NCBI GenBank assembly: GCA_022425195.1
Contig: JAKMFX010000042.1
Location: forward strand, 1-58,715
Direction of reading: 5' to 3'
Length of the DNA: 58,715 bases
From: Flavobacteriales bacterium
GTDB taxonomy: Bacteria > Bacteroidota > Bacteroidia > Flavobacteriales > UBA7430
A program made the position numbers and the translations under genes. Shown here in pieces: positions 1 through 58,715 of this stretch; position 1 is the first letter of the stretch; each line of letters begins with the position of its first letter. The notes beneath the pieces were generated by a model, which ran no database searches, was not told where the DNA came from, and was given only the letters and a program-made list of their open reading frames with translations.

Positions 1-37
1 TTATAATCCAACTTACTATAGAATTATAAATTTTCAT
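1..37 (-). CDS. Partial CDS at left edge (N-terminus only)
   Basis: On the minus strand an ATG at 37-35 opens a frame that stays open to the window edge, giving only 12 residues (MKIYNSIVSWII). It would be divergent from the DUF2797 gene, with about 64 bases between the start codons. The fragment is too short to identify. From memory, a GH3 auxin-responsive-promoter family (acyl-adenylating) gene often sits beside DUF2797 in Flavobacteriia, and a short start ending in a Ser-Trp-hydrophobic run would fit. That is inference from gene order only, and the reading frame could also be chance in AT-rich DNA. Confidence 0.35.
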   Translation of the reverse strand, partial: MKIYNSIVSWII

Positions 38-101
38 TTAAAACGGATCTAATAAATTTTATATTTTTTCTTAGGTTCGAAACTACAAAAAATCCTTCAA
101 T

Positions 102-941
102 ATGCAGATGCGTGGTAGAATTCTTAAAATGAAAACTCAACTGGGAAATCCGGTGCAATACAAATTACCTATGGATCATGGTTACCTTGACATGAATCAA
201 TGGATTGGAAAGCATATACAGTTTCGCTACGAAGGAGAAATCTATTGTTTGGATTGTGATGCACGAACAAAAAAATCATTCAATCAAGGGTTTTGTTATC
301 CTTGTTTTCAAAACAGCCCAATGGCTTCTGAGTGCATCATAAAACCAGAGTTGTGCAGGGCTCACCTGGGAGAGGGACGAGATATGGAATGGGAACGCGA
401 ACACCACCTCAAAGATCATTTTGTCTATTTGGCGGTTTCTAGCGGCATAAAAGTAGGTATCACAAGAGATACTCAGGTCCCCACTCGATGGATCGATCAA
501 GGAGCTAGTTATGCGGTCCCTATTGCAAAAACACCCAATCGTTATCTGTGTGGTATGATCGAAGTCTCCTTGAAAAAACACCTTTCAGATCGAACTGCTT
601 GGCAACGGATGTTAAAAAATGAAATTGCGCATGTAGATCTAAAGTCGAAACGTGACGAGGTCTTAGACTTAATTCCAGAAGAATATCATGAGTACTTGCT
701 CAGAGATGAAGAAATTCTGAATATAGAATACCCTGTTAATGAATACCCCACAAAGGTAAAGAGTCTTAGCTTTGATAAGACCCCTGTCATTGAAGGACGT
801 TTGATGGGCATCAAAGGGCAATATCTGCTCTTTGAGAATGGACAAGTGCTAAACATGCGGAAACACCAAGCTTATGTACTGGAGTTTTTAGCCGATGAAA
901 ATCAGGAAAGCATCAGTAAAGAATTAAAGCTTGACTTTTAA
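102..941 (+). CDS. DUF2797 family protein with zinc-knuckle-like cysteines
   Basis: A protein of 279 residues matching the DUF2797 family found in Bacteroidota and Actinobacteria; its biochemical function is unknown. Visible features are a four-cysteine cluster (C49-x2-C52 and C65-x2-C68) that looks like a zinc-binding knuckle, two further cysteines (C78, C85), and a segment at about 108-122 ending KVGITR that resembles the core of GIY-YIG nuclease folds. The GIY-YIG resemblance is my reading, not a proven activity. Family members usually begin close to an RGxLxKM motif, so the in-frame ATG at 108 is as likely a start as 102. It converges on the TonB receptor gene with 18 bases between them. 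Confidence 0.82.
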   Translation: MQMRGRILKMKTQLGNPVQYKLPMDHGYLDMNQWIGKHIQFRYEGEIYCLDCDARTKKSFNQGFCYPCFQNSPMASECIIKPELCRAHLGEGRDMEWEREHHLKDHFVYLAVSSGIKVGITRDTQVPTRWIDQGASYAVPIAKTPNRYLCGMIEVSLKKHLSDRTAWQRMLKNEIAHVDLKSKRDEVLDLIPEEYHEYLLRDEEILNIEYPVNEYPTKVKSLSFDKTPVIEGRLMGIKGQYLLFENGQVLNMRKHQAYVLEFLADENQESISKELKLDF

Positions 942-959
942 ATCTATCGCCATTTCCTG

Positions 960-3371
960 CTAAAATTTTGCTTGTAATTTGATGTTGAGTAATCGGGATG
1001 TCAGATAATTGGGAACGGCGTACTGGTTTTGTGCAACATCTGCAACCCACAAGTATGATATCGTATTTCTTATTCCCAAAAGATTAAATATTTCAGCACT
1101 CAACCAAAGGCTTTCAAAATGCTTTAAATACTTCGAATTTACCCCTACATCTCCCTCTTTAATTATTTTCGTGAAACCTATATCTAACCTTCGATAAGAA
1201 GGAATTCTAAACGTTTGTTCGTGTCGCTCAGAATTCACAGCTCCAACCGGCAATCCAGAGCTATAATGTAACTTTAGATTCATCTTATAACTGGGATTTC
1301 TTGGGAGGTAGTCCTGGAAAAACATGGAAAATGAAAATCTTTGATCTGTAGGACGCGGAATAAATCCATGTCCATCCCCTAAAATATCTTCTTCCGCTTT
1401 CATTAAAGAAAGACTTGCCCATGATTCAACTCCTGGAACAAATTCCCCATTAACTCTGAGGTCTATCCCCGTAGTATAACCCTTTGCCATTTGTTCTGGT
1501 AAATATCGAATCCTTAAGTTGTCAATTTCGTAGGGAATGACATCATTTAGGGATTTATAATACAGCTCTCCAACAAATTTAAAGGGGCGTGACCAAGCTT
1601 TAAAATTATAATCGGTTGAAAAGACGTACTGTGTGGACTTTTGAGATTTCAAATTTGGGTATAGAACTCCATTTTTATCACGTAGCTCTCTGTAAAAAGG
1701 CGCTTGATTGTAGGATCCTATTGCCGCCTTGAAAAGAAAGTCTCTTTTCCAATTTGGACGGTAGCTCAGCCCCAATCTAGGTGACACAAAGAACTCTTCA
1801 TTCATGGATCTATAGAGCGACCTGAGACCAAAAGTATAGGTCAGCCTCGTGCTGTCGATTACAACAGAGCCACTGTTCTGAAGATAAGCACTAAGCTTGT
1901 GTGATGTTAATTCATGTTCAGCCTGAACAAACTCAAATAATTCTAATAAGGAATCTGTACTTTGCGGAACTGAAAAACCTGAAGAATCGATGAGTTGCCA
2001 TTCTTTCATGCGATCATCAATCAATTCATTCTGATATTTAAGGCCCCAATCTGTAGTCCTTTGATTCTTGTAATGCTTGCCGCGATACGCTATATTATAA
2101 ACTCGGGCAAACAACTCGTTTCTTGCATGACGAAAATAACCACCTACCCCACGGTTTAAAACCACTTGACCGAAATTTTCTGAACCTAAACTATTGTCTA
2201 ACTGCCCCAACCAATACTGCCCTTCCACATCGTAGAACTCCTGCTCACTTGTTTGAAATAAAGAAGCTGATAGACTCATCTTTAAGCGATCATGAATCTG
2301 ATAATCATACCTCAAAGCTGCCATTCCACTTTCATAAATATCTTTTTCCTGACCGTCAAAATAAATGTACAAACGAAGGGGGCGATCTATGGTCCCAAAA
2401 TCACTTTCACGAGAGTCTGGAACAGAATGGTATTCATTGGATGCATAATGTGCCAAAAGGCTCAACTTCATCTGTGAATTGATATGATACGTGTTAAGCG
2501 TCTGAAAGTCTGAAAATTTTGGCTTGTAAGTAGATTTGGTGTCTAGGCTTGACAATAAGAACTTATTGGACTTGACACGATAACTCGTTATGTGTGACCA
2601 TCTCTTTGATTTATTGATACCCTCGACAGTCGCATTTAAGCCCATAAAACTGAGGGTTAAATGACGCTTCCACTCCTTAGGGTCTTTATATTTAATGTCT
2701 AAGACAGAAGAGAGTTTATCCCCGTAACGAGCATCAAAACCACCGGCAGAAAAATGAATATCATCAACCATATCCGAATTGATAAAACTCAAACCTTCTT
2801 GTTCACCGCTCCTTACTAGGAAAGGTTTGTATATTTCAAAGCCATTAACATAAACAAGGTTTTCATCGTAATTACCTCCTCGAACGGAATACTCTGAACT
2901 CATTTCATTTTTAGTGCTTACACCTCCGAGCGTTGCGATTAAGCCCTCTACACCTCCTGTAGGACCTGAAACAAACCCTAAGTTTTTCTTATCGATACGT
3001 GTAATAATCTGTTCTCTGAGAGCATCTTCTACCAATTCAACTTCAGAAATAACATTCAGATTGGGAGAGAAAACCAAATCAAAATTTCTTTCTTCACCTT
3101 CTTTCAAGATGATCTCATGAACCTGACTCTTGTAGGACAAATGAGAAAACACAAGTGATAGTTTTTCATTTGCAGGAAGTTCAATTCGGTAAATCCCAAT
3201 CGAGTCAGATATGGTACCCATATTTTTATATTCTACACTAAATCCCTCAACAGGAATGCCATCGATATTTTTCAAAACTCCATAGACTGAGGCCTGTTGA
3301 GCAAAACTCAAAGTCGTCAGGGAGAGAAAAAACCCAAAAACAATTAGTGATAAATATTTTGTACGAATCAT
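960..3371 (-). CDS. TonB-dependent receptor with carboxypeptidase-regulatory-like N-terminal domain
   Basis: An outer-membrane receptor of 803 residues. It has a signal peptide (about 1-25, ending SFAQQ), a carboxypeptidase-D-regulatory-like beta-sandwich (about 27-110), a plug domain (about 115-230, with the SVRGGNYDENLVYVNG-type plug motif and GGFDARYGDKLSSVLDI), and a long beta-strand-rich barrel ending in an aromatic-type terminus (KLQAKF). No SusD partner is next to it, so a glycan-utilisation (SusCD) role is not supported. The substrate could be a siderophore, cofactor or peptide and cannot be read from the sequence. It lies 24 bases downstream of the M23 peptidase gene on the same strand and may be co-transcribed with it. 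Confidence 0.9.
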   Translation of the reverse strand: MIRTKYLSLIVFGFFLSLTTLSFAQQASVYGVLKNIDGIPVEGFSVEYKNMGTISDSIGIYRIELPANEKLSLVFSHLSYKSQVHEIILKEGEERNFDLVFSPNLNVISEVELVEDALREQIITRIDKKNLGFVSGPTGGVEGLIATLGGVSTKNEMSSEYSVRGGNYDENLVYVNGFEIYKPFLVRSGEQEGLSFINSDMVDDIHFSAGGFDARYGDKLSSVLDIKYKDPKEWKRHLTLSFMGLNATVEGINKSKRWSHITSYRVKSNKFLLSSLDTKSTYKPKFSDFQTLNTYHINSQMKLSLLAHYASNEYHSVPDSRESDFGTIDRPLRLYIYFDGQEKDIYESGMAALRYDYQIHDRLKMSLSASLFQTSEQEFYDVEGQYWLGQLDNSLGSENFGQVVLNRGVGGYFRHARNELFARVYNIAYRGKHYKNQRTTDWGLKYQNELIDDRMKEWQLIDSSGFSVPQSTDSLLELFEFVQAEHELTSHKLSAYLQNSGSVVIDSTRLTYTFGLRSLYRSMNEEFFVSPRLGLSYRPNWKRDFLFKAAIGSYNQAPFYRELRDKNGVLYPNLKSQKSTQYVFSTDYNFKAWSRPFKFVGELYYKSLNDVIPYEIDNLRIRYLPEQMAKGYTTGIDLRVNGEFVPGVESWASLSLMKAEEDILGDGHGFIPRPTDQRFSFSMFFQDYLPRNPSYKMNLKLHYSSGLPVGAVNSERHEQTFRIPSYRRLDIGFTKIIKEGDVGVNSKYLKHFESLWLSAEIFNLLGIRNTISYLWVADVAQNQYAVPNYLTSRLLNIKLQAKF

Positions 3372-3395
3372 AATCCTGCGAATATAAAGATATTT

Positions 3396-5111
3396 TTAGC
3401 GGACAAATTCAAGTTTCATGCGTTTTTCATTGTTCACCAAGTCTTTAACGACAATTAATAATTCATGTTGCCCAGGACTAATTTTACCATCAAAATAATG
3501 TATGAGCGTTTTGTTCTTAGGGTCGTACTCTAGCAACACCCATTCACCATCAACAAAAGCATTATATGAACTTTCACCACTTAAGGTGTCTTCAAATAAA
3601 AAACTCATAAAGGTTTCATTAGTCATGTCTTCCTTAAAATGTTTTGTTCTTAAGGTTGGGGCAATGGTGTCAACGACAATTCCAAAGTCTCCAAATTCTC
3701 TAGCCTTAGCTCTTAAGGTGTCACCATGCCATTCAGAGGGTAAGCAGGAATACTCATTCTTGTCCGTCAGAGAACATATAAGGGATTTCTCCTTATCAAC
3801 TTCTAGGGTTGAATCGACGACAAGAGCAATTGAGTACGGGAGATGAACTGGGGTTTCTTCATTATGGATACAGTGAATGTCACCGGAGAACCCTCCTGTA
3901 GATTTTCTCTTTTTATGGGTGAAACTAATATCATTGTAGAGACTGTTGGACTTCAAACTCAATTGGAGACCTTGTCCTTCATAAGTATTGTCCTCATCGT
4001 ACAAAAAAACATGATTTCCCTGATTTTTTTCAGGCGCATGAAGACTGGTATCACTGCTGAAATCAAAGAACAAACTCGAGGTATTTCCTTGTATGTCTTT
4101 AATGACATAAGCTCCTGTGTGAGAATCATGTGAATCGAAACATACACCTCCTCTATCCTTCACCTGTTCATAAACACTTAAATTATTGTGAGGATCGATA
4201 AACGATTTTTGAGGTTTATATCCATGTTTTTTCTTGGCATGAAAGTCCATAAATGAATTGATATATCTGGTTTCAGAAAAAGAAAACCGTTCCATGTCAT
4301 GATGGTATATCAAAGAAGAATCGATAAATAATTCTACACTATAAACACCATTTTTATTTGGGGCATGATCCAGTTGATCGAAAACATCAATGCCAAATCC
4401 AACCCATCCATTAACCTTGAAGTTCATCGAGTCAATCCCAAAAGAATTTCGTGATGTCTTTGTGGTAACAATCCTAAGGGTATCGCCAGGAATATTTACC
4501 ACGGCATGGTCATCGAGAGGGTACACATGAAGACTATTGATTGTTGGCGGTGTGGTATCCTTAGCTTTAAAGCCAAACAACAAAGGATTAATCACCTCTT
4601 GAGTTTTCGCATCACGAATCTCAAAATGAAGATGTGGAGCTGTAGAACTTCCCGTGTTTCCGGTCCAAGCGATGGTATCCCCTTTGCTGAAATTAAACGT
4701 ATTTGCATCTGGGAAAAGGTCAATGGAAAAACTTTTCTCCTCATACTGAGCCTCAAGTAAGTAGGCGGAGATATCAGAATGAAAGCTTTGTAAATGAGCA
4801 TATACTGAGACGTAACCATTGTAATGTGTTAAATACAGAGCTTTACCATAGCCTCCGGAATTTGTTTTAACTCGTGAAACATAACCATCTTCGATAGCCA
4901 ATATTGGGAATCCCTCAACACCTTTTGTCTTTATATCAATCCCCGAATGAAAATGGTTGGATCTTAATTCACCAAAAGTTCCGGCCAAAACCAAGGGGAT
5001 GTCTAGAGGTGATCTAAAATTGGTTTCTGAATAAGGTACCTGAGCTTTAGATAAGCTAGAAAAAAGTAGGGTAAACCCTAAAAAAAGTACAATCATGCGT
5101 AGGTAATTCAT
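3396..5111 (-). CDS. M23 (LytM-type) zinc metallopeptidase, secreted
   Basis: A protein of 571 residues with an N-terminal signal peptide (about 1-24, cleavage near KAQ) and a LytM/M23 domain at about 40-175. The zinc and catalytic residues are intact: H55 and D59 in HSGID, H106 in YAH, and H160/H162 in HLHFE. Active M23 enzymes cleave peptidoglycan cross-bridges in the periplasm. The roughly 390 residues after the catalytic domain look like several beta-sandwich segments without a family I recognise. A TAAATTTG -7 box sits 29-36 bases upstream of the ATG. The gene is divergent from the cell-division/zapA transcript, which suits a cell-wall role. Confidence 0.9.
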   Translation of the reverse strand: MNYLRMIVLFLGFTLLFSSLSKAQVPYSETNFRSPLDIPLVLAGTFGELRSNHFHSGIDIKTKGVEGFPILAIEDGYVSRVKTNSGGYGKALYLTHYNGYVSVYAHLQSFHSDISAYLLEAQYEEKSFSIDLFPDANTFNFSKGDTIAWTGNTGSSTAPHLHFEIRDAKTQEVINPLLFGFKAKDTTPPTINSLHVYPLDDHAVVNIPGDTLRIVTTKTSRNSFGIDSMNFKVNGWVGFGIDVFDQLDHAPNKNGVYSVELFIDSSLIYHHDMERFSFSETRYINSFMDFHAKKKHGYKPQKSFIDPHNNLSVYEQVKDRGGVCFDSHDSHTGAYVIKDIQGNTSSLFFDFSSDTSLHAPEKNQGNHVFLYDEDNTYEGQGLQLSLKSNSLYNDISFTHKKRKSTGGFSGDIHCIHNEETPVHLPYSIALVVDSTLEVDKEKSLICSLTDKNEYSCLPSEWHGDTLRAKAREFGDFGIVVDTIAPTLRTKHFKEDMTNETFMSFLFEDTLSGESSYNAFVDGEWVLLEYDPKNKTLIHYFDGKISPGQHELLIVVKDLVNNEKRMKLEFVR

Positions 5112-5139
5112 TCCGGCTCATCCATTTATAATGTATGTG

Positions 5140-5147
5140 CAAATTTA
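5140..5147 (-). promoter_or_regulatory. Bacteroidota -7 box for the M23 peptidase gene
   Basis: On the minus strand this reads TAAATTTG, an exact match to the Bacteroidota consensus TAnnTTTG. It ends 29 bases before the ATG at 5111, giving a predicted leader of about 20-25 bases. No clear -33 TTTG is seen at the expected spacing. Confidence 0.6.
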
Positions 5148-5238
5148 ATTTTTTAGTCCATTTTAAAAAACATATTAGAAACAACGAATAGCAATGGTAT
5201 TTCGTGTTGCATAAATGGTTTTTTGTCATCGGAATAAC

Positions 5239-5246
5239 TATATTTG
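5239..5246 (+). promoter_or_regulatory. Bacteroidota -7 box for the coiled-coil/zapA transcript
   Basis: TATATTTG matches TAnnTTTG exactly. It ends 23 bases before the ATG at 5269. A TTTTG lies upstream at 5221-5225, but only 13 bases separate it from the -7 box, shorter than the usual 19-20. The position argues against translation starting at 5215, which would lie upstream of the transcript start. Confidence 0.6.
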
Positions 5247-5268
5247 TTGTATAGTTGATGTTTTAATC

Positions 5269-5559
5269 ATGGATCATTTAAGTGAGAGACTCGAAAAGCT
5301 TCGGCATCAAGTTCAAAAGTTGAATTTGGCTTTTAGCCACCTTGGAACACAAAATGAAGCTTTGAGCAGAGAGAACCAAGAGCTTCGAGAACAGTTGTTA
5401 CTCAAAGGAGACAGAATTAAAGCACTCAAAGAAGAAAGAGCGTTAATCCTTAATGCCAAATCGCTAACTGATGCAGGGATGAGTAGTAAAGATGCGAGGC
5501 ACAAGATTAACGAGCTTATACGGGGAATTGACAAGTGTATAGCTCAACTGAATCAATGA
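5269..5559 (+). CDS. Small coiled-coil protein upstream of zapA
   Basis: A protein of 96 residues that is almost entirely predicted coiled coil (about 3-50 rich in L/E/K/Q heptads), followed by a short helical tail. I chose the ATG at 5269 (MDHLSERLEKL) over the longer frame starting at 5215, because the -7 box at 5239-5246 places the transcript start near 5253. The gene lies 10 bases before zapA and looks co-transcribed. Its length, coiled coil and position suggest a ZapB-like or other divisome accessory role, but this is inference from context; no diagnostic motif is present. Confidence 0.75.
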   Translation: MDHLSERLEKLRHQVQKLNLAFSHLGTQNEALSRENQELREQLLLKGDRIKALKEERALILNAKSLTDAGMSSKDARHKINELIRGIDKCIAQLNQ

Positions 5560-5569
5560 TAGCGCCCAA

Positions 5570-5869
5570 ATGGATAAACTCAAAATCAAAGTCTCTATAG
5601 CCGGGAGAGTGTACCCTCTCACCATCAAACGAGATGAAGAAGAAGACATCCGAAAGGCCGCTGCAAAAATTGAAGCTATTGTAAAGCAATTTGAATCAAA
5701 TTATGCCGTGAAAGACAAACAAGATTTGTTGGCCATGTGTGCTTTACAATTGTCGTCTAAAGTAGAAAGTTCTGAAGGTAAAACCTTAATTGACACTACT
5801 GAAATTGATGCAAACATTGATGCTATTGAAGCAGATATATCAGCCATGCTGAATCGTTCTTTAACATAA
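5570..5869 (+). CDS. zapA: Cell division protein ZapA
   Basis: A protein of 99 residues, the usual length for ZapA. The N-terminal beta region (KIKVSIAGRVYPLTI) is followed by the DEEEDIRKAAAKI segment typical of ZapA and a C-terminal helix that forms the dimer coiled coil. ZapA binds FtsZ at the division site and bundles protofilaments. It sits between the small coiled-coil gene and the 6S RNA/rny region, a gene order I recognise from many Bacteroidota. The start is the only reasonable ATG and lies 10 bases after the preceding stop. Confidence 0.9.
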   Translation: MDKLKIKVSIAGRVYPLTIKRDEEEDIRKAAAKIEAIVKQFESNYAVKDKQDLLAMCALQLSSKVESSEGKTLIDTTEIDANIDAIEADISAMLNRSLT

Positions 5870-5885
5870 AAACTAGTAAAATATA

Positions 5886-6070
5886 GTTTCCCGTATTAAT
5901 TCAATAAGTTGTTAAACTCAACGTAATATTTAATTGGATTAGATTCGTCTTTTTAAAAACAAGCCTCAACCTTAGGGTCCTTCGGGTGTCAGTGGAAGTT
6001 TGATGATAGGTGGTCGGTCCATCCGTGTTTTCTCGGAGTTTAATTAACAGGATTAATACGGGTTTCTTTT
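5886..6070 (+). ncRNA. ssrS: 6S RNA, flavobacterial type (6S-Flavo)
   Basis: The zapA-rny gap holds a structured region closed by an exact 11-bp stem: CCCGTATTAAT (5890-5900) pairs with ATTAATACGGG (6052-6062), followed by a T-rich tail (6063-6072) that can terminate transcription. The interior has further GC-rich pairing potential (CTTAGGGTCCTTCGGGTG near 5970-5990, and GGTCGGTCC near 6010-6020), consistent with a long rod with a central bubble. The length (about 180 nt) and position between zapA and rny fit the flavobacterial 6S RNA class. 6S RNA mimics an open promoter and sequesters housekeeping RNA polymerase in slow growth. Ends are approximate. Confidence 0.85.
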
Positions 6071-6089
6071 TATATAAACTCAACAAAAA

Positions 6090-7637
6090 ATGAACACAGA
6101 CATCATAACCATAGTAATCGTGGGTGTTGTGGCCTTAATCATAGGGTACACAATCGCCTCTACTCTTTTACGTAAATCGATTGAGCGGAAATCTAAGTCG
6201 ATTCTAAAAGATGCTCAAAAAGCTTCTGAACAACTCAAGAAAGATAAAATCTTACAAGCAAAGGAGAAGTTTCTAGAACTTAAAAGCGAGCATGAGAAAT
6301 TAATCAACAGTCGAAATCAGAAAATCTCTGATCTTGAGGCAAAAGCTAAAGAGAAAGATACTAAGCTCAACCAACGTCTCGAAGAATCAAAAAGAAAATC
6401 TAAAGACCTTGATTCCAAGCGTGAGAATCTCTCCAACCAAATGGAGGTTCTTGAGCGTAAAGAGCAAGAACTTGAAAAAGCGCATTCAAGACAAGTTAAG
6501 GCCTTGGAAACCATCTCTGGCATGAGTGCTGAAGATGCGAAAGAACAGCTTGTAGACGCCTTAAAATCGGAAGCTAAAACCGAAGCAATGTCCCTTATTC
6601 AAAACACCATCGAAGAGGCTAAGCTTACAGCAAATAATGAGGCCAAAAAAATAGTAATACAAACCATTCAGAGGGTTGCTACTGAACATACTGTAGAAAA
6701 TGCAGTTTCTATTTTCAACATCGAAAGCGATGACATTAAGGGTCGTATTATAGGACGAGAAGGTAGAAACATACGCGCTTTAGAAGCAGCTACAGGAGTA
6801 GAAATTGTGGTTGACGACACTCCAGAAGCCATCATCTTATCATGTTTTGACCCTGTTCGTAGAGAAATCGCCAGACTTGCACTTCACAAACTCGTTACTG
6901 ACGGTAGAATACATCCCGCAAGGATAGAAGAGGTCGTAGGTAAAACTAAAAAGCAATTGGAAAATGAGATTGTAGAAACTGGAAAGCGTACTTGTATTGA
7001 CCTCGGAATACATGGATTACACCCTGAATTAATTCGAATGGTTGGGCGGATGCGTTACCGATCTTCATACGGTCAAAACCTGTTACAACACAGTCGAGAA
7101 ACAGCCAATATTTGTGCAACCATGGCTTCTGAGTTAGGCCTTAACCCAAAAGCAGCAAAACGTGCTGGATTGCTCCACGATATTGGTAAGGTGCCCGATG
7201 ATGAGCCGGAATTACCACACGCAATTTTAGGGATGAAGATTGCAGAAAAATACGGTGAAAAACCAGACATCTGTAATGCCATTGGCGCCCACCATGATGA
7301 AGTTGAGATGACGAGTATATACGCTCCCATCATTCAAGTTTGTGATGCTATTTCTGGAGCACGTCCCGGGGCACGAAGAGAAATTGTTGAATCTTACATA
7401 CAACGTATTAAAGAGCTTGAAAACTTAGCTCTGGGACAACCTGGGGTTATCAAATCTTACGCCATTCAAGCAGGAAGAGAGCTTAGAGTCATTGTAGAAA
7501 GCGAAAAAGTAAATGATGAAAAGGCTGCTGCCATCTCATTTGAAATATCTCAAAAGATTCAAAATGAAATGACCTATCCAGGTCAAGTAAAAGTTACAGT
7601 CATTAGAGAGACAAGAGCTGTCAACTACGCAAAATAG
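6090..7637 (+). CDS. rny: Ribonuclease Y
   Basis: A membrane-anchored endoribonuclease of 515 residues that starts mRNA decay. Domains in order: a TM helix (about 5-26), a long coiled coil rich in K/E (about 30-190), a KH RNA-binding domain (about 205-270, with [15 protein letters not shown]), an HD phosphohydrolase domain with the LLHDIGK motif (about 360-366), and the conserved C-terminal segment ending in basic and valine residues. The length agrees with the family (about 520). It follows the 6S RNA directly and is closed by a strong terminator. Transcription probably reads through or starts within the zapA-6S region; no separate promoter is obvious. Confidence 0.97.
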
Positions 7638-7646
7638 AAAACACAT

Positions 7647-7678
7647 AAAAAGCCTCTCTATCTATGGGAGGCTTTTTT
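7647..7678 (+). terminator. Rho-independent terminator after rny
   Basis: AAAAAGCCTC (7647-7656) pairs with GAGGCTTTTTT (7668-7678), an 11-base loop between, with the T-run forming the 3' side. It lies 10 bases after the rny stop codon. Confidence 0.9.
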
Positions 7679-7702
7679 GTGTAATAAAAGAGCATAGTAA
7701 TC

Positions 7703-8443
7703 ATGAGCAGTCAAAGATTTAAAATAGAAGAACAAGCCATGGGTAGTTTTAACGGTGGAGCCATTCTAGAAAACAAACCCATTGGATTCCCACAAGACCG
7801 AGGTGTTTTGAAGCCCTATTCCACACTGTTTTACTGGGCACACGCGCATTCATCTTCGGGAAGTACGATAGGACTACATCCACACAGAGGCTTTGAAATT
7901 GTGACCTATGTCATTAAAGGAGAGATCAAGCATTATGACACAAAAACAAAGGATTGGATCATTCTTAAAGAAGGGAGTTTTCAAGTCATTGATTCCGCAA
8001 ATGGAATTTCCCACTCTGAAGAACTATGTGAAAATTCCGAAATTTTTCAAATATGGTTTGATCCAAACATCAACAAAAGCTTACATCGAGAAGCAAAATA
8101 CAAAGACTACCCTTCGGAAGTATTTCCTGTCGTAAAAAACGATGCACTAAGGGTTAAAAATATTGTCGGTAAAAACAGCCCTGTTGAACTTGAAACTGAA
8201 GACATCCGCATTCAAGAAATAGATCTTGACAATTCTCAGAGCGTCATGCTTAGCATTGATCACGTCCATTCATTATACCTCATAAATGGTCATCTTGACA
8301 TGAACGGAAAGGAGCTCAAAAAAGACGACTTTATAGTTCTTAAAGATGAGACAGAAATGTATCTTTCTTGTCATAAGAAATCAAAACTATTTATGATTTC
8401 TTCTCCTAAAACGCCATCATACAAGACCTACACGAAACCTTGA
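7703..8443 (+). CDS. Pirin family (cupin) protein
   Basis: A protein of 246 residues with a two-cupin pirin fold. The N-terminal cupin carries the metal-binding motif HPHRGFE (about residue 58-64), the second histidine pair and acidic residue in the VIKGEIKHYD region, and ISHSEE further on, all as in YhaK/pirin-type proteins. Pirins bind a mononuclear metal; some degrade quercetin, others act as redox-responsive regulators, so the role here cannot be fixed. It is a single-gene unit between the rny terminator and the convergent mqnA gene. Confidence 0.9.
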   Translation: MSSQRFKIEEQAMGSFNGGAILENKPIGFPQDRGVLKPYSTLFYWAHAHSSSGSTIGLHPHRGFEIVTYVIKGEIKHYDTKTKDWIILKEGSFQVIDSANGISHSEELCENSEIFQIWFDPNINKSLHREAKYKDYPSEVFPVVKNDALRVKNIVGKNSPVELETEDIRIQEIDLDNSQSVMLSIDHVHSLYLINGHLDMNGKELKKDDFIVLKDETEMYLSCHKKSKLFMISSPKTPSYKTYTKP

Positions 8444-8477
8444 TTGATTGACTTTAAGGATTAACCCAGACAAATAA

Positions 8478-9233
8478 TCATATCGTCTGAGCAAGTGATA
8501 AGAATTTTTTTAACGCCTCTTTTTTCTGAGCATCAAATGGATAAGAAATACTTTCATTTAAATATTCCTTCAAACTATTTCTATTAGATTCAATATTTGA
8601 AAATGCTTCAATGGAACTTTCCTTTTGACTCAAACCAAATTCTAAAGCTGAATTAAATTGCTTTTGAAAGTACTCAGTCTGAGGATTCGAAGACACCCAA
8701 CAGGCAAAGACAAATGGGAGTCCTGTGAACTTTTGCCATTCTTCAGAGAGGTCATACTGGTAAGCAAATGTATTATTTAGATCAAAAGTCCTATCCCCAA
8801 TAACAACCCCCGCTTCGGACCCAGAAATAGCATCGATATACCCTTCAGAAGTTTCCTTGTATTCAACATCAATACCCCAAAAATACTTAGCCAGCACTTT
8901 GACGAGCATGATGGATGTACGAGATTGATAATCCAGTGCTATAGACCGTATATTTTCGATGGGACTGTCACTGTAAAGCATCACGGTGTTCACTTTGCCT
9001 ACCGAACCGATACAATAATCACCAATGATATTCGCTTGAGGAATGTTTGGGATTTCTATTACAGGAACCAGACTCAGATCAACCTCGCCAGTTTTTAGTA
9101 GATCAGCGCACTTCGAAGGATATTCTAATCGCAAACTAACTGTATTCATAAGGTCTACATCCCTTTGGATACCATAGAGAAAAGGCAAAGTGTTATAGTA
9201 TGAAACTAAAGCAATCTTGATCTTTTCTATCAT
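8478..9233 (-). CDS. mqnA: Menaquinone biosynthesis protein MqnA (chorismate dehydratase)
   Basis: A protein of 251 residues matching MqnA, the first enzyme of the futalosine route, which dehydrates chorismate to 3-enolpyruvylbenzoate. Recognisable segments are VSYYNTLPFLYGI at the N-terminus, the VDLSLVPV motif, DYCIGS, LDYQSRTS and VIGDRTF. These are typical of MqnA rather than MqnD. The start is the ATG at 9233 rather than the upstream TTG at 9242, because it overlaps the DUF456 stop as ATGA, suggesting translational coupling. Other mqn genes are not in the window, as is common for a scattered pathway. Confidence 0.9.
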   Translation of the reverse strand: MIEKIKIALVSYYNTLPFLYGIQRDVDLMNTVSLRLEYPSKCADLLKTGEVDLSLVPVIEIPNIPQANIIGDYCIGSVGKVNTVMLYSDSPIENIRSIALDYQSRTSIMLVKVLAKYFWGIDVEYKETSEGYIDAISGSEAGVVIGDRTFDLNNTFAYQYDLSEEWQKFTGLPFVFACWVSSNPQTEYFQKQFNSALEFGLSQKESSIEAFSNIESNRNSLKEYLNESISYPFDAQKKEALKKFLSLAQTI

Positions 9234-9763
9234 AAAAACCAAATTTGGTAAATGGCATAATAAAGAAGTGAAATACTAACTCCTAGTTTCAGGAAAGTCC
9301 CCGATAAGAAACCAACAAAGGAACCCAAAGCTACTTTAAATGCACGCTTGTTATCTCCACTCACTTCAGTCATTGCACCCAAATAAGCGCCTAAAAAAGG
9401 ACCCACCAAAAGTCCTACAGGAGAGAAAATCAAACCTGCAAAAAGCCCTATAAAAGTCCCTATCGTGGCGCTTTTACCTCCACCAAACTTTTTAACACCC
9501 CAGGCTTGAAATAGATAATCAAGAACTGATATAATGATCACAACAATAGCCCAAAGCCACAAAAAGGAAATTGAAAATTCCGTATTGGTGAAAAAATGAA
9601 TCAATATAATCCCTATGTAGGACACCGGAGGACCAGGTAAACCGGGAATGATACTCCCAAGAATCCCCGTCAGTAAAAATATAAATGCAAGTATGAGTAT
9701 TAAAATCATTGGCGCAAGATGTGTGTAAGCTATAATTAGCATGAACATAAAATTCACGCCCAT
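9230..9763 (-). CDS. DUF456 family membrane protein
   Basis: A small integral membrane protein (up to 177 residues) of the DUF456 family, function unknown. It shows about four or five hydrophobic segments, with the family hallmarks GSIIPGLPGPP near the first helix and FIGLFAGLIFSPVGLLVGP in the middle, and a Gly-rich helix (GAYLGAMTE). The start is uncertain: ATGs at 9763, 9748, 9742 and 9709 are all in frame. A -7 box at 9774-9781 makes 9763 nearly leaderless, and family members often start directly at the helix, so 9748 or 9709 may be correct. The stop overlaps the mqnA start by four bases. Confidence 0.85.
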   Translation of the reverse strand: MGVNFMFMLIIAYTHLAPMILILILAFIFLLTGILGSIIPGLPGPPVSYIGIILIHFFTNTEFSISFLWLWAIVVIIISVLDYLFQAWGVKKFGGGKSATIGTFIGLFAGLIFSPVGLLVGPFLGAYLGAMTEVSGDNKRAFKVALGSFVGFLSGTFLKLGVSISLLYYAIYQIWFL

Positions 9764-9773
9764 ACAACCTTTG

Positions 9774-9781
9774 CAAAAATA
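9774..9781 (-). promoter_or_regulatory. Bacteroidota -7 box for DUF456-mqnA
   Basis: Minus-strand TATTTTTG, an exact TAnnTTTG match 11 bases upstream of the first candidate ATG (9763). The predicted transcript start near 9767 favours a translation start at 9748 or later, or a nearly leaderless message. Confidence 0.5.
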
Positions 9782-9958
9782 AGAATTTATTCCCTTGAAG
9801 CGCTTAATACATAGGATAAATCAAATTATAACACGGACAAATAAACCTCTGACGAATGTTGAACCTAGAAGCTGTATCACGACAAAAGTTAATTAAAATA
9901 TATCCTTTCTAAAACAGGGGTTTTCTTACCTTAGCAGCTAAATTTTCAACGCGAAATC

Positions 9959-11302
9959 ATGAATTTAAATGCACTTACTGCAATCTCACCGGTGGACGGC
10001 CGTTATCGTAGAGCTGGAAAAGAATTAGCCGCTTATTTCTCTGAATATGCTCTAATCAAGTACCGCGTTAGAGTAGAGGTTGAATATTTCATTGCCTTGT
10101 GTGAAATTCCCTTACCTCAATTAAAGAGTGTGGACAAATCTGTTTTTACCGATTTAAGAGAGGTTTACTTGAACTTCTCAGAAGAGGATGCACAAGCAAT
10201 AAAAGACATTGAAAAGGTAACCAACCACGACGTAAAAGCCGTAGAATACTTTATCAAAGAAAAGTTTGATGATCTCAAACTTTCAGAATACAAAGAATTT
10301 ATTCATTTCGGACTCACTTCTCAAGACATCAACAACACTTCTGTCCCCCTTTCTTTGAAAGAAGCCGTTCTAGAGCAATACTTACCTCAATTAGAAGAGG
10401 TAATCGCTAAACTCAAAGAGTTAGCCACAGAATGGAAAGACATCCCATTGCTGGCAAGAACCCACGGGCAACCTGCCTCACCTACTCGTATGGGTAAAGA
10501 AATTGAAGTGTTTATTGCGCGATTACACCGACAATTAGAACAACTAAAAGCTGTTCCTTTTTCTGCAAAGTTTGGAGGTGCCACGGGTAATTTCAACGCA
10601 CATCTAGTTGCCTACCCTGAGCATGATTGGTTGGATTTCGGAAACCGATTTGTAAATAATACATTAGGTTTAGATCGTTCACATCCGACCACACAAATTG
10701 AACACTACGACAATCTAGCCTCACTTTTTGATGCGATGAAACGCATCAACAACATCCTTTTAGACTTAGATCGAGATGTGTGGACTTATATCTCGATGGA
10801 TTATTTCAAACAAAAGATTAAAGCAGGTGAAGTAGGCTCTTCAGCGATGCCTCACAAAGTAAACCCTATTGATTTTGAAAACTCTGAGGGTAACATTGGT
10901 ATTGCCAATGCACTGTTTGAACATTTATCAGCAAAACTTCCTGTATCCAGATTACAAAGAGATCTTACTGACTCTACCGTATTGAGAAACGTTGGAGTTC
11001 CACTGGCACACACAAGTATTGCTTTTGGCGCTCTTCTGAGAGGTTTAAACAAACTTATTATCAGAGAAGACAACATCACGAGAGACCTAGAGAACAATTG
11101 GGCCGTGGTTGCTGAGGCCATTCAAACCATTCTTCGAAGAGAAGCATATCCATCTCCTTATGAGGCACTCAAAGGTCTGACGAGAACCAATAGTGCTATT
11201 ACACAATCTAGTATCGCTGACTTCATAGATACATTAGACGTTAGTGATGCTTTGAAAATAGAGTTAAAACAAATTACACCTCAAAATTATACAGGGATTT
11301 AA
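9959..11302 (+). CDS. purB: Adenylosuccinate lyase
   Basis: A protein of 447 residues of the fumarase/aspartase superfamily. The superfamily signature GSSAMPHKVNPIDFEN is intact, as are the catalytic-histidine segment TSQDINN and the THGQPASPT motif. PurB catalyses two steps of purine synthesis, releasing fumarate from SAICAR and from adenylosuccinate. The N-terminus LTAISPVDGRYR is typical for PurB. It is a single-gene unit with a 195-base upstream gap shared with the divergent DUF456 gene and a strong terminator downstream. Confidence 0.97.
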   Translation: MNLNALTAISPVDGRYRRAGKELAAYFSEYALIKYRVRVEVEYFIALCEIPLPQLKSVDKSVFTDLREVYLNFSEEDAQAIKDIEKVTNHDVKAVEYFIKEKFDDLKLSEYKEFIHFGLTSQDINNTSVPLSLKEAVLEQYLPQLEEVIAKLKELATEWKDIPLLARTHGQPASPTRMGKEIEVFIARLHRQLEQLKAVPFSAKFGGATGNFNAHLVAYPEHDWLDFGNRFVNNTLGLDRSHPTTQIEHYDNLASLFDAMKRINNILLDLDRDVWTYISMDYFKQKIKAGEVGSSAMPHKVNPIDFENSEGNIGIANALFEHLSAKLPVSRLQRDLTDSTVLRNVGVPLAHTSIAFGALLRGLNKLIIREDNITRDLENNWAVVAEAIQTILRREAYPSPYEALKGLTRTNSAITQSSIADFIDTLDVSDALKIELKQITPQNYTGI

Positions 11303-11312
11303 TCCTTCAGAC

Positions 11313-11350
11313 AAAAAAAGGCCATTCATAAAATGAATGGCCTTTTTTTT
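11313..11350. terminator. Bidirectional terminator between purB and yajC
   Basis: A perfect 10-bp stem, GGCCATTCAT (11320-11329) with ATGAATGGCC (11333-11342), and a three-base loop, flanked by an A-run on the left and a T-run on the right. It can end both purB (plus) and the yajC transcript (minus). Confidence 0.93.
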
Positions 11351-11365
11351 GTGTGAAAAATATTC

Positions 11366-11653
11366 TTAAATTTTTGCAATCGCAGATTTATTGATTTTCA
11401 ATTTTGAAGTACCTCCATCAGCTTGGATAAGAAGTGAGTCTTCATTTACCTCTAATACCTTGGCATGAATTCCTCCAATGGTTACCACTTTATCGCCTTT
11501 CTGAATTTCTGCGCGATACTTAGCCTCGGCTTTCTGTTTTTTCACTTGAGGTCGAATCATGAAAAAATACATAATTACCACAATCAAAATCAGTGGTAAA
11601 AAACTCATAATCCCTCCACCTGCATTGGGTGCTTGTAATAAAATTGTCAACAT
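11366..11653 (-). CDS. yajC: Preprotein translocase accessory subunit YajC
   Basis: A protein of 95 residues with one N-terminal TM helix (about 15-36, LPLILIVVIMYFFMIRPQ) followed by KKQKAE and a small cytosolic domain with GDKVVTIGGIHAKV. This is the standard YajC pattern. YajC associates with the SecDF-SecYEG translocon in the inner membrane. It directly follows the DUF1573 lipoprotein gene (stop and start are adjacent), so the two are almost certainly co-transcribed. Confidence 0.96.
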   Translation of the reverse strand: MLTILLQAPNAGGGIMSFLPLILIVVIMYFFMIRPQVKKQKAEAKYRAEIQKGDKVVTIGGIHAKVLEVNEDSLLIQADGGTSKLKINKSAIAKI

Positions 11654-12100
11654 CTAATCTTCTTTTAAGTTAATTTGTCCTTTAACGATTAACACCTTTT
11701 GGCTGGGAACCATATTGGTGATTAAAGTAACGCGTTTATTTTGTTTTCCTTTTTTTCCCTTGCTATCGAACTTCACATTGATCGAGGCCTTTTCTCCAGA
11801 AGCAATGGGTGCTTTAGGCCATTCAGGTACTGTACAACCACAGGAACCTTTCGCATCTGTAATAATTAATGGGTCTTTACCCGTATTGGTGAATTCAAAA
11901 GCATGCGCAACAACATCTCCTTGAATAATTTCTCCAAAATCCCATTCTGTCGCATCAAAAGTCATTTGAACATCTGTAGGTCTATCCACCTGACTCAAAC
12001 TAACTTTCGTTTGCTTGGATGGGTTGATTTTTGAAACAGCGCTCTCTTGACATGATGAGGAGAAAATACTGAATAATATAATGAAAGCAAGGATTCTCAT
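11654..12100 (-). CDS. DUF1573 domain lipoprotein
   Basis: A protein of 148 residues with a lipoprotein signal peptide (lipobox SSSC, Cys17). The rest is a single DUF1573 Ig-like domain with the typical pattern WDFGEI, FEFTNTG, SCGCTVPEWPK and a Gly/Lys-rich loop. DUF1573 domains are common in Bacteroidota envelope proteins; no enzymatic role is known. The conserved CGC motif could form a disulphide. The gene order nusB-DUF1573-yajC is one I recognise from related genomes. A good promoter lies just upstream. Confidence 0.92.
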   Translation of the reverse strand: MRILAFIILFSIFSSSCQESAVSKINPSKQTKVSLSQVDRPTDVQMTFDATEWDFGEIIQGDVVAHAFEFTNTGKDPLIITDAKGSCGCTVPEWPKAPIASGEKASINVKFDSKGKKGKQNKRVTLITNMVPSQKVLIVKGQINLKED

Positions 12101-12119
12101 AATCTCTTATTGATCGATG

Positions 12120-12150
12120 CAAATTTAAAATACTTCAAAGAATTATTCAA
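12120..12150 (-). promoter_or_regulatory. Promoter for DUF1573-yajC
   Basis: Minus-strand TAAATTTG (12120-12127) preceded at a 20-base spacing by TTG (12148-12150). This is the best -33/-7 match I found in the window. It overlaps the end of nusB, so the DUF1573-yajC pair can be transcribed independently of nusB. Confidence 0.65.
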
Positions 12151-13087
12151 CTAAGCCTCTACCTATTTTTTTCAACTTACCTTCCTTCTTAAATCGGATC
12201 ACTAACTTGTCTATAACACCATTGATGAATACTTTACTTTTTTGGCTAGAATAGTCCTTGGAAACTTCTATATATTCATTCAGGGTTACTTTAACAGGAA
12301 TGGTTTCGAAATTTAACAATTCAGAAATGGCCATCTGCATGATCAGTTGATCCATATCTGAAATTCGATCCTCCTCCCAATTGCTTGCTGTTTCAACAAC
12401 ATATTTTTTGTAATCCGAAGAATTCGCTAAAGTTCTTTTAAGTAAATCAAATGCATATTGTTTGTCGTCTTCACTTTTGAATAAAGGCAACATTCTCGTA
12501 TACTCATCACTATCAGCTTTAAAAGATTTAAGTGTTTTAACGACCGCTAGGTTTACCGAGATAAAATCATCGGACCAATAAATACTCTTTTCTTGCAAGT
12601 AAGCGTGTAAATCTTCATTAGGAGCAATAAACTCAGCAAATAAAGCTGAAATAAATTTTCGATCATCAATGAAAGAAGATTGAGAATTGGCCATGTAATC
12701 TATATACAAGTCTGAATCCTGAATTTGCCGCAATAATTTGGATTGAATTTCTGGATTTTCATCCCAATAGATGGGTTCAGATTCTATTTTTTCAAGTAGA
12801 AATAGGTTTTGGGACAACAGGTTCAATACTTGATTGTCAATAAACTTTGTATTGGGATCTAGATCTTCACGGCTAGGAAGCAGCTTATTTTTCCCCATTT
12901 CTATTTTATGTTCTGCTAAAGACCTAAGATTCACTAACAGCAACAATAAGTGAATGTACAAATCGTGAGTTTTTTTAAAACTCTTTTCCAACTCTCGTTC
13001 AAGTTTCATTATATCATCACTTTCGGAATGAAAAAATGCGTACAACAGTTGAAGTACTTTGATACGAATGTGTCTTCTATTTAGCAT
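12143..13087 (-). CDS. nusB: Transcription antitermination factor NusB (long Bacteroidota form)
   Basis: A protein of 314 residues starting MLNRRHIRIKVLQLLYAFFHSE. The C-terminal part (about 200-305) is the canonical NusB helical domain, with RISDMDQLIMQMAISELLNF and IPVKVTLNEYIEVSKDYSS plus FINGVIDKL. The long N-terminal extension is usual in Bacteroidota. NusB with NusE binds boxA of rRNA transcripts. I chose the ATG at 13087 rather than the longer frame from 13138, because a -7 promoter box lies at 13136-13143 and the extra residues would be upstream of the transcript start. Confidence 0.93.
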   Translation of the reverse strand: MLNRRHIRIKVLQLLYAFFHSESDDIMKLERELEKSFKKTHDLYIHLLLLLVNLRSLAEHKIEMGKNKLLPSREDLDPNTKFIDNQVLNLLSQNLFLLEKIESEPIYWDENPEIQSKLLRQIQDSDLYIDYMANSQSSFIDDRKFISALFAEFIAPNEDLHAYLQEKSIYWSDDFISVNLAVVKTLKSFKADSDEYTRMLPLFKSEDDKQYAFDLLKRTLANSSDYKKYVVETASNWEEDRISDMDQLIMQMAISELLNFETIPVKVTLNEYIEVSKDYSSQKSKVFINGVIDKLVIRFKKEGKLKKIGRGLVE

Positions 13088-13135
13088 AGATGTGGGTTTC
13101 AATGAACGAATTGGTGATTCTAAAATAAATTTCGA

Positions 13136-13143
13136 CAAATATA
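13136..13143 (-). promoter_or_regulatory. Bacteroidota -7 box for nusB
   Basis: Minus-strand TATATTTG, an exact consensus match 48 bases before the nusB ATG at 13087. It lies between the stop of the leucine dehydrogenase gene and nusB and decides the nusB start. Confidence 0.6.
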
Positions 13144-13150
13144 GGATTTC

Positions 13151-14245
13151 TTATTCATATAGAGCCCGGTCTAATCGAGCTTGAGCAATTTGTTTTGCTG
13201 CCTGATGGGAAGTAATCCCTTCAAGTTCTGATTTTCGAAATATGTCAAGCGTGGTATCATAAATTCTCTCAGTCTTTGAAATGACCTCATTTGAATCGTA
13301 CCCATTTAACTCTGAACACACACTAACCAATCCTCCTGAATTAATCAAAAAGTCTGGGGCATATACGATTCCTTTTTCCAAGATGATCTGCCCATGTCTT
13401 TGTTCATCTGCCAACTGGTTATTGGCGGCTCCAGCAATAATACTACAACTTAATCGACTTAATGAATAATCATTCACGGAGGCCCCCAGTGCACAGGGTG
13501 CGTATATGTCCACATCCATATCATAAGCTGCGTATTTATCAAGAGTGATGACTCCATAGTTAGAAGCCGCTTCAGATAGACGATCTTCACTTATATCGGT
13601 AGCATAGATAATCATCCCTTCTTTTGAAAGCAATCGCACTAGATTCATACCTACATTCCCCACTCCTTCTACCCATATCTTTTTACCTGATAAATCATCT
13701 GAACCCCATTTGTAGGTTGCACATGCTTTCAAACCCATAAAAACACCATAGGCAGTTACCGGTGACGGATCGCCAGAGCCCCCCATTGATTTTGGTATGC
13801 CCGACACATGACATGTTTTTTGGCGGATCATCTTCATGTCATGAGGCGTCATCCCAACGTCCTCAGCAGTTACATAATGGCCATTGAGCGTTTCTACAAA
13901 CTCACCAAACCGACGCATTAAACAGTCTGTCTTATCTTTTTTAGCATCACCTATGATGACAGCTTTTCCTCCACCTAGATTTAAGCCAGATATAGCGGCT
14001 TTAAATGTCATCCCCCTTGACAAGCGCAAGACATCATTCAATGCATCTAGTTCACTTGAATAATTCCACATTCGGGTTCCACCCAATGCCGGACCCAAAG
14101 TAGTACTGTGTACAGCAATAATAGCATTTAACCCGGTTAATTGATCCTGACAAAAAACAACCTGCTCATGCCCAAGGCGGCTCATTTCAGAAATAATGGA
14201 ATTGTTGGACGATCTAATGTCCTGAACATCATTTATTTTAATCAT
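13151..14245 (-). CDS. Leucine dehydrogenase (Glu/Leu/Phe/Val dehydrogenase family)
   Basis: A protein of 364 residues, the usual length for leucine/valine dehydrogenases and shorter than glutamate dehydrogenases. Catalytic lysines are present at K82 (in TFKAA) and K94 (in GLNLGGGKAV), and the NAD-binding Rossmann motif GVGNVG lies near residue 195. The enzyme reversibly deaminates branched-chain amino acids to 2-oxo acids with NAD+. Substrate preference (Leu, Val or Phe) is inferred from length and motifs only. It is divergent from the ABC exporter gene; an imperfect palindrome (CCTATATATGTAGG, 14327-14340) between them might be an operator. Confidence 0.9.
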   Translation of the reverse strand: MIKINDVQDIRSSNNSIISEMSRLGHEQVVFCQDQLTGLNAIIAVHSTTLGPALGGTRMWNYSSELDALNDVLRLSRGMTFKAAISGLNLGGGKAVIIGDAKKDKTDCLMRRFGEFVETLNGHYVTAEDVGMTPHDMKMIRQKTCHVSGIPKSMGGSGDPSPVTAYGVFMGLKACATYKWGSDDLSGKKIWVEGVGNVGMNLVRLLSKEGMIIYATDISEDRLSEAASNYGVITLDKYAAYDMDVDIYAPCALGASVNDYSLSRLSCSIIAGAANNQLADEQRHGQIILEKGIVYAPDFLINSGGLVSVCSELNGYDSNEVISKTERIYDTTLDIFRKSELEGITSHQAAKQIAQARLDRALYE

Positions 14246-14381
14246 AATTTTAACATTAGTGACTTTATCAATACATTATGAATATTCTTATTATTAAAAC
14301 TGTATTTTTAAAATCAAATTAGAAAACCTATATATGTAGGCAAATTACTCTTTTTTTAAAGACAGAAAATTACATTAACAA

Positions 14382-16148
14382 ATGAAAGCGCTAAGACATC
14401 TAAATAAATACTTCTGGAAGTATAGATATCGATTTATCTTAGGCTTAATCTTTATTCTTACTTCTAATATTTTCGGCTTATACCCTCCTATCTACATCGG
14501 CGAGGTATTTAACATCATTAGTGATTCTTTTAATGGGGAAAACCTACCAGAAGACACCGAAAGAAGTACCCTAAAAAGGCAACTGGCATATTATGCTTTT
14601 CTGGTACTTGCATTCGCAGTGTGTAAAGGTTTGTTTATGTTTTTTATGCGACAAACCATCATCGTCATGTCAAGAATGATAGAGTATGACTTGAAAAATG
14701 AGATTTATAATCATTATCAAAAACTGAGCATCTCTTTTTACAAAAGGAATAAGACGGGTGACCTTATGAATCGAATCAGTGAAGATGTGAGTCGTGTTCG
14801 AATGTTTTTAGGTCCAGCCATACTGTATACTGCAAATCTTCTGATCAGTATTTCTTTGATCATACCCAAAATGATTAGCATAAGTCCAAAACTTACTCTT
14901 TACGTCTTGAGTCCACTCCCCTTGTTAGTCATAGCGATTTACAAAGTGAGTAGCATCATGAATAAAAAAAGTGAAATTGTTCAGGAGCAACTCTCAAAAT
15001 TGTCGAGCATAAGTCAAGAAACATTTTCGGGCATTCGTGTGATCAAATCATATATACAAGAAAATTTTGCGCAAAAACAATTCATGACTGCAGCAGAGGA
15101 TTACAAAACAAAAAACCTTGCACTTGTAAAGGTAAATGCTTTGTTCTTCCCCTTAATGATTTTACTCATCGGCCTAAGTACGCTCTTCACTATATATATC
15201 GGAGGATTAGAAGCTATTGCGGGTCGAATACAAGTAGGACATATAGCAACCTTTGTCATTTATGTAAACATGCTGACATGGCCAGTTGCCTCATTGGGAT
15301 GGGTCACTTCCATTGTACAAAGAGCAGCAGCATCACAAGAACGCATCAATGAATTCCTTACTGAAGAGCCTGAGATTAAAAATCTAATTAAAAAAAGGAC
15401 CCCGGTAGCAGGTGATATTGATTTTAAAAATGTCTCATTTACCTATCCTGACACAGGAATTCAAGCACTGAAAAATGTATCCTTCTCGATAAAGGAAGGA
15501 GAAACTTTGGGAATCATCGGTAAAATTGGCTCTGGGAAAAGCACATTAGCCGAGTTAGTCTGCCGAATTAATGACCCCGACTCAGGAAGCATAAGTATCG
15601 GCAATCAAAACATCAAAGAGCTAAACCTCTTCGATTTAAGAGAGGCTGTTGGCTATGTTCCTCAGGAAACCTTCTTATTCTCAGATTCTATTTATAATAA
15701 CATTGCTTTTGGAGATAAAGTATCAGACAATGAATCCGTACATAAAGCCGCCAAACAAGCCGGTATTTATCAGAACATTCAACAATTTAAAAAACAGTTT
15801 GACACGGTCATAGGGGAAAGAGGGATTACGCTTTCTGGAGGGCAAAAACAAAGACTATCGATTGCAAGAGCACTGATAAGAGATCCTAAATTTATGCTCT
15901 TTGATGATTGTTTGTCTGCAGTAGATGTGGAAACTGAAGAACAAATTCTTCAAAACATCAAAATACAAAGCAAGAATAAGTCTTGCATTATCATTTCTCA
16001 TAGAGCCTCATCAATCAAACATGCTGATCAAATTATTGTTCTGAAAGATGGAGAAATCATAGAACAAGGCGTTCACAAAACACTTATGGATTTGGGCGGG
16101 GATTATGCACACATTTATAAAAAACAACTCATTGAAGCGAAACATTGA
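14382..16148 (+). CDS. ABC exporter, fused permease and ATPase (half transporter)
   Basis: A protein of 588 residues: six TM helices in the first 320 residues (type-1 exporter fold) and a C-terminal nucleotide-binding domain. Walker A is GKIGSGKST (about 380-388), the signature is LSGGQKQR (about 484-491), and the H-loop is ISHRAS. Walker B reads FMLFDDCLSAVD, with Asp where the catalytic Glu normally is. If it works as a homodimer this would weaken both ATP sites, so a partner subunit elsewhere or slow hydrolysis is possible. Substrate unknown; MsbA-like lipid or drug export are options. Confidence 0.92.
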   Translation: MKALRHLNKYFWKYRYRFILGLIFILTSNIFGLYPPIYIGEVFNIISDSFNGENLPEDTERSTLKRQLAYYAFLVLAFAVCKGLFMFFMRQTIIVMSRMIEYDLKNEIYNHYQKLSISFYKRNKTGDLMNRISEDVSRVRMFLGPAILYTANLLISISLIIPKMISISPKLTLYVLSPLPLLVIAIYKVSSIMNKKSEIVQEQLSKLSSISQETFSGIRVIKSYIQENFAQKQFMTAAEDYKTKNLALVKVNALFFPLMILLIGLSTLFTIYIGGLEAIAGRIQVGHIATFVIYVNMLTWPVASLGWVTSIVQRAAASQERINEFLTEEPEIKNLIKKRTPVAGDIDFKNVSFTYPDTGIQALKNVSFSIKEGETLGIIGKIGSGKSTLAELVCRINDPDSGSISIGNQNIKELNLFDLREAVGYVPQETFLFSDSIYNNIAFGDKVSDNESVHKAAKQAGIYQNIQQFKKQFDTVIGERGITLSGGQKQRLSIARALIRDPKFMLFDDCLSAVDVETEEQILQNIKIQSKNKSCIIISHRASSIKHADQIIVLKDGEIIEQGVHKTLMDLGGDYAHIYKKQLIEAKH

Positions 16149-16231
16149 AACAGCTTTTCACGGTTTTCCTTTTATTTCAGAATAATTTTTATAAGATTTG
16201 AAGAACTCAAAGCGAGGTAAACAAAAAAATC

Positions 16232-16597
16232 ATGGAAGGACACGATAGCAAATCGCAAGAAATCTTCTCGAAAATATTGAGAGCAGGGAGAAGAACGTAT
16301 TTCTTCGACGTCAGATCGACACGTGCAGACGACTACTACTTAACCATCACAGAAAGTAAAAAGCATACAAATGATGATGGTTCTGCGTATTACAAAAAAC
16401 ATAAAATCTACCTCTACAAAGAAGATTTCCTTCGCTTCAAAGACATTTTTGATGAGGTAACGAAATTCATCATCGACGAAAAGGGAGAAGAAATCATCTC
16501 AGACTACGAGCCCAATCCCAGTATTCCGGATACGGATGATGATAAAAAAGATAAAGACACCTCCTCTTTCACCAATATTGAGTTTGAAGACATATAA
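16232..16597 (+). CDS. PUR family (DUF3276) nucleic-acid-binding protein
   Basis: A protein of 121 residues with one PUR-type domain (about 10-90), seen in RRTYFFDVRSTRADDYYLTITESKK and the YKKHKIYLYKEDF segment. Bacterial PUR proteins form dimers resembling eukaryotic PUR-alpha repeats and bind single-stranded DNA or RNA. The acidic C-terminal tail (about 95-121, rich in D/E/K) is low-complexity and probably disordered. It follows the ABC exporter by 83 bases on the same strand, an order I recall from other Bacteroidota. It converges on the DUF7935-like gene, with only a weak hairpin between them. Confidence 0.9.
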   Translation: MEGHDSKSQEIFSKILRAGRRTYFFDVRSTRADDYYLTITESKKHTNDDGSAYYKKHKIYLYKEDFLRFKDIFDEVTKFIIDEKGEEIISDYEPNPSIPDTDDDKKDKDTSSFTNIEFEDI

Positions 16598-16645
16598 TCC
16601 TAAAAGCTTCCTAGAGCTTTCATGAATCTAATCTTCATTTTTAGT

Positions 16646-17167
16646 TTAATAATTATCTCGAAGCTCTTTCTTTAAGAATCTCAATGCTTCGTCAATCATC
16701 CACTCCTGTTCTTCTGAAGAGCCTTCTAGAATCTGCTTACCAAGTTCGGTAGCATCTGAGTGAGGAGAAACAGTAGTTACCTTATCATTAATAACTCCCA
16801 ACAATTGATTTTTAGCTTGATTGATTAAATCCCAAGCCTCATCGGAAACATATACTTGCTGTGACATGTTATGATCGTATTCGCTACGAATGGTTTGTAA
16901 CAAAGCCGCATGTAGAGACATGGATTTCATATGGGCTTGTTGTACTCTAGGTATTAAGTGAATCGGTTTCATTCGCTCTAAAAATAGCGCCAACCGCTCG
17001 TATGCTTGCATTCTTAGTGAAACCACTTCTTTTGCCACTGATTTTTTGTATTCGAAAACACGACGAGAATGGTCATGATTTAGAACTTTTCTCAGCATAT
17101 ATACAGCCAATAACAATACCAAAACAGCGGGTAAAATAAAATCCAAATGAGAAACAATAACATTCAT
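16646..17167 (-). CDS. Conserved Bacteroidota membrane protein (DUF7935-like)
   Basis: A protein of 173 residues with one N-terminal TM helix (about 8-26) and a cytoplasmic helical region with EVVSLRMQAYERLALFLER, LHAALLQTIRSEYDHN and VYVSDEAWDLI. This pattern is familiar from a conserved Bacteroidota family labelled DUF7935; no function is known. The ATG at 17167 is preferred over the TTG at 17176. The gene sits between the PUR gene and the secreted metalloprotease, 58 bases from the latter's stop codon. Confidence 0.8.
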   Translation of the reverse strand: MNVIVSHLDFILPAVLVLLLAVYMLRKVLNHDHSRRVFEYKKSVAKEVVSLRMQAYERLALFLERMKPIHLIPRVQQAHMKSMSLHAALLQTIRSEYDHNMSQQVYVSDEAWDLINQAKNQLLGVINDKVTTVSPHSDATELGKQILEGSSEEQEWMIDEALRFLKKELRDNY

Positions 17168-17225
17168 AGCAATCAATTTTAACTAAAAAGATACAGATCA
17201 GAAGCCCAATCTGTGGATTATTCCA

Positions 17226-19316
17226 TCAACGATGAACAACGAAACGAAGCATCTTATGATGAGTTTTGGAGGTAAGTCCAACAAAATATACACCCTCAGA
17301 ATAGGATTCAACAGATAATTTTAATGTACCAGTACTAAGAGGATTCCATTCTTTCATTTGGAGAACCTGCCCTAAAGTATTCAACACAGAAACTTGATAC
17401 ATCTCACCAGTATCATATGGCAAGGTTAGATTTAGCTCATTTCGTGTAGGATTTGGATACAACAGAACCTCTAAATCTTGATCTACTTCTGAGATCCCAA
17501 TATCCGTATTCGTGGCCAATTGAAATTTAAAATCATCGATGAAATAGTGAACAAGACTCGAGGAGTCAACTTCATCATCAAATACAATGGCACCCAATTG
17601 AGAACTTCCGTATTTATCATCAATGGTCCAATCAAAGTTCCAATCTGCCAATGACTCATTATTAATTGAAAGTACGACAAGATCACGGTCTAAATCTATT
17701 AACTGATTGATATCAAACCACTGCTGTTGAGGAAATGCAAACGCAATTGTGTCTCCACCAGCCTTAACAAATCCTTGACCATCATCATTAAACTGAATTT
17801 GATAGGCAGACATCTCCGTTGAGCACGAAGACTTATGGTATATGGTGAAAGCTGCACTCTTTCCATCGGGGACAAAGATCTTGTAAGACAGGTCAAAGGC
17901 ATTTTCGTCAAAACCCCCCAAATCTCTGGAAAATGTATTAGACCCATCACTCGAAGCAATCTCTAAATACTGTAGTCCTTCAGGGGCATTCACAGAATAT
18001 ATATTTGCCGAAAAGGTATCCGCGCAAAAGGCAGCCCATGAATTAGATTGTAAATACAACAAAGAGTCTGAGGTATAACTTTCAAAGTTATCGGAATCGT
18101 ATAGATTACCATAATAAGAAAGGTTGAAAGTCAAATTCAACTCGCGTTCTAATGAATCTGTAATGACCACAGAATAGCTCCCTGTTGAAAGATTAACAAG
18201 ACTGTCTGTAGTTTCTCCGTTATCCCATTCAATACGATAAGGAGAGACTCCAGAAGCGATGTCCAAATAGATGGCACCGTCATCCCCTAACTGACTACTC
18301 GTATGTTTTACTCGATGTTCTGCAATTAAATCGGGAATACCGCAGCCCTTGGAGTCCAACAAGGTCTTTCGATTGGAATAATAGTTCAATGCTAAGTGCA
18401 TTCTTTCCACCTGACCTTGACTGAACATGACCATCACTGAATCATTGACATACTCCATGTAATTCATAAACATATCAACACTTCCGCAAGAAACTTGCGG
18501 GTGAACAGGAATCTCGTAATAGGCTTCCTCAGAAGTAGGAGTATCGTCAACTCCGTCATCATGGTCACAACCACCAGAACCTTTTCCCCAAGTATGATTC
18601 AAATTGAAATAATGTCCTACCTCATGAACGAGCGTTTTCCCCATGTTAAAGGTGGGATGCTCGTTCTCTCCAAAATAATTATAGTCAACAACCACACCAT
18701 GCACAAGACCATGAGGTGAGGCTGAACTTGTTTTGTGAGGTGCATGCGAATAGCCCAATACATTACTGGATAATTTTGCCACCCAAATGTTTAAATAAGA
18801 ACTGGGATCCCATGCATCTGCTCCACCCTCTACAGCGTGCTTCACATTGTCCAAGGCTGAAGAAAAAGAACTGACATCCGTAGTATGTCTGAGAATTCCA
18901 CCGGTCGAATAACCATTGGGATCAACGGTGGCTAAACAAAACTCAATCGAAGGGTTCCCAATAAAGGATTCAAAGGTTTCTGGAGTTTGACTCAAATCCT
19001 CATTGGTCGCATTATAGGAGGTGTTCAACAGCTCTATTTGCTGATAAATGTCTGCGTCGGTAATATCCATATCATTATCTGAAGTATTTTTCACAATGTG
19101 AACAACCACAGGTATGGTGTAAGAAGTGTTAAACCTTCTTGATTTTTGATTCTTGAACCTCTCTAAAGCCTTTTCCTCTTTCTCTAAAAGCTTCAGGTAC
19201 TCTTGAGACTTAAAATGCTCTTCATGAATAGAATCAAAATGACAGCGAGGGCTATGTTTTTGAGCGTGAACCATGATGGGAACACACAGAAATAAAACCA
19301 AATATAAATATCGCAT
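17226..19316 (-). CDS. Secreted M43 (pappalysin-type) zinc metalloprotease with T9SS sorting domain
   Basis: A protein of 696 residues. It has a signal peptide (about 1-19, ending VHAQ), a propeptide-like stretch, and an M43 domain with the zinc motif HEVGHYFNLNH (about 227-237) and the Met-turn FMNYMEY further on. A Cys pair around CDHDDG is typical of M43. Next comes a SprB-like/PKD-like repeat (SPYRIEWDNG...LVNLSTGSYSVVITD), a beta-rich anchor-type domain, and a C-terminal T9SS domain (YPNPTRNEL...GVYFVGL). It is exported across the outer membrane and digests proteins or peptides. The ATG at 19316 is chosen over TTG at 19325. Confidence 0.93.
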   Translation of the reverse strand: MRYLYLVLFLCVPIMVHAQKHSPRCHFDSIHEEHFKSQEYLKLLEKEEKALERFKNQKSRRFNTSYTIPVVVHIVKNTSDNDMDITDADIYQQIELLNTSYNATNEDLSQTPETFESFIGNPSIEFCLATVDPNGYSTGGILRHTTDVSSFSSALDNVKHAVEGGADAWDPSSYLNIWVAKLSSNVLGYSHAPHKTSSASPHGLVHGVVVDYNYFGENEHPTFNMGKTLVHEVGHYFNLNHTWGKGSGGCDHDDGVDDTPTSEEAYYEIPVHPQVSCGSVDMFMNYMEYVNDSVMVMFSQGQVERMHLALNYYSNRKTLLDSKGCGIPDLIAEHRVKHTSSQLGDDGAIYLDIASGVSPYRIEWDNGETTDSLVNLSTGSYSVVITDSLERELNLTFNLSYYGNLYDSDNFESYTSDSLLYLQSNSWAAFCADTFSANIYSVNAPEGLQYLEIASSDGSNTFSRDLGGFDENAFDLSYKIFVPDGKSAAFTIYHKSSCSTEMSAYQIQFNDDGQGFVKAGGDTIAFAFPQQQWFDINQLIDLDRDLVVLSINNESLADWNFDWTIDDKYGSSQLGAIVFDDEVDSSSLVHYFIDDFKFQLATNTDIGISEVDQDLEVLLYPNPTRNELNLTLPYDTGEMYQVSVLNTLGQVLQMKEWNPLSTGTLKLSVESYSEGVYFVGLTSKTHHKMLRFVVHR

Positions 19317-19561
19317 ACGTATCAATTAACGAAGTAAAAGTACAATTTATTTCAACCTGTCAACCAATTATTCAAAAATCGTAAAACGAATTAAAATAAA
19401 TTGAGACCCCTTATAAAACCCAAATTAGATTTTACTTTACAGTTCTTGTGTAAGCATCTTCAACAGACACCAAATGTGAATATCCTCGTGTATAAAAGCT
19501 ATTCAATATGGCTTTTCTCAAAAGCATTTTATTTACATTTGGAAAGACTCAGATCTCAAAC

Positions 19562-21922
19562 ATGGCAAAAAAGAAAAAAAACAAATACCCCCAATTTGGT
19601 CTTAACTTTGAAAACAAAACAACACAAGTCGTTTTCGGTCTCTTTTTTTTAGGGCTATCCCTCCTATTTTTTCTTTCGTTTGTTTCCTTCATCTTCAACT
19701 GGAAAAAAGACTTTGATGTCTTACAACTAAGTTCTCTAGAACTTTTATTAGACTCCGAAATTACCGTTAATAATGCACTGGGGAATCTCGGAGCAACACT
19801 GGGCCAATTTTTCATATACAAACTCTTTGGGGTGGCCTCTTTTCTGATTCCCTTCTATCTTTTCATATCAGGTCTACAAACATTTACCAACCAGCATATT
19901 ATTAAGTTATTTCGCCTATTCAGAAATTCAATTTTTATAGGGATTTGGATCACCACTTTTTTCGGATTATTTCTCAGTCATGCAACCATTTTAAGTGGAT
20001 ACTATGGAGCCATCATTTCTTCATTCTTATCTCGGCTTTTGGGAACTACAGGCACAAGTTTGGTCTTGGGCTTCTCCATGCTTATTTTCTTGGGTATTTA
20101 TTACCGATGGACTCCTGAGAAAATTCAAGAATTCTTCAAAAGAAAAGAAAAAGAAGATGATTCTGAGGGTTTGAATACAAACACAATCATCGAAGAACCA
20201 GCCAATGATATCCCGTTGCATCGATCTGAAGCCAGGCCTTTAGATAATGATGATACTGAAACAGAAATCATCTCTGAAGAAATGTCTATTGAACTGCCTG
20301 AGAAGAAAGAAACAATAGACGCTTCTGTCGATGAGGTCGAACTAGATGTTGAGGTTAAGGACGAAGAAGTCCTCTCTGATAAAGAAGTCAATAAGGCACT
20401 TGAAGAATTCGGAGAATACGATCCAAAATTGGATTTAGGTCGTTACAAACACCCCACCATTGACTTAATGATTGAGTACCCCAACTCGCAAGTTACCGTT
20501 GACAAAGAAGAGTTAGAAGCCAATAAAAATCAAATTGTTGAGACTTTAAATAATTACAAAATTGAAATCTCTAAAATCAAGGCTACAGTAGGTCCTACTG
20601 TTACGCTCTATGAAATTGTTCCGGCTCCCGGTGTCCGTATTTCAAAGATCAAAGGTTTAGAAAATGACATCGCATTGAGTTTGGCAGCATTGGGAATTCG
20701 AATTATTGCTCCGCTACCTGGGAAAGGAACTATAGGTATAGAAGTCCCCAACAGTAAGCCGAGCATTGTTTCTATGAAATCTATTCTTGCCTCGGAAAAA
20801 TTTCAACATGCAGACTACGAACTTCCAATAGGCTTGGGGAAAACAATTTCGAACGAAACCTTTGTTGCCGATTTGGCTAAGATGCCCCATCTACTCATGG
20901 CAGGTGCAACAGGTCAGGGAAAGTCTGTGGGCTTGAATGCCATTTTAGCCTCTTTATTGTACAAAAAGCACCCCTCTCAACTAAAATTTGTCCTGGTTGA
21001 TCCGAAAAAGGTAGAACTCACCCTCTACAATAAAATTGAGCGCCATTTCTTAGCAAAACTTCCAGATTCAGAAGAAGCGATCATAACAGATACAACTAAA
21101 GTAGTAAATACAGTAAACTCTCTCTGTATTGAGATGGATTCCAGATACGACCTCCTCAAAAAAGCACAAGTGAGGAACATCAAAGAATACAATCACAAGT
21201 TTATAAACAGGAAGCTAAACCCAGAGAACGGACATCGCTACCTTCCCTATATTGTATTGGTGATTGATGAGTTTGCAGACCTCATAATGACGGCAGGTAA
21301 AGAAATCGAAACGCCCATAGCTCGATTGGCTCAACTGGCACGTGCCATTGGTATTCACCTCATTGTTGCAACACAAAGACCGACCACCAATATCATCACG
21401 GGTACCATAAAGGCTAACTTCCCTGCACGTATCGCATTTAGAGTAACCTCTGTCATCGACTCTAGGACCATAATGGATGCTGCAGGGGCCAATCAGTTAA
21501 TTGGTCGCGGGGATATGTTGATTTCTGATGGGAATGAAATCACGCGCTTGCAATGTGCTTTTATTGATACACCAGAAGTAGAGAAACTCACCGAATTCAT
21601 AGGCTCACAACAAGGTTATCCAATGGCATTTGAACTCCCTGAGTACGTGGGAGAAGAAGCGAAAGCCATCGGATCGATTGATTTAAATGATAGAGATGCC
21701 TTGTTTAGAGATGCAGCATCTGTCATTGTGATGCATCAACAAGGTTCTGCCTCCCTTTTACAACGTAAACTTAAATTGGGATACAACAGAGCTGGAAGAA
21801 TCATAGATCAATTAGAGGCAGCAGGTATCATTGGTCCTTTTGAAGGTAGTAAAGCCAGACAAGTCCTCATTCCTGATGAATACAGTTTAGAACAACTTCT
21901 TGACTCGGAAACGGAAGAATAA
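19562..21922 (+). CDS. ftsK: DNA translocase FtsK/SpoIIIE
   Basis: A protein of 786 residues. It has a basic start (MAKKKKNK), four TM helices (about 20-175), an acidic linker, the alpha/beta motor with Walker A GATGQGKSVGLN (about 448) and VIDEFADLIM as Walker B, and a C-terminal gamma winged helix (about 725-786) that reads KOPS sequences. FtsK pumps chromosome dimers to the septum for XerCD resolution. An upstream in-frame ATG at 19508 would add 18 residues, but the MAKKKK start is typical of the family in Bacteroidota. It is followed 73 bases later by lolA. Confidence 0.96.
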   Translation: MAKKKKNKYPQFGLNFENKTTQVVFGLFFLGLSLLFFLSFVSFIFNWKKDFDVLQLSSLELLLDSEITVNNALGNLGATLGQFFIYKLFGVASFLIPFYLFISGLQTFTNQHIIKLFRLFRNSIFIGIWITTFFGLFLSHATILSGYYGAIISSFLSRLLGTTGTSLVLGFSMLIFLGIYYRWTPEKIQEFFKRKEKEDDSEGLNTNTIIEEPANDIPLHRSEARPLDNDDTETEIISEEMSIELPEKKETIDASVDEVELDVEVKDEEVLSDKEVNKALEEFGEYDPKLDLGRYKHPTIDLMIEYPNSQVTVDKEELEANKNQIVETLNNYKIEISKIKATVGPTVTLYEIVPAPGVRISKIKGLENDIALSLAALGIRIIAPLPGKGTIGIEVPNSKPSIVSMKSILASEKFQHADYELPIGLGKTISNETFVADLAKMPHLLMAGATGQGKSVGLNAILASLLYKKHPSQLKFVLVDPKKVELTLYNKIERHFLAKLPDSEEAIITDTTKVVNTVNSLCIEMDSRYDLLKKAQVRNIKEYNHKFINRKLNPENGHRYLPYIVLVIDEFADLIMTAGKEIETPIARLAQLARAIGIHLIVATQRPTTNIITGTIKANFPARIAFRVTSVIDSRTIMDAAGANQLIGRGDMLISDGNEITRLQCAFIDTPEVEKLTEFIGSQQGYPMAFELPEYVGEEAKAIGSIDLNDRDALFRDAASVIVMHQQGSASLLQRKLKLGYNRAGRIIDQLEAAGIIGPFEGSKARQVLIPDEYSLEQLLDSETEE

Positions 21923-21962
21923 ATCTGTCCGAACAAACTTCCCGTTAACATTATAAAATTGC

Positions 21963-21970
21963 TAATTTTG
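21963..21970 (+). promoter_or_regulatory. Bacteroidota -7 box for lolA
   Basis: TAATTTTG, an exact TAnnTTTG match, ending 25 bases before the lolA ATG. It suggests lolA has its own promoter in addition to any read-through from ftsK. Confidence 0.55.
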
Positions 21971-21995
21971 CTTTATTCATTTCAGATCTACTTTC

Positions 21996-22628
21996 ATGAA
22001 AAACATTTTATTACTCCTTAGCCTTATATTAGCAGGATACAACTCACAAGCCCAAAGCGATTCTAGAGCAAAATTGATTCTTGATGAGGTAAGTGCTGCT
22101 ACAGATGCACTGGAAGTAATACACATAGACTTTGAATTTACACTCAGCAACGAAAGCGAAAATATCAGTGAGTCTTCTCAAGGATCATTAACCATCAGAA
22201 ACAATCAATACCTGTTGTCATTCATGGGACTGCAACAAATATGTGATGGAGAAACCGTTTGGACCATTTTAGAGGAAGATGAAGAGATTCAAATCTCTGA
22301 GATTGACTCTGCAGATGAGGAAGCTCTTACCCCTTCTAACTTACTTAAAATGTATGAAAAGGGATTCAGCTATGAGATGGGGAGAGAAAGTGAAAACTTA
22401 CAGATCATCTATTTATTGCCAGAAAACAAAAATGATATAGATTTCACCAAAATCGAATTATTGGTTGATACTCAGCTTAAACAAGTGAAAAATCTAAAGC
22501 AGTTTGGAGAAAATGGAACAAACTCTGAGTACACCATTCGCACCTTCTCACCGCTTATCATTCAAGACTCATCCTTTACCTATCAGGAAACGGATTATCC
22601 AGGATTTGACCTCATAGACCTTCGCTAA
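21996..22628 (+). CDS. LolA-like outer-membrane lipoprotein carrier
   Basis: A protein of 210 residues with a signal peptide (about 1-19, ending NSQAQ) and a LolA-type half-barrel: SRAKLILDEVSAATDALE, a SSQGSLTIRNNQYLLSF strand region, QQICDGETVWTI, and the SEIDSADEEALTPSNLL loop. LolA ferries lipoproteins through the periplasm from the inner to the outer membrane. The ftsK-lolA order is widespread in Bacteroidota. It is convergent with the UbiA-like gene with 34 bases between them; no hairpin terminator is visible. Confidence 0.88.
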   Translation: MKNILLLLSLILAGYNSQAQSDSRAKLILDEVSAATDALEVIHIDFEFTLSNESENISESSQGSLTIRNNQYLLSFMGLQQICDGETVWTILEEDEEIQISEIDSADEEALTPSNLLKMYEKGFSYEMGRESENLQIIYLLPENKNDIDFTKIELLVDTQLKQVKNLKQFGENGTNSEYTIRTFSPLIIQDSSFTYQETDYPGFDLIDLR

Positions 22629-22662
22629 AACATGTAAATACAACTAAAGTATTTATCTCCTA

Positions 22663-23514
22663 CTAAAATTCATTTTTTAATAACATCAGTAATCCCATAA
22701 GTATCGTCATTCCTTCGACTCCAAAAGTGAAAAATCTTTCGGGCAACTTTGGATGAGATTTATACAATAGTAGCATAGAAAACTCATAAGTCAAATAAAT
22801 AGCCAGAAAAGTATCTAAGGCAATAGTACCGGTAAAAAAGAATCGATAAGCAAGTATCAATTCAGCAAATAACAAAGCGACTATCCCTATCCATTTTGCC
22901 TTTTGAACTCCATATAGCTGGGGAAGGGTTCTCAAACTCATCTTATCAAATCGCAAATCTCTTACATCGAAAGGTATGGTTATTGCCAACACGAATAAGA
23001 AACGTTCAAAAAGTGTCAAATAATTTAGTTTTTCATCGTGTAATAAAGACGGTAATCCTTCGGTAACCATGGCCCATATGGTAGCAATTAAAACGATTTT
23101 CAGACCGGGGACATCCCTAAGTGGTATCCATTTCGATCCTGCTTTAAAAACGGGAATCACATAACTCAAAGAAACAAAAGCCATAGGAAGAAGGTACATC
23201 CACAGTGGCTTGTAAATAAACATAAAAAAATAGCAAGCTGATAAGCAAGAAAAAATGCAAATGACCCACAATAAAAAACGATATCTGAAGATCATTTCAT
23301 GACGAGTTGAGTCTCCTTCAAGCAACATAGGATGTACTCGAATCAAGCGAATAAAATTGTAAATAAAAAGCGTGGAGAAAAAAACAAAACCTAACAATTC
23401 AAGATGTCTAATTTGCCGAATATCAAGACTTACCCATGTTAATAGCAGTACTCCAAATGACACATAAACATTGCTTGAAACTAATAAATCTAAAGCTTTG
23501 ATGACAAATTTCAT
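22663..23514 (-). CDS. UbiA-superfamily-like membrane protein with degenerate first motif
   Basis: A polytopic membrane protein of 283 residues with about eight hydrophobic segments. The second aspartate motif of UbiA prenyltransferases is recognisable as FDVRDLRFDKMSLRTLP (D-x2-D-x3-D). The first motif, normally N-x3-D-x3-D, would fall at NFIRLIRVH and has no aspartates. Classical Mg-dependent prenyl transfer is therefore doubtful; it may use another donor or have lost activity. I prefer the ATG at 23514 to the TTG at 23523. It is divergent from gcvP, leaving about 98 bases for two promoters. The UbiA assignment is moderately sure, the substrate unknown. Confidence 0.7.
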   Translation of the reverse strand: MKFVIKALDLLVSSNVYVSFGVLLLTWVSLDIRQIRHLELLGFVFFSTLFIYNFIRLIRVHPMLLEGDSTRHEMIFRYRFLLWVICIFSCLSACYFFMFIYKPLWMYLLPMAFVSLSYVIPVFKAGSKWIPLRDVPGLKIVLIATIWAMVTEGLPSLLHDEKLNYLTLFERFLFVLAITIPFDVRDLRFDKMSLRTLPQLYGVQKAKWIGIVALLFAELILAYRFFFTGTIALDTFLAIYLTYEFSMLLLYKSHPKLPERFFTFGVEGMTILMGLLMLLKNEF

Positions 23515-23612
23515 AATGTTCAAAAATACTTATATTTTCCTCGATGGTAATGGATTCTAGACATCTTAATTTAGTAATTTTAAGCACACAAAAACTACAT
23601 AGTACACAAAGC

Positions 23613-26498
23613 ATGAATACAAACTCATTTGCACTTCGCCACATCGGTCCAGGAAAAGAAGCTGCCAAAGAAATGTTGGCAACCATTGGGCTCAATAACA
23701 TGGAGGAATTAATAAAAAAAACAATTCCCTCAAACATAAGGCTATCAAATGAATTGAATTTAAATGAAGCCATGAGTGAACAAGAATTCCTTGCTCACAT
23801 AAAAAATATTTCCTCAAAAAATAAACCATTCAATACCTATATTGGATTGGGATACAATGCAACCGTACTCCCAAGTGTCATCCAAAGAAACATATTGGAA
23901 AATCCAGGGTGGTATACAGCTTACACTCCTTATCAACCAGAAATTTCTCAGGGTAGACTCGAGGCACTCTTGAACTTCCAAACTATGGTCATTGACCTTA
24001 CAGGAATGGAAATTGCGAACGCTTCTCTTCTGGATGAAGCTACAGCAGCTTCTGAGGCTATGATCATGTTATACAACAGCCGATCGAGATCCAAGAGGAA
24101 AACAGATGCCAAAGAATTTTTCGTTTCCGAAGATTGTCTACCTCAAACCATAAGCCTTTTAGAAACACGATCTGAGCCCCTAGGGATTGAACTTGTTGTT
24201 GGTGACCATCGCAACTACGTATGTAACGACAAAACTTTTGGGGTCCTTCTCCAGTACCCTGCAGCAACTGGTGAAATTTATAACTATAGAAAAATTACAG
24301 ATCAGGCCCATCAGGCCGATGCATTTGTTTCGGTAGCAGCGGATCTATTATCCCTCAGCTTAATAGAATCGCCCGGCTCCTGGGGGGCTGACGTGGTAGT
24401 AGGCTCATCACAACGATTCGGAATTCCCATGGGCTATGGAGGACCACATGCAGCTTATTTTGCAACCAAAGAATCTTTTAAAAGAAGTGTTCCAGGACGA
24501 ATGATTGGACTCTCCAAAGATGAAAACAATCAACCTGCCCTTAGAATGGCTCTTCAAACCCGAGAGCAGCACATAAAGAGAGAAAAAGCCACTTCAAATA
24601 TCTGTACTGCACAGGTACTATTGGCCATCATGGCGGGAATGTACGCAGTGTATCACGGACCAAAGGGAATCACAAATATAGCCAAGCGAATCCACAAGAA
24701 AACAAATGCCTTGAGTACTGCCCTAAACAACATGGGGTATACTCAAAAAAACAAACAGTATTTCGATACGCTTTTGATTGACTTAAATGAGGTTCAGGCC
24801 GAGGAGGTCAACAAATTGGCAATCGGAGCCGAAATTAACTTCCTATACGTCGACAAACACACGCTGGGAATTAGCCTTAATGAAACAACAAGTACAGACG
24901 ATATCAATGATATATTAGCAGTACTCGCAGCGGCAAAAGGAAGTGTATTTGAGAGAATCAGTGAAACAGAGGGTCCATTAAGTATTTCTGACCAAAATCT
25001 GAGGAAAACGGATTTTATGCAACATAAAATCTTCAATTCTTACCACTCGGAGACTGAAATGATGCGGTACATCAAGAAGTTAGAACGTAAGGATCTATCA
25101 CTCACCCATTCCATGATTGCCTTGGGCTCATGTACTATGAAGCTTAATGCTGCAAGTGAAATGCTCCCACTGAATGAAAGCAATTTCAGTGCCTTGCACC
25201 CCTTTATTCCTAAAAACCAAGCTGAAGGTTACCAAGAAATTTTTACTGAGCTTGAAAAAGATCTTTGTGAAATCACTGGCTTTGCGGGAATGTCACTACA
25301 GCCAAATTCAGGTGCTCAAGGTGAATATGCCGGTTTGATGGTCATCAGAGCATATCACAGATCAAGAGGAGACGACCAAAGAAAGATAACCTTAATTCCA
25401 TCCTCTGCTCACGGAACAAATCCTGCATCAGCGGTGATGGCTGGGATGAAAGTTGTGGTTGTAAAGTGCGATGAAATGGGTAATATTGACCTTAATGACT
25501 TAAAAGAAAAAGCCGAAAAACATTCAGATGAACTGTCGGCATTGATGATTACCTACCCATCTACCCACGGTGTATTTGAGACCGAAATAAAAGAAATTAC
25601 CTCCATTATCCACAAACACGGTGGACAAGTATACATGGACGGTGCGAATATGAATGCCCAAGTTGGACTGACTTCTCCTGGAGAAATTGGTGCTGACGTA
25701 TGTCATCTCAATTTACATAAAACCTTTGCGATACCTCATGGAGGTGGGGGCCCAGGCATGGGTCCAATTGGAGTGGCTAAACAATTGGTCGAATTTCTTC
25801 CAGGACATCCAGTGGTCCCTTGTGGTGGTAAAAATAGCATTTCTCCAATTTCAGCAGCCCCTTGGGGATCCGCTTTGGTCTTACTAATCTCATACGGATA
25901 CATAAAAATGCTTGGCGCTTCAGGACTTAAAAAAGCCACAGAATATGCCATTCTCAATGCAAACTACATGAAAGCTTTACTCGAAAAGCATTACAAAATA
26001 CTTTACACAGGGGAAAATGATTGTGTCGCCCACGAAATGATTCTGGAGTGTAGGGATTTAAAAGCACTTAGTGGAATTGATGTCACAGATATTGCAAAGC
26101 GTCTTATGGACTATGGCTACCACGCTCCTACCGTATCCTTCCCAGTTGTAGGAACCTTAATGATTGAGCCCACCGAAAGTGAAAGTAAGGAAGAAATTGA
26201 TCGTTTTTGTGAGGCTTTGATTGCCATAAAATCCGAGATTAATCAAGTAATCTCCGGAGATATTGACGCAGAAGACAACCTTCTTAAAAACGCGCCTCAC
26301 ACTTTGGCTGAGAGCACAAGTGATCGATGGGAATACTCATATTCTCGTCAACAAGCCGCCTTTCCATTGCCTTGGGTAAGTGAAAATAAATTTTGGCCTG
26401 CAGTTAAAAGAATCGATCAAGCTTATGGAGATCGCAACCTAATCTGCTCATGTCCTGACATCAAAAGCTACGAAAATAACGCTTGTGAAGTCTCTTAA
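23613..26498 (+). CDS. gcvP: Glycine dehydrogenase (aminomethyl-transferring), P-protein
   Basis: A full-length single-chain P-protein of 961 residues, with fused N- and C-terminal PLP-fold halves. The N-half contains the TPYQPEISQGRLEALLNFQT motif, and the C-half has the PLP lysine in NLHKTFAIPHGGGGPGMGP (Lys near residue 702). It decarboxylates glycine and passes the aminomethyl group to the lipoyl H-protein. The start MNTNSFALRHIGPG is typical of the family, so the ATG at 23613 is preferred to the longer frame from 23544. gcvT and gcvH are not nearby, as is usual in Bacteroidota. Confidence 0.97.
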   Translation: MNTNSFALRHIGPGKEAAKEMLATIGLNNMEELIKKTIPSNIRLSNELNLNEAMSEQEFLAHIKNISSKNKPFNTYIGLGYNATVLPSVIQRNILENPGWYTAYTPYQPEISQGRLEALLNFQTMVIDLTGMEIANASLLDEATAASEAMIMLYNSRSRSKRKTDAKEFFVSEDCLPQTISLLETRSEPLGIELVVGDHRNYVCNDKTFGVLLQYPAATGEIYNYRKITDQAHQADAFVSVAADLLSLSLIESPGSWGADVVVGSSQRFGIPMGYGGPHAAYFATKESFKRSVPGRMIGLSKDENNQPALRMALQTREQHIKREKATSNICTAQVLLAIMAGMYAVYHGPKGITNIAKRIHKKTNALSTALNNMGYTQKNKQYFDTLLIDLNEVQAEEVNKLAIGAEINFLYVDKHTLGISLNETTSTDDINDILAVLAAAKGSVFERISETEGPLSISDQNLRKTDFMQHKIFNSYHSETEMMRYIKKLERKDLSLTHSMIALGSCTMKLNAASEMLPLNESNFSALHPFIPKNQAEGYQEIFTELEKDLCEITGFAGMSLQPNSGAQGEYAGLMVIRAYHRSRGDDQRKITLIPSSAHGTNPASAVMAGMKVVVVKCDEMGNIDLNDLKEKAEKHSDELSALMITYPSTHGVFETEIKEITSIIHKHGGQVYMDGANMNAQVGLTSPGEIGADVCHLNLHKTFAIPHGGGGPGMGPIGVAKQLVEFLPGHPVVPCGGKNSISPISAAPWGSALVLLISYGYIKMLGASGLKKATEYAILNANYMKALLEKHYKILYTGENDCVAHEMILECRDLKALSGIDVTDIAKRLMDYGYHAPTVSFPVVGTLMIEPTESESKEEIDRFCEALIAIKSEINQVISGDIDAEDNLLKNAPHTLAESTSDRWEYSYSRQQAAFPLPWVSENKFWPAVKRIDQAYGDRNLICSCPDIKSYENNACEVS

Positions 26499-26548
26499 TC
26501 ATTAAAATCAGTATCTTTCCCTAAAGAGAATCTAACAGAACTGCCCCC

Positions 26549-28390
26549 ATGAAGAGAATACTTTTCTTGACATTTTGTCTTAGCCTCACTACACTTAGCT
26601 TTTCTCAAGTAGATTTGAGGAAGAGCGTCGATTTTAAAAACAAAATATCGAAATCAAATCTTGCTGTAGAAACAAATTTCATATGGTCTGATGACTTCTC
26701 TGACCCAAGTTCTTGGGTCATTGATCATGACAAATCGCAAACCAATTTAGATTGGGAAATCGGCACAGACTTGTCTTGCGAAGGAATTCACCCCATTGAA
26801 ACAATAGCTTCAACTACCTATGAGAATGGCTATGCCATGATAGATTCAGATGAATATGGCGGTGAAAATGGCGGTGCTGAAGTAGAAGATTCTTGGTTTA
26901 CCACAGCTGATTCTATTAGCCTCTCTGATTATGCAAATGTTGTCATTCAATTTGAAACTTGGTATCAATCCTTTACCTCTGAAAAGTGTTTCCTAGTCAC
27001 CAGCACTAACAACACCGATTGGCCACAACTGAGTCCTGATTACGATGCCAGTAGCAACAAAAATGTTTACGAAGTCTTTCCTGGAATTTCAGGAGATGCT
27101 CGAGAAAATGTGGGAGCCAATCCTACGACTTACAAAATAAACATCAGTGAATCTGCCGGTAATCAAGAGAAAGTATGGATCCGTTTCCACTGGACAGGTA
27201 CCTTCGGTTACGCATGGTTTATTGATGATATCTCCATTATTGAGCAGCCAAAAAATGACATCGTCTTACACTCTGCATGGATGACCAATGGGAGTGTTGT
27301 TGAATATGGTAGAATTCCCGTTTCTCAAATGAGCGATACAATCATCCTTGGCGGACTTGTGAGCAACTTTGGAATGGATACCCAAGAAGATGTAAGCTTA
27401 AAAGTATCCCTTAGAAATGAAAGTGACACAGAAGTCGTTTCTAACGAAGTCACACTGGCAGAACTAAAAAACGACAGCATCGTACTCTTTACGCTACCCA
27501 CAGCCTCAAACCTTATCTCAGGCTCCTACAATCTGGTGGCAACGGCCAACTCTAAATTGGACAATGACTCAACCAACTCGAACAATAGCTACAGCCAAAA
27601 TTTTGAAATTACAGATGAATTGTATTCTGTAGATGGAATCGGTGTCTATAAAGAGGAAACGATGTCCTTATCCTCCATGGGTTCAAACAGTTTTATTGAA
27701 GATCAAGACGGACTGATCATGATGGTTTTTTATGAAATCCGTGAGGAAACTCAAGTCTCCGGAATCGAAATTGCCATCACACCTGATACAGAACCAGGGG
27801 CCACCGTATATCCTTTCATTCTTGATGGAGAAGCTCGACTCGAAGTAGAAGTATATGACGATCGGGTTTCCCAAAATATGGAGGATAACATCGTGCAGCA
27901 ATGGAATATTGATGCGGGCAAGATGTGGCTCCCACTCCCTGAGACCACACTTTACCCCGGTGTGTACTATGCCTGCGTTGAACTTTTCTCTGAATATGGC
28001 GCAAACCACATCAGTATTTACGATGATAAAACTGTAATTCAACCCGACGGAGTTTCAAACATTTATTCTCCTGAAGATGACCAAATCTACACCAACGGAA
28101 ATGCATTTGCCATCCGACTGGGACTCAACAATTACGTTGCCCTTGAAGAAAGTCCTCAAGAACTATTCTCTATATTTCCAAATCCATCAACAGGTTTGTT
28201 TAACCTTAGTTCACAAACAACTTTCTCTAAAGTTGAAATCATCAACGCCTTAGGACAAGTCGTTTCTATGAAGAGCTCAGATGGAATGCAAAATGTGACC
28301 TTTGACCTATCGGATCAAAAATCTGGCATATATCTTGCAAGAATATTTAATGACAATGCACAATTTACACAACGAATTGTCATTAAATAA
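26549..28390 (+). CDS. T9SS-exported surface protein, choice-of-anchor-like (paralogue A)
   Basis: A protein of 613 residues with a signal peptide (about 1-19, SFSQ), a beta-sandwich (about 45-235) that starts WSDDFSDPSSW and ends GYAWFIDDISI, as in choice-of-anchor J/MAM-like domains, a CARDB/adhesin-like middle, a second beta domain, and a C-terminal T9SS domain (FPNPSTGLFNL...SGIYLARIF). It is an outer-membrane-exported or cell-surface protein; adhesion or binding is likely, but no enzyme motif is visible. It is a close relative of the next gene. A possible degenerate -7 (TATCTTTC) lies before it. Confidence 0.85.
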   Translation: MKRILFLTFCLSLTTLSFSQVDLRKSVDFKNKISKSNLAVETNFIWSDDFSDPSSWVIDHDKSQTNLDWEIGTDLSCEGIHPIETIASTTYENGYAMIDSDEYGGENGGAEVEDSWFTTADSISLSDYANVVIQFETWYQSFTSEKCFLVTSTNNTDWPQLSPDYDASSNKNVYEVFPGISGDARENVGANPTTYKINISESAGNQEKVWIRFHWTGTFGYAWFIDDISIIEQPKNDIVLHSAWMTNGSVVEYGRIPVSQMSDTIILGGLVSNFGMDTQEDVSLKVSLRNESDTEVVSNEVTLAELKNDSIVLFTLPTASNLISGSYNLVATANSKLDNDSTNSNNSYSQNFEITDELYSVDGIGVYKEETMSLSSMGSNSFIEDQDGLIMMVFYEIREETQVSGIEIAITPDTEPGATVYPFILDGEARLEVEVYDDRVSQNMEDNIVQQWNIDAGKMWLPLPETTLYPGVYYACVELFSEYGANHISIYDDKTVIQPDGVSNIYSPEDDQIYTNGNAFAIRLGLNNYVALEESPQELFSIFPNPSTGLFNLSSQTTFSKVEIINALGQVVSMKSSDGMQNVTFDLSDQKSGIYLARIFNDNAQFTQRIVIK

Positions 28391-28407
28391 CTCAAAAAAA
28401 ACACCTC

Positions 28408-28447
28408 ATAAAGCCCCTCAAAATTGATGTTGTAGGGGCTTTTTTTA
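28408..28447 (+). terminator. Rho-independent terminator after T9SS paralogue A
   Basis: AAAGCCCCT (28410-28418) pairs with AGGGGCTTT (28434-28442), with a run of T to 28446. It separates the two paralogues into individual transcripts. Confidence 0.88.
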
Positions 28448-28452
28448 TGGGT

Positions 28453-28494
28453 AACTCATCCTTGATTAGCAGGGATCGTAGGCTCAAATGAGTT
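28453..28494. repeat. Inverted repeat upstream of T9SS paralogue B
   Basis: AACTCAT (28453-28459) and ATGAGTT (28488-28494) are exact inverted arms 28 bases apart, between the terminator and paralogue B. It could be an operator or a leader hairpin, but seven-base arms can also occur by chance. Confidence 0.3.
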
Positions 28495-28561
28495 GATGGT
28501 GATTATCGTTTATTAAGTGTGTTTTGCGTGTGAAAACCCAACCAAATAAAACCATTTAATT

Positions 28562-30448
28562 ATGAGAAAGTTCAACCTATTAAGTTTATCCTCAATGATC
28601 ATTTGTTCTGCTATTGCTCAAAATTTAGCTGTAGAAAACAGACAAGTATTTCATGAAGACACAAAGATTTCAAAAATTGTTAGCACAAGTCCAATGAAAA
28701 GATCATTTCAAACTGATGGTTCTTCGCTGTGGAAAGATGATTTCTCAGATATAAATACATGGACAATGGGCCATGCGAATGGCAGTAATCTTGACTGGCA
28801 GATTGGTGAGGTATTTAATAGCGAAAACCCTTTCAAAAGCATCAACTCCACGACAAAATCCAATGGATATGCCTTCTTAGACTCTTACAAGTACTCTGTG
28901 GATCATGGAGATGAGATACAGTCATCGTGGATGACTACAGGTTCACCTATTAACCTTAGTAATAATGAAAATTTGGTCCTACAATTTGAAACCTATCATT
29001 ATAATTTTCAATCTAAGTGTTATGTTGTCGTCAGTTCAACAAATGAGAATTGGCCCATCTTAAATCCAAACTTTGATGCAGAAACAGACGAAAGAGTGTA
29101 TGAACTATTTGAAGGCGTAGAAATGTATGAGGGTGTTAAAAAAGATCCTACGCTAACCCGACTAAACATAAGTAAAGTTGCAGGAGGTGAAGAAAATGTT
29201 TGGATACGATTTCATTGGACAGGAAGAGCCTATGCATGGTTAATCGATGATGTTGCTGTCATCAACCAACCTAGTGATGACATTGTTTTACAAAATGGAT
29301 CTATTTCTAGTGATGGTATAGAATACGGAAGAATGCCTACCTCACAAATAAACGATAGACAATTCCTTTCTGGAATCGTACAAAATTTTGGGGCTAACAA
29401 TCAAAGTAATGTAGAGATGAAAATGAAGGTGACAGACCAAAACAACATCGAAAAATTAAGCACCTCTGTAAGTACGGATTTAATGAAAAAAGACAGTACA
29501 TACATTATGCAAGCAAATCTTGCGAACTTCAGTTCTTTACCTGCTGGGGACTATAAGCTTAATTATACAGTTTCATCAGATGAGGATAAGGAAGGTGGTG
29601 CTAATTTCTCTAACAACATTTATGAAAGGAATTTTCAAATCTCTAAAGATTTATATTCTGTGGATGGTATCGGTGTTTACCAATCCGCCATGTTAAAATA
29701 TAATTTTGGTACAGACTTTTTTTCCAATAATGCTGATGGTTTAATGCTAATGACAAGATATACCATTACTGAACCTACTAAAATCTCAGGTCTTGAAGTT
29801 GGTATTGCTCCGGGTTCAAAAGTTAATGGAGAAATTCTTCCTTTTGTCATCAGCCTTGAATCTGTTAGTAATAACCGATTTGATGACCGCGTGGTGAATG
29901 GTCAAGATGCAGTAGGTCTATCACAGGAAGTCGTCAATGAGACAGACATTCTAAAAAGATTTGTATTCGCCCCACTACCGAGTACAACACTTCAACCAGG
30001 AACTTACTTCGCAGGCGTTGAATTGTTCTCTGATAACAATCAAAATGATGTCTTCATTCTTGACGACATTTCTATACCACAGTTAACCGACGCTAGTGTC
30101 GTCTACCTACCCAACAACAGTGAACTTGATAATAAGGGCCTCTACAATAACGGAAATGCATTTGCCATCCGATTAGGACTTGATCAATACAATTTAACTA
30201 CTGAAGAAAAAACAGCCATCAACTTCTCAATATATCCAAACCCATCCAACGGAATGTTTACCCTAAGCCATACAGGAAATGAAGGGTACACAGTTCAAAT
30301 AATTAATGCTCTCGGAGAGACATTATCTGTTGAGGAAGTAAAAAATCAAAATAAAATGCTAGATATGAGAGATTACAATCCAGGTCTATATTTTGTTAAA
30401 GTCTTTAATGAAAAGGCGCAAAGCACAAAAAAAATCATTCTAAAGTGA
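28562..30448 (+). CDS. T9SS-exported surface protein, choice-of-anchor-like (paralogue B)
   Basis: A protein of 628 residues with the same architecture as the preceding gene: signal peptide, anchor-type domain (WKDDFSDINTW to AYAWLIDDVAV), middle repeat domain, a segment ELYSVDGIGVY in A and DLYSVDGIGVY in B, a shared GNAFAIRLGL block, and a T9SS domain (YPNPSNGMFTL...PGLYFVKVF). The two proteins align along the full length, so this is a tandem duplication. It probably lies on the cell surface; ligand unknown. It converges on the mlaF-like gene and shares a perfect palindromic terminator with it. Confidence 0.85.
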   Translation: MRKFNLLSLSSMIICSAIAQNLAVENRQVFHEDTKISKIVSTSPMKRSFQTDGSSLWKDDFSDINTWTMGHANGSNLDWQIGEVFNSENPFKSINSTTKSNGYAFLDSYKYSVDHGDEIQSSWMTTGSPINLSNNENLVLQFETYHYNFQSKCYVVVSSTNENWPILNPNFDAETDERVYELFEGVEMYEGVKKDPTLTRLNISKVAGGEENVWIRFHWTGRAYAWLIDDVAVINQPSDDIVLQNGSISSDGIEYGRMPTSQINDRQFLSGIVQNFGANNQSNVEMKMKVTDQNNIEKLSTSVSTDLMKKDSTYIMQANLANFSSLPAGDYKLNYTVSSDEDKEGGANFSNNIYERNFQISKDLYSVDGIGVYQSAMLKYNFGTDFFSNNADGLMLMTRYTITEPTKISGLEVGIAPGSKVNGEILPFVISLESVSNNRFDDRVVNGQDAVGLSQEVVNETDILKRFVFAPLPSTTLQPGTYFAGVELFSDNNQNDVFILDDISIPQLTDASVVYLPNNSELDNKGLYNNGNAFAIRLGLDQYNLTTEEKTAINFSIYPNPSNGMFTLSHTGNEGYTVQIINALGETLSVEEVKNQNKMLDMRDYNPGLYFVKVFNEKAQSTKKIILK

Positions 30449-30464
30449 TTTTCTTTTAGTAAGT

Positions 30465-30492
30465 AAAAAAGGCTCCAATTGGAGCCTTTTTT
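30465..30492. terminator. Perfect palindromic bidirectional terminator
   Basis: A 28-base perfect palindrome: A-run, GGCTCC, AATT, GGAGCC, T-run. It serves paralogue B from the left and the mlaF-like gene from the right. Confidence 0.92.
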
Positions 30493-30507
30493 CATGTCGT
30501 AAAATCA

Positions 30508-31263
30508 CTACTTACTTTTCTCCTTAATGGTCTTAAACAACTCCGAAGAAAAGACAAAGTCATGTAAATCTTGATTGTCAGCATTTAAAATTGCTGCCTT
30601 GGTTCCTTGCCAAGCCCTCTGCCCATCTTTTATAAAAAGTATGCGATCCCCAATTTCCATCACTGAGTTCATATCATGAGTATTAATCACTGTAGTCATA
30701 CCGTACTCATATGTCAACTCCTGCAAAAGATTATCAATGAGAATAGCCGTATAAGGATCTAAACCCGAATTGGGTTCGTCACAAAACAAATATTTAGGGT
30801 TCAAAACAATCGCTCTGGCTATGGCAACTCGCTTTTTCATACCTCCACTTATCTCTGAAGGGTACAAACGATTCACATTTTCTAAATTCACGCGTTTTAA
30901 ACAAAAGTTTACGCGATCTAGCATATCACTTTTGTTCATGTCGGAGAACAGCTGCAAAGGAAATAGAACATTTTGTTCAATATTCATAGAGTCAAACAAT
31001 GCACCGCCTTGAAAGACCATACCCACTTGATTGCGTAATCTTTTTAAATTTTTGGCTGACATGTCTACAATGTTATTTCCATCAAATAAAATGGCACCTT
31101 TTTCAGGTTTGTGAAGACCTAAAAGACATTTGAGCAAAACGGTCTTCCCAGAACCACTCTGTCCAATAATTAAGTTTGTACGCCCTTCTTCATAGACAAA
31201 AGATAAATCCTTAATCACTTCCTTATCGGAAAAAGACTTTGATATATTTTTAAGCTCAATCAT
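30508..31263 (-). CDS. MlaF-like ABC ATPase (phospholipid transport)
   Basis: A protein of 251 residues with Walker A GQSGSGKT (about 34-41), signature ISGGMKKR, Walker B YLFCDEPNSGLDP, and an H-loop in NTHDMNS. The ISGGMKKRVA signature and the following ARAI are typical of the MlaF/Mkl branch that drives MlaE permeases. It starts inside the MlaE stop codon (ATGA overlap), so the pair forms one unit. These systems move lipids between inner and outer membrane. No MlaD (MCE) gene follows here; it may be encoded elsewhere. Confidence 0.9.
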   Translation of the reverse strand: MIELKNISKSFSDKEVIKDLSFVYEEGRTNLIIGQSGSGKTVLLKCLLGLHKPEKGAILFDGNNIVDMSAKNLKRLRNQVGMVFQGGALFDSMNIEQNVLFPLQLFSDMNKSDMLDRVNFCLKRVNLENVNRLYPSEISGGMKKRVAIARAIVLNPKYLFCDEPNSGLDPYTAILIDNLLQELTYEYGMTTVINTHDMNSVMEIGDRILFIKDGQRAWQGTKAAILNADNQDLHDFVFSSELFKTIKEKSK

Positions 31264-32003
31264 GACCTCAGTAATAATTGAGTTAACAAATAATTACAAA
31301 CAATAATAATAACGGAACTGTAAACCACGGCTTTAGTACTGGACTTACCCACTTCTAAAGCACCACCCTCAGTATAATACCCATGGAAGGAAGAAATGGT
31401 GGCAATGATGAACGCAAACAAGGTTGTTTTGATGAGTGCATACAAGGTTTTAAACGGAATGAAATCATACTGAATACCAGCAACATATTGCGCGGCTGTA
31501 GATTCACCTGAAAAAACCACTGCTAAAAGCCCCCCTAGAACCCCTACAAACATACTCATACAAATCAGCAGGGGATTAAAAAACATAAGCGCAAAAATCT
31601 TAGGACGCACCAGATAAGTAATAGGATTAACACCCATTACCTCAAGAGCATCTATCTGCTCTGTCACCCTCATTGTACCAATGCTTGAAGCTATATTAGA
31701 CCCAATCTTACCGGCCAACAGAAGGCTGATGATGGTTGGGGAAAATTCTAATATAATGGCATCTCTGGTAGCGTATCCAATCAAGTAGCGTGGCATCCAC
31801 CCTCCTTCCATATTTGCGGCAGTTTGAAGCGATACAACAGCACCCACAAAAAGGGAAACAAAAATCACGAATAAAACCGACTTTAATCCCAACTCTGAGA
31901 TTTCTTTGAGAGTGAGACGATACATCACAGAGCGCTTTTCAGGTTTACTGAAAACGGCAGCAATGAAAAGCACAAACCTTCCTAAAGAAGTAATTAGACC
32001 CAT
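31260..32003 (-). CDS. MlaE-family permease
   Basis: A permease of 247 residues with about five or six TM helices and family segments FVGAVVSLQTA (about 51-61), TRDAIILEFSPTI, and GGMRVTEQIDALEVMGVNPI-like residues (GTMRVTEQIDALEVMG). MlaE is the inner-membrane channel of Mla lipid transporters. It is the first gene of the two-gene unit with the MlaF-like ATPase (four-base overlap). The 73 bases upstream, shared with the divergent small lipoprotein gene, must hold both promoters. Confidence 0.92.
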   Translation of the reverse strand: MGLITSLGRFVLFIAAVFSKPEKRSVMYRLTLKEISELGLKSVLFVIFVSLFVGAVVSLQTAANMEGGWMPRYLIGYATRDAIILEFSPTIISLLLAGKIGSNIASSIGTMRVTEQIDALEVMGVNPITYLVRPKIFALMFFNPLLICMSMFVGVLGGLLAVVFSGESTAAQYVAGIQYDFIPFKTLYALIKTTLFAFIIATISSFHGYYTEGGALEVGKSSTKAVVYSSVIIIVCNYLLTQLLLRS

Positions 32004-32076
32004 GACAGATTTTTTTCTAAAATAAGCGTAAATTTATCGAATCTTTAAGTAAAAGAGCACTTTTATACTTTTTGAA

Positions 32077-32229
32077 ATGAAATTTACCAAAATCAAACCA
32101 TACTGCACTCACATGATTGCGATTTTCAGCTTATTGCTACTGAGCTCCTGTTCGGCACTCAAAACATGTGACTGCCCTGGATTAAGCAATGAAATTAGCG
32201 AGGTCAACAAAACCAATAAAACATCCTAA
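32077..32229 (+). CDS. Small lipoprotein, 50 residues, Cys-Asp-Cys-Pro motif
   Basis: An ATG at 32077 opens a 50-codon frame ending TAA at 32229. The protein has a basic start (MKFTKIK), a hydrophobic helix (about 13-22) and a lipobox LLSSC (Cys25), then SALKTCDCPGLSNE and a short tail. This is a convincing lipoprotein signal for so short a protein. The mature part would be only 26 residues with a CxC motif. It is divergent from mlaE. Function unknown; I have the impression that tiny lipoproteins with a CDCP motif recur in Flavobacteriales, but cannot check that. Confidence 0.7.
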   Translation: MKFTKIKPYCTHMIAIFSLLLLSSCSALKTCDCPGLSNEISEVNKTNKTS

Positions 32230-32246
32230 TTGAAATAAGAATTACG

Positions 32247-32354
32247 ATGCTGTCATTATGGCGGATGGAAGCAATAGCCAACTATGCCGCCAGCATTCAA
32301 GAAAGGTCCAAGAATATGAAGTACTTCTCTTTAAAAAAGAGAATCAATAAATGA
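32247..32354 (+). other. Structured spacer with possible 35-residue ORF
   Basis: Between the small lipoprotein and the COX4-like gene. An ATG at 32247 gives 35 codons to TGA at 32354 (begins MLSLWRMEAIANY, ends basic). The same stretch folds: ATGCT+GGCGG (32247-32251, 32260-32264) faces CCGCC+AGCAT (32287-32296), and TTCTCTTT (32325-32332) pairs perfectly with AAAGAGAA (32336-32343). It could be a short peptide, a leader or small RNA, or decayed coding sequence. No promoter or T-run terminator is clear. Confidence 0.3.
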
Positions 32355-32373
32355 GTTAAACAATAGATGAACG

Positions 32374-32667
32374 ATGGCAAAAATCAACCGGAATGAAGTG
32401 AAAAAAATGTGGTTCGTATTTACCGCACTCCTCACATTTACAACGCTTGAAATTGGACTTAGCACCTACAAACCCTTACAAGAGGTTACCATGAAATGGG
32501 CTATTATTGCGCTAATTTCTGCAAAGATAATTTACACCATTTCTTATTTCATCTACTTGAAGCGAAAAAAGAAGAGATTTATATCTGCCATGATATTTCC
32601 TTCAGCTCTCATCATTCCATTTATGCTGATTATACTCCTGATGGAAAAAGGAATGATAAATTTGTGA
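32374..32667 (+). CDS. Small three-TM membrane protein, cytochrome c oxidase subunit IV-like
   Basis: A protein of 97 residues with three TM helices (about 10-28, 40-58 and 70-90). The start EVKKMWFVFTALLTFTTLEIGL, the SAKIIYTISYFIYLKRKKKRF turn and the C-terminal FMLIILLMEKG resemble bacterial caa3-type oxidase subunit IV. The usual HLKHE turn has become YLKRK. No other oxidase genes are near, so the match is suggestive only. It may be translated with the upstream small genes; the next gene, tolC-like, begins 151 bases later. Confidence 0.5.
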   Translation: MAKINRNEVKKMWFVFTALLTFTTLEIGLSTYKPLQEVTMKWAIIALISAKIIYTISYFIYLKRKKKRFISAMIFPSALIIPFMLIILLMEKGMINL

Positions 32668-32818
32668 TAAAAGAATCAATCGCAGCTAGTGAAAACAATT
32701 GTCAATGACCTACACTTTACTTAGGTGATTTGTTTATCTGCAATTAGATTCCTAAAGTCATCACACAAATTCACTGATCTAATTAATTCATTTTGGATGA
32801 AGACATAACTTACCTATT

Positions 32819-34132
32819 ATGAGAACATTAAGTTTTTTCATTTTTATTTTATCTCTTTCAAACCTCCAAGCTCAACAGATTTGGAGCTTAAACGATTGTG
32901 TGGATTATGCCCTACAAAACAATCTCTCTCTCAAACAGAATGAATTAAATATTGAACTAAAAAAAACTCAGCAAATGCAATCTAAAATGCAAATGCTGCC
33001 CACACTCAATACAAATGGTTCTTTTAACAAAAACGAAGGACGCTATATCAACCCCGTTACGAATGAGTTTGTCGAAGAAATTAGCCATTCTCTAAATCTA
33101 TCTATCTCTTCCAATATCACGCTCTTTAGTGGTTTTAAAAACATCAACCAGTTAAAAAAAGATGCCAACGAGTATTTAAAGAGCACTTATGATCTTGAGA
33201 CAGCAAAAAATAACTTAATCACAAGCATTGCGCTCAGTTACCTTCAAATTCTGTTTAACGACGAATTGTATCAAACTGCATCCAAGCAATATGATTTAAC
33301 TGTAAATCAAGAAAATAGAATTGCAACGCTTGTGGATGCAGGATCCTTAGCCAAGGGGGAGTTACTAAATATTCAATCTCAATTAGCGCTAGAAGAACAA
33401 CGGTTAACGCAAGCCGAAAACCAATTAAATCTATCTAAGCTGCAACTCTCTCAATTACTAGAATTAGAAAATCATCAAAATATAGAAGTCCTTAAGCTCG
33501 ATTTAAAAGTTCCTGACTTCAATCTAAAAGATCATGTTCAACGTGATTATGAAAAAGCTTTAAACATCCAAAGCAGTATAAAGTCAGCTGACTTACTGGT
33601 AAATAGTGCTATTTATGACCTTAAAATCGCGAAGTCTAGATATGCCCCCAACCTAACACTTGGATACAGGATTAGCAGTATTCATTCAGATAATGCGATT
33701 GGAGACTTCTCTTTTGAAGAGCAATTGAGAAACAATAAGCAAACGGGAACCTTTTTAAGCCTTAGTATTCCTATCTTTAATCAATGGACAGCACATACAG
33801 CAGTAAACCAAGGTGAAATACAAGTTAAAAATAGCCGAATCATCGCTCAGCAAGCCAAAAATGAATTGCGTAAAAATATGGAGCAAGCCCATTCCGATCA
33901 AGTCGCTGCATACAAACGGCATCGCGCTGCACAAAAATCAGTAGAAGCATCTAAAGAATCTTTTGCCTACACAAGTGAGCGCTATGAGTTAGGTATGGTA
34001 AATAGTTATGAGTTTAATGAATCTAAAAACAAACTGATTCAGTCAGAGTCGGACGAATTACAAGCAAAATACGACTTGATATTTAAGGTGAAATTATATG
34101 AATTCTATACCCGTCAAACCTTTGAACTATGA
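32819..34132 (+). CDS. TolC-family outer-membrane efflux protein
   Basis: A protein of 437 residues with a signal peptide (about 1-18, NLQAQ) and the two alpha-helical/beta repeats of TolC: WSLNDCVDYALQNNLSLKQNE at the start of the first and YELGMVNSYEFNESKNKL near the end. It forms a trimeric channel-tunnel with an inner-membrane pump and an adaptor. Its stop overlaps the adaptor start (ATGA), so the two are translationally coupled. Confidence 0.93.
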   Translation: MRTLSFFIFILSLSNLQAQQIWSLNDCVDYALQNNLSLKQNELNIELKKTQQMQSKMQMLPTLNTNGSFNKNEGRYINPVTNEFVEEISHSLNLSISSNITLFSGFKNINQLKKDANEYLKSTYDLETAKNNLITSIALSYLQILFNDELYQTASKQYDLTVNQENRIATLVDAGSLAKGELLNIQSQLALEEQRLTQAENQLNLSKLQLSQLLELENHQNIEVLKLDLKVPDFNLKDHVQRDYEKALNIQSSIKSADLLVNSAIYDLKIAKSRYAPNLTLGYRISSIHSDNAIGDFSFEEQLRNNKQTGTFLSLSIPIFNQWTAHTAVNQGEIQVKNSRIIAQQAKNELRKNMEQAHSDQVAAYKRHRAAQKSVEASKESFAYTSERYELGMVNSYEFNESKNKLIQSESDELQAKYDLIFKVKLYEFYTRQTFEL

Positions 34133-35379
34133 CCCGAAGATCAATCATCATCCTAACCATAATTGTTCTTTTCACCCTTATCCTATTCGCCAAGAAAAAG
34201 GGCCTCATCGGTGGAGAAAAACCTTTAGTTGTCAGAACAGAACAAGTCTCCATCGGATCAATCACTGAGACGGTTCCTGCCAATGGTAAGATCCAACCTG
34301 AAATAGAAGTGAAAATTTCGCCCGACGTCTCCGGTGAAATCATTGAACTCAACATCAAAGAAGGAAATTGGGTAAACCAAAATGATTTATTGCTTCGCAT
34401 TAACCCAGAAATTTACGCCGCGAATCTAGATCGTATGCAAGCCAGCTTGAACAATATAAAATCTATTTTAGCGCAGCAGAAAGCGCAATTAAAAGATACC
34501 GAAACCAAACACAAAAGAAATACAAACCTCTACGAGAAAGGAGCTATTTCACCATCGGAATACGAAACGAGTCAAAACAGATACGAATTGGCTCTGTTGG
34601 CCGTTGAAGCATCTCAATACAATGTAAAGAGCTCGGAAGCTGCAGTAAAAGAGGTTGAAAATAACTTAAATAGAACCTCGATTTACGCCCCGATCTCGGG
34701 CATCATATCTCGGCTTAACGTTGAGTTGGGTGAACGCGTAGTAGGTACGGCACAAATGACGGGTACAGAATTGCTGCGTATTGCCGACTTTAGTGGCATG
34801 GAAGTGGTCGTTGACGTCAGTGAAAATGACATATTACGTGTTCATCTCGGAGACCGTACGGAAGTCAATGTAGATGCCTACCCTAAAGATGTGTTTGAAG
34901 GTGAGGTTACTGAAATAGCAAACTCCGCAAATCTGATAGGCACTTCAGCAGACCAAGTAACAAACTTTGAAGTGAAAATTAGAATTCTAGAGTCATCATA
35001 TAAAGAACAGTCTGACACCTACAAACATCCATTCAGACCGGGAATGACAGCATCGGTAGACATCTTCACAGAAACGAAAAACAATATTAAACTCCTGTCC
35101 ATACAATCGGTTACCACACGAAAAGACAGCATTTCCAAGGACCTCGATTCTTTAGATAAAGAATCGCAAGATCTATTAGAAAAAGAAGCCTTTGAATGTG
35201 TATTTGTTCATGTGGATGGTAAAGCTAAAATAAAACGCGTTGAAACGGGCATACAGAATGATCAGAATATTGAAATCATAACTGGACTTGATGAGGGTGA
35301 AGAGGTGATTACAGCCCCTTACAGCGCTGTTTCGAAAAAGTTGTTTAACGACCGCGATGTTGAGATAGAAAACAAATAA
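34129..35379 (+). CDS. HlyD/RND-type periplasmic adaptor (membrane fusion protein)
   Basis: A protein of 416 residues with an N-terminal TM helix (about 5-22), a lipoyl-type domain (about 45-85 and 170-205, IKEGNWVNQNDLLLRI and IYAPISGIISRL), a coiled-coil hairpin (about 95-165) and beta-barrel domains (DGSTEV-like DRTEVNVDAYPKDVFEGEV). It links a TolC channel with an inner-membrane transporter. No permease follows; the next gene, two bases on, is tsaB. In related genomes MacB-type ABC permeases often pair with such adaptors, so a partner elsewhere is likely. Confidence 0.9.
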   Translation: MTRRSIIILTIIVLFTLILFAKKKGLIGGEKPLVVRTEQVSIGSITETVPANGKIQPEIEVKISPDVSGEIIELNIKEGNWVNQNDLLLRINPEIYAANLDRMQASLNNIKSILAQQKAQLKDTETKHKRNTNLYEKGAISPSEYETSQNRYELALLAVEASQYNVKSSEAAVKEVENNLNRTSIYAPISGIISRLNVELGERVVGTAQMTGTELLRIADFSGMEVVVDVSENDILRVHLGDRTEVNVDAYPKDVFEGEVTEIANSANLIGTSADQVTNFEVKIRILESSYKEQSDTYKHPFRPGMTASVDIFTETKNNIKLLSIQSVTTRKDSISKDLDSLDKESQDLLEKEAFECVFVHVDGKAKIKRVETGIQNDQNIEIITGLDEGEEVITAPYSAVSKKLFNDRDVEIENK

Positions 35380-35380
35380 T

Positions 35381-36064
35381 ATGGCTTTGATATTGACGCT
35401 TGAAACCGCAACAAAAAATTGTTCTGTAGCCTTATCAGAAAATGGAAATGTCATTGAATCAATAGACTTTAATGATGGTAACTTCTCCCATTCAGAGAAG
35501 CTACACGTATTCATAGAAGATCTTTGTTTAAAATCTGGGAGGAAACTTAAGGAACTTGATGCCATTGCAGTAAGTAAAGGTCCGGGATCCTATACCGGCC
35601 TAAGAATAGGCGTCTCCTCAGCAAAGGGCCTCTGCTATGGACTAAACATCCCTCTTATAAGTTTCGAAACACTCGAAATACTTTCAAGGACTTATGCATC
35701 TACAAATGAAATAGCTGAAAATGATTTAATCATTCCAATGATTGATGCCCGAAGGATGGAGGTTTATACCGCTGTATATGATACCAAGTATAACAAAGTC
35801 AAAAATACCGAAGCACTGATTTTAAAAGAAGACTCTTTTGAAGCTTACCTAAGGAAATATACATGCCATTTTATTGGTGATGGAGCCGAGAAATCAGAAG
35901 AGCTTTACAAAGGTGAAAAATCAGTATTTAAGCCTTTGGTATACCCATCTGCATCTGCCGTATCAAAACTGGCACAAAATGCTTTTGAAAACGAAGATTT
36001 TGAAGATGTAGCTTACTTTGAACCTTATTACCTAAAAGATTTTGTTGACGGGAAGAAAAGTTAG
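35381..36064 (+). CDS. tsaB: tRNA threonylcarbamoyladenosine biosynthesis protein TsaB
   Basis: A protein of 227 residues of the ASKHA fold, with the TsaB motif SKGPGSYTGLRIGVSSAKGL (about 65-84). TsaB pairs with TsaD and TsaE to make the t6A37 modification in ANN-decoding tRNAs. The start codon is one base after the adaptor stop, so it depends on the efflux operon for transcription. Downstream, CTGACAA (36076-36082) and TTGTCAG (36095-36101) form a modest hairpin before the convergent gpmI gene. Confidence 0.95.
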   Translation: MALILTLETATKNCSVALSENGNVIESIDFNDGNFSHSEKLHVFIEDLCLKSGRKLKELDAIAVSKGPGSYTGLRIGVSSAKGLCYGLNIPLISFETLEILSRTYASTNEIAENDLIIPMIDARRMEVYTAVYDTKYNKVKNTEALILKEDSFEAYLRKYTCHFIGDGAEKSEELYKGEKSVFKPLVYPSASAVSKLAQNAFENEDFEDVAYFEPYYLKDFVDGKKS

Positions 36065-36122
36065 AAGAATTAGCGCTGACAACCTAACTCGTATTTGTCA
36101 GTAAAAAGTTTATCGCTTTAAA

Positions 36123-37640
36123 CTAACCCACCAGTACATTACCGTTCATTTCTTTAGGAATATCGATACCCATCATTTTCAATATGCTCGGAGCTACATC
36201 AGCTAGTTTACCGTTTTTAATGTCAGAATAGCCAGAATTCAATAAGAAACAAGGAACTGGATTTGTGGTATGTGCCGTATTTGGAGTGCCATCATCGTTA
36301 ATCATATAGTCCGCATTACCATGATCGGCAATGATCAGGAATGTATAATCTTGTTTTAACCCCGCTTCTACGACTTGTTTTGCACATTGGTCCACAGTCT
36401 CAAGCGCCTCTACCACTGCATCGTAAACTCCTGTATGGCCCACCATGTCTGGATTGGCGAAATTCAAACAAATGAAGTCTACAGGAGCATCCTCCATTTC
36501 AGAAACAATCGCATTTGTGATTTCTTGAGCACTCATTGAGGGTTGTAAATCGTAAGTAGCCACCTTCGGTGAAGGAATCATGATTCTTTTCTCTCCCTCA
36601 AAACTTTGTTCACGCCCACCAGAAAAGAAGAAAGATACATGTGGATATTTTTCTGTTTCAGCAATTCTAATCTGAGTTTTACCATGGGCAGATAATACCT
36701 CACCTAAGGTATTCTGAAGATTGTCTTTGTGAAATAAAACAGACACATTTTTGTAGGATTCGTCATACATAGTCATGGTCACGTAGTTCAAATCAAGCTT
36801 AGCCATATGGTATTCTGGAAAATCTTCTTGAGTAAGTACTCTACTGATTTCTCTACAGCGATCTGTTCGGAAGTTAAAACATATGACCAAATCACCTTCT
36901 TCAATTTTTGCTTTGGCAGTTCCATTAGCGTCCACCTTAACAATCGGTTTTACAAACTCATCGGTAACACCCGAATCATAAGAAGCTTGAATAGAATTGA
37001 CTAGGTCTTTACTTTTTTCACCTTCAGCGTGAACCAACAAATCATAAGCCAGCTTAACACGTTCCCAGCGGGTATCTCTATCCATGGCGTAGTAACGACC
37101 AATTACACTGACAAGTTCTGCAGATAAATTCGAAAGCTTAGACTCTAAAGTCTGTATAAAACCCTTACCACTTTTAGGATCCGTATCTCTACCATCGGTA
37201 AAGGCATGCACAAATACATCACTCAAACCAGCGGTATCCGCCAATTCACACAAATGATGTAAATGGGTCTCATGGGCATGAATACCTCCATCTGAGACCA
37301 AACCCATGAAATGAACGGATTTATTATTGTCTTTTGCATAAGCAAAAGCTTCATTCAATGTCTTGTTGTCCTTAAAGGTGTCATTTTTAACAGCATGATT
37401 GATTTTCACCAAATCTTGATAAACAACTCTTCCGGCACCTATATTAAGATGACCAACTTCAGAATTTCCCATTTGACCCGCAGGAAGCCCTACCTGTTCT
37501 CCATCAGTAAGTAATTCCGCATTTGGGTAATTTTTGTAGAGTGAATCTACAAAAGAAGTATCCGCATTTTGCATGGCATTAGATTTAGAATCATTTCCAT
37601 GACCCCAACCGTCAAGAATTAATAAAGCTACTTTTTTCAT
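36123..37640 (-). CDS. gpmI: 2,3-bisphosphoglycerate-independent phosphoglycerate mutase
   Basis: A protein of 505 residues of the alkaline phosphatase superfamily. The N-terminal metal motif LLILDGWGHG is intact (D10), the catalytic serine is S60 in GQMGNSEVGHLN, and the C-terminal metal-binding segment includes ADHGNADYMI and HTTNPVP. It interconverts 3- and 2-phosphoglycerate in glycolysis with Mn2+. It is a single gene, divergent from the FtsB/DivIC-like gene; the 189-base gap holds a -7 box for the latter. Confidence 0.97.
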   Translation of the reverse strand: MKKVALLILDGWGHGNDSKSNAMQNADTSFVDSLYKNYPNAELLTDGEQVGLPAGQMGNSEVGHLNIGAGRVVYQDLVKINHAVKNDTFKDNKTLNEAFAYAKDNNKSVHFMGLVSDGGIHAHETHLHHLCELADTAGLSDVFVHAFTDGRDTDPKSGKGFIQTLESKLSNLSAELVSVIGRYYAMDRDTRWERVKLAYDLLVHAEGEKSKDLVNSIQASYDSGVTDEFVKPIVKVDANGTAKAKIEEGDLVICFNFRTDRCREISRVLTQEDFPEYHMAKLDLNYVTMTMYDESYKNVSVLFHKDNLQNTLGEVLSAHGKTQIRIAETEKYPHVSFFFSGGREQSFEGEKRIMIPSPKVATYDLQPSMSAQEITNAIVSEMEDAPVDFICLNFANPDMVGHTGVYDAVVEALETVDQCAKQVVEAGLKQDYTFLIIADHGNADYMINDDGTPNTAHTTNPVPCFLLNSGYSDIKNGKLADVAPSILKMMGIDIPKEMNGNVLVG

Positions 37641-37795
37641 CCGTTAAAATTTGTGGCAATTTAGCTTTTACTTTTGATAGTACATAGCTTTTTAAGGCTT
37701 GCATAATGCATCTACCACAAAAAAACTAAAGACTCTAGTGACCATTGTATTCATGACATTAACATGTAATTAGTGAATATAGACGCTTTAAATTG

Positions 37796-37803
37796 TATAT
37801 TTG
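37796..37803 (+). promoter_or_regulatory. Bacteroidota -7 box for the FtsB/DivIC-like gene and mutAB
   Basis: TATATTTG, an exact consensus match ending 26 bases before the ATG at 37830. It also supports 37830 rather than the TTG at 37815 as the start, since the transcript would begin near 37810. Confidence 0.6.
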
Positions 37804-37829
37804 AATAGATTCACTTGCATCGAAACATC

Positions 37830-38132
37830 ATGTCAAATCACACATTTATTTTAAAACAACACTTCAAGAAACTTAGAAATCCTTTTGTCATTACCGGGTT
37901 ATTTTTTGGCTTGTGGATGCTTTTTTTTGACACCAATTCCTATGTCAACCAAAGTCAGTTATCAAAGACGATAGACCAACTGGAAAAAGACCGTCAACAT
38001 TACAAGGAAGAAATTAAAAAAGATTCTATTGCGCTTGATGAGTTATCCAATTCTAAAGGCTTGGAGAAATTTGCAAGAGAAAAATACCACATGAAGAAAG
38101 AAAATGAAGAAATCTTCCTCATTGTTGAATGA
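37830..38132 (+). CDS. Septum formation initiator (FtsB/DivIC family)
   Basis: A protein of 100 residues with one TM helix (about 19-35) followed by a coiled coil (about 45-75) and the family segment SKGLEKFAREKYHMKKENEEIFLI. FtsB/DivIC proteins join FtsL and FtsQ in the divisome. The ATG at 37830 is chosen because the -7 box at 37796-37803 lies just upstream. It is followed after 10 bases by mutA, a gene order I know from other Bacteroidota. Confidence 0.93.
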   Translation: MSNHTFILKQHFKKLRNPFVITGLFFGLWMLFFDTNSYVNQSQLSKTIDQLEKDRQHYKEEIKKDSIALDELSNSKGLEKFAREKYHMKKENEEIFLIVE

Positions 38133-38142
38133 TTCTTGAATT

Positions 38143-39513
38143 ATGAAAAAGTTATTTGAAGAGTTCAATCCTAAAACACTAAAAGACTGGAATGATAGAG
38201 TCATTGCAGACCTTAAAGGAGCGTCTTTCGAATCACTTATTTGGAATCAATCAGAAAACATAAAAATTGCGCCCATTTACCATCGTGAATCTAATCCCGA
38301 CAAAGAGCGTGGGCTGATCTTTGAACATTCTGATTGGGAAATAGAACAAACACTAAATACGCCAAACAATAAAAAAGTACTGGCCTGTTTAAATTCTGGC
38401 GCCACTGCTCTACTTCTTAAAAACATTTCTTCAGAACATTTAGATACTGTCCTTGAAAATGTATGGTTTCAGCACATACAAACTTCCTTTATTACGGATT
38501 CACCAAACCGTCTTTTAAGTAACTTTATATCACTGATAAAAAAAAGGGATCTTGACGTCAAATCCATTCAAGGGAGTCTGCATTATGACCCTCTTATGAA
38601 AGGCCTAAAAAATGGCGCATTTGAAAACAAACTATGGGAGAAATTTGAATCCATTCAGGAAAAAATAGATTCCCTTACCAGCTACAAGAGTCTAACCATT
38701 CAAGCTCATGAATACTCTGATGCTGGGGCTAGTATCACGCAAGAGTTGGCCTTTACTTCTGCTCAACTGAGTGAGTATTTAGCCAAATCACCCAAACTCA
38801 ATCCTCAAAATATTCAAATCAGTATGGGGGTTTCTACCCATTACTTTTTTGAAATCGCAAAATACAGAGCTTTAAGAATTTTATGGGCTCAACTTCTGAA
38901 AGCCTACAACAAAGAATACGTCACCTTATCTGTTAGAGCACAAAGCAGCTTGAGAACCACTACCCTATACGACCCACATACCAATATGCTGAGGAACACC
39001 AGCCAATGTATGTCGGCAGCTATAGGGGGAGCAAACACCATTAACATCAATAGTTTTAATGCACTTCATGCAAAAGAGGATGACTTTGGACAGCGAATGT
39101 CAAGAAATATTTCGCTTATATTAAAAGAAGAAGCTCATGTCAACAAGGTGAGTGACCCTTCGGCAGGCTCCTATTATATTGAACACCTTACCCATAAACT
39201 GAGTGAAAATGCTTGGAAACTGTTTCAGGAAATAGAAGCAAAAGGCGGCTGGTTGGAAAATGTAAAGACGAATGTCATACAAAAGATGATTCAAGACAAT
39301 GCAGAGCAACAAGAAAAAGATCTTCATTCTGGAGCTAAGGTGCTCTTAGGCACAAATCTTTACACTAACGATGAAGAAAAATGGGATACAAAAAGTGTAA
39401 GTACACCATCAAAAAACCGAAAAACAGAAAAAGACTTTAAGCCATTAAACACCTATCGGCTATCGGAGCAAATGGAACTTCAAAGACAATCAAAAGAAGA
39501 AAACCATGTCTAG
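38143..39513 (+). CDS. mutA: Methylmalonyl-CoA mutase small (beta) subunit
   Basis: A protein of 456 residues matching the non-catalytic subunit of methylmalonyl-CoA mutase: [22 protein letters not shown] at the start, a TIM-barrel-like middle with [17 protein letters not shown], and [17 protein letters not shown]. It lacks the C-terminal cobalamin-binding domain and is shorter than many orthologues of about 600 residues, as is usual for Bacteroidota. It stabilises the large subunit. Its 3' end overlaps the mutB start by eight bases, implying coupled translation. Confidence 0.93.
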
Positions 39514-41635
39514 ACCGGATTTTTCAACTCTTAATCTCGATATAAGAAGTGTGAAAACTTCTGAGGCCCAGCCTGTTTGGATGAGTCCTGAACACATACA
39601 AATCAAAAGCCATTACGAAGCACATGACATAAAAGATACAGAGCACATCGATTTTGTATCCGGAATAGCGCCCAACCTCAGAGGGCCTTATACAACGATG
39701 TATGTGAAACGACCATGGACGATACGACAATATGCAGGCTTTTCTACAGCTGAAGCTTCTAATGCCTTTTACCGAAAGAATCTTGCGGCGGGTCAAAAGG
39801 GTCTTTCTGTAGCCTTTGACTTGGCAACACATCGCGGATACGACTCCGATCATGAGCGCGTGATTGGAGATGTAGGTAAGGCAGGAGTTGCCATAGATAG
39901 TGTTGAAGATATGAAGACGCTATTTGATCGTATTCCTCTCGATGAAATGTCGGTATCCATGACCATGAACGGAGCCGTTCTCCCAATCATGGCTTTCTAC
40001 ATTGTTGCTGCAGAAGAACAAGGCATTGAGACAAAGCAACTCAGTGGGACCATACAAAACGATATCTTGAAAGAGTTTATGGTTCGAAACACCTATATCT
40101 ATCCTCCAGAACAGTCCATGAAGATTATTGCTGATATTTTTGAATACACGGCTCTTCACATGCCAAAATTCAATTCCATAAGCATTTCAGGATATCACAT
40201 GCAAGAAGCAGGTGCCACTGCAGATATAGAATTGGCTTATACTTTGGCCGACGGATTGGAATACCTTCGAAAAGGGATAGAAGCAGGAATGGATATAGAT
40301 GCTTTTGCTCCACGATTGTCCTTCTTTTGGGGGATAGGTATGAATCACTTTATGGAAATGGCTAAAATGCGTGCTGCTCGAATGATTTGGGCAAAGCTTG
40401 TCAAATCGTTCCATCCCAAAAATCCCAAATCATTAAGCTTAAGAACACATTGTCAAACATCCGGATGGAGCTTAACCGAACAAGACCCATTCAACAATGT
40501 AACCCGAACCTGCATAGAAGGAATGGCAGCTGTATTTGGTGGTACACAATCCCTTCACACCAATGCATTAGATGAAGCCATTGCCTTGCCTACAGAGTTC
40601 TCAGCTCGGATTGCCCGAAATACACAAATATATCTTCAAAAAGAAACAGAGATAACAAGAGTTGTAGACCCCTGGGGAGGCGCTTACTATGTTGAAAAGC
40701 TCACTGAAGAAATCACCCAGAAAGCTTGGAAACGAATCGAAGAAATTGAGGCCTTGGGCGGGATGGCTAAAGCCATAGAAACCGGAATTCCAAAGATGCG
40801 TATCGAAGAAGCTGCCGCCAGAAAACAAGCACGCATCGACTCTGGTACGGATAAAATAATTGGAGTCAATGCATATCGATTGAAGAAAGAAGAACCTATA
40901 GAAACACGAGAAATTGACAACACTCAGGTACTAGAGTCACAAATAAAACGTTTAAATAAAGCACGAAATTCAAGAGATGAAGCAGCCGTTCAAAAAGCAT
41001 TAGACAAGCTCAGTGAAGCCTGTCGAAACCAAAATGAAAATTTATTAGCTTTGGCTATTGTTGCTGCAAGGAATAGGGCTACACTCGGAGAGATATCGAG
41101 TGCATGCGAAAAAGTATTTGGAAGATATCAAGCGAAAATTCGCTCAATAGGTGGCGTATACTCTAAGGAGATGACAGACAATAAAGCGTTTATAAAAGCA
41201 CGAAAATTAGCCGACAAATTTGCTGAGATGGAAGGGCGAAGACCAAGAATTATGATTGCTAAAATGGGGCAAGACGGTCATGACAGAGGGGCAAAAGTCG
41301 TGGCTACGTCTTTCGCTGACTTGGGGTTTGACGTAGATATTGGTCCCTTATTTCAAAGCCCCAAAGAAGCCGCCAAGCAAGCTGTAGAAAACGATGTTCA
41401 TATATTGGGGATTTCTTCCTTAGCGGCAGGTCATAAAACCCTTATTCCGAAAGTTATTGAAGAACTGAAAGCCATGGGGAGAGAAGACATCTTCATTGTA
41501 GCTGGAGGGGTGATTCCATCGAGAGACTATGAGCAATTGTTTGATATGGGTGTCTCTGGAATCTTCGGACCGGGAACAGTAATTGCTGATGCGGCTTCAG
41601 AAATACTAAATGTAATGATGAAGGAGTGTCCATGA
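39506..41635 (+). CDS. mutB: Methylmalonyl-CoA mutase large (alpha) subunit
   Basis: A protein of 709 residues with the substrate-binding TIM barrel (about 50-550, with [21 protein letters not shown]) and a C-terminal cobalamin-binding domain (about 575-705) carrying the base-off DxHxxG motif in [14 protein letters not shown]. It interconverts methylmalonyl-CoA and succinyl-CoA using adenosylcobalamin, in propionate breakdown or odd-chain and branched-chain degradation. It works with MutA. The last codons contain a good Shine-Dalgarno for the next gene. Confidence 0.97.
41621..41626 (+). promoter_or_regulatory. Shine-Dalgarno AAGGAG within the mutB 3' end
   Basis: AAGGAG lies five bases before the ATG at 41632, the ideal spacing. 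Such sequences are rare in this window, where most starts lack one. It decides the start of the next gene against the GTG at 41626, which would overlap the ribosome-binding site. Confidence 0.6.
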
Positions 41636-42243
41636 AAAAGTGCCTTATTATTATTGCCTTAGTCACACTTTTTCAATCGAATGCTCAAAGCCCTCGTAAT
41701 GATAGCTATTCATCCATAGGTATACTAACGAGTTTTGAGGCCATACCTTTTGGGATGGGCTTTTACCATGTTAAAAAAGATCAAGCCATTGGTCTTTTTA
41801 CAGAATTGAAATTCAACCGATTGAATTTTAACAGTGCTTATCATTTCAAAAATATCTCCGTACCTTCAGATACACTCAGAAACCCTCAATATCATGGCGA
41901 TAAAAACCTATTGAAAATGATTACAATAGGAGCGGTATTCAATCCGCAAGAATTAGACATCCTGGTTTTGGATTGGATAGATATTGATTTTTGCCTGGGT
42001 ATCGGATACATTCAAAACTTCAAATACCGATTTTATGAAGATGATCGTGGAATTGAAAAAGGTGAGAACCAAAGTCCATCCCCCCCCCTGGGTAAGTATT
42101 ATGTAATTGATCACAATGACCATGGTGTCAACGTGAATGTGGGTACCAATTTATCCTTTCAACAACTGCCATTCATGACTCACCTAGGCTATGACTTCAA
42201 AACCAAAACCATTGCTTTAGGATTTAATTGGAAAGTAAAATAA
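41632..42243 (+). CDS. Secreted or outer-membrane protein with poly-C tract
   Basis: A protein of 203 residues with a signal peptide (about 1-18, QSNAQ) and a mature part rich in alternating strands ending LGFNWKVK, suggesting a small outer-membrane beta-barrel. I do not recognise a family. The start ATG overlaps the mutB stop (ATGA) and has a Shine-Dalgarno. Within the gene, nine consecutive C residues (42080-42088) encode SPP. Adding or removing one C gives a stop within about six codons. It may belong to the mutAB transcript but has no obvious metabolic role. Confidence 0.7.
42080..42088 (+). repeat. Homopolymer tract of nine C
   Basis: A run of nine C inside the 203-residue gene. Such a run is exceptional in an AT-rich genome and prone to replication slippage. 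With ten C the next codons become GGG TAA; with eight C they become TGG GTA AGT ATT ATG TAA, so both frame changes truncate the product near residue 155. Confidence 0.75.
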
Positions 42244-42347
42244 AAGACCTACTTGCAGCGAACCCTTCTATTCATTGTTTCATAGAGGTCTTACGAATCA
42301 TTGATGAAGTTCTAAGTACTGTCGCCTATATTTTGGATACTTTATTC

Positions 42348-42355
42348 TAAATTTG
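42348..42355 (+). promoter_or_regulatory. Bacteroidota -7 box for the small Cys-rich membrane protein
   Basis: TAAATTTG, an exact consensus match ending 16 bases before the ATG at 42372. A TTTG at 42332-42335 lies only 12 bases upstream, too close for a typical -33. Confidence 0.55.
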
Positions 42356-42371
42356 CACAAAACAAGTTGAT

Positions 42372-42587
42372 ATGAAAACAGCCATCTTAGCGATTGTCCT
42401 TTTGGCCATTGGATTTGCCGGAATTGCCATTAAGATATGGGCAAAAAAAGACGGTAAGTTCGAAGGAACATGTGCCAGTAACAATCCCCTAATCACTAAA
42501 GAAGGAGAAGCTTGCAGCTACTGTGGAGCAGAACCCGATGAGCAATGTAAGTCTGAAGATATAGCTGTAGAAGAAGTTAAGGGATAA
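42372..42587 (+). CDS. Small membrane protein with C-terminal cysteine cluster
   Basis: A protein of 71 residues with one TM helix (about 3-20) followed by KIWAKKDGKFEGTC and a soluble tail with C34, C48, C51 and C59 (CSYCGAEPDEQC). The cysteines could bind a metal or form disulphides. Similar small TM proteins with a Cys-rich tail occur in Bacteroidota, often annotated only as membrane or secreted protein. The last 11 bases overlap the end of murB on the opposite strand. It has its own -7 box and no partner gene. Confidence 0.75.
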   Translation: MKTAILAIVLLAIGFAGIAIKIWAKKDGKFEGTCASNNPLITKEGEACSYCGAEPDEQCKSEDIAVEEVKG

Positions 42588-43584
42588 TATTCACTTCCAT
42601 CTTCAGATGAATATCAAACTTTTCTTTAACTGAAGCCTGAATCTCTTGAGCCAGTTGGTAAATATCTTCACCCCTGGCACCACCATAGTTCACCAACACC
42701 AGAGCTTGATTCTTATGGACTCCGTAATTCCCAAAACACTTTCCTTTCCATCCCGCTTTTTCGATCAACCATGCAGCTGGAATTTTCACACGTCCCTCAC
42801 CTGAAGGATAAGAAGGTACTTCGGGATATTGCTTTTTGATATGATCATAATCAGGACTAGAAACAACAGGATTCTTGAAAAAAGAGCCTGAATTACCAAT
42901 CTCTACAGGATCGGGAAGTTTGGATTTTCGAATGGAAACAATCGCATCACTCACTTGTATGGGAGTGGGGTTTTCAATTCCTTTTTCTCTCAAAACTTCT
43001 GAAATCGCGCCGTAAGAAGTATTAACAATTCCATTGGTTTGCAACTTCAAAGTTACAGACAATATAACGTAATTACCTTTTTGCTTATTCTTAAAGATCG
43101 ATTCTCTGTATCCAAAAAGACATGCCTCATTAGAAAAAACAAGAGTTTTTCCTGAGGAGATGTGTAAAGCTTCAAGCTCAACAAAAACCTGCCTTAACTC
43201 TACTCCATACGCTCCGATATTTTGCATCGGTGCTGCACCTACATTACCTGGGATTAGTGACAAATTTTCAATACCATTATACCCCTGTTCCAAAGACCAC
43301 ATGACGAAATTGTGCCAACCCTCTCCAGCCTGAATGCGAATAAGACCATTTCCTAGCTCTTCAATTCCTTTTAAGCCTAAATGTATGACAAGTCCTTTGA
43401 AATCAGAACACAACAATATATTACTCCCACCTCCTAAAAATAATTTAGGTAGGCTCGTAAACTGAGGATTAGACAGAAGGTTTTTTAAATCGGATATAGA
43501 CTTTACATGAACAAAAAAATCTGCTTTTGCATCTACTCCGAAGGTGTTGTAATCTTTTAAAGAATGATTTTTGAGAAGCTGCAT
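42577..43584 (-). CDS. murB: UDP-N-acetylmuramate dehydrogenase
   Basis: A protein of 335 residues matching type I MurB: FAD-binding motifs LGGGSNILL (about 50-58) and IPGNVGAAPMQNIGAYG, the YRESIFK segment, and the catalytic Ser region GNSGSFFKNP. It reduces enolpyruvyl-UDP-GlcNAc to UDP-MurNAc in peptidoglycan synthesis. It is the last gene of the guaB-to-murB run, 10 bases after moxR. The 3' end overlaps the small Cys-rich gene convergently by 11 bases, with no room for a terminator. Confidence 0.96.
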   Translation of the reverse strand: MQLLKNHSLKDYNTFGVDAKADFFVHVKSISDLKNLLSNPQFTSLPKLFLGGGSNILLCSDFKGLVIHLGLKGIEELGNGLIRIQAGEGWHNFVMWSLEQGYNGIENLSLIPGNVGAAPMQNIGAYGVELRQVFVELEALHISSGKTLVFSNEACLFGYRESIFKNKQKGNYVILSVTLKLQTNGIVNTSYGAISEVLREKGIENPTPIQVSDAIVSIRKSKLPDPVEIGNSGSFFKNPVVSSPDYDHIKKQYPEVPSYPSGEGRVKIPAAWLIEKAGWKGKCFGNYGVHKNQALVLVNYGGARGEDIYQLAQEIQASVKEKFDIHLKMEVNIIP

Positions 43585-43594
43585 TACCCGATGA

Positions 43595-44557
43595 TTAGAA
43601 TAAAGACTGAATCAACTTCTCCAAACTCATCCCTTCCGCTTCTGCCTTATAATTTCTAACAATGCGGTGACGTAAAATTGGGTATGAAACGGCTCTAACA
43701 TCTTCAATGTCTGGCGAAAACTTCCCATGGACAGCAGCATAGGCCTTCGCGGCGAGAACTAAAAACTGAGAAGCACGTGGTCCAGCTCCCCAAGAAAGAT
43801 ATTTCTTTATCTGATCTGGAGCAAGATCACTATCGGGTCTCGTTTTAGCCACTAATCTAACTGCATACTCAACCACGTTGTCAGCTACGGGTATCTTTCG
43901 AACCAATTCTTGAATCTTTAGAATGTCTTGGGTTGATAAAACCTCTTTTATTTCTGACTTGATGTCTGAAGTCGTATTCTTAACAATCTGCACCTCTTCA
44001 TCGAAAGAGGGATAATCGACTTGTAAATTGAACATAAATCGATCAAGTTGTGCTTCTGGAAGCGGATAAGTACCCTCTTGTTCAATCGGGTTTTGAGTTG
44101 CCAAGACGAAAAACGGTTTGTCCAAAGTATGAACTTCACCAGCGGCAGTCACCGATTGCTCTTGCATAGCCTCTAGGAGGGCGGCTTGTGTTTTTGGTGG
44201 TGTTCTGTTGATCTCATCGGCAAGGATCACATTAGAAAATAGGGGTCCCTTGATGAATTTAAAATTTCTATTTTCATCCAAAATCTCTGCACCAATGATG
44301 TCAGAGGGCATTAAGTCAGGTGTAAATTGAATACGAGAAAAGCCCAAACCTAGAGCATCACTAATGGTCTTTACCAATAATGTTTTCGCCAATCCAGGCA
44401 CCCCCACTAGAAGTACATGTCCACGGCAAAATATGGATAAAATAAGTTCTTCTACAACCTTATCTTGTCCGACAATGACCTTAGCAATTTCTGACTTTAA
44501 GTCCGCAAACTGAACTTTTAAATGATTTAATGCTTGTACATCTGAATTTTGTTCCAT
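43595..44557 (-). CDS. MoxR-family AAA+ ATPase
   Basis: A protein of 320 residues with Walker A GVPGLAKT (about 52-59), Walker B VILADEINR (about 110-118), the sensor-1 segment FVLATQNPIEQEGTYPLPEAQLDRF and the MoxR C-terminal lid. MoxR proteins act as chaperones for metal-cofactor insertion or envelope complexes, often with VWA-domain proteins, DUF58 proteins or BatA-type genes. None of those follows here; the neighbours are the periplasmic isomerases and murB. It starts 15 bases after the surA-like stop. Confidence 0.94.
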   Translation of the reverse strand: MEQNSDVQALNHLKVQFADLKSEIAKVIVGQDKVVEELILSIFCRGHVLLVGVPGLAKTLLVKTISDALGLGFSRIQFTPDLMPSDIIGAEILDENRNFKFIKGPLFSNVILADEINRTPPKTQAALLEAMQEQSVTAAGEVHTLDKPFFVLATQNPIEQEGTYPLPEAQLDRFMFNLQVDYPSFDEEVQIVKNTTSDIKSEIKEVLSTQDILKIQELVRKIPVADNVVEYAVRLVAKTRPDSDLAPDQIKKYLSWGAGPRASQFLVLAAKAYAAVHGKFSPDIEDVRAVSYPILRHRIVRNYKAEAEGMSLEKLIQSLF

Positions 44558-44572
44558 CCTACTTCTTTAGAG

Positions 44573-45895
44573 TTACCATTGGTATTGGAAATATTCTGAT
44601 CGGTAAGAATCAGCAATATAAACATAAGACTTTAAAAGCGTATTCTCTATCCACTTTTCAACAGCTTCTTCCTTCTTTTGCTCCAAAGCCATATCACGAA
44701 TCATTTTGTAATCATCCTTAAAATTTACCTGATGTGCTGGAGTTCTTCGCAACAGCTTAAAAACTCTGTAAGCTTCTTTACCATCTTCCATTTTCACATA
44801 TGCAGGTTCAGAAATTGCTCCCACTTCGAGATCCTCAACAGCAATTTTAATGGCATTTTCTAGCTCATGCAGTTCAAAAGTAGTGGCCCCTGTATTGTTG
44901 TTGATTAGTTTCCCTCCATTATACTTTGTGTTCTTATCATCCGAATGCTGTGCAGTGGCTGTCTCAAAGGTCAAATTCCCATCAAGTATTGAATCACGTA
45001 CTGAAAACAATAGATCTTTGGCATCATTTAAATCAATAGGTGAAATCTTTGGAGACATTAAAATATGTCGAATGTCCACCTCATCAGTTCTACGCTCAAC
45101 CATTTGAGCTATGTGATAACCATAATCTGTCTCAAACACCTCAGAAACTTCATTATCTTCGAGACTGAACATCACAGCTTCGAATTCTTTGACAAACATT
45201 CCTCTACGAATCCCCGTATACAAGCCTCCATTACGTGAAGAACCCGGGTCCTCAGAATACAGAATGGCTAGGGTGGCAAAACTTTCCCCTTTGAGTACAC
45301 GTTCCTTAAGTTTATTTAATTTGCTGTTTGTTTCTCTTATGGCAGATTCATTGGCTGGAGGTAATTTCAAAAGTTGAGCTACCTCTACTGTTTCATTGAT
45401 TTCGGGCAAAACATCTTTATCGAAACTTGTAAAATAATCTCTAACCTGACCGGGAGTGACATCCACCGATGAGGTAATGCCGTAACGCACTCTTTTAATT
45501 ATTAAAGACTCTCGAATAGGTTCAAACATTTCTGTTCTTATCTCATAGATTTTTTTCCCGAAGTACGCTTCCAATTGCTCCTCACTACCCAACTGCGTAA
45601 CAAAAGTATTAACCCTAGACTCTACCTCGTTTGAAACCTCATTTTCGGTCACTTCAACACTATCAATTTCAGCTTTGTGAAGCATTAATTTCTGAAATAA
45701 TAATTCTTCAAAAACTTGCGTTCGCATCGAAGAGTCAACTTCAAGACCCTGTGCTTGATATTGAAGAATTTGCTGCTCAACATCGGATTTTAATACAATG
45801 TTATTACCTACTACTGCAATGATGCCGTCTACATTTACTTGGGCAAACACACATTGTGCAAACATAAAAACAGCGACACTAAATACTCTTATCAT
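44573..45895 (-). CDS. SurA-like periplasmic peptidyl-prolyl isomerase
   Basis: A protein of 440 residues with a signal peptide (about 1-18, CVFAQ), a SurA N-terminal domain (about 20-150), and two parvulin segments (VEVAQLLKL...YGYHIAQMVER and IRHILMSPK...). This is the classical SurA layout for outer-membrane protein folding. The ATG at 45895 is chosen because MIRVFSVAVFMFAQ forms a proper signal peptide; the longer frame to 45931 would overlap the previous gene. It starts one base after that gene's stop. Confidence 0.92.
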   Translation of the reverse strand: MIRVFSVAVFMFAQCVFAQVNVDGIIAVVGNNIVLKSDVEQQILQYQAQGLEVDSSMRTQVFEELLFQKLMLHKAEIDSVEVTENEVSNEVESRVNTFVTQLGSEEQLEAYFGKKIYEIRTEMFEPIRESLIIKRVRYGITSSVDVTPGQVRDYFTSFDKDVLPEINETVEVAQLLKLPPANESAIRETNSKLNKLKERVLKGESFATLAILYSEDPGSSRNGGLYTGIRRGMFVKEFEAVMFSLEDNEVSEVFETDYGYHIAQMVERRTDEVDIRHILMSPKISPIDLNDAKDLLFSVRDSILDGNLTFETATAQHSDDKNTKYNGGKLINNNTGATTFELHELENAIKIAVEDLEVGAISEPAYVKMEDGKEAYRVFKLLRRTPAHQVNFKDDYKMIRDMALEQKKEEAVEKWIENTLLKSYVYIADSYRSEYFQYQW

Positions 45896-45896
45896 C

Positions 45897-46736
45897 TTAG
45901 TAAATTTCAAATTGTTTAGACTTCTTGGCATCTTCTAATAATTTAGATTGAATTACCTCTAATGTTTTCAATTTCCTTTGGTTGAGCAAGATACTTTTTA
46001 TTTCATCCGAAACGTATTCTAAGGGGGCTATTTGTCCTTGTTCTTTTAGATGATGAAGTCTTACTAAGTATACATCCAACGAATCTTTGATCAACATCGT
46101 ATTTTTTTTCGCAGACAATCTTGATATATCAAGTTCTGAAGGAAATGTATCCTCAAAATCTTCCCAAGTCAACCATTCTTTGGGGTTGTTGTAGAAACGC
46201 TTTGCATATTGGTGACTATACGCTTCAATTAGATCAAGTCGCAAGGTGTCTTTATCAAAAAACCAGTCCGAGATAGAATCCAATTTGGGCGCCATTTGAC
46301 TGGCTTTTAAAAACATCACTTTGAGAATTTTCTCTGAGAGCAAGTAATCTTCTGTATGTTGTTCGTAATAATTTTGCAATTGCTCATCAAGAACAAGGGT
46401 ATCCATACCTTGTTGTATGAGTTTTTGCTCATAGGCATGAATCATAAGAGATCGGCGGTAAGCTTCTAAACGCTTTTCAATCTCTAATCCCTCTTGATTG
46501 ATATTCAATACAGCCTTTTGCAATAGCAACTCCTGTTTGGCCCATGAATTAATGTATTGCTGCTTAAACATAAGACTGTCAGCAGATGAAAATTCGTTCG
46601 ACTGTAGTGAATTAATTTCTGATTCGTACAAATGAGAATCACCAACTCTAGCCAATAAGGTGTCACCGGAGCGACTCTGAAAGAATGAACACGAAGACAA
46701 GATGCACAAAAGGAGGATATGGCAGATGTACTTCAT
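45897..46736 (-). CDS. Periplasmic lipoprotein, SurA/PpiC-like without catalytic domain
   Basis: A protein of 279 residues with a lipoprotein signal (lipobox LSSC, Cys16) and a helical chaperone-like region (about 30-140: INSWAKQELLLQKAVLNI, QLQNYYEQHTEDY) resembling SurA N-terminal segments. A recognisable parvulin core is lacking. It is flanked on both sides by true PpiC-type genes and probably helps deliver outer-membrane proteins. The ATG at 46736 is preferred to the GTG at 46739. The gene lies seven bases after the 707-residue isomerase. Confidence 0.72.
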   Translation of the reverse strand: MKYICHILLLCILSSCSFFQSRSGDTLLARVGDSHLYESEINSLQSNEFSSADSLMFKQQYINSWAKQELLLQKAVLNINQEGLEIEKRLEAYRRSLMIHAYEQKLIQQGMDTLVLDEQLQNYYEQHTEDYLLSEKILKVMFLKASQMAPKLDSISDWFFDKDTLRLDLIEAYSHQYAKRFYNNPKEWLTWEDFEDTFPSELDISRLSAKKNTMLIKDSLDVYLVRLHHLKEQGQIAPLEYVSDEIKSILLNQRKLKTLEVIQSKLLEDAKKSKQFEIY

Positions 46737-46743
46737 CACTCGA

Positions 46744-48867
46744 CTACTTTAATTCGGTTGTATAACGTTTACCGCTCCACTCAAAAAGAGTTTCTCGTGA
46801 GGAGCCTAAATCTTTTAACGCTTTGTGAAAGGCTACAGAAAAACTTCCGGTATAAACAGGTATTTCTGGTATTTGAGGCTCAGAAACCAATTCATTCAAA
46901 CGGTCTTCCCTAAGAAGTTTTAGTACATCATCGTGCATCCTTACAATATACTTACTTTTTAACTCATCTATCCATTTCGTTTGCAAAGACTCCTGATAGT
47001 CTGAAATAATTAAACCTTTTATTTGACTCAATGCTTTGGGTTGAGCTGGGAGTAATTCTTCTATGAAAACCATCTTGACATGATTGTGGTCATTAATAAG
47101 CTCCGAAACGCCTTGACTCCATGTCACACCATCAACGAAAGTGTTGTCACCTTTTGAGAACACCCCTTCTTCTACCACCATATTTAGGGAGGACTTTTTG
47201 TTTATTTTAGTTTTTATTTTTTCAAAATCAAACTCAGTATTACGAAGACGTCTCTGTACTTTCCTGGCAATTTTATCATTCAAGCAATTGATGATTTTAG
47301 CCCTTACTCGAACATCCCACATATAATTGTCTTTATTTTCATCATAAAAAGCCCTTAAACCAGTAGTGTCTTTGATGGCTTTGCTCCATATTTTCTCGTC
47401 CGTCAATTCATACAGCAATATTCCATCTCTGTATTCTTTCATCAACAACCGAAAATCGTTGTATTTGGATTCAAGATGTGCATCTTCATAGGCAATGATT
47501 TGATCTTCAGACCAAGTTGCAAAGGCGTCATCAATATAAAGTTCAGCATCTTTGCTTTTCCCTTGCACAGCTGGCATCCCCATAAGGTAAACCAAGAAAT
47601 CATCTAAATAATAATGCGTGTCCCTTAAGCTGAAAATGATTTGTTGGGGACTCTTGATGGGTTTTTTGAAGGATAATTTACCCGTAGTAAGATTAACTTC
47701 TGCATTTACTTTAAGTGCCGTAAATAAGGATTCATTCACCTCAAAGCCGTACTCTTTTTTAAGTCTGTTAACCAAATACGCTCTTTTAAGCTGGGCTCTT
47801 GAATCTTTTTCAACCCTCTTTTTTATCTCTTCTTTTTCCTCGTCGAAAGTACCTAGTGTTCTGCGATCTAACATCTTGATGATGTGCCATCCATAAGGCG
47901 TTTGAACTGGTTCCGAAATGGATCCAACAGTAGTTAAGGAAAAGGCTGCATTTTCATAAGAAGCAACCATCTTGTTGGAACCAAACCACGGGAGTTGTCC
48001 ACCATTCAATGCGGATTTTTTGTCGTCAGAATATTGCTTAGCCATTTCGCTGAAATCAGCATCTTCATCAACCAGCTTGTGATAGATGTCATCAATTTTT
48101 TGCTTGGCAATTTTCTTATCCAAAGATGCAGTATGTCCAGACTTCTTATCAAACTTCACCATGATGTGAGCCGTCTTCACTTCTCCACGAGAAGTGCGCT
48201 TGTCAGTTACTTTAAGAATGTGATAGCCAAAACGGGTTCTGATGATCTCTGAGATTTCTCCTTGAGGAGTCGTAAAAGCAGCATTTTCAAAAGGATACAC
48301 CATATATAATGCGGAAAAATACCCCAAATCTCCTGAATTATCTTTTGCTGAAGGGTCTTGTGAATACAATCTTGCTGCGTTACCAAAATCAGCACCTTTG
48401 AGAATTTCATTTCTCAGATTTAAAATCTTTTTATAAGCATTTAAGGTGTCTTGAGGTGATGCATTCTCAGCTACAGAGATTAAAAGATGACTCGCTCTAA
48501 CTTCTGTTTGCAATCGATTGTAAACCTCTTCTATGAGTTGTGCGCCAACTTCAGTATCCACCAAATAAGGATTTGCCAGTTGTTTGCGATAACCAGAGAG
48601 CTCTTTGACAAAGGCAGGTACGGTATCCATTCCCAGAGACTCGGCTTCTTTTACTTTAAGCTTAAAATTAACAAACAAATCGATGTACTCGTCTAAAGTT
48701 TTAGGATCGAGTTGCTCACCAACTTGTCTATTTTTATTGTAGATACTTAAAAAGTCATCAACACTAACCTCTTCATTTCCGATCGTCATGAGGGTTCTAT
48801 CGAAATTTTGTGCTAATGCGTGAAAATTTATTACCGCTAGAAGCAGTAAACCCATTAAATTTTTCAT
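46744..48867 (-). CDS. PpiC-type peptidyl-prolyl isomerase with two parvulin domains
   Basis: A protein of 707 residues with a signal peptide (about 1-19, HALAQ), an N-terminal helical chaperone part (about 30-120), and two parvulin domains (about 122-225, RASHLLISVAE...FGYHILKVTDK; about 230-335, KTAHIMVKF...YGWHIIKMLDR). The C-terminal ~350 residues are helical and lack a known family. It is a periplasmic folding factor for outer-membrane proteins. It follows guaB after 22 bases and leads the three-gene isomerase set. Confidence 0.9.
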   Translation of the reverse strand: MKNLMGLLLLAVINFHALAQNFDRTLMTIGNEEVSVDDFLSIYNKNRQVGEQLDPKTLDEYIDLFVNFKLKVKEAESLGMDTVPAFVKELSGYRKQLANPYLVDTEVGAQLIEEVYNRLQTEVRASHLLISVAENASPQDTLNAYKKILNLRNEILKGADFGNAARLYSQDPSAKDNSGDLGYFSALYMVYPFENAAFTTPQGEISEIIRTRFGYHILKVTDKRTSRGEVKTAHIMVKFDKKSGHTASLDKKIAKQKIDDIYHKLVDEDADFSEMAKQYSDDKKSALNGGQLPWFGSNKMVASYENAAFSLTTVGSISEPVQTPYGWHIIKMLDRRTLGTFDEEKEEIKKRVEKDSRAQLKRAYLVNRLKKEYGFEVNESLFTALKVNAEVNLTTGKLSFKKPIKSPQQIIFSLRDTHYYLDDFLVYLMGMPAVQGKSKDAELYIDDAFATWSEDQIIAYEDAHLESKYNDFRLLMKEYRDGILLYELTDEKIWSKAIKDTTGLRAFYDENKDNYMWDVRVRAKIINCLNDKIARKVQRRLRNTEFDFEKIKTKINKKSSLNMVVEEGVFSKGDNTFVDGVTWSQGVSELINDHNHVKMVFIEELLPAQPKALSQIKGLIISDYQESLQTKWIDELKSKYIVRMHDDVLKLLREDRLNELVSEPQIPEIPVYTGSFSVAFHKALKDLGSSRETLFEWSGKRYTTELK

Positions 48868-48889
48868 TGCATTTATTTATTTACTAAAT

Positions 48890-50368
48890 CTATTTCCTGC
48901 TGTAATTAGGAGCCTCTCTTGTGATGGTCACATCGTGAGGATGAGATTCCGTAACACCAGCACTTGTGATACGCACAAATTGTGCCTTTTCTTTTAGGGC
49001 TGAAATACTTTCAGAACCACAGTAGCCCATCCCGGCGCGTAATCCCCCCACAAACTGGTACATGACTTCTGCTAAACTTCCTTTGTAGTCAACTCGTCCA
49101 ACAATCCCCTCAGGAACCAATTTTTGAACATCATCTTCAACATCTTGGAAGTATCGATCCTTAGAACCTGCTTTCATAGCGTCAATAGATCCCATTCCTC
49201 TGTAGGACTTATACTTTCGCCCCTCATAGATAATCGTTTCTCCTGGCGACTCTTCTGTACCTGCGAGTAAAGATCCCAACATCACTGAGTCTGCACCTGC
49301 AGAAATTGCTTTAACAATATCTCCTGTATATCGAATCCCACCATCTGCGATAACGGGAACTCCAGAACCTTTAACGGCATCTGCCACCATCATCACAGCA
49401 GACAATTGAGGCACACCAACTCCAGCGACAACTCTTGTGGTACATATAGATCCTGGACCAATACCAACCTTTAAACCATCAGCACCCGCTTCTACCAAGT
49501 ACTTGGCAGCTTCTGCTGTAGCAATGTTTCCAACAACAACATCCAAATCTGCATGTTTGGACTTAATCAATCTCAAAGTATCAACCACTCCTTTGGTATG
49601 GCCATGGGCGGTATCAACGATAACCGCGTCTACACCTGCCTCAACCAATGCATCTACTCGATCCATCACATCAGGGGTAACACCCACACCAGCAGCCACT
49701 CTCAACCTACCGTATTTATCTTTATTGGCATTGGGCTGCACGCGTACCTTAATAATATCTCTGTAGGTAATTAATCCGATTAAAACATGATCATCATCTA
49801 CCACAGGAAGCTTTTCAATCTTATGTTTTTGAAGGATATCTTCCGCTTGCGCTAGCGTTGTATTTTCCTTTGTAACAATCAAACCTTCTTTGGTCATGAC
49901 ATCTTCGATAGAAAGCTTGTCATTTTTAATAAATCGTAAATCGCGATTCGTGACAATTCCCAATAATTTAGAATTGTCATCAATAATAGGAATCCCACCA
50001 ATACGAAACTCTTTCATCATTCGTTTTGCATCGGCAACTTTACAGTTATTAGACAGCGTTACTGGATCAAGTATCATACCGGACTCAGAGCGCTTAACAG
50101 TTCGCACTTCCTTGGCCTGAGCTTCAATACTCATATTTTTATGCAAAACTGCAATTCCTCCTTCACGAGCAATAGCAATTGCCATATCCGACTCAGATAC
50201 GGTATCCATCGCCGCAGAGACAATAGGTGTGTTTAAGCTAATGTTTCTTGAAAATTTGGATGAGATGTTTACATCTCTAGGTAATACTTCAGAGTAAGCA
50301 GGTATTAACAATACATCGTCGTAAGTTAGTCCTTCACCGATGAATTTCTCTGTAGAATGAATGTCCAT
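48890..50368 (-). CDS. guaB: IMP dehydrogenase
   Basis: A protein of 492 residues with a split TIM barrel and a central CBS pair (about 95-205). The catalytic loop is [18 protein letters not shown] (Cys near residue 307), the mobile flap contains [19 protein letters not shown], and the N-terminus [20 protein letters not shown] is typical. It oxidises IMP to XMP with NAD+ in GMP synthesis. A strong -7 box precedes it, and the five genes that follow (48867 down to 42577) may share this transcript. Confidence 0.97.
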
Positions 50369-50398
50369 TAGGTCGCAATTTTAGATAATAATTGCGAG

Positions 50399-50406
50399 CA
50401 AATATA
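50399..50406 (-). promoter_or_regulatory. Bacteroidota -7 box for guaB
   Basis: Minus-strand TATATTTG, an exact consensus match 30 bases before the guaB ATG. It probably also drives the downstream isomerase-moxR-murB genes, since gaps between them are 22 bases or less. Confidence 0.6.
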
Positions 50407-50543
50407 CTAAAAATCGCGGTGTATATCACTATCATTCTGAAAAGATAAAAGGCTTCCAAAATCAATAAGGGCAAGTCAATGGAGTATCGATAATCGCGTT
50501 TTAGGAGGTCATTTTAATGAAAAAAGATAGTTAAGATGAGTTT

Positions 50544-51824
50544 CTATGTACCAGGATTACCCACTACGATTTCGCAAAGATCATCTTCCTTTAGGTATTG
50601 ATGGGTCAAAGCTCTCAAATTTTCAGCATCCAAATGATCAAGGAAGTTTTGATAATCGTCATAAAACGCATAGTCCATACCCTGAATATGCATATTTTTC
50701 AATAAGCTTACTTGAGCAAAGGGACCATCTGCTGACTTCAAAATCTGGCCCATAATGTAATTTTTCACCAGGCTAAGTTCTTCTTCGGGAATCAATTCTT
50801 CTCTAAGCCGCTTGAGTTCTTTGTATATTTCTTGCAATGCCAAAGCCGTTGACTCTCCTTTCACTTCTGTAGAAATACTGAAATAACCACTCTCCTCTTG
50901 CTGAACACACATCGCACCTATCCCATAGGTTAAACCTTTATCTTCACGAATATTGCTCATCAAACGAGAACCAAAATATCCCCCCAAGACCACAGACAAA
51001 AACTTTAAGGGCTGGTAATCTTGATGATGACTTGTAAAACAAACTCTTCCAATACGAATGGCGGATTGCATAGCCCCCTCTCTCGAAAGATGTATTTTTT
51101 CCTTTTTAATGGGTGCCGAGAAGGTCTCAACAACTTTTGGCTTTCTCAATTCCCACGCGCCCAAACATTCTTCTAACATCGCTATTACACCAGTAGGCAT
51201 GGTTCCCGCAATATATATTTTGAGAACAGCATTTTTATAATTCGCAGTGTGAAAATCTATAAGGTCTTGCCTAGAAATCGACTCAAAATCTTCAAGTGAT
51301 ACAGAAACTCCATAGGGATGAGATTCGAACAAGCAGTTGAAAAAAGTATTTCTCGCAATGAACTCAACCTTCTCAGAATTAATCCTAAAACTCTGTTTTT
51401 TTTGGGCGAGAGCAACCTGAAATTCATCTTCTGGGAAGATGGGATTTTTAATCGCATCAACGAAAATGGGAAGTACTTCATCAAAGTATTTATTGAGGGT
51501 AAACAGCGAAACAACTGCACGGTCAGCATTGACATCTAGCTGCGTATAAGCACCATAAAAATCTAAGCTTTCGTGAATCTCTTCTCCTTTTTTATGAGCT
51601 GTACCCTCAAGAAGTAATGCGTTGCATAAACTGGCCTGTAAGACTTTATTTTGAGCTTTACTCCCGGCCTCAAACACCAGGTCTAAGCGACACAAATCTT
51701 GATCACCTCCTTCTACAGTAAATCCCTGCAAGCCGTTTGACAATTGAAAAGTCTTAGGGGTAATGAAATCAGGCATATTGATTTCCTGAAAATGCATTTC
51801 TTTTTTTCGATCTAACATCTTCAT
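50544..51824 (-). CDS. M16 peptidase-like protein lacking the zinc motif (partner subunit)
   Basis: A protein of 426 residues of the M16 (pitrilysin) fold. Where the HxxEH motif should be, it reads LCNALLLEGT, so it cannot bind catalytic zinc in the usual way. It keeps the Arg/Tyr-type segment REDKGLTYGIG (about 295-305) that binds substrate in inactive partner subunits. The start codon is directly adjacent to the stop of the active M16 gene, so the two are translated together and likely form a heterodimer, as in mitochondrial processing peptidase. Confidence 0.9.
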   Translation of the reverse strand: MKMLDRKKEMHFQEINMPDFITPKTFQLSNGLQGFTVEGGDQDLCRLDLVFEAGSKAQNKVLQASLCNALLLEGTAHKKGEEIHESLDFYGAYTQLDVNADRAVVSLFTLNKYFDEVLPIFVDAIKNPIFPEDEFQVALAQKKQSFRINSEKVEFIARNTFFNCLFESHPYGVSVSLEDFESISRQDLIDFHTANYKNAVLKIYIAGTMPTGVIAMLEECLGAWELRKPKVVETFSAPIKKEKIHLSREGAMQSAIRIGRVCFTSHHQDYQPLKFLSVVLGGYFGSRLMSNIREDKGLTYGIGAMCVQQEESGYFSISTEVKGESTALALQEIYKELKRLREELIPEEELSLVKNYIMGQILKSADGPFAQVSLLKNMHIQGMDYAFYDDYQNFLDHLDAENLRALTHQYLKEDDLCEIVVGNPGT

Positions 51825-53060
51825 CTATTTGGCATGATAATACAAAGTATTGGAATTCGCTTTTCTAAAAACAGACTGAGCCACTGCTTTAATCTTATCT
51901 GAGGTGACTTCTTCATAGCGTTCGATCTGTTGATTCACCAACTCTGCATCCCCCATCAATTCTGAGGTAGCTAGATTAATGGCCTTATTCAATACATTTA
52001 ACTCTGAAAACTTGTGTGCTGAGATGGCTTTATTTTTCACTTTTCGGAGTTCTTTTTCACCAACCAGAACAGAACTTAACTTTTCTATTTCGGCATCAAT
52101 ACCTGCTTCTGCATCTTTCATAGACACGCCAGGAGTAAGCTTACCGGCAAAATAAAATAAGCCTTCATCCAATTCACCTCCAATAAATGCGTCAACATCA
52201 CTAAAAAGTTTGTGTTCTTTCACCAAACTATTGTACAATCGTGAGGAGTTTCCTCTCGACAAAATATCAGAAATTAAATCCGTGGCATAAAAATCTGGAT
52301 GGGTTCGGGCACACATGTGAAAAGCCTTGTATATCACATCAACAGGCACTTCTCTTTCTACCTTGAGTGTACGTGCCTTTTCTTGACGTGGCTCTTTAGG
52401 AAGACTTCTTTTTGGGGTATCTCTTGAAGATATGGGACCAAACCACTTTTGTGAAAGTGCTTTGACTTGATTGAGCGCTACATCTCCAGCAACAACTAAT
52501 ATGGCATTATTAGGCGCGTAATGTGTGTAAAAAAAGTCTTTTACCTCCTCCATAGTGGCCTCTTCTATATGCGAAACTTCTTTACCAATGGTAGGCCATT
52601 GGTAAGGGTGTTTTTGGTAAGCAAGTGGCCTTAGCAGTAGGTGAATGTCACCATAAGGCTGATTTAAATAATTCTGCTTAAACTCTTCTATCACCACTTG
52701 TCTTTGTACTTCCAGACTTTTTGGAGTAAAAGCCAAACTCAGCATTCGATCGGACTCTAAGCGAAAAGCGTGTTCTAAATTTTCTTTAGGTAACGTTATG
52801 TAGTAATTGGTAATATCATTGGAGGTAAAAGCATTGTTCTGCCCACCTGCTTTCTCTACAACTTCATCATAATCAGAGATGTTTACAGAGCCCCCAAACA
52901 TTAAATGTTCAAAGAGATGCGCAAAACCGGTACGAAGAGGATTTTCATCACGGGCACCTACATCATACAATAAGTTGAAGGCAACAATGGGGGTGCTTTT
53001 ATCTTGATGGACAATGACTTTCAAGCCATTTTCCAATTCAAACTTTTCAAAATTTATCAT
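51825..53060 (-). CDS. M16 zinc metallopeptidase (active subunit)
   Basis: A protein of 411 residues of M16B type. The zinc motif is H48-x2-E51-H52 (in FAHLFEHLMF), with the downstream acidic ligand near 125-126 in VVIEEF. It cleaves peptides or short proteins inside a clam-shell formed with a partner. No signal peptide is seen, so it is probably cytoplasmic. It sits one base after the NRAMP-like transporter stop and just before the inactive M16 gene. Confidence 0.95.
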   Translation of the reverse strand: MINFEKFELENGLKVIVHQDKSTPIVAFNLLYDVGARDENPLRTGFAHLFEHLMFGGSVNISDYDEVVEKAGGQNNAFTSNDITNYYITLPKENLEHAFRLESDRMLSLAFTPKSLEVQRQVVIEEFKQNYLNQPYGDIHLLLRPLAYQKHPYQWPTIGKEVSHIEEATMEEVKDFFYTHYAPNNAILVVAGDVALNQVKALSQKWFGPISSRDTPKRSLPKEPRQEKARTLKVEREVPVDVIYKAFHMCARTHPDFYATDLISDILSRGNSSRLYNSLVKEHKLFSDVDAFIGGELDEGLFYFAGKLTPGVSMKDAEAGIDAEIEKLSSVLVGEKELRKVKNKAISAHKFSELNVLNKAINLATSELMGDAELVNQQIERYEEVTSDKIKAVAQSVFRKANSNTLYYHAK

Positions 53061-53061
53061 C

Positions 53062-54315
53062 CTACAAATGTATCCATTCTAATTTTAGCGCCACAAATAA
53101 CAAGCTAAAACTCAACAAATAAATAATTCCCAAAACCGATAAAATGCGCATGATTAAATTCGGTTTTTCTTGTTTGGTTAAATCATCTGAAAGCACCAAT
53201 TTGAAATTGACAATGGCAATCAAGGGGGCGATGACAAAAGATATGATCGTCGCTAAATCTACCAAGGCTTTAAAATTCCCCAAAAAATTATTGATGACAA
53301 TAAAAGCACCCACCAAGACGATGGTTAGCCACAACTTGTAGGTTTTAATTTCTTTACGACTCGCATCCAAGAGTAATGCCGTCGTTTCAGACATGGCTCT
53401 AGAATAACCATCAAAAACAGTAATACAGGTACTAAACATGACGGAAAATGAAGAGATGGCTATAAAATAATAAGCACCCTCCCCCATTGTCCGCGTAAAC
53501 ATTCCCACTACTTGATTGGCAAAGACAGCTGAACTGTTAGAGAGCTCTGTCTCGGTTCCGTAAATTAAAAAGGCACCCAACGTAATGAAACAAATGGACA
53601 AACCCGCAGTGATCCAATAACCGATGTTGAACTCTTTTAGGGTTTCCTTCAAAGTGGGCAAATAATCCGTTTGCTTAATCCGTTCCAGCGTCCAAATGGA
53701 ATTCCAAGTTGAGAGATCTACTGCTGTCGGCATCCAACCCATTAAGGCAATCACAAAAAACACATTTTCCTTGTCCAATTCAAGAGGTAAAACCAATTGA
53801 TCCCATGTGGCTACTGGTCCATGCCAGAGCGTCATTAGGAAAGCAATGAGCGTAGATATTAACAAGACCGAACCAATCAATTTAATCAAACCGTCCAATA
53901 GACTGAACTTGCCACTTAGAAGGACGGCCATACATACCGCCATTAGTAAAATAGAAGCCTCTGATGGGTCTAATGGCAATTGGAAAAGATTAATCATTAA
54001 ACCTACACATACATAGGTAACCGCCGCTGCTACGGTAAACATAGAAATTAAAGTAATGGCTAAGTATAAAATGAGCATGCCTCTGCCCAACTTATGATAC
54101 CCATAAATTAAACTTTTCCCCGTGGCGTTGGCATAACGAGATCCAAACTCAAAAAAAGGATACTTTAAAACATTGGCCATCAAAGCAAATCCTATCAAAG
54201 CAAAACCGTATTCTGCTCCCGCTCTGGTCGATTGAACAAGGTGGGATACCCCTATGGCTGTGGTAGCGAATAAAATTCCGGGGCCCAGTGTTTTTAAAAA
54301 TCTCTTGGTAAACAT
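53062..54315 (-). CDS. NRAMP-related transporter with altered metal-binding motifs
   Basis: A membrane protein of 417 residues with about 11 TM helices (LeuT fold). The frame GPGILFATTAIGVSHLVQST (11-30) aligns with NRAMP TM1, but the metal motif DPGN is replaced (G22-V23-S24-H25). In TM6 the usual MPH is MPT (195-197). NRAMP proteins import Mn2+/Fe2+ with protons; with these changes, substrate choice is uncertain and could be Mg2+ or a non-metal. It is co-directional with the nitronate monooxygenase and M16 genes, 12 and one base from them. Confidence 0.85.
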   Translation of the reverse strand: MFTKRFLKTLGPGILFATTAIGVSHLVQSTRAGAEYGFALIGFALMANVLKYPFFEFGSRYANATGKSLIYGYHKLGRGMLILYLAITLISMFTVAAAVTYVCVGLMINLFQLPLDPSEASILLMAVCMAVLLSGKFSLLDGLIKLIGSVLLISTLIAFLMTLWHGPVATWDQLVLPLELDKENVFFVIALMGWMPTAVDLSTWNSIWTLERIKQTDYLPTLKETLKEFNIGYWITAGLSICFITLGAFLIYGTETELSNSSAVFANQVVGMFTRTMGEGAYYFIAISSFSVMFSTCITVFDGYSRAMSETTALLLDASRKEIKTYKLWLTIVLVGAFIVINNFLGNFKALVDLATIISFVIAPLIAIVNFKLVLSDDLTKQEKPNLIMRILSVLGIIYLLSFSLLFVALKLEWIHL

Positions 54316-54327
54316 GTAGATAAGTCT

Positions 54328-55293
54328 TTACTGATCGTAGTTGTGATGTAATTTGGATAAGGTTTTGTAGAAATCTTCCATGATTTCCATGACAATCTCT
54401 TGGGCAGGCTTAATCTCTTGTATGGAAGAAGAAACTTGTCCAATTTCAAGCTCGCCCTCATTCATATCTCCTTCAAACATTCCTTTTTTTGCTCGACCTT
54501 TGCCCAAAAGTGCTTTCAATTCCTCATTAGAAGCCTGATTTACATAGGCCTTTTGAATGTCATTGTAAAACTTATTTTTCAACAAGCGAACAGGAGTAAG
54601 TTCTTTTAGGGTCAACCTTGTCGAATCCTCTTTCGCATTGACAATGGCATTCTTAAAATCGATATGTGCAGAGGATTCTGGAGTGGCAACAAATCGAGAA
54701 CCAATTTGAACGCCTTCTGCCCCTAGAGCAAATGCTGCAGCCATACTTTTCCCAGAACCTATACCACCTGCAGCAATCACAGGAATATTGACCGCTTCTG
54801 CAATCAAAGGCACCAAACACAGCGTTGTGGTCTCCTCCCTACCGTTATGCCCACCCGCTTCGAAGCCTTCGGCAACAACAGCATCTACACCAGCCGCCTC
54901 AGATTTTTGAGCGAAAATGACATTGGAAACGACATGAGCCACCTTAACGCCGTGCTTTTTAAACAGAGGTGTCCATTTTTTTGGACTGCCAGCAGAAGTA
55001 AACACAATGGGGACTTTTTCATCCAAAATCGTCTGAACATGCGCTTCTATACTGGGGTATAATAGGGGTAGGTTTACAGCAAAAGGTCGGTGGGTGGCCT
55101 TTTTACATTTTTGAATATGCTGCTTTAAAACCTCAGGGTACATAGAACCCGCACCAATGATACCCAGTCCTCCAGATTCACTAACTGCCGATGCCAACTC
55201 CCAGCCACTGCACCAAACCATACCCGCTTGAATAAGGGGGTATTTTATTCCAAACAAATCCGTTAACCTGTTATTAAATTTATGGGTTTTCAA
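54328..55293 (-). CDS. Nitronate monooxygenase-family flavoprotein
   Basis: A protein of 321 residues with a FMN-binding TIM barrel: QAGMVWCSGWELASAVSESG near the start, the catalytic-type His in EAGGHNG, and the phosphate-binding AAGGIGSGKSMAAAFALGA and GSRF segments. The family oxidises nitronates or reduces enones; some members are enoyl-ACP reductase-like, so the substrate is unsure. The start is TTG at 55293; no earlier ATG fits, and an AGAGG Shine-Dalgarno-like stretch lies about nine bases upstream. It leads the four-gene run to the M16 pair. Confidence 0.88.
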   Translation of the reverse strand: MKTHKFNNRLTDLFGIKYPLIQAGMVWCSGWELASAVSESGGLGIIGAGSMYPEVLKQHIQKCKKATHRPFAVNLPLLYPSIEAHVQTILDEKVPIVFTSAGSPKKWTPLFKKHGVKVAHVVSNVIFAQKSEAAGVDAVVAEGFEAGGHNGREETTTLCLVPLIAEAVNIPVIAAGGIGSGKSMAAAFALGAEGVQIGSRFVATPESSAHIDFKNAIVNAKEDSTRLTLKELTPVRLLKNKFYNDIQKAYVNQASNEELKALLGKGRAKKGMFEGDMNEGELEIGQVSSSIQEIKPAQEIVMEIMEDFYKTLSKLHHNYDQ

Positions 55294-55364
55294 GCTTAAA
55301 TTCCTCTTTAAGTTCTACTAAAGTTAACTCACTTAATCAATTGGATCATATTGGATTACAGATA

Positions 55365-56093
55365 TTACCTATCACCTTTTCGATGATTGATTGTGGTGAG
55401 TTTATCTCCTTCTCTCAAAACTGTTTTGTAGAGATCTCCGTATTCATAGACCTCCATTTTCTCCTGAACTCCCTTCTCGGAATAATAAAACCACTTTCCA
55501 TGTTTTAATCCCTTTTTGTATTGGCCCTCCGTTTTTTTCTTTGATGAAGGGTAATAACTGATGTAAGTACCATGAAGTTGATCAAGAGCATAGAAGGCTT
55601 TCAAAAGTACATTGCCTGTCGCCCCATATTTCAACCATGCTCCTTCTTTCTTGTCGGATGCCCAGTGGATGACTTCAGCTAGGGTACTATCGGCATAAAA
55701 GATACGTTCTTCTCCTTCTTTGAGCCCCAATGTATAATCTTCAGTGGAAACCAAATGACCACGAGTACTAAAATACTTCCACCGTCCTATCTTTTGCTTT
55801 CCGTCAAATTGACCAAGTGCTTCCAAATTCCCGTTGGGCATATACATTACGGCATTTGAGATTCCTCCTGGGCTTTCATATTGTCGCTCTGAAATCACCT
55901 TTCCATTTTGGTCATAGAAACGAAAAACGCCCACTTCTTTATCGTCTTCAAAGGCCCCCTCATAACGCAGGGAACCCCATGGATACATTTTAGACCAAAC
56001 TCCTTGTTTCAAGCCGTTTGCATCCGTTACATTTTGAGCCGAAAGCAAACAGGAGCTCATTAATAATACCAGTGGTATACCTATTCTTTTCAT
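55365..56093 (-). CDS. YwqK-like repeat protein, secreted
   Basis: A protein of 242 residues with a signal peptide (about 1-19, LLSAQ) and about eight MORN-type repeats of the YwqK family, seen in LRYEGAFEDDKEVG, NLEALGQFDGKQKIG, HLVSTEDY, KTEGQYKKGLKHGKW and similar. YwqK family proteins are annotated as antitoxins in some hosts, but in Bacteroidota these periplasmic or surface repeat proteins are common and no toxin gene is adjacent. The function is unknown. It stands alone, with a 73-base gap to the glycosyltransferase gene upstream. Confidence 0.85.
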   Translation of the reverse strand: MKRIGIPLVLLMSSCLLSAQNVTDANGLKQGVWSKMYPWGSLRYEGAFEDDKEVGVFRFYDQNGKVISERQYESPGGISNAVMYMPNGNLEALGQFDGKQKIGRWKYFSTRGHLVSTEDYTLGLKEGEERIFYADSTLAEVIHWASDKKEGAWLKYGATGNVLLKAFYALDQLHGTYISYYPSSKKKTEGQYKKGLKHGKWFYYSEKGVQEKMEVYEYGDLYKTVLREGDKLTTINHRKGDR

Positions 56094-56166
56094 AAAAAAA
56101 ATTTAATCCATTAAAAATAACGATTCTGTTCTCATGTACAAAAATGAATTCCCTTTGCATGAATCA

Positions 56167-57288
56167 TCAAGAATTCTCAATGATTATTTTTGCCATATTT
56201 GACCAAGAATATTTTTTCTTTTCTTCTGAGACATTCTCAGCAAACTGAGCTTCTCTATTTTCATCATAAAAATCATGAATAGCCTCTGCAATGGCATCTG
56301 GATTCACATCGACCACATAACCCACTTTTTTATGAGCAACCACTTCTCCTAAACCTCCCACACGAGTAACCAATATAGGCTTGTTGAAATGATAAGCTAT
56401 TTGAGCCACTCCACTCTGCGTAGCAGAGCGATAGGGCTGAACAACCATATCCGAAGCGGAGAAGTATAGATTCACCTGATCCTGAGGGATAAAATCTGGA
56501 TAGAAATGAACCCGATCCGATCGCTTCAAATCAAGTACCTTCTTTTTATAGAATTCAGCATCATCATAAAACTCACCAGCAACAATCAATTCCACATCGT
56601 CTGGGAGTTGTGGCAAAGCATCCAATAGTAGATCCAAACCTTTGTATTTTCTGATAAAACCAAAAAACAATAAATATTTTTTAGAAGAATCAAGACCTAA
56701 ACGTTCTATGGCCATTTGTTTATCCAAAAGAATTCCAAACTGATCGTAAACAGGATGTGGGTGATCATCAACAACAGGGTTCATCACAAATTTTGACAAG
56801 TCTTTCCCTACGGACTTTGACATCACTAAAAATTGCGCATTGGCATTTAAAAAAAAACCCGTCAACATTGAATCGCCTAATCTTTTTTCATGAGGGATTA
56901 CATTATCGCATAAGGCAATGAGCTTGGCTGTTTTTCTCAAGCCTGAAAGCCTCAAAACAGCTCCAAGTGCTAAGCCTATAAAGGGAATCCAAAAGCGAGT
57001 AAGCACTATGTCCGGATTTTGACGTTTTAACCAAAATGCTGTTTTAATCCATGAAAAAGGATTTATAGAATTGATCTTTGTATGAATCTCTAAATCCGGA
57101 GAGGATCCGTCTTGTTCAAATTGTGTCTTTCCCGGAAATAGCAGACTCGGATATTGCAAAGAAAAGGAAAGCATCAACACTTCATGGCCCATTTTCTTTA
57201 GGGCCAATCCTAAAGCGTGATTACTGTCTGCAATACCACCTCTGAGTGGGTATGCGGGACCAATAATTATGACTTTCTTTCTTTTCAA
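56167..57288 (-). CDS. Glycosyltransferase family 4-type protein
   Basis: A GT-B glycosyltransferase of 373 residues. The N-terminal half begins KKVIIIGPAYPLRGGIADSN; the C-terminal half has LLFFGFIRKYKGLDLLLDAL and the nucleotide-sugar pocket PYRSATQSGVAQIAYHF. Donor and acceptor are not evident; envelope glycan synthesis is likely. The start is an unusual TTG at 57288, overlapping the GT2 stop as TTGA, and no in-frame ATG lies upstream of the conserved GGIADS segment. Translation is probably coupled to the GT2 gene. Confidence 0.88.
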   Translation of the reverse strand: MKRKKVIIIGPAYPLRGGIADSNHALGLALKKMGHEVLMLSFSLQYPSLLFPGKTQFEQDGSSPDLEIHTKINSINPFSWIKTAFWLKRQNPDIVLTRFWIPFIGLALGAVLRLSGLRKTAKLIALCDNVIPHEKRLGDSMLTGFFLNANAQFLVMSKSVGKDLSKFVMNPVVDDHPHPVYDQFGILLDKQMAIERLGLDSSKKYLLFFGFIRKYKGLDLLLDALPQLPDDVELIVAGEFYDDAEFYKKKVLDLKRSDRVHFYPDFIPQDQVNLYFSASDMVVQPYRSATQSGVAQIAYHFNKPILVTRVGGLGEVVAHKKVGYVVDVNPDAIAEAIHDFYDENREAQFAENVSEEKKKYSWSNMAKIIIENS

Positions 57289-58238
57289 GAATCTTTATTC
57301 AGTCGATCTTCAATGATGTAGTGGTTGCGCTCAGAATTTGAACGCGCAATTAATTCAGCAACAAAACCGGTTAAGAACAATTGTGCTCCAACAATCATTG
57401 CTAAAATACCAAAGTAAAACAAAGGTCGATCGGTCATGTTGTAAGCCTGCCACATCAACTTAGCATAGGCTAAGTAAGCGGCAATACCAAAACCAAGCAC
57501 GAAATATAAGACGCCAAAAAAACCAAACAAGTGCATGGGTTTCTTTCGAAATTTTGAAATAAACATCACGGTAAAGAGATCAAGGAAACCGTTGATGAAT
57601 CGCTCCATACCAAACTTCGTAACCCCGTACTTTCGCTCCTGATGCTTAACGACCTTTTGCCCGATCTTATCGAAGCCCGCCCATTTCGCCAATACGGGAA
57701 TGTAGCGGTGCATTTCTCCATATACTTCTATGGTCTTGATGACTTTGTGATCATAAGCTTTTAGTCCACAATTAAAATCTTTCAGCTCTATGCCAGACAT
57801 TTTTCGAGTGGCCCAATTGAACAACTTTGTGGGTATTGTTTTTGAGAGTGGATCGTATCTTTTTTCTTTGTATCCAGAAACCAAATGAAAGCCATCTCTT
57901 TTAATCATATTGTAAAGCTCAGGGATTTCCTCAGGACTGTCTTGAAGATCAGCATCCATGGTAATCACGACATCCCCTTGTGCCGCTTCAAAAGCGACAT
58001 ATAAACCCGCTGACTTTCCATAATTTCTTCGAAATTTTATGGCTTTTACCGCAGGGTCATATTTTGCTAAATCATCAATGATTGGCCAGGAGTTGTCGGT
58101 ACTTCCATCATCTACAAAAATGATCTCATAAGTGAAATCATTCACCTGCATGACTTGAGTTATCCAACTGTGTAATTCAGGGAGAGATTCTGCCTCATTA
58201 TAAAGAGGTATGCATATGGAAAGTTGTACATATCCCAT
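57285..58238 (-). CDS. Glycosyltransferase family 2, membrane-bound (DPM1/ArnC/GtrB-like)
   Basis: A protein of 317 residues: a GT-A catalytic domain (about 1-215) with LSICIPLYNEAESLPEL, VDDGSTDNSW, the DxD motif MDADLQD and a QERKYGVTKF segment, followed by two TM helices (about 235-257 and 268-295). This layout matches polyprenyl-phosphate sugar transferases that make a lipid-linked sugar at the inner membrane. It lies one base after the RDD gene stop and overlaps the GT4 start, so the three form an operon. Confidence 0.93.
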   Translation of the reverse strand: MGYVQLSICIPLYNEAESLPELHSWITQVMQVNDFTYEIIFVDDGSTDNSWPIIDDLAKYDPAVKAIKFRRNYGKSAGLYVAFEAAQGDVVITMDADLQDSPEEIPELYNMIKRDGFHLVSGYKEKRYDPLSKTIPTKLFNWATRKMSGIELKDFNCGLKAYDHKVIKTIEVYGEMHRYIPVLAKWAGFDKIGQKVVKHQERKYGVTKFGMERFINGFLDLFTVMFISKFRKKPMHLFGFFGVLYFVLGFGIAAYLAYAKLMWQAYNMTDRPLFYFGILAMIVGAQLFLTGFVAELIARSNSERNHYIIEDRLNKDS

Positions 58239-58239
58239 C

Positions 58240-58715
58240 TTAATCTGTAGTAATTTTGTCTTTATTTACAACATAAGTTTGAGCCATGATATCATGCAAA
58301 CACTGTCTATTTTTTGTAAACAACATTAATAAAAAACCAAGACATAACAATAAAACTGAAAATAATTTATCTATCCATCTAGCAAAAGCCACAGCAAAAA
58401 ATATTCGCTGACCTAATGGATTAACAACTTTTATACTCATCACTTTTTTCCCAATAGTGGCTTGCCAGGAACTACTCTCAAGGAAGCTGAAATATAACAT
58501 TGAAATAAGGTAAGCTCTAGGATCTTTAAACAAAACCCAATAATCAAACTTTTTTACTATTAAATCATCTTGAATATCGATTTGTAAAAACCACCATAAA
58601 AATGATAAAACCGAACTCAATATAAAAAAATCAATAAACATCGCAACTAGTCTATTTCCAAATGACGCAAAACCATAATTTTTAAAACATTTAGTATCAA
58701 AATCACCTGCAAAAT
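58240..58715 (-). CDS. RDD family membrane protein, 5' end beyond the window
   Basis: The frame ending at 58240 does not start at the internal ATG (58641). Reading upstream from it, codons stay open to the window edge, adding 24 residues (…NYGFASFGNRLVA) that form the Arg-containing beginning of an RDD domain directly before MFIDFFIL. The gene is therefore truncated by the window. The visible part has about three TM helices and the family turn KKVMSIKVVNPLGQ. RDD proteins are small membrane proteins, some linked to Na+/H+ transport; no function can be assigned here. Confidence 0.85.
   Translation of the reverse strand, partial: FAGDFDTKCFKNYGFASFGNRLVAMFIDFFILSSVLSFLWWFLQIDIQDDLIVKKFDYWVLFKDPRAYLISMLYFSFLESSSWQATIGKKVMSIKVVNPLGQRIFFAVAFARWIDKLFSVLLLCLGFLLMLFTKNRQCLHDIMAQTYVVNKDKITTD

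Follow-up and report, generated by a model that had tools for sequence, protein, structure and literature searches.

The locus studied here raises the question of what an Nramp-type carrier transports once the residues by which such carriers bind metal have been replaced. It lies in a window of 58,715 nucleotides, by which we mean the whole stretch of DNA that was analysed. In databases, proteins of this clade go by the name "Nramp family divalent metal transporter", yet all the residues known to bind metal in Nramps are replaced in them. The preliminary description of the locus, made from the sequence, had proposed an NRAMP-fold protein with lost metal motifs, a loss or switch of substrate, and a role shared with three adjacent genes. 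The fold and the lost motifs are borne out, the gene order points away from a shared role, and import of a divalent metal without proton coupling has slightly less than an even chance of being the function.

Fold and transport site

A single 417-aa open reading frame occupies the whole of 53062–54315 on the minus strand (54315..53062; Table 1). Its product passes NCBIfam NF037982 at 51.9 bits (cut-off 50) and has no match above threshold to the Pfam Nramp family (PF01566); its 53 aligned relatives all match NF037982, and 39 of them match Pfam Nramp (E up to 0.01). Sequence searches of the PDB, also with the 53-sequence profile, reached none of the solved NRAMP chains (E up to 1), whereas the GPGT group, another Nramp-related type from the same phylum, reaches EleNRMT by sequence at 1e-55. 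The subfamily is thus unusually diverged, and the alignment of the window protein therefore rests on profile comparison and structure. By profile, the subfamily matches the GPGT/GTGS Nramp-related groups at 99.3% (E 1.1e-20). The AlphaFold2 (AF2) model, built on the alignment of the 53 relatives, has a pLDDT of 89.7 and a pTM of 0.88, and its best Foldseek matches in the PDB are DraNramp (TM-score 0.77–0.78, E 1.5e-10) and EleNRMT (TM-score 0.76), with the amino-acid carriers ApcT (0.69) and SLC7A10 (0.70) also among the fold matches. The LeuT fold of the model is of the NRAMP variant, as had been proposed, and the protein combines NRAMP homology and fold with the lack of the canonical motifs. 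We regard it as nearly certain that the protein belongs to the Nramp-related (SLC11 outgroup) assemblage as a LeuT-fold carrier, and that its clade is a separate one recognisable by GxSH in TM1 and GWMP(T/A/S)...(D/E) in TM6.

Table 1. Features of the carrier gene and its neighbours, in window coordinates
Feature	Position	Strand	Basis and remarks
Nramp-related carrier, GxSH/GWMP subfamily (P0001, 417 aa)	53062..54315	-	ORF, NF037982, AF2 model, PDB fold match
TM1 G22-V23-S24-H25 codons, replacing canonical DPGN	54241..54252	-	Profile alignment, conservation in 53 relatives
TM6 G193-W194-M195-P196-T197-A198-V199-D200 codons, rebuilt TM6 half of site	53716..53739	-	Conservation, ungapped anchors
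FabK-like FMN enoyl-ACP reductase	54328..55293	-	PF03060, TIGR03151, PDB 4iql; 12 bp upstream of NRAMP gene
M16 peptidase M16a with HLFEH	51825..53060	-	PF00675/PF05193; 1 bp downstream of NRAMP gene
M16-like partner M16b without HxxEH	50544..51824	-	PF05193/PF00675; 0 bp downstream of M16a

TM1 of the window protein reads GPGILFATTAIGVSHLVQSTRAGA. In the profile-profile alignment G22-V23-S24-H25 falls on D-P-G-N, the replacement already noted in the preliminary description, and DPGN occurs nowhere else in the protein. G22, S24 and H25 are invariant in the 53 relatives and in three proteobacterial members (Photobacterium, Pseudoalteromonas, Neisseria), while V23 is kept in 52 relatives. The canonical DxxN pair is thereby changed at both ends, Asp to Gly and Asn to His. 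Glycine at the Asp position is common to every other Nramp-related group compared (GPGT, GAGD, GSGE, GPGS, GTGS); Ser-His in TM1 is peculiar to the GxSH subfamily among them.

The TM6 half of the site has been rebuilt as well. G193, W194, M195 and P196 are invariant in the 53 relatives, position 197 is Thr, Ala or Ser, 198 is Ala or Pro, 199 is Val, Ile or Leu, and 200 is always Asp or Glu; W194 is invariant in 56 sequences. With G193 on G226 and S206 on S239 as anchors, the segment between them aligns without a gap to canonical Nramps, the GPGT group and EleNRMT alike, giving the equivalences A227 to W194, M230 to T197, P231 to A198, H232 to V199 and N233 to D200. An hhalign alignment to canonical Nramps instead opens a two-residue gap in TM6 by which M-P meets M-P. 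We rejected it for the ungapped alignment because both anchors then agree, because a proline stands exactly at P231 in six of the 53 relatives and in the proteobacterial members, because EleNRMT has the same spacing, and because the first residue of TM6b in the model of this protein (198) is equivalent to that in the model of a canonical Nramp (231). The MPT that the preliminary description had set in place of MPH is accordingly not homologous to it: the visible M-P lies two residues early and the canonical Met corresponds to T197, although the loss of the Met-containing motif itself stands. WxxTAV replaces A/CxxMPH, and even with the gapped alignment the His is gone. None of the four canonical binding positions is thus kept, and the only one on which the protein agrees with EleNRMT is M230, where both have a small residue. 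In canonical Nramps the backbone of A227, here a tryptophan, coordinates the metal. The replacement residues are largely as strictly conserved as the canonical ones.

The pathway for protons is missing too. Neither the window protein nor its 53 relatives have a charged residue in TM3 within the membrane, and the subfamily alignment has no conserved Lys or Arg in TM9, so that the acids in TM3 and the arginines in TM9 that belong to the proton path in clades A and C and in eukaryotes are lacking. TM1 runs unbroken (residues 12–36) in the AF2 model and breaks at the DPGN site in a canonical Nramp modelled as a control, a contrast that is only suggestive because the control has moderate confidence (pLDDT 73.9).

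Distribution and conservation

The subfamily is found in 71 of 392 sampled Bacteroidota genomes (about 18%), and members occur also in Photobacterium, Pseudoalteromonas and Neisseria gonorrhoeae. In a tree with other Nramp types its members group as a single clade (SH-aLRT 99), whose stem, at 4.26 changes per site, is a very long branch of unsure placement. The dN/dS ratios of the two nearest pairs, 0.014 and 0.029, indicate strong purifying selection and rule out a decaying gene or pseudogene; with G22, S24 and H25 invariant, the GVSH pattern reflects neither chance nor decay. Bacteroidota hold, in addition, at least five further Nramp-related groups with the TM1 motifs GPGT, GPGS, GTGS, GAGD and GSGE (loci L025–L029, L211, L212, L030 and L204–L210), several of which share one genome.

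Contigs labelled Nitrosopumilus or Nitrosopumilales in four assemblies (L075, L080, L100, L110) carry the subfamily, and the three of these in the tree form one clade (support 100). In L075, an archaeal-type lysyl-tRNA synthetase and Elp3 are encoded in the flanks, so at least this contig is archaeal, which counters a reading of the archaeal members as mere contamination. Their presence looks like a transfer from Bacteroidota to ammonia-oxidising archaea.

A member of particular interest is a 417-aa gene of N. gonorrhoeae (NZ_CP119140.1; L221:4971-6221), which is 35% identical to the window protein, has VGGSHL and GWMPAPIEIS, and lacks DPGN and MPH. It differs from the window protein in not keeping E56 and W204, in having Glu for Asp200 and in its neighbours, and the searched chromosome has no other PF01566-type gene. 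The replicons NZ_CP119140.1 and NZ_CP119142.1, 2.17 Mb each, are filed as plasmids in PLSDB and are evidently chromosomes. The gonococcal "MntH" WP_003698816.1, also of 417 aa, was presented in the literature as an importer of Mn/Fe with a link to the gonococcal genetic island; 12 SNPs in mntH are associated with the island, and mntH variants mark two sub-populations (PMC10272882). Elsewhere the gonococcal MntH homologue is noted as not tested (PMC9280163). From length and uniqueness we infer that WP_003698816.1 is the protein found here, and the gonococcal "mntH" thus appears to belong to the non-canonical GxSH/GWMP clade. A clade common in marine Bacteroidota would then include a gonococcal gene that is discussed as a Mn/Fe importer from its name.

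Gene order

The carrier gene stands in a run of four genes in a single direction, separated by 12, 1 and 0 bp and followed further down on the same strand by IMPDH and a PpiC-type isomerase. The tightness of this run was correctly described at the outset, and it is fair to speak of an active/inactive peptidase pair, since M16a has HLFEH at residue 48 and the sequence of M16b has no HxxEH. The flavoprotein upstream had been taken for a nitronate monooxygenase-like protein. It also matches the Pfam NMO family (PF03060), but its nearest PDB match is 4iql, an enoyl-ACP reductase II, at 405 bits against 176 bits for a nitronate monooxygenase. FabK-like is the safe name, because its score with the FabK equivalog TIGR03151 (326 bits) is below the cut-off of 453.

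The compact run, and its retention in the window's own family, could suggest a functional module with a shared role, as the preliminary description had supposed. The full FabK-NRAMP-M16a-M16b block is found only in that family (L061–L064, and L065 as far as its contig reaches); it is not unique to this genome, and neither is it a block conserved across Flavobacteriales. In one long-contig MAG (L064; G008:C2, about 37445-39939) the orthologues of the NRAMP and M16a genes have internal stops or frame breaks, perhaps through errors of sequencing and not through decay. The parts of the block also occur separately. M16a-M16b is found without NRAMP in families f7 and f14 and in some f1 genomes, and NRAMP without the M16 pair in f5, f8, f12, f15 and all wider Bacteroidota. 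In L201 (family f7), glycosyltransferase-like genes, MORN, FabK, M16a, M16b, IMPDH and PpiC follow the window order with NRAMP absent, and FabK and M16a overlap directly (L201:3328-6807). Co-occurrence of the four genes across lineages is therefore not found, and only FabK-NRAMP is a recurrent pair.

This adjacency is seen in five Flavobacteriales families (f1, f5, f8, f12, f15), often with gaps of 0–3 bp or an overlap (L213, L214, L215, L202, L203) and partly near MORN and a tRNA-thiouridylase-like gene. In f5, f8, f12 and f15 it is followed by large secreted proteins, one of which, when scanned, has a type IX secretion signal domain. The fold matches include PDB 9a52, an integrative model of the Nramp-related YcsG of B. 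subtilis with FabL, itself an enoyl-ACP reductase; a literature search found no paper for this model. We regard the FabK adjacency and the YcsG-FabL model as a curious coincidence to which no weight can be assigned. Most loci of the subfamily lack FabK, and most have neither FabK nor M16 as a neighbour. Across Bacteroidota there are no constant functional neighbours: Hsp20, haemolysin-III-like, Thr dehydrogenase and other genes, named from sequence starts, vary by lineage. Metal genes are not constant neighbours either, and no pxpABC-type gene was recognised among the recurrent neighbours, as judged from sequence starts and from some that were scanned against family libraries. A promoter scan was uninformative (15 sites against 18.3 expected). 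A shared role for the four genes is thus very improbable, and the genes beside the carrier gene in this genome probably owe their place mostly to inherited gene order; on that account, and not as part of one machine, the carrier gene would probably share a transcript with fabK and the M16 pair.

Candidate substrates and known systems

Because all canonical site residues are replaced, the protein cannot be taken to work by the canonical Mn/Fe mechanism. No particular loss or switch of substrate follows, and the Asp to Gly change is common to all Nramp-related groups compared. The reading that we favour, with slightly less than an even chance of being right, is that the protein would be a proton-independent divalent-metal importer using His25, Thr197 and Asp200. 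A divalent metal (Mn, Fe or similar) would be imported by alternating access without proton coupling; the acidic ligand would have moved from TM1 to TM6b, with Asp200 as the putative metal ligand assisted by His25 of TM1 and by Thr197 at the former Met position. Given a metal substrate, uniport is likelier than H+ symport, since the proton path is lost, by analogy with EleNRMT and BfraNramp. The invariance of H25, the Asp or Glu at 200 in all relatives and the Thr, Ala or Ser at 197 are in keeping with such a site. A ferritin gene lies downstream in three Nitrosopumilus contigs, and larA, of a nickel-enzyme family (nickel racemase type), in the fourth. In the window's own genome we found no canonical Nramp and no ZnuA/MntC-type binding protein, and FeoB_N matches are only weak and on short frames. 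One of 392 genomes has both the clade and a canonical MntH (E at most 1e-100) against 24.5 expected (odds ratio 0.02, p 1e-13), an exclusion that gives weak support, since members of one family do not count as independent genomes and the Pfam score decided what was "canonical". The GPGT-type Nramp-related group often occurs alongside the clade. A search of Rfam with the window and five relatives found no riboswitch or metalloregulated RNA, the sole match being a tRNA.

Against a metal substrate stand the loss of all canonical ligands, the absence of an acid in TM1 or TM3 (the TM3 position being Glu or Asp in many Nramp-related proteins) and the invariant Trp in place of A227, as would fit an aromatic pocket for an organic substrate. 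The main rival is accordingly a carrier of an amino-acid-like or other small organic molecule, in which W194 would line the TM6 break with an aromatic wall, as happens in other APC-superfamily carriers. The fold matches to ApcT and SLC7A10 agree with this, as does PxpT of Corynebacterium glutamicum, an Nramp-related protein 50% identical to YcsG and required for growth on 5-oxoproline (PMC13274462); YcsG itself, however, has been claimed to import Mn, under the name MntG (PMC10448178). Such a pocket would have no need of a conserved His and Asp/Glu pair, catabolic genes are not constant neighbours, and the ferritin and larA genes in archaea also speak against it, so that we consider an organic substrate possible but rather unlikely. 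A carrier of Mg2+ or a hydrated cation like EleNRMT, with the site opened to alkaline-earth ions by loss of the soft Met, is improbable. It would account for the Thr, Ala or Ser at the M230 position, which is Ala or Thr in NRMTs (PMC8806188), and the M230A/S/T variants of DraNramp allow growth on Mg2+ (PMC13060092). The NRMT signature, on the other hand, has a TM1 Asp and a Thr at A227 where the window protein has Gly and Trp, no M-box riboswitch lies near the gene, whereas some NRMTs have a Mg2+ riboswitch, and a Mg2+ role would be redundant, because the genome has MgtE and two ZIP genes.

Taken as a whole, the explanation that joins an Nramp-related clade, metal import and inherited gene order falls just short of an even chance. 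A broader proposal, which we hold to be doubtful, is that of a class of proton-independent carriers with a metal site rebuilt on a TM1 His and a TM6b acid and with TM1 unbroken, spread among Bacteroidota, Proteobacteria (pathogenic Neisseria among them) and ammonia-oxidising archaea; the gonococcal "MntH" would then be no MntH-type H+/Mn2+ symporter. A transport result would tell whether the NRAMP fold binds metal without DPGN and MPH or became a carrier of organic solutes, and it would correct the annotation in hundreds of genomes.

Nramp-related proteins lacking DPGN and MPH are a known class, since they have been described as a group, mostly uncharacterised (Ray 2026, PMC12873925; see also Shin 2014, PMC4072509, and Cellier 2022, PMC9606685, for the SLC11 outgroup). 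Like these, the window protein has the NRAMP fold and PF01566-type homology and is without DPGN, MPH and the proton pathway; unlike them, its clade has a long stem, the GxSH/GWMP signature and no match to a solved chain. The GxSH/GWMP site is undescribed in the text of the literature consulted, and the clade may equal one of the "G-motif" groups, named but uncharacterised, that are published only as figure logos. EleNRMT, a Mg2+/Mn2+ uniporter (PDB 7QIA; PMC8806188), resembles the window protein in fold, in the small residue at M230 and in having no proton pathway. Its site is DxxG-TxxA with a TM3 Glu, and that of the window protein is GxxH-WxxT without one, which agrees with the NRMT signature (TM1 DxxG, TM6 TxxA/T) at the last position only and lacks the TM3 glutamate near the site throughout the subfamily. 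Both EleNRMT and clade B Nramp are proton-independent and, apart from the TM3 Glu, are without the TM3/TM9 proton-path charges (PMC8806188, PMC12873925). The clade B Nramp of B. fragilis (PDB 10KY/10LE) comes from the same phylum and likewise lacks most proton-pathway residues, but keeps DPGN, MPH and the TM3 Glu, none of which the window protein has. A precedent for Mn2+ in the outgroup exists in the A. capsulatum protein (PMC4072509). MntG/YcsG and PxpT, whose genes adjoin pxpABC, are likewise Nramp-related and poorly understood, and with Mn2+ and 5-oxoproline they provide a precedent for both metal and organic substrates.
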